From Candidatus Fermentibacterales bacterium (GTDB lineage: Bacteria; Fermentibacterota; Fermentibacteria; Fermentibacterales; JAFGKQ01): a DNA stretch of 14,076 nucleotides. Within the stretch, counting starts at the first letter, position 1; each line of letters begins with the position of its first letter. A program made the translations under genes and the position numbers. The DNA is taken from assembly GCA_016928495.1 (NCBI GenBank), contig JAFGKQ010000128.1, forward strand, positions 1-14,076, read 5' to 3'. The notes beneath the pieces were generated by a model. That model was not told the DNA's origin. It did no database searches and was given only the letters and a program-made list of their open reading frames with translations. This document shows, in pieces, positions 1-14,076 of this stretch.

Positions 1-140
1 AGGACCCACACGCCCCCTTCTCGGACGCCGCCCTGACCGAGACCCTGAGATCCATGGGCATAGACGTCAGGCGCCGGACAGTGGCGAACTACCGGACTCA
101 GATGGGAATCCCTCCCGCACGGAAAAGGAAGCGGTTCTGA
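1..140 (+). CDS. rpoN: RNA polymerase sigma-54 factor RpoN, C-terminal fragment
   Basis: Only the last 46 codons are in the window. The frame starts at base 3 and stops with TGA at 138-140. RpoN directs RNA polymerase to -24/-12 promoters that need an enhancer-binding ATPase to open. The visible part matches the end of the DNA-binding domain: 'PFSDAALTETLRSMGID' fits the helix before the RpoN box, and 'RRRTVANYRTQMGIP' is a clear RpoN box (canonical ARRTVAKYRE), which reads the -24 element. The tail ends in a basic ARKRKRF, typical of the family. Upstream domains lie outside the window. The adenosine-kinase-family gene follows after 35 bases and may be co-transcribed. The identification rests on a short but highly diagnostic motif. 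Confidence 0.9.
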   Translation, partial: DPHAPFSDAALTETLRSMGIDVRRRTVANYRTQMGIPPARKRKRF

Positions 141-175
141 CCGCCGGGCGGAACGGAAAGGAAAGCCCCTCGAAG

Positions 176-664
176 ATGGATGCAAGCATAGAGCTCGTAG
201 CTCTGGAGTACCCTGAAGGATCGAACATCATCCTCGGGCAGAGCCATTTCATCAAATCCGTCGAGGATCTCTACGAGGCGGTGGCCGGTACCGTGCCCGG
301 CAGCCCCTTCGGCCTGGCGTTCTCGGAGGCCTCCGGGCCCAGGCTGGTCAGGAGCGACGGCACGGATTCCGAGCTGCAGCGTGTGGCCGAGCAGAACCTG
401 ATGAGACTCGGCTGCGGGCACAGCTTCCTGGTCGTCCTGGGCAGCGCCTATCCGATACAGGTCCTCAACGCCATCAAGGCTGTCCCGGAGGTCTGCGGCA
501 TCCACTGCGCCACCGCCAACCCGGTCTCGGTCGTGGTCGCCAGAGCCACGGGAGGCGGGGCCATACTGGGCGTGATAGACGGCGAGTCCCCGCTGGCGGT
601 CGAATCGGACGGCGACAGGGACAGCAGGATCGAGCTGCTCAAGAGGTTCGGCTACAAGCGCTGA
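176..664 (+). CDS. Adenosine-specific kinase family protein (DUF355 / Adenosine_kin)
   Basis: This 162-residue protein matches the small adenosine-specific kinase family along its whole length. Recognisable conserved stretches are 'PEGSNIILGQSHFIKSVEDL' (residues 13-32), 'FGLAFSEASGPRLVRSDG', 'LNAIKAVPEVCGIHCATANP' and 'GGGAILGVIDGESPL', with an '..RFGYKR' C-terminus. The family is best known from archaea and thermophilic bacteria. It is named from structural and nucleotide-binding work on archaeal members; its physiological role is not well established, so the name should be read as a family label. It is a single soluble domain with no signal peptide or membrane segment. The ATG at 176 matches the usual family start, but the Shine-Dalgarno is poor (AGGA about 13 bases upstream). 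It lies just after rpoN and converges on the epimerase gene. Confidence 0.88.
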   Translation: MDASIELVALEYPEGSNIILGQSHFIKSVEDLYEAVAGTVPGSPFGLAFSEASGPRLVRSDGTDSELQRVAEQNLMRLGCGHSFLVVLGSAYPIQVLNAIKAVPEVCGIHCATANPVSVVVARATGGGAILGVIDGESPLAVESDGDRDSRIELLKRFGYKR

Positions 665-701
665 CATCCGATACCACCGAACCGGCGACGGAGAACCGGA
701 A

Positions 702-730
702 GGCCACTCCGCTCACGGAGCCGCCTGGCC
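702..730. other. Inverted repeat at the convergent gene ends, possible terminator-like hairpin
   Basis: GGCCA (702-706) can pair with TGGCC (726-730), and inside it CTCCG (707-711) pairs with CGGAG (716-720) around a CTCA loop, leaving a five-base bulge on one side. It sits between the plus-strand gene ending at 664 and the minus-strand gene whose stop is at 713-715, and it covers that stop. There is no T-run on either strand, so it is not a classical intrinsic terminator. It may simply reduce read-through, or it may be chance in GC-rich DNA. Confidence 0.25.
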
Positions 731-1648
731 TGTCAGGGTCCGCCTCAGCGCCTCCTCGATCGGCGTTGCCGGTGACCATCCGCTGAGAGCCACGGTCTCG
801 CCCTTGTCCAGGTCCCAGCCCTCGGCAAGGAACTCCAGGCTCTTGTAGCGATCGAAGACGGGCGGCTTCCGGGAGAACAGGCCCGCCAGCTCCGACAGGC
901 GGCCCGCGAGCCTGACCAGTGCCCCCGGGACCGGGACGGTCAGGATCTTCCGCCCTGCTGCCCGCTCCAGCAGTCCCGCCAGCTCCCTCCAGCCGAAAGG
1001 CTCGGGGTATGCGGGAACGAGGGTCTTCGCGGTCACCGCCTCCTCGCGCGACGGCAGGCTGGCGAGCATCTCCGCGAGGTCCTCCACGTAGACCAGCGGT
1101 ACTCTGGCGCTCCTGCTTGCCGGCAGGAAGAGCAGCCCGGCCCTGGCCATCCCGAACAGCGGCGCTGTGGCCCGGTCACCCGGGCCGAAGACCGCCGGGG
1201 GACGCACGATGACCCATCTCTCGAACTTCCGCAGGCACATCTCGGCCAGCAGCTTGCTTCTTCCGTAGGGCCCAACGGGGACCCCTCCGGAGCCGCTGGG
1301 CCCGGCGGCGGATAGGCTGGACACGAGGACGAAGAGGGCCTCGGGAGCCGCCCTCGACCTGGCCTCCAGCAGGCAGCGCGTCGTCGCGACGTTCGCCCTG
1401 TCGAGCTCGTCCTGGCTCCTGCCGCTGGTCGCCCCGGCGGCATGGTAGATCGCGTCCACTCCCTGCATGCAGTCCGCGAGCTCGTCGACGTCGAGGAAAT
1501 CCAGCCTCCTGACGTCAAGGCTGCACGAGAGCTCCGGGAGCCTGGACGCTGGCCTGCACACCGGGACCAGATCGTGGCCGTCCCTCCGGAGACGGTCTGC
1601 CAGGTGGCTCCCGACGAACCCTGATACGCCCGTAAGGAAAGCTCTCAT
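713..1648 (-). CDS. NAD(P)-dependent epimerase/reductase (extended SDR); candidate 3-ketosphinganine reductase (CerR-like)
   Basis: This 311-residue protein is an extended short-chain dehydrogenase/reductase. The N-terminal Rossmann motif is 'TGVSGFVGSHL' (T6 to L16; glycines 7, 10, 13). It is followed by 'YHAAG' (68-72), a serine cluster 'LVSSLSAAG' (108-116) and the catalytic pair in 'YGRSK' (Y128, K132). 'VRPPAVFGPGD' (148-158) and 'PLVYVEDLAEML' (184-195) are typical of epimerase-like members. The start at 1648 is preferred because ACGGAG (1660-1655) lies six bases upstream; the ATG at 1654 abuts that sequence and would be poorly spaced. The gene is divergent from the serine palmitoyltransferase-like gene. 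In Caulobacter, ketosphinganine is reduced by an enzyme of this epimerase type (CerR), so that role is inferred from context. A sugar-nucleotide or flavanol-type substrate cannot be excluded. Confidence 0.88.
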   Translation of the reverse strand: MRAFLTGVSGFVGSHLADRLRRDGHDLVPVCRPASRLPELSCSLDVRRLDFLDVDELADCMQGVDAIYHAAGATSGRSQDELDRANVATTRCLLEARSRAAPEALFVLVSSLSAAGPSGSGGVPVGPYGRSKLLAEMCLRKFERWVIVRPPAVFGPGDRATAPLFGMARAGLLFLPASRSARVPLVYVEDLAEMLASLPSREEAVTAKTLVPAYPEPFGWRELAGLLERAAGRKILTVPVPGALVRLAGRLSELAGLFSRKPPVFDRYKSLEFLAEGWDLDKGETVALSGWSPATPIEEALRRTLTGQAAP

Positions 1649-1654
1649 GCGCAT

Positions 1655-1660
1655 CTCCGT
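1655..1660 (-). promoter_or_regulatory. Ribosome binding site that sets the epimerase start
   Basis: Read on the minus strand this is ACGGAG. It lies six bases before the ATG at 1648-1646 and directly abuts the upstream ATG at 1654-1652. The spacing favours the downstream ATG, which removes two residues from the longest open frame. Confidence 0.6.
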
Positions 1661-1688
1661 TGACTTGACAGCCCGCCAGAATTAGAAT
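1660..1688 (+). promoter_or_regulatory. Sigma-70-type promoter for the serine palmitoyltransferase operon
   Basis: TTGACT (1660-1665) and TAGAAT (1683-1688) are separated by exactly 17 bases. Each hexamer differs from consensus at one position. Transcription would start near 1695, giving a leader of about 45 bases before the ATG at 1740. The stretch after the -35 is locally AT-rich against a GC-rich background, which supports a real promoter. The -35 touches the ribosome binding site of the divergent epimerase gene. Confidence 0.6.
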
Positions 1689-1697
1689 CCAAGCCCA

Positions 1698-1726
1698 ACG
1701 TTACGACACCCGGTACACACTCGCAA
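1698..1726 (-). promoter_or_regulatory. Weak candidate promoter for the epimerase gene
   Basis: On the minus strand TTGCGA (1726-1721) and TAACGT (1703-1698) are 17 bases apart, placing a start near 1691 and a leader of about 43 bases. The matches to consensus are only moderate. It is back-to-back with, but does not overlap, the stronger plus-strand promoter, so the two genes could be co-regulated by one protein bound between them. Confidence 0.3.
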
Positions 1727-1739
1727 GACAGGTTCAGCG

Positions 1740-2921
1740 ATGGACATCTTCCAGAAGTGCCTGGATTTCGACAGGGCCACCAGAGTGCGTGAGCAGGGCC
1801 TCTACCCCTATTTCATCCCGTTGAGCGGCCAGGTCGGCCCGGAGATGGAGATAGACGGCCGCAAGATCATCATGCTCGGCTCCAACAACTACCTCGGCCT
1901 GACCAACCACCCCACGGTCAAGCAGAAGGCGATCATGGCCCTCGAGAAGTATGGGACGGGCTGCACCGGCTCACGCTTCCTCAACGGCACGCTCGATCTG
2001 CACGTGATGCTGGAGGAGAAGCTGGCGGAGTTCCTCAAGAGCGAGAGGGTGCTGACCTTCAGCACGGGCTTCCAGACCAACCTGGGCGTGATATCGACGC
2101 TGGCCCACAAGGGCGACACCATCTTCGTCGACAGGTCCGACCACGCCTCCATCATAGACGGCACCAGGCTGAGCCACGCCAGGGTCTTCAAGTTCAGGCA
2201 CAACGACACCGGCCACCTCAGGCACCTCCTCGAGCGTGAGCGCGAGATGGGCGCCCTCCTGGTGGTCGACGGCGTCTTCAGCATGGAGGGGGATCTGGCC
2301 AACCTGCCCGAGATCCTGCCGCTGGCGCACGAGTTCAGGGCCAGGGTGATCGTGGACGACGCTCACGGAGTCGGGGTCATGGGCGAGCATGGCCGGGGCA
2401 CGGCGGAGCACTTCGGCGTAGAGGACCAGGTCGACATCCTGGTCGGCACCTTCAGCAAGTCCTTCGCCAGCATCGGCGGCTTCGCCTCGGGACCGGCCAA
2501 GGTCATGGACTACATCCAGCACGCTTCGAGGCCGCTCATCTTCTCTGCCAGCATGCCGCCGCCGGCTGTCGCGACCGTTCTCGCGGCACTGGAGGTCATC
2601 CAGGAGGAGCCGGAGAGGCTCGCCAACGTCCACAGGGCTGCCGACAGGGCCCGAGAGGGACTCCGGCAGCTCGGCTACGACATAGGGGACTCGTGTGCCG
2701 CTCCCATCATCCCGGTCATCATAGGCGACGACATGCTCACGTTCCTTACCTGGAAGAGGCTGTTCGAGGAGGGTGTGTTCACGAACGCGGTGATCAGCCC
2801 GGCGGTCGCTCCCGACAGGGCCATGCTCCGGACCAGCTACATGTCGACGCATACCGAGGAGTGCATCGACAGGGCTCTGGCGGCCTTCGAGAAGGTGGGC
2901 TCAGAGCTGGATCTGATCTGA
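1740..2921 (+). CDS. spt: Serine palmitoyltransferase-like PLP-dependent alpha-oxoamine synthase
   Basis: This 393-residue enzyme belongs to the alpha-oxoamine synthase family, which condenses an amino acid with an acyl thioester and releases CO2. Full-family features are visible: 'GSNNYLGLTNHP' (47-58), 'GTGCTGSRFLNGT' (72-84), 'DHASIIDG' with H135 stacking on the cofactor, 'VDDAHGVG' with D207, and 'GTFSKSFASIGGF' with the PLP lysine K240. Details favour serine palmitoyltransferase of the Bacteroides type over KBL or BioF, especially 'LNGTLDLH', 'FSTGFQTNLGVIS' and 'RPLIFSASMPP'. The expected reaction is serine plus palmitoyl thioester to 3-ketosphinganine. No membrane segment is seen. It lies behind a good promoter and is 13 bases from the acyltransferase gene. 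A 2-amino-3-ketobutyrate ligase or 8-amino-7-oxononanoate synthase is the main alternative, but no biotin or threonine-catabolism gene is nearby. Confidence 0.85.
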   Translation: MDIFQKCLDFDRATRVREQGLYPYFIPLSGQVGPEMEIDGRKIIMLGSNNYLGLTNHPTVKQKAIMALEKYGTGCTGSRFLNGTLDLHVMLEEKLAEFLKSERVLTFSTGFQTNLGVISTLAHKGDTIFVDRSDHASIIDGTRLSHARVFKFRHNDTGHLRHLLEREREMGALLVVDGVFSMEGDLANLPEILPLAHEFRARVIVDDAHGVGVMGEHGRGTAEHFGVEDQVDILVGTFSKSFASIGGFASGPAKVMDYIQHASRPLIFSASMPPPAVATVLAALEVIQEEPERLANVHRAADRAREGLRQLGYDIGDSCAAPIIPVIIGDDMLTFLTWKRLFEEGVFTNAVISPAVAPDRAMLRTSYMSTHTEECIDRALAAFEKVGSELDLI

Positions 2922-2934
2922 GCGGCATCCGGCC

Positions 2935-4074
2935 ATGGCCAGCGGACAGGTCAGGATCGAGCCGGTCTCCGGCAGATCGGGCATAGACGAGTTCATCGAC
3001 CTCCAGTTCCGCCTCTACCGCGACGATCCTCTCTGGGTGGAGCCGCTGAAGCACCCCCTCAGGAAGCTGCTCACTCCGGGGCAGCACCCCTTCTTCGAGC
3101 ACGCCGAGGTCCAGCACTTCATGGCGCGCGATTCCTCCGGGTCCGCCGTCGGCAGGGTGTCCGCCGTGGTCAACCGTGCCCACAACGAGTACCACTCCGA
3201 CAGCACCGGCTTCTTCGGCTTCTTGGAGGGCGTCCGTGACCGGGAGGTCTTCGCCGGCCTTCTGGATGCCGCGGCCGAGTGGGTCGGCGCAAGGGGAATG
3301 GACAGCCTTCGGGGCCCCGTCAACTACTCGACCAACGAGGAGACAGGGCTGCTCGTGAAGGGCTTCGACAGCAGCCCGGTGGTCATGATGACCTACAATC
3401 CCCGGTGGTACGCGGAGATGCTCGAGCAGGCCGGGATGACGAAGGCCGCCGACCTCCTGGCCTATCGGGTGGACCGGGATACGCTGAGGTCGGAGAGGTT
3501 CGGGAGGATAGCGAAGCTGGTCTCGAAGCGCTCGGGAGCCGTGTGCAGGCCCATGGACATGAGGCACTTCCGGGAAGAGGTCGCGATCATCCGCAGCATC
3601 TACAACGAGTGCTGGAAGCACAACTGGGGCTTCGTCCCGATGACCGATCGCGAGTTCGACCAGATGTCCAGAGAGCTGAGGACCGTGCTGATCCCTGACT
3701 TCGCCCCTATCGTGGAAGTCGCCGGAGAGCCGGTTGCCTTCGCTGCGGCCGTGGCCGACGCCAACCAGGCCGTAAGGGGTTCCGGGGGAAGCATGCTCAG
3801 GGCGCTGTTGCGTCTCAAGGTCCCACCCTTCAGAGTCAGGCCCGACGGGATGAGGGTGCTGCTCCTGGGAGTGCGGGAGTCCCACAGGCGAAGCGGCCTG
3901 GAGTGCCTGCTCATCGACCGGATAGTCGGAGCAGGTCTGGGCAGGGGCTACGACTGGGCGGAGCTCTCCTGGGTTCTCGAGCAGAACACGGCGATGAGGA
4001 GCATCCTGGAGAACGACCTCGGAGCAGTCCCCTACAAGACCTACAGGATCTACGAGAGACCGATCCGCAGCTGA
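2935..4074 (+). CDS. GNAT-fold N-acyltransferase; candidate bacterial ceramide synthase (bCerS-like)
   Basis: This is a 379-residue protein with a conserved N-terminal half and a GNAT acyl-CoA-binding C-terminal half. The N-terminal half shows 'DDPLWVEPLK' (30-39), 'HNEYHSDSTGFFGFLEG' (83-99) and 'GPVNYSTNEETGLLVKGF' (127-144). The GNAT half has the donor-binding region 'LLGVRESHRRSGLECLL' (310-326) and a final 'ELSWVLEQNTAMRSI' to 'YKTYRIYER' segment. It is soluble by eye. The length, about twice a simple GNAT, suggests two related folds. Its start is 13 bases after the serine palmitoyltransferase-like stop, so the two are probably one transcript. Caulobacter ceramide synthase bCerS is a GNAT-superfamily acyltransferase, and the pairing with an spt-like gene makes N-acylation of a sphingoid base the best guess. 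The substrate cannot be read from the sequence; lysine, peptide or other amine acylation remain possible. Confidence 0.8.
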   Translation: MASGQVRIEPVSGRSGIDEFIDLQFRLYRDDPLWVEPLKHPLRKLLTPGQHPFFEHAEVQHFMARDSSGSAVGRVSAVVNRAHNEYHSDSTGFFGFLEGVRDREVFAGLLDAAAEWVGARGMDSLRGPVNYSTNEETGLLVKGFDSSPVVMMTYNPRWYAEMLEQAGMTKAADLLAYRVDRDTLRSERFGRIAKLVSKRSGAVCRPMDMRHFREEVAIIRSIYNECWKHNWGFVPMTDREFDQMSRELRTVLIPDFAPIVEVAGEPVAFAAAVADANQAVRGSGGSMLRALLRLKVPPFRVRPDGMRVLLLGVRESHRRSGLECLLIDRIVGAGLGRGYDWAELSWVLEQNTAMRSILENDLGAVPYKTYRIYERPIRS

Positions 4075-4089
4075 TGAAGGTGTTCCGGC

Positions 4090-5883
4090 ATGACCACTGA
4101 AGAGCTCAAGTCACTCTATCTGGATTTCTTCGGGCAGAAGGGCCACGCCGTGATCCCGGGCGCCTCCCTGATTCCGGAGAACGACCCCACGGTCCTCTTC
4201 ACGACGGCCGGCATGCACCCCCTGGTTCCGTTCCTGATGGGCGAGACGCATCCCGCCGGGAAGCGCCTGGTCAACTGCCAGAAGTGCATAAGGACCGGAG
4301 ACATCGGCGAGGTAGGTGACGCTACCCATCTGACATTCTTCGAGATGCTCGGGAACTGGTCTCTCGGGGACTACTTCAAGCGCGAGGCCATCGGCTGGAG
4401 CTTCGAGTTCCTCACGGACAGGAGATGGCTGGGCTTCGACAGCGGCCAGCTCCACGTGACCGTCTTCGCGGGAGACGATCTGGCCCCCCCTGACGAGGAG
4501 TCCGCAGCTCTGTGGGAGGAGCTTGGCATCCCCGGGGAGCGAATATACTACCTCGACAGGAGCGAGAACTGGTGGGGGCCGGCGGGGGCCACCGGGCCAT
4601 GCGGCCCAGATACGGAGATGTTCGTCGATACCGGTGCCCCGGCATGCGGGGAGGGGTGCCGGCCCGGCTGTGGTTGCGGCAAGTACTTCGAGGTCTGGAA
4701 CGATGTCTTCCTCTCGTTCAACAGGCTTCCCGACGGCACCTATGCACCTCTGGACAGGGTCTGCGTGGACACCGGGATGGGCGTGGAGAGGACGGTTGCC
4801 ATGATGAACGGCTACCGCTCCATCTACCAGGTGCCCGTCCTCGACACCCTGGCCGGCTTCGTGAGGAAGCTCTGCGGCGCCGGGGACAGGCCGGGCCCCG
4901 ATGCCCTCCGGTCCATCCGCGTAGTCGCGGACCATATCAGGACCTCGGTGCAGATACTGGGGGACGACCTGGGGGTGCCGCCGTCCAACCTGGACCAGGG
5001 CTACGTTCTGCGCAGGCTCATAAGGGTCGCGATCAGGCACGCCAGGAAGCTGGGCATCGACGATCCATTCACCGAGGCCATGGCCCGGCTTGCCATCGAG
5101 ACAGAGAAGAGCAGCTACCCGGAGCTTCAGCGCAACAGGGAGAGGATCCTGACGGAGATCGCCAGGGAGGAGGAGCAGTTCGGAAAGACGCTGAGGGCAG
5201 GCCTCAGGGAGTACGAGAAGCTGCTTCCGGGCCTTCTGAGGAACCCCGCGAGGATCATCCCGGGCAGGATCGCGTTCAGGCTGCATGATACCTACGGGTT
5301 CCCGGTCGAGTTCACCGTGGGCCTCGCGGCGGAGCACGGCCTGAGGGTCGACATGGATGGCTATCAGGCCGCCTTCGACAAGCACCGGGAGCTCTCCCGC
5401 AAGGGAGCCGAGCGCAAGTTCAGCGGGGGGCTGGCAGATCACAGCGCCATCGTGACCAGGCTCCACACCGCTACGCACCTGCTGCACCAGGCTCTCAGGA
5501 TGGTGCTGGGCGAGCATGTGGAGCAGAGGGGTAGCAATATCACTCACGAGAGGCTGCGCTTCGACTTCTCGCATCCCGAGAAGCTCACCGAGGAGCAGGT
5601 TCGTGAGGTAGAGGCGATAGTGAACCGCGTGATCGACGCCGACCTGCCCGTGGCCTGCGAGGAGATGACGGCCGAGGAGGCCGGCCGGAGGGGCGCCATC
5701 GGCCTTTTCGGGGACAGGTACGGGGACAGGGTTAAGGTCTACACCGTCGGTGAGTTCTCATGCGAGATCTGCGGCGGGCCCCACGTCACGCGGACCGGGG
5801 AGCTGGGGAGGTTCAGGATAGTGTCCGAGAAGAGCTCTTCCAGCGGTATCAGGAGGATAAGGGCGGTTCTGGAGGCAACATGA
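4090..5883 (+). CDS. alaS: Alanyl-tRNA synthetase, compact form lacking the C-terminal domain
   Basis: The protein charges tRNA-Ala. It is 597 residues, against about 870-880 for the usual bacterial enzyme. The catalytic core is intact: 'TTAGMHPLVPF' (38-48), 'FFEMLGNWSLGDYFK' (83-97, motif 2) and 'VDTGMGVERTVAMMNG' (226-241, motif 3). The tRNA-recognition helices follow to about residue 440. The editing site is present as HTATH (H459, H463) and CGGPH (C561, H565). The beta-barrel stretch with the TPFYAESGGQ-type motif that normally precedes the HxxxH is absent: 'KFSGGLADHS' runs straight into it. The DHHA1/C-Ala region after the editing domain is also absent. An inserted cysteine cluster (C186, C190, C194, C196) looks like a metal site. 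It starts 15 bases after the acyltransferase stop; its own stop overlaps the next start as ATGA. Confidence 0.95.
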   Translation: MTTEELKSLYLDFFGQKGHAVIPGASLIPENDPTVLFTTAGMHPLVPFLMGETHPAGKRLVNCQKCIRTGDIGEVGDATHLTFFEMLGNWSLGDYFKREAIGWSFEFLTDRRWLGFDSGQLHVTVFAGDDLAPPDEESAALWEELGIPGERIYYLDRSENWWGPAGATGPCGPDTEMFVDTGAPACGEGCRPGCGCGKYFEVWNDVFLSFNRLPDGTYAPLDRVCVDTGMGVERTVAMMNGYRSIYQVPVLDTLAGFVRKLCGAGDRPGPDALRSIRVVADHIRTSVQILGDDLGVPPSNLDQGYVLRRLIRVAIRHARKLGIDDPFTEAMARLAIETEKSSYPELQRNRERILTEIAREEEQFGKTLRAGLREYEKLLPGLLRNPARIIPGRIAFRLHDTYGFPVEFTVGLAAEHGLRVDMDGYQAAFDKHRELSRKGAERKFSGGLADHSAIVTRLHTATHLLHQALRMVLGEHVEQRGSNITHERLRFDFSHPEKLTEEQVREVEAIVNRVIDADLPVACEEMTAEEAGRRGAIGLFGDRYGDRVKVYTVGEFSCEICGGPHVTRTGELGRFRIVSEKSSSSGIRRIRAVLEAT

Positions 5884-6836
5884 TCAAGCTCATGACTGCG
5901 CTTCTGCCGGTTCTCGTTCCCGCGGCGCTGGCTGCCAGCGCGGAGACCGACTACTCCGGCACCTGGGAGACGACCTACGGAAGGCTCGTCCTCGTCCAGG
6001 AGGGTTCCGATGTCCACGGGTGGTACTCCCTTCAGGGCCTGTGCACGGTCGAGGGCAGCGTTCAGGACGATGGCCGCCTGGTGTTCGAGTACACCGAGCC
6101 GTCAGCTTCCGGCAGCGGATGGTTCGCCCTGTCCGAGGACGGCTCCGGCTTCGAGGGCCAGTGGCGGGAGGACGGCTCCGCCACCTGGTATGGCTGGGAG
6201 GGCTACCGCCTCGACGGAAGCGGCTCCGGCTTCGGGAAGTGGCTTGTCGTCCTCGAGGCCGAGTGGCAGGAGAGCATGGAGGAGCAGGACTACTCGTTCG
6301 GCGAGATGCTCACCGCCTGGTTCGAGAGGGTCCCGGGCGTCGGGGTCCGGCACAGGTTCGTCCATGACACGCAGGACCTCGCACGCTTCTGCCTCGAGGC
6401 CGCTGCCCTCGATGGCGGCGAGATCATCCTGCTGCTCGCCTCGCACGGCTCAACGGAGGGGCTGGAGCTGCCCGGAGGAGTCGTCGATGCCCGCGATCTG
6501 CTCGAGGCTGTAGAGCCTCTTCGCGACAGGCTCGTCCTGATACACTTCAGCTCGTGCGAGGTCATGTCGGGCGGCGTGCCGTCCACGATGATGGGCAGGG
6601 CGGGCGGCGGCTGGCGCGAAGGCTTCGTGCTCTCCGGCTACGACAGAGCCGTCGACTGGCACCTGAGCGCGATAATCGAGATCCTCTACCTCGATCTGGT
6701 CCTGGAGCAGGGGCTCTCGCCCTCCGAAGCCGCGACCGCAGTTCTCGCCGGTCTCGACTTCGCCGGGAGCAGGTCGAGCCGCTGGTTCGAGCCTGCGGGG
6801 TTCACCTGGCTTGCGGCCGGCGGAGGCACCGACTAG
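5880..6836 (+). CDS. Secreted caspase-like (clan CD) cysteine protease candidate with beta-rich N-terminal domain
   Basis: This is a 318-residue protein. The ATG at 5880 overlaps the alaS stop (ATGA) and has GGAGG four bases upstream. It begins with a signal peptide (hydrophobic residues 4-19, cleavage probably after ALA at 18 or ASA at 21). Residues 25-110 form a Gly/Trp/Tyr-rich repeat-like region ('GTWETTYGRLVLVQEG', 'GWFALSEDGSGFEGQW') reminiscent of MORN-type or small beta-barrel folds. The C-terminal part resembles caspase/CHAT domains: a hydrophobic strand ending in 'LLLASHG' (H189), then after 36 residues 'LVLIHFSSCEVMSGG' (C226), the usual order of the His-Cys dyad. The role is unknown; an extracytoplasmic protease is inferred. 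No lipobox or anchor is visible. The family call rests on two short motifs, so a degenerate or inactive relative is possible. Confidence 0.65.
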   Translation: MIKLMTALLPVLVPAALAASAETDYSGTWETTYGRLVLVQEGSDVHGWYSLQGLCTVEGSVQDDGRLVFEYTEPSASGSGWFALSEDGSGFEGQWREDGSATWYGWEGYRLDGSGSGFGKWLVVLEAEWQESMEEQDYSFGEMLTAWFERVPGVGVRHRFVHDTQDLARFCLEAAALDGGEIILLLASHGSTEGLELPGGVVDARDLLEAVEPLRDRLVLIHFSSCEVMSGGVPSTMMGRAGGGWREGFVLSGYDRAVDWHLSAIIEILYLDLVLEQGLSPSEAATAVLAGLDFAGSRSSRWFEPAGFTWLAAGGGTD

Positions 6837-6841
6837 AAGCA

Positions 6842-6865
6842 CCCTCTTCCCGACGGGACAGAGGG
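6842..6865 (+). other. Intercistronic RNA hairpin before the M42 peptidase ribosome binding site
   Basis: CCCTCT (6842-6847) pairs with AGAGGG (6860-6865) and TCCC (6848-6851) with GGGA (6855-6858), giving ten base pairs with one bulged C at 6859 and a GAC loop. No T-run follows. It stands two bases before the GGGAGG of the next gene, so it may stabilise or partition the message, or modulate translation, rather than terminate it. Confidence 0.45.
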
Positions 6866-6867
6866 CA

Positions 6868-6873
6868 GGGAGG
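6868..6873 (+). promoter_or_regulatory. Ribosome binding site that sets the M42 peptidase GTG start
   Basis: GGGAGG lies six bases before the GTG at 6880. The upstream in-frame ATG at 6811 lies inside the preceding gene and would add 23 residues that do not fit the family, so the GTG is the better start. Confidence 0.7.
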
Positions 6874-6879
6874 AAATAC

Positions 6880-7953
6880 GTGGCCAGAAGAGGGAAGAGA
6901 GTGTTCGACGAGGCCCTTCTCGCCCGGTTGTGCGAGGCGGACGGGGTATCGGGCCATGAGGACGTTGTCGCGGACATACTGCAGTCGGAGCTGGAGGCCC
7001 TGGCCGACGACATCCATACCGACCCGATGAAGAACCTGGTCGCGACCAGGCGAGGCAGGAAGGGCAGCCGGATCAGCGTGATGCTGGCCGGCCACATGGA
7101 TGAGATAGGCTTCCTCGTCTACAACGTGGACGAGGACGGCTTCGTCAGCCTTGCCCCCGTGGGAGGCTGGCAGGCCGAGTCCATAGTCGGACATCCCGTC
7201 CGGATACACTGCCGGTCGGGCAGGACCGTCGAGGGCGTCGTGCATCGGCGCTCAGCCTGGCTGCCCGAGCACCGCAGCAAGGAGCTCCGGCTGGACGAGA
7301 TCTACGTTGATCTCGGGCTCCCGGGCTCCAGGGTGGGCAAACTCGTGTCGAGGGGCGACTGGGTCTCGATGGCCTCGGGCTTCCGGGCTCTCGGTGACTG
7401 CTATCTCGCCAAGGCCTTCGACGACAGGGTCGGCGTCTTCATCATCGCCGAGGCCTTCAGGCGATACGTGAACCCCTCCATAACCGTTCACGCGGTCGGC
7501 ACCTCGCAGGAGGAGGTGGGACTCAGGGGCGCCGCTAGCGCGGCCCAGGAGCTCAAGCCGACCATCGGCGTGGCGGTGGACATTACCGGAGCCGGCGACA
7601 CTCCCGGGCACCCCGCTAGGCTTCGGACCGCAACGCTGGGCAAGGGCGTAGCCATCAAGATCATGGACTCGTCGGTCATAAGCTCTCCGGGACTCGTCGA
7701 GTTCATGCGTGACACTGCCGAGAGCAAGGGCATCGACCACCAGCTCGAGGTGCTTCTGAGAGGGGGAACGGACACCGCCGCCATCCAGAGGTGGGGTTCC
7801 AGTCCTCACGTAGTATGCCTCTCCATTCCGACGAGGTACGGCCACTCACCGTCCGCGGTAATCCACAGGCACGACGTGGAGACGGCCATCGAGCTGCTGG
7901 TCGCTTTCCTGGAGCGCGCGCACGAGTGGGCGGGCGCCGGGAAGAAGCCCTGA
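6880..7953 (+). CDS. M42-family metallo-aminopeptidase (glutamyl aminopeptidase / endoglucanase-M type)
   Basis: This is a 357-residue cytoplasmic di-metal aminopeptidase of the PepA/FrvX/TET class, which trims N-terminal residues from short peptides, usually as a large tetrahedral oligomer. The expected metal and catalytic residues are all visible: H72 in 'AGHMDEIGF', D181 in 'KAFDDRVG', E211 and E212 in 'SQEEVGLRG', D234 in 'VDITGAGDTPG' and H322 in 'RYGHSPSAVIHRHD'. 'RGGTDTAAIQ' (294-303) is also typical. Length and domain order are normal. The GTG start at 6880 is chosen for its strong GGGAGG. It lies 44 bases after the caspase-like gene, across a hairpin, and 14 bases before the permease gene. 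Substrate preference cannot be read from the sequence. Confidence 0.93.
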   Translation: MARRGKRVFDEALLARLCEADGVSGHEDVVADILQSELEALADDIHTDPMKNLVATRRGRKGSRISVMLAGHMDEIGFLVYNVDEDGFVSLAPVGGWQAESIVGHPVRIHCRSGRTVEGVVHRRSAWLPEHRSKELRLDEIYVDLGLPGSRVGKLVSRGDWVSMASGFRALGDCYLAKAFDDRVGVFIIAEAFRRYVNPSITVHAVGTSQEEVGLRGAASAAQELKPTIGVAVDITGAGDTPGHPARLRTATLGKGVAIKIMDSSVISSPGLVEFMRDTAESKGIDHQLEVLLRGGTDTAAIQRWGSSPHVVCLSIPTRYGHSPSAVIHRHDVETAIELLVAFLERAHEWAGAGKKP

Positions 7954-7967
7954 GGCGGTAGCCCGGC

Positions 7968-9638
7968 ATGATCGCCGCGGCGTTCGCCGGCGCCAAGCTG
8001 CGCAGCGCGAGGGGCGCCTTCCGCTCGCTGTGGCAGACTGCCCGGCTCAGGCTGATCGCGGGATCCCTGACGGCCGCTGTCTTCGTCGCCGGGGCCTTTC
8101 TCCTCTTCAGGGCGCTCTTCTCGTACCTGCACGGCCTCGAGGATCCCAGCTTCGGTGCCGCGCTGGTTCAACGGCTGCTCGCAACGGCGCTTCTCGCCTT
8201 CAGCGTCTTCCTCGGGATATCATCCGTGGTGACGGGCGTATCGACTCTCTTCCGCTCGGTGGAGACCCGATTCCTGCTGGCCTGCCCGGTGCCTGCGGGC
8301 CAGGTCGGCGTGCTCCGGAGCCTGGAGAGCTGGTTCTACGCGGGATGGGCAACCCTGCTGATCGGAATGCCGATGCTCGTCGCGCACGCGCTCACCTGGC
8401 CGGCCGGCCCCATGTGGCTCCTGCCCCTTGCAGCGACAGGGTTCCTGTGCTTCGTGCTCTGCTCGGTATCGGCGGGCTCGATCCTGCTGTTCGTGCTCAC
8501 CAGCCTGGGCTCGATCAGGCGCGTCTGGAAAGCTCTGGCCGGACTGGTCGTTCTCCTCGGCGCCGGGGCCGTGATAATCCTGGCGGGCACCAGCCCCTCG
8601 GGTGTCGTCATCGGCGACGAGTCCGGGACCTCCATGGCGGCCATCGAGAGGTTCATCGCCGGGCTTCCTGCGGCGGGTGGCATGATCTGGCCGCACCAGC
8701 TCTTCTCCTCGTTCCTGGCCTATCTCTCGCTGGGCAACCCGGCAGGCGCCGCTGCCCCGGGAGCGATCCTCCTGCTGGAGACGGTCGCGCTCTGCGGGGC
8801 GGCTCTGCTGCTGGTCCACAGGAGGTTCGGGCGACGCTTCGCCCTGCTCTCGACCGAGGATTCCAGGGGAACCTCCTCGAGGCTGATGCTCAGGGGTGAG
8901 GGGGGACCGATGTCGGCGATGATCCAGAAGGATGTGCTTCTGTTTCTGCGCGATCCGGTGCAGTACTCCCAGCTCGCCCTGCTGGCCGGTCTGTTCCTGG
9001 TCTACGCCGCCAACCTCGACAGGTTCCAGCTCGATGTCGGTGACCCCATGTGGCGCGGAGTGCTCGTGTTCCTGAACATCTCCTTCAGTGGCTTCGTGAT
9101 GGCGACGCTGCTGGTGAGGTTCGCCTTTCCCGCGGTGAGCCTCGAGAGCCCGGGACTGCACGCCCTGCTGTCCGTTCCCGGTGGACGGAGACTGCTGTAC
9201 TGGAGCAAGTGGCTGCCGGCCTTCTTACTGCTATTCCTCCTGCTGCAGATCACCGGCTACTTCTCGGCTCTGAGCATGGGCTCCGGCCCGGTCCTGATAG
9301 CCGAGACCCTGATCAGCACGGGCATACTCTGCCTGGTGCTCGTCAGCATCAACGTCGGCCTCGGGGCAGTGTTCCCCGAGTTCAGGGACAACAACGCAGC
9401 CAGGATCGCGAGCGGGCAGGGAGGGATCACCTCCGCGTTCGCATCCATGGGCTTCGTCCTGCTCGTCGTCTCGGTTCTCTCGATCGTCACCAGGGCCTAC
9501 ATGGTCCACGGGTTCTGCGAGGCGATCCTGCTCCGGCCCCTGGCCTGGACCTTCGGGATACTCCTGCCGGTCGCCGTTCTCGGCTCCGTTCTGGTCAACC
9601 GTGGAGCCCTGAGGAGCCTTGCGCGGAGGGACTTCTGA
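7968..9638 (+). CDS. ABC-transporter permease-like membrane protein (putative ABC_tran_2-type)
   Basis: This is a 556-residue inner-membrane protein with roughly twelve hydrophobic segments by eye, near residues 30-50, 68-94, 122-142, 149-178, 188-206, 263-284, 332-346, 364-384, 412-432, 443-466, 492-508 and 524-543. The arrangement and the central 'AMIQKDVLLFLRDPVQYSQ' (317-335), together with 'VFPEFRDNNAARIASGQGG' (468-486), resemble the large two-half permease subunits whose ATPase is encoded separately. No ATPase gene is in this window, so the partner must be elsewhere. The substrate is unknown. The ATG at 7968 lies 14 bases after the M42 stop, and the stop is two bases before the ruvX start, so it is likely part of the same transcript. 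There is no cleavable signal peptide. Confidence 0.78.
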   Translation: MIAAAFAGAKLRSARGAFRSLWQTARLRLIAGSLTAAVFVAGAFLLFRALFSYLHGLEDPSFGAALVQRLLATALLAFSVFLGISSVVTGVSTLFRSVETRFLLACPVPAGQVGVLRSLESWFYAGWATLLIGMPMLVAHALTWPAGPMWLLPLAATGFLCFVLCSVSAGSILLFVLTSLGSIRRVWKALAGLVVLLGAGAVIILAGTSPSGVVIGDESGTSMAAIERFIAGLPAAGGMIWPHQLFSSFLAYLSLGNPAGAAAPGAILLLETVALCGAALLLVHRRFGRRFALLSTEDSRGTSSRLMLRGEGGPMSAMIQKDVLLFLRDPVQYSQLALLAGLFLVYAANLDRFQLDVGDPMWRGVLVFLNISFSGFVMATLLVRFAFPAVSLESPGLHALLSVPGGRRLLYWSKWLPAFLLLFLLLQITGYFSALSMGSGPVLIAETLISTGILCLVLVSINVGLGAVFPEFRDNNAARIASGQGGITSAFASMGFVLLVVSVLSIVTRAYMVHGFCEAILLRPLAWTFGILLPVAVLGSVLVNRGALRSLARRDF

Positions 9639-9640
9639 GA

Positions 9641-10045
9641 GTGGGCGCCGGGCCTGCCATCGGTGTGGACTACGGCCGCGTGAGAACGGGCTTCGCGCTC
9701 TGCCGCGACGGAGTGGTCGTTCCCCTGGAGCCGCTTCCGAGCGGTGAGTGGAGGCTGATCGCGGGGCGGCTCGAGGAGCTGCGCGAAGCCCACTCGGCGA
9801 GTCTCATCGTGCTCGGGCTCCCACTCACCCCGTCCGGCAGGGAGACGGAGCTCTCCTCCGAGGTCAGGTCGCTGGCCGGATACCTGGAGAAGCTGGGACT
9901 GAGGGTCGAGCTCTGCAGGGAGTCGGGCACCACGCAGGAGGCGGAGGCCCTGTCGAGACAGGCCGGTGGCCCGGGGCGTGCCGGGAGGCTCACCGACTCC
10001 CTGGCTGCGGTCGTCATACTCAAGCGCCATCTGGACATACCGTGA
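9641..10045 (+). CDS. ruvX: YqgF/RuvX-family RNase H-fold nuclease (putative Holliday junction resolvase)
   Basis: This is a 134-residue RNase H-like protein of the YqgF family, linked in other bacteria to pre-16S rRNA 5' maturation and proposed as a Holliday junction resolvase. The first strand carries the catalytic aspartate in 'GVDYGRVRTGFA' (D10), followed by 'LIVLGLPLTPSG' (55-66) and the C-terminal 'TDSLAAVVILKRHL' (D119). The middle acidic motif, normally DERxT, reads 'RESGTT' with E94 kept and the aspartate position replaced by arginine. The GTG start at 9641 lies two bases after the permease stop, with GGAGGG ten bases upstream. Its TGA overlaps the GTG of mltG, so the two are probably translationally coupled. 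Linkage to alaS and mltG supports the assignment. Confidence 0.87.
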   Translation: MGAGPAIGVDYGRVRTGFALCRDGVVVPLEPLPSGEWRLIAGRLEELREAHSASLIVLGLPLTPSGRETELSSEVRSLAGYLEKLGLRVELCRESGTTQEAEALSRQAGGPGRAGRLTDSLAAVVILKRHLDIP

Positions 10046-11082
10046 CCGCTGCGGAGGGACGGCGCAGACCGTCACGAGTGCTTCTCCCGATCGCCGCAGG
10101 ACTGATGCTCCTCCTGCTGCTGTTCCTGGCCGCCCTCTGGTGGTGCGGAAGCTCTCCGGGAGGCGACAGGGAAGTCCTGTTCGAGGTCCTGCACGGCTGG
10201 GGAGGCAGGCAGGTCGCATCGGCTCTCGAGGACTCGGGCCTCGTGCGCTGCTCGCTCTACACGCTCTGGAGGGGGCAGCGCCTGGGAGTTCTCGACCACC
10301 TCCAGGCAGGGACCTATCTGCTCTCCTCCTCCATGAGTCCCGACTCCATCCTGCTGATCATTGCCTCCGGGCGCGTCGTGCCCGTGCCCACCCACTGGGT
10401 CACGCTGCCCGAGGGTCTCATGCTGGAGGGGTCCATCGAGCGCCTCGCCTCTTCGCTCGAGAGGGATCCTGCCATCCTCGACTCCATTGCCAGGGATGCG
10501 GACTTCGTCGGGACTCTCGGTGTAGGTGGACGCGACCTCGAGGGCTATCTCTTCCCCGAGACCTACGAGTTCGCGGACAGCCTCCCGCACGGGGCGGTTC
10601 TCTCGAGGATAGTCGAGGCGGGCCTCTCCGCATGGGGAGGAGCGGTCGATTCCGCGCTCGCTGCGATCCCTCTCGGCTCGAGGCAGGAGCTGATCGTCCT
10701 CGCCTCGATAGTGGAGAGGGAGGCCAGGGTGGACTCGGAGAGGCCCAGGATCGCGAGGGTGTTCCTCAACCGGCTCGAGCGAGGGCTCAGACTCGAGAGC
10801 TGCGCAACCGTCCAGTACGCCCTCGGAGAGACGAGGGAACGCCTGCTATACAGCGATCTCAGGCTGGATCACCCGTACAACACATACCTTCATGCGGGTC
10901 TGCCGCCCGGCCCCATCTGCTCACCGGGCCTTGCCTCGATTCTGGCGGTCGCCTTCCCCGACACGATCCGGGGTGAGCTCTACTTCGTCAGCAGGGGAGA
11001 TTCCAGCGGCCTCCACCTGTTTGCCACGACCCTCGCCGAGCACCGTAGAAACGTCCGGGCCGTGAGGGATGGAGGGGGCTGA
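10042..11082 (+). CDS. mltG: Endolytic murein transglycosylase MltG (YceG-like)
   Basis: This is a 346-residue inner-membrane lytic transglycosylase that cuts nascent peptidoglycan strands and sets glycan length. A basic N-terminus is followed by one membrane segment (about 12-35). The YceG N-terminal region follows, and then the catalytic domain: 'LPEGLMLEGSIERLA' (122-136), 'EGYLFPETYEF' (167-177), 'LASIVEREA' (220-228) with the catalytic glutamate at E225, 'RVFLNRLERGLRLESCATVQ' (239-258) and 'PYNTYLHAGLPPGPICSPG' (278-296). These are the family signatures. It starts at GTG 10042, overlapping the ruvX stop as GTGA. It is probably the last gene of the long alaS-containing run, since a new promoter follows. 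It indicates an organism with a peptidoglycan wall. Confidence 0.95.
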   Translation: MTAAEGRRRPSRVLLPIAAGLMLLLLLFLAALWWCGSSPGGDREVLFEVLHGWGGRQVASALEDSGLVRCSLYTLWRGQRLGVLDHLQAGTYLLSSSMSPDSILLIIASGRVVPVPTHWVTLPEGLMLEGSIERLASSLERDPAILDSIARDADFVGTLGVGGRDLEGYLFPETYEFADSLPHGAVLSRIVEAGLSAWGGAVDSALAAIPLGSRQELIVLASIVEREARVDSERPRIARVFLNRLERGLRLESCATVQYALGETRERLLYSDLRLDHPYNTYLHAGLPPGPICSPGLASILAVAFPDTIRGELYFVSRGDSSGLHLFATTLAEHRRNVRAVRDGGG

Positions 11083-11089
11083 GAGCGGA

Positions 11090-11117
11090 TTGACTCCGGA
11101 TCGACCCCTCGTATCAT
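11090..11117 (+). promoter_or_regulatory. Sigma-70-type promoter for the helical protein / SPFH gene pair
   Basis: TTGACT (11090-11095) and TATCAT (11112-11117) are separated by 16 bases, each close to consensus. The start would fall near 11124, about 30 bases before the ATG at 11155. It begins eight bases after the mltG stop, so it marks a new transcription unit. It shares its TTGACT -35 with the serine palmitoyltransferase promoter at 1660. Confidence 0.55.
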
Positions 11118-11154
11118 TGGACGGGTATCAGAGGCATTCCGCAGGGAGGAAACG

Positions 11155-11679
11155 ATGAGTGAGGGCAGGAAGCTGAGTATCCTCGAGAAGGCCATCCGCC
11201 TGGTGCCGGGCTACAAGGGATACAAGGCCAAGGAGGAGAGAAGGGACAACGACCATCTCTTCCGGATGCACCTGGTGGATCGGATGGAGAAGCTGATGGC
11301 TGCCCAGCGGGAGGTGGTCAAGGGGCTCGAGGGCCCCGGTGCCCTCTCTCTGGTGTCCGACTTCGACAGGATCTCGAAGAAGCTCGAGAAGGCCACTGAC
11401 GAGGTCAGGTTCGCCGACAGGGGCTACAGGGGCTGGTTCGACATGCACAAGGTGCACGAGGGCGAGCTTGACAGGCTCTACGGGTTCGATGTCGGCCTCG
11501 TCGAAGACATCGAGCAACTCGAGCAGGCGTTCGAGAGCCTCTCGAGCGCGGGCCGGGATCCAGACCTTATCAGGAGCTCCGTCAACGAGATAGTGTCGCT
11601 CCTGAACGACTTCTCGGCCAAGATGACCTCCAGGAAGGACCTCATGGTGGATCTGGAGAAGAACAGACCGATAGACTGA
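11155..11679 (+). CDS. Conserved helical protein paired with an SPFH gene, function unknown
   Basis: This is a 174-residue charged protein that looks almost wholly alpha-helical, with no signal peptide or membrane segment. The N-terminal 'LVPGYKGYKAKEERRDND' (16-33) is its most distinctive part; as I recall, a PGYKGYKxKExRR-type start occurs in small proteins encoded beside SPFH/band-7 genes in varied bacteria and archaea. Helices near 34-60, 66-86 and 112-172 could form coiled coils. It begins with an excellent ribosome binding site (GGGAGG five bases before the ATG) behind its own promoter. The next gene, 51 bases on, is an SPFH protein, so a shared membrane-associated role is inferred. No enzymatic motif is visible. 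Confidence 0.7.
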   Translation: MSEGRKLSILEKAIRLVPGYKGYKAKEERRDNDHLFRMHLVDRMEKLMAAQREVVKGLEGPGALSLVSDFDRISKKLEKATDEVRFADRGYRGWFDMHKVHEGELDRLYGFDVGLVEDIEQLEQAFESLSSAGRDPDLIRSSVNEIVSLLNDFSAKMTSRKDLMVDLEKNRPID

Positions 11680-11707
11680 CCGGCCCGCACAGGCAGCGGT
11701 GCCGGTC
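11678..11707 (+). other. Strong RNA hairpin between the helical-protein gene and the SPFH gene
   Basis: GACCGGC (11678-11684) pairs with GCCGGTC (11701-11707), and CCGC (11685-11688) pairs with GCGG (11696-11699) around a seven-base loop, leaving only T11700 bulged. The stem begins inside the TGA stop of the upstream gene. No T-run follows, and the next ribosome binding site starts 13 bases later, so it looks like an mRNA-stability or partial-attenuation element rather than a terminator. Confidence 0.5.
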
Positions 11708-11730
11708 CCTGGTGACGGACGGAGCGAGCT

Positions 11731-12882
11731 ATGTTCAAGAAGCCAGAGATAATCGAGTTCATGGACGAGAGCGGCAAGACCATGGTCCACCGGGAGCCGC
11801 AGTCGGGTTCCGGGGAGTTCAGGCTGGGAAGCCAGCTGGTGGTCCGCGAGAACCAGGAGGCCGTGTTCTTCCGCGACGGCAAGTCGCTGGACGTGTTCAA
11901 GGCCGGAAGGCACACGCTGACGACCCAGAACGTCCCTCTGCTCGCCGGTCTCGTGGACATGGTGTTCTCCGGGGAGGGCTCTCCCTTCCGCGCAGAGGTC
12001 TACTTCGTCAACAAGAAGACCTTCACCGACATGAAGTGGGGCACCAAGGAGCCCATCATCTTCCGGGACAAGGAGCTCGCGATGGTGCGGCTCCGGGCCT
12101 TCGGGCAGTTCTCGATGAAGGTCGAGCAGAGCCAGCTCTTCATCAACAAGATCGTAGGGACCGAGGGCAGGTTCACCACGGACGAGATCGAGGGCTTCTT
12201 CAAGGGCGTCATCATCTCGAGGCTGGCTGATCTGCTCGGGGAGACCCTCGAGAGCATCTTCGACCTTGCCCGCAGCTACGACGAGATCGCCACGCTCGCC
12301 AAGGCAAGGCTGGCGGATGACTTCAACAAGTACGGCGTCGGCCTGATCGACTTCTACGTCAATGCCATCACCCCACCCGAAGAGGTGCAGAAGAGGATCG
12401 ACGAGCGCAGCGCGATGGGCGCTCTCGGCTCCATGGACCAGTACATGCGCTTCAAGACTGCCACTGCGATGGGCGACGCCGCCCAGAACGAGGGCGGAGG
12501 CGGCGCGGCCGGCGCAGGTGTCGGGATGGGCGCCGGGCTGGGCATGGGCATGGCCATGGCCAACATGATGGGCCAGAGCTTCCGGCAGGACGGCGGCCAG
12601 GGCCAGGTGGGCCAGGGCCAGTCGGGCGGGGGGGCCCCTCTCGTGACCTGCCCGGCCTGCGGCAAGAGCGTGCCTGACGGGAAGTTCTGCCCGGAGTGCG
12701 GCAAGCCCCTCTCCGCGACATGCCCGAAGTGCAACCAGCCGGTCAGCGCGGGGGCGAAGTTCTGTCCCCACTGCGGCGAGAAGCTCTCGGGCGCGGGAGG
12801 CTCCCTTACCTGCAGCAAGTGTGGGAAGTCCTACCCGGCCGGAACCGGGTTCTGCCCTGACTGCGGCGAGAAGCTGGAGTAG
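11731..12882 (+). CDS. SPFH/band-7 domain protein with three C-terminal zinc ribbons (YdjI-like)
   Basis: This is a 383-residue cytoplasmic protein. Residues about 30-225 form an SPFH domain of the YdjI ('virion core protein-like') type: 'LVVRENQEAVFFRDGKSLDV' (36-55), 'FKAGRHTLTTQNVPLLAGL' (56-74) and 'YGVGLIDFYVNAITPPEEV' (201-219). A Gly/Met/Gln-rich linker (about 254-302) leads to three zinc ribbons with CxxC pairs at C307/C310 with C320/C323, C331/C334 with C345/C348, and C361/C364 with C375/C378. No transmembrane helix is visible, unlike flotillins. YdjI in Bacillus acts in envelope-stress handling with PspA and a zinc-ribbon membrane protein; here ribbons and SPFH are on one chain. GGAG six bases upstream supports the start. 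It is probably co-transcribed with the helical protein. Confidence 0.87.
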   Translation: MFKKPEIIEFMDESGKTMVHREPQSGSGEFRLGSQLVVRENQEAVFFRDGKSLDVFKAGRHTLTTQNVPLLAGLVDMVFSGEGSPFRAEVYFVNKKTFTDMKWGTKEPIIFRDKELAMVRLRAFGQFSMKVEQSQLFINKIVGTEGRFTTDEIEGFFKGVIISRLADLLGETLESIFDLARSYDEIATLAKARLADDFNKYGVGLIDFYVNAITPPEEVQKRIDERSAMGALGSMDQYMRFKTATAMGDAAQNEGGGGAAGAGVGMGAGLGMGMAMANMMGQSFRQDGGQGQVGQGQSGGGAPLVTCPACGKSVPDGKFCPECGKPLSATCPKCNQPVSAGAKFCPHCGEKLSGAGGSLTCSKCGKSYPAGTGFCPDCGEKLE

Positions 12883-12896
12883 CCGGTCTGACTCGC

Positions 12897-14076
12897 GTGG
12901 CTCCGGACAGCCCTGTCATCCATGATCTGCTCGACGAGGCGGCCGCGAGGATCCCTGACGCGGTCGCCCTCGTCGACGACGACTACGAGATCACTTTCTC
13001 CGACTGGAGGAGGGTCTCCCTTCATCTGGCCAAGTCGCTTCAGAGCATGGGGGTCCACAAGGGAGACATCGTAGGGGCCTACCTCGGCAAGACCCTGCTG
13101 CTCCCGTGCCTGTTCACTGCAGTGTCCAGGCTGGGGGCCCAGTTCATGGCCCTGGTTCCGGGATGGCCCGAGCAGACCTACTCCCGCACCTTCGGCAGAT
13201 GGCCCAGGAGGTTCGTAGTGGTCGAGTCCGACAGGTGCCGGGACGTCTACTGCGACACCGAGTGGTCCAGCCTGACCAGGGCCTCTGTCCTCGATGGCTC
13301 GGAGACTCCCTACAGCCTGCCTGAGGTATCGCCGGAGGACGTGGTCTACCTGAACATTACGTCCGCATCCACGGGCCAGCCCAAGGTGGCTTCGACGACT
13401 CACCGCCATCTCATTGCCAACACCAGGGGGGTGTGCGAGGCGTTGGAGATGGCCGCGGATGACGTCCACATGTCGCTCTTCGGAGTCATCGGCCATCCAC
13501 ACGAGCTTTTCGCCAGGGGCCTCTTCCTGGGTGGGAAGACAGTTCTCACCGAGAGCCCGTACCCCCGCAGCGTTATCCAGCGGGTATCCGCACAGAGGGT
13601 CACCGCGCTCATGGGCCTGCCTCCTCAGCTCGAGGGGATATCGCGTCTCTACCGGAGAGCCGACGCCGACCTGAGTAGCCTCCGCTTCGCCGAAGCCGGC
13701 GGCATGCACTTCTCGCAGTTGCTGTGCGAGCGCTTCCAGGAGAGGACGGGGGTGCCCATCCGTTCTGTCTGGGGCAGCACGGAGACCTCCGGCGTGGTTC
13801 TCATCGGTGATCCCGGCAGGACCGGGTTCGACAGGGTCGTGCCCGGCTACGAGGTCGAGATCAGGAAGACGGAGGAGGTAGTCGCGGGCTCGGAGCATGG
13901 CGTTTCGCCCGAGACCGGAGAGCTCTGGGTCTCCGGCGAGGGCGTCGTTGCGGGCTATCACGGGGACAGGGCCGAGACGGCCGAGAGCTTCCGCGAGGGC
14001 TGGTACCGGACGGGCGACATATTCAAGCGCGAGGGAGGCAGGCTCGTGTTCCTGGGGCGCAGGGGCGGGCTGATCA
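12897..14076 (+). CDS. AMP-forming acyl-CoA/acyl-ACP synthetase (ANL superfamily), 3' end outside the window
   Basis: This open frame runs off the window after 393 codons, so the C-terminal subdomain with its catalytic lysine is missing. It activates a carboxylate as acyl-AMP and passes it to a thiol. Visible core motifs are a P-loop 'ITSASTGQPK' (154-163, canonical TSGTTGxPK), 'WGSTETSG' (292-299), 'GELWVSGEGVVAGYHGD' (341-357), 'REGWYRTGD' (366-374) and 'FLGRRGG' (385-391). The GTG at 12897 is chosen because 'VIHDLLDEAAARIPDAVALV' is a typical N-terminus, but no good Shine-Dalgarno precedes it. A CTG at 12888 would sit eight bases after a GGAG that overlaps the SPFH gene end. It lies 14 bases after the SPFH stop. 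The substrate is unknown; a fatty acid for lipid synthesis is possible. Confidence 0.85.
   Translation, partial: MAPDSPVIHDLLDEAAARIPDAVALVDDDYEITFSDWRRVSLHLAKSLQSMGVHKGDIVGAYLGKTLLLPCLFTAVSRLGAQFMALVPGWPEQTYSRTFGRWPRRFVVVESDRCRDVYCDTEWSSLTRASVLDGSETPYSLPEVSPEDVVYLNITSASTGQPKVASTTHRHLIANTRGVCEALEMAADDVHMSLFGVIGHPHELFARGLFLGGKTVLTESPYPRSVIQRVSAQRVTALMGLPPQLEGISRLYRRADADLSSLRFAEAGGMHFSQLLCERFQERTGVPIRSVWGSTETSGVVLIGDPGRTGFDRVVPGYEVEIRKTEEVVAGSEHGVSPETGELWVSGEGVVAGYHGDRAETAESFREGWYRTGDIFKREGGRLVFLGRRGGLI

Follow-up and report, generated by a model that had tools for sequence, protein, structure and literature searches.

Sphingolipids were long thought to be rare in bacteria. The question raised by this locus is whether three adjacent genes from an uncultured phylum form a ceramide synthesis cassette or lie together by chance. 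The window is the whole stretch of 14,076 nucleotides analysed; its source genome (81% complete) is a member of Candidatus Fermentibacterota. The features concerned are given below.

713 to 1654, minus strand: CerR-type reductase (extended short-chain dehydrogenase, NAD-dependent epimerase fold), 313 aa.
1660 to 1688, plus strand: promoter-like site TTGACT-17-TAGAAT in the divergent gap between cerR and spt (consensus scan, sequence match only).
1740 to 2921, plus strand: serine palmitoyltransferase (Spt), a PLP-dependent alpha-oxoamine synthase, 393 aa.
2935 to 4074, plus strand: bCerS/YghO-type tandem GNAT N-acyltransferase, 379 aa.
4090 to 5883, plus strand: short form of alanyl-tRNA synthetase (597 aa), encoded by the gene after bCerS (NCBIfam PRK01584, 900 bits).

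The three open reading frames are found where a sequence-only reading had placed them: the reductase gene is divergent from spt, and the GNAT gene begins 13 bases past the Spt stop codon. The reductase gene, which ends at 713 (minus strand), can be read from 1654 or from another in-frame ATG, at 1648, the start chosen in the sequence-only reading. The promoter-like site has 10/12 consensus matches; the region has 2 such sites (0.5 expected). In each of nine further Fermentibacterota loci that were inspected, the alanyl-tRNA synthetase gene likewise comes after bCerS; it is probably a conserved neighbour outside the ceramide pathway.

The locus is in all likelihood a bacterial ceramide cassette, spt-bcerS plus a divergent cerR. 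This assignment is based on homology, an Spt-type active site, a predicted tandem GNAT fold, linkage and conservation throughout the phylum. In every one of the 34 Fermentibacterota genomes with a cassette-type Spt hit, bCerS comes after Spt on one contig, and cerR adjoins the pair, in divergent orientation, in 33 of them (the exception lies at a contig edge). All three genes are found in 24/24 high-quality genomes. The gene adjacency is not due to chance, since the arrangement recurs across the phylum at 35-69% protein identity.

The references used for comparison are the E. coli BL21 orthologs described in PMC9386255 (ECD_02850 or yghO, acyltransferase; ECD_02852, reductase; ECD_02854, Spt); BL21 YghO and CerR are in turn candidate assignments, based on their homology to Caulobacter genes. 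The GNAT protein is 36% identical to BL21 YghO over its full length (382 columns, E=1e-78). The two are reciprocal best hits, the GNAT protein being the top match to YghO in its own genome. In the tree, it sits in a mostly spt-linked clade, separated by a 100/100 branch from the second GNAT paralogue of the phylum, which is found without spt. It has no Pfam or NCBIfam match; its family call, made by pairwise search, is borne out by structure. Sequence searches of solved structures with the protein and its alignment gave no significant match. The AlphaFold2 model (pLDDT 87.3) has a tandem GNAT fold, and the highest Z in a fold search was obtained with 7q3a (Z 24.9, 3.8 A over 307 residues). By homology and model, 2935-4074 is of bCerS/YghO type, with a predicted activity of N-acylation of a sphingoid base.

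The reductase belongs to the Pfam Epimerase family (1.8e-23), with a nucleotide-binding motif (TGVSGFVG) near the N-terminus and the YxxxK motif present as YGRSK at residue 130. It is 26-27% identical to the BL21 CerR candidate (E=1e-27). Judged from sequence, CerR is the weakest of the three family calls. The CerR tree is poorly resolved, and one of its outgroup rows is a bad reading frame. This low identity could suggest that Spt and bCerS are as named and that the ceramide reductase is not 713-1654 but another reductase encoded elsewhere in the genome; the Elusimicrobia and Zixibacteria cassettes have no CerR within a stretch of up to 13 kb. This explanation is nevertheless improbable: the best match of BL21 CerR in the source genome is the window reductase (79 bits, next match 36 bits), and homologues of 713-1654 remain next to spt, and divergent from it, throughout the phylum. 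Caulobacter CerR is reported to be periplasmic (PMC11087976) and associated with the inner membrane. The N-terminus of the window reductase opens straight into the nucleotide-binding fold, as does that of BL21 CerR, and no signal peptide was seen on it by eye.

The top NCBIfam family of Spt is SerpalmtaseCFB (NF047600), ahead by about 100 bits. The protein is placed by its sequence in the wider Spt clade; it is not claimed for the Bacteroidetes equivalog NF047600 because its score is 505 bits and the cut-off is 640. Its nearest solved structures are Spt, the top PDB match being Sphingobacterium Spt (3a2b, E=3e-120, 405 bits). In a tree of 31 alpha-oxoamine synthases, it groups with characterised Spt (E. 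coli BL21, Sphingomonas, Sphingobacterium, Parabacteroides, Prevotella), apart from KBL, BioF and Thermus KBL/BioF (support 98/96). The PLP lysine is present. Residues N52, G80, S81, H138, D210, H213, T241, K244 and A274 (Sphingobacterium numbering, after PMC10196870) are all kept. By analogy with Caulobacter, 1740-2921 would act as an Spt on serine.

Three other identities for the first step are less likely still than a reductase encoded elsewhere. Spt enzymes are described in PMC10196870 as taking both alanine and glycine weakly, and Ding et al. (PMC11334938) frame the pathway as (1-deoxy)ceramide synthesis; instead of ceramide derived from serine, the main product of the cassette could be 1-deoxyceramides made from alanine, or a different ketone/amide lipid. 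The alanyl-tRNA synthetase gene next to it would fit, but it is a housekeeping gene with little bearing on substrate, and the serine-contacting Asn52, Gly80 and Ser81 match those of serine-using Spt, making this outcome very unlikely. Synthesis of a sulfonolipid of the capnine type, with a first enzyme using cysteate, is rejected by one residue and hardly credible. The Spt fold is indeed common to sulfonolipid enzymes, and in another locus (L023) a bCerS-like gene adjoins one for a SulA-like protein whose diagnostic residue is Lys; however, where SulA enzymes have Lys281, Spt has Ala (PMC9304779), and Ala is found in the window protein and in all six other Fermentibacterota sequences tested. 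The window protein also scores 245 bits to SulA (7u7h) against 405 to 3a2b. Finally, KBL or BioF (threonine breakdown or biotin, with unrelated neighbours) is almost certainly wrong and is rejected: alpha-oxoamine synthases are all alike, and KBL and BioF models score 300-380 bits on the window protein, but the tree excludes it from both, the site at which both Spt and the window protein carry Ala is Asn in KBL and Thr in BioF, no tdh or bio genes are found among the annotated genes of the window, and the same genome encodes a second, separate protein above the KBL cut-off (586 vs 493 bits), whose gene adjoins that of an acetate-CoA ligase.

A ceramide cassette therefore remains the preferred reading. 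The sequence-only reading had proposed a Bacteroides-type Spt-like enzyme, a double-length GNAT protein as bCerS and an epimerase-type reductase as CerR, and had deduced a joint pathway from their adjacency. The three identities hold (clustering with Spt and not with KBL/BioF; full-length homology to YghO/bCerS and a tandem GNAT model; the top CerR match of the genome, linked to spt), and the survey of related genomes that it called for found the genes together and linked, in support of the joint pathway. It is very likely that Fermentibacterota produce sphingolipids along the bacterial route already known, since the genes match ceramide enzymes and the set is kept throughout the phylum.

In this route, Spt would form 3-ketosphinganine by condensation of L-serine and a long-chain acyl thioester, the bCerS-like tandem GNAT protein would attach another fatty acyl chain at the amino group, and CerR would reduce the 3-keto group to yield (dihydro)ceramide for the outer membrane. 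Caulobacter work is the model for the substrates, for acylation coming before reduction, and for the nature and destination of the product. The order of these two steps in bacterial ceramide synthesis is disputed; Fermentibacterota orthologs, which are diverged from the Caulobacter enzymes, could be used to probe it.

Rhodobacteria use AasR as acyl-ACP synthetase. One candidate for a local AasR, the AMP-binding ligase at 12897-14075, is unsupported (only 26% to BL21 AasR). An AasR query against the whole genome (81% complete) gave weak partial matches elsewhere and no clear ortholog; because of this, acyl-CoA or a general acyl-ACP is the probable acyl donor.

Replacement of LPS by sphingolipids is rejected: LpxC is found in 23/24 and LpxB in 24/24 high-quality genomes. 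The missing LpxC (genome G013) is more likely an assembly gap, because this genome keeps LpxB. The complete core ceramide cassette is kept at a fixed position throughout an uncultured phylum that retains lipid A genes. In several Fermentibacterota genomes, the cassette is near outer-membrane genes, an Lpt/Kdo operon lying a gene or so away. It is conceivable, if rather unlikely, that the phylum as a whole keeps ceramide as a core lipid of the outer membrane together with lipid A, and that the Lpt/Kdo machinery handles it.

Ding et al. 2024 (PMC11334938) report Spt-like proteins in Black Sea MAGs of 38 phyla (40 known in all), with genes often adjoining bCerS and CerR; the type of evidence and the gene-linkage criterion of their survey are the same as here. 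Fermentibacterota are absent by name from the main text of that paper, whose phyla are listed in its supplement. A literature search found no paper pairing Fermentibacter with sphingolipid. The expectation that the locus would extend the range of bacterial sphingolipid makers calls for more modest wording, 40 phyla being known already. Since publications cover both the pathway and its occurrence in about 40 phyla, what is new is a phylum-level member, not a new system. Fermentibacterota would be a predictable source of ceramide in their own habitats.

The window cassette shares its three core enzyme families and their clustering with the Caulobacter/E. coli BL21 cluster (spt, acpR, cerR, aasR, bcerS/yghO); identities to the BL21 orthologs are 43% (Spt), 26% (CerR) and 36% (YghO). 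Unlike this cluster, the window cassette has no acpR, and the genome has no clear aasR ortholog. Its score puts the window Spt closer to the Bacteroidetes type than to that of Rhodobacteria. Bacteroidota Spt (Sphingobacterium 3a2b, Parabacteroides, Prevotella) are the top-scoring characterised ones and share its active-site residues, whereas the window Spt is on a separate branch and below the equivalog cut-off. The Parabacteroides record, in contrast to the window, has neither bCerS nor CerR annotated at 3 kb or less from spt. The spt-bcerS-cerR triple is also found in Gemmatimonas, Rubrobacter, Streptomyces and E. coli BL21. Fermentibacterota Spt groups with those of Gemmatimonas and Rubrobacter (90/91). 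Gemmatimonas (L005) and Rubrobacter radiotolerans plasmid 1 (L098) have the three genes in a row, as in Fermentibacterota, but with cerR on the same strand as spt-bcerS instead of divergent.

Candidatus Fermentibacterota carries a complete, phylum-wide and position-conserved cassette predicted to direct ceramide synthesis, consisting of spt and bcerS with a divergent cerR. This is what is added here; the family and the pathway themselves are known, and PMC11334938 has already described the pathway, the linkage of its genes and its spread across about 40 phyla. Fermentibacterota is not named in the main text of that paper, and in the literature searched no paper pairs this phylum with sphingolipids. 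The window belongs to a 2.3 Mb draft genome (completeness 81%, contamination 0.4%), and the GC content of the contig is 65-66%. The coordinates of the three genes and the 13-base gap between spt and bcerS are as the sequence-only reading gave them, except that the reductase gene starts at the in-frame ATG at either 1654 or 1648.

176-664, + strand: adenosine-specific kinase gene
713-1654, - strand: reductase gene (CerR-type)
1660-1688: promoter-like site (consensus match) in the cerR/spt divergent gap
1740-2921, + strand: alpha-oxoamine synthase gene (Spt)
2935-4074, + strand: double-length acyltransferase gene (bCerS)
4090-5883, + strand: alanyl-tRNA synthetase gene

Unrelated genes lie downstream of the alanyl-tRNA synthetase gene. 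An AMP-binding acyl ligase gene (12897-14075, + strand) runs past the window end and has a homologue at the equivalent relative position in genome G013; its product shows only 26% identity to AasR, the acyl-ACP synthetase of E. coli BL21.

Each of spt, bcerS and cerR is found in all 24 high-quality genomes of the phylum. The linkage count covers 34 genomes that have an Spt match of the cassette type. By match coordinates, all of them have bcerS 13 to 31 bases 3' of spt, and 33 have cerR as the divergent neighbour; the contig of the other genome, G004, starts inside spt. The alanyl-tRNA synthetase gene is 3' of bcerS in 9/9 other Fermentibacterota loci examined.

Among curated families, Spt scores highest with the Bacteroidetes serine palmitoyltransferase model, at 505 bits; this is about 100 bits over the runner-up but under the model's cut-off of 640. 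The closest solved structure is Sphingobacterium Spt, and the residues with which that enzyme reportedly binds PLP and serine (PMC10196870) are all kept. In a maximum-likelihood tree of 31 sequences, the window protein falls in one clade with every characterised or named Spt reference used (support 98/96); E. coli KBL, E. coli BioF, the KBL/BioF enzyme 8s1y and the KBL proteins of its own phylum lie outside. A separate protein above the KBL cut-off is encoded in the same genome. The window protein has Ala at the site where Spt carries Ala and SulA, the sulfonolipid enzyme, carries Lys (PMC9304779). Bacterial contig Co_bin.8 (L023:2388-4461) encodes, directly 5' of a bCerS-like gene, an Spt-like enzyme whose residue at the site of SulA Lys281 is Lys; this pair is possibly a sulfonolipid cassette employing a bCerS-type N-acyltransferase.

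The bCerS protein has no match in Pfam or NCBIfam and would therefore be overlooked by profile annotation. Its whole length aligns (36%, E=1e-78) with BL21 YghO, named as that strain's sphingolipid N-acyltransferase through homology with Caulobacter CC_1154 (PMC9386255), and it is the top match of YghO in the window genome. The AlphaFold2 model is confident (pLDDT 87); the structures matched by this prediction are tandem GNAT proteins, with Z reaching 24.9 over 307 residues, and also include long-chain-acyl N-myristoyltransferases (Z 16-17). The closest named relatives of the acyltransferase are from the same phylum (Candidatus Fermentibacteraceae, 52%; Candidatus Sabulitectum, 48%). In the family tree it groups among mostly spt-linked proteins, split 100/100 from the phylum's second GNAT paralogue.

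The reductase, an extended short-chain dehydrogenase containing YGRSK, shares 26% identity with the BL21 reductase candidate and is by a wide margin the top match of that candidate in the window genome. The CerR tree gives it no resolved placement, so its assignment depends on reciprocal best match together with linkage.

The most likely route to (dihydro)ceramide is Spt, bCerS, then CerR: Spt would join serine to a fatty acyl thioester, bCerS would N-acylate the product and CerR would reduce the ketone. Acylation before reduction is taken over from the model of PMC11087976, an order that another group disputes; the present data fit either. Rhodobacteria have an acyl carrier protein and a synthetase devoted to supplying Spt (PMC9386255). 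The window cassette contains no acyl carrier gene and AasR finds only weak partial matches in the window genome, from which we infer a general acyl donor, with caution as this genome is incomplete.

In G006, the cassette adjoins an adenosine kinase gene, behind which come genes for sigma-54 (rpoN), an LptB-like ABC ATPase at the position of LptB, an LptA-like protein, LptC, a lipid A acyltransferase and Kdo synthesis. Several relatives have such a run beside the cassette (L082:10244-17999), and G003 and G013 have homologous clusters in the equivalent location. The G006 run is convergent with cerR and is therefore a neighbour, not part of the cassette operon. In E. coli BL21, too, lptG/lptF homologues come after the spt cluster. 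Lipid A genes are retained across the phylum, so ceramide probably supplements lipid A rather than replacing it. LpxB is present and LpxC was not found in G013 (98% complete), probably an assembly gap.

Outside genus g7, most Fermentibacterota genomes carry the second tandem-GNAT paralogue (25-31% to bCerS; G000:C323:273-1403, L088; L085:8760-9875), with no spt adjoining. In G039 it lies directly 3' of a KdsA-like gene within a Kdo/lipid A cluster, and so may acylate an outer-membrane lipid.

Outside the phylum, spt adjoins bcerS in Elusimicrobia, Zixibacteria and GN15 loci. No CerR lies within the 13 kb examined at these pairs (L006, L011, L016, L026), so their reductase must be elsewhere or of a different type. 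The Gemmatimonas locus has cerR beside spt and bcerS, and the three are consecutive on Rubrobacter and Streptomyces plasmids. On Rubrobacter radiotolerans plasmid 1 (L098:3716-9308), a gene of the LTA synthase family comes after spt-bcerS-cerR, which suggests a phosphoglycerol head group on ceramide in an actinobacterium. Spt-like, GNAT, epimerase and condensation-domain genes stand in a row on the Streptomyces plasmid (L100:3763-8289), a set that perhaps makes a modified ceramide.
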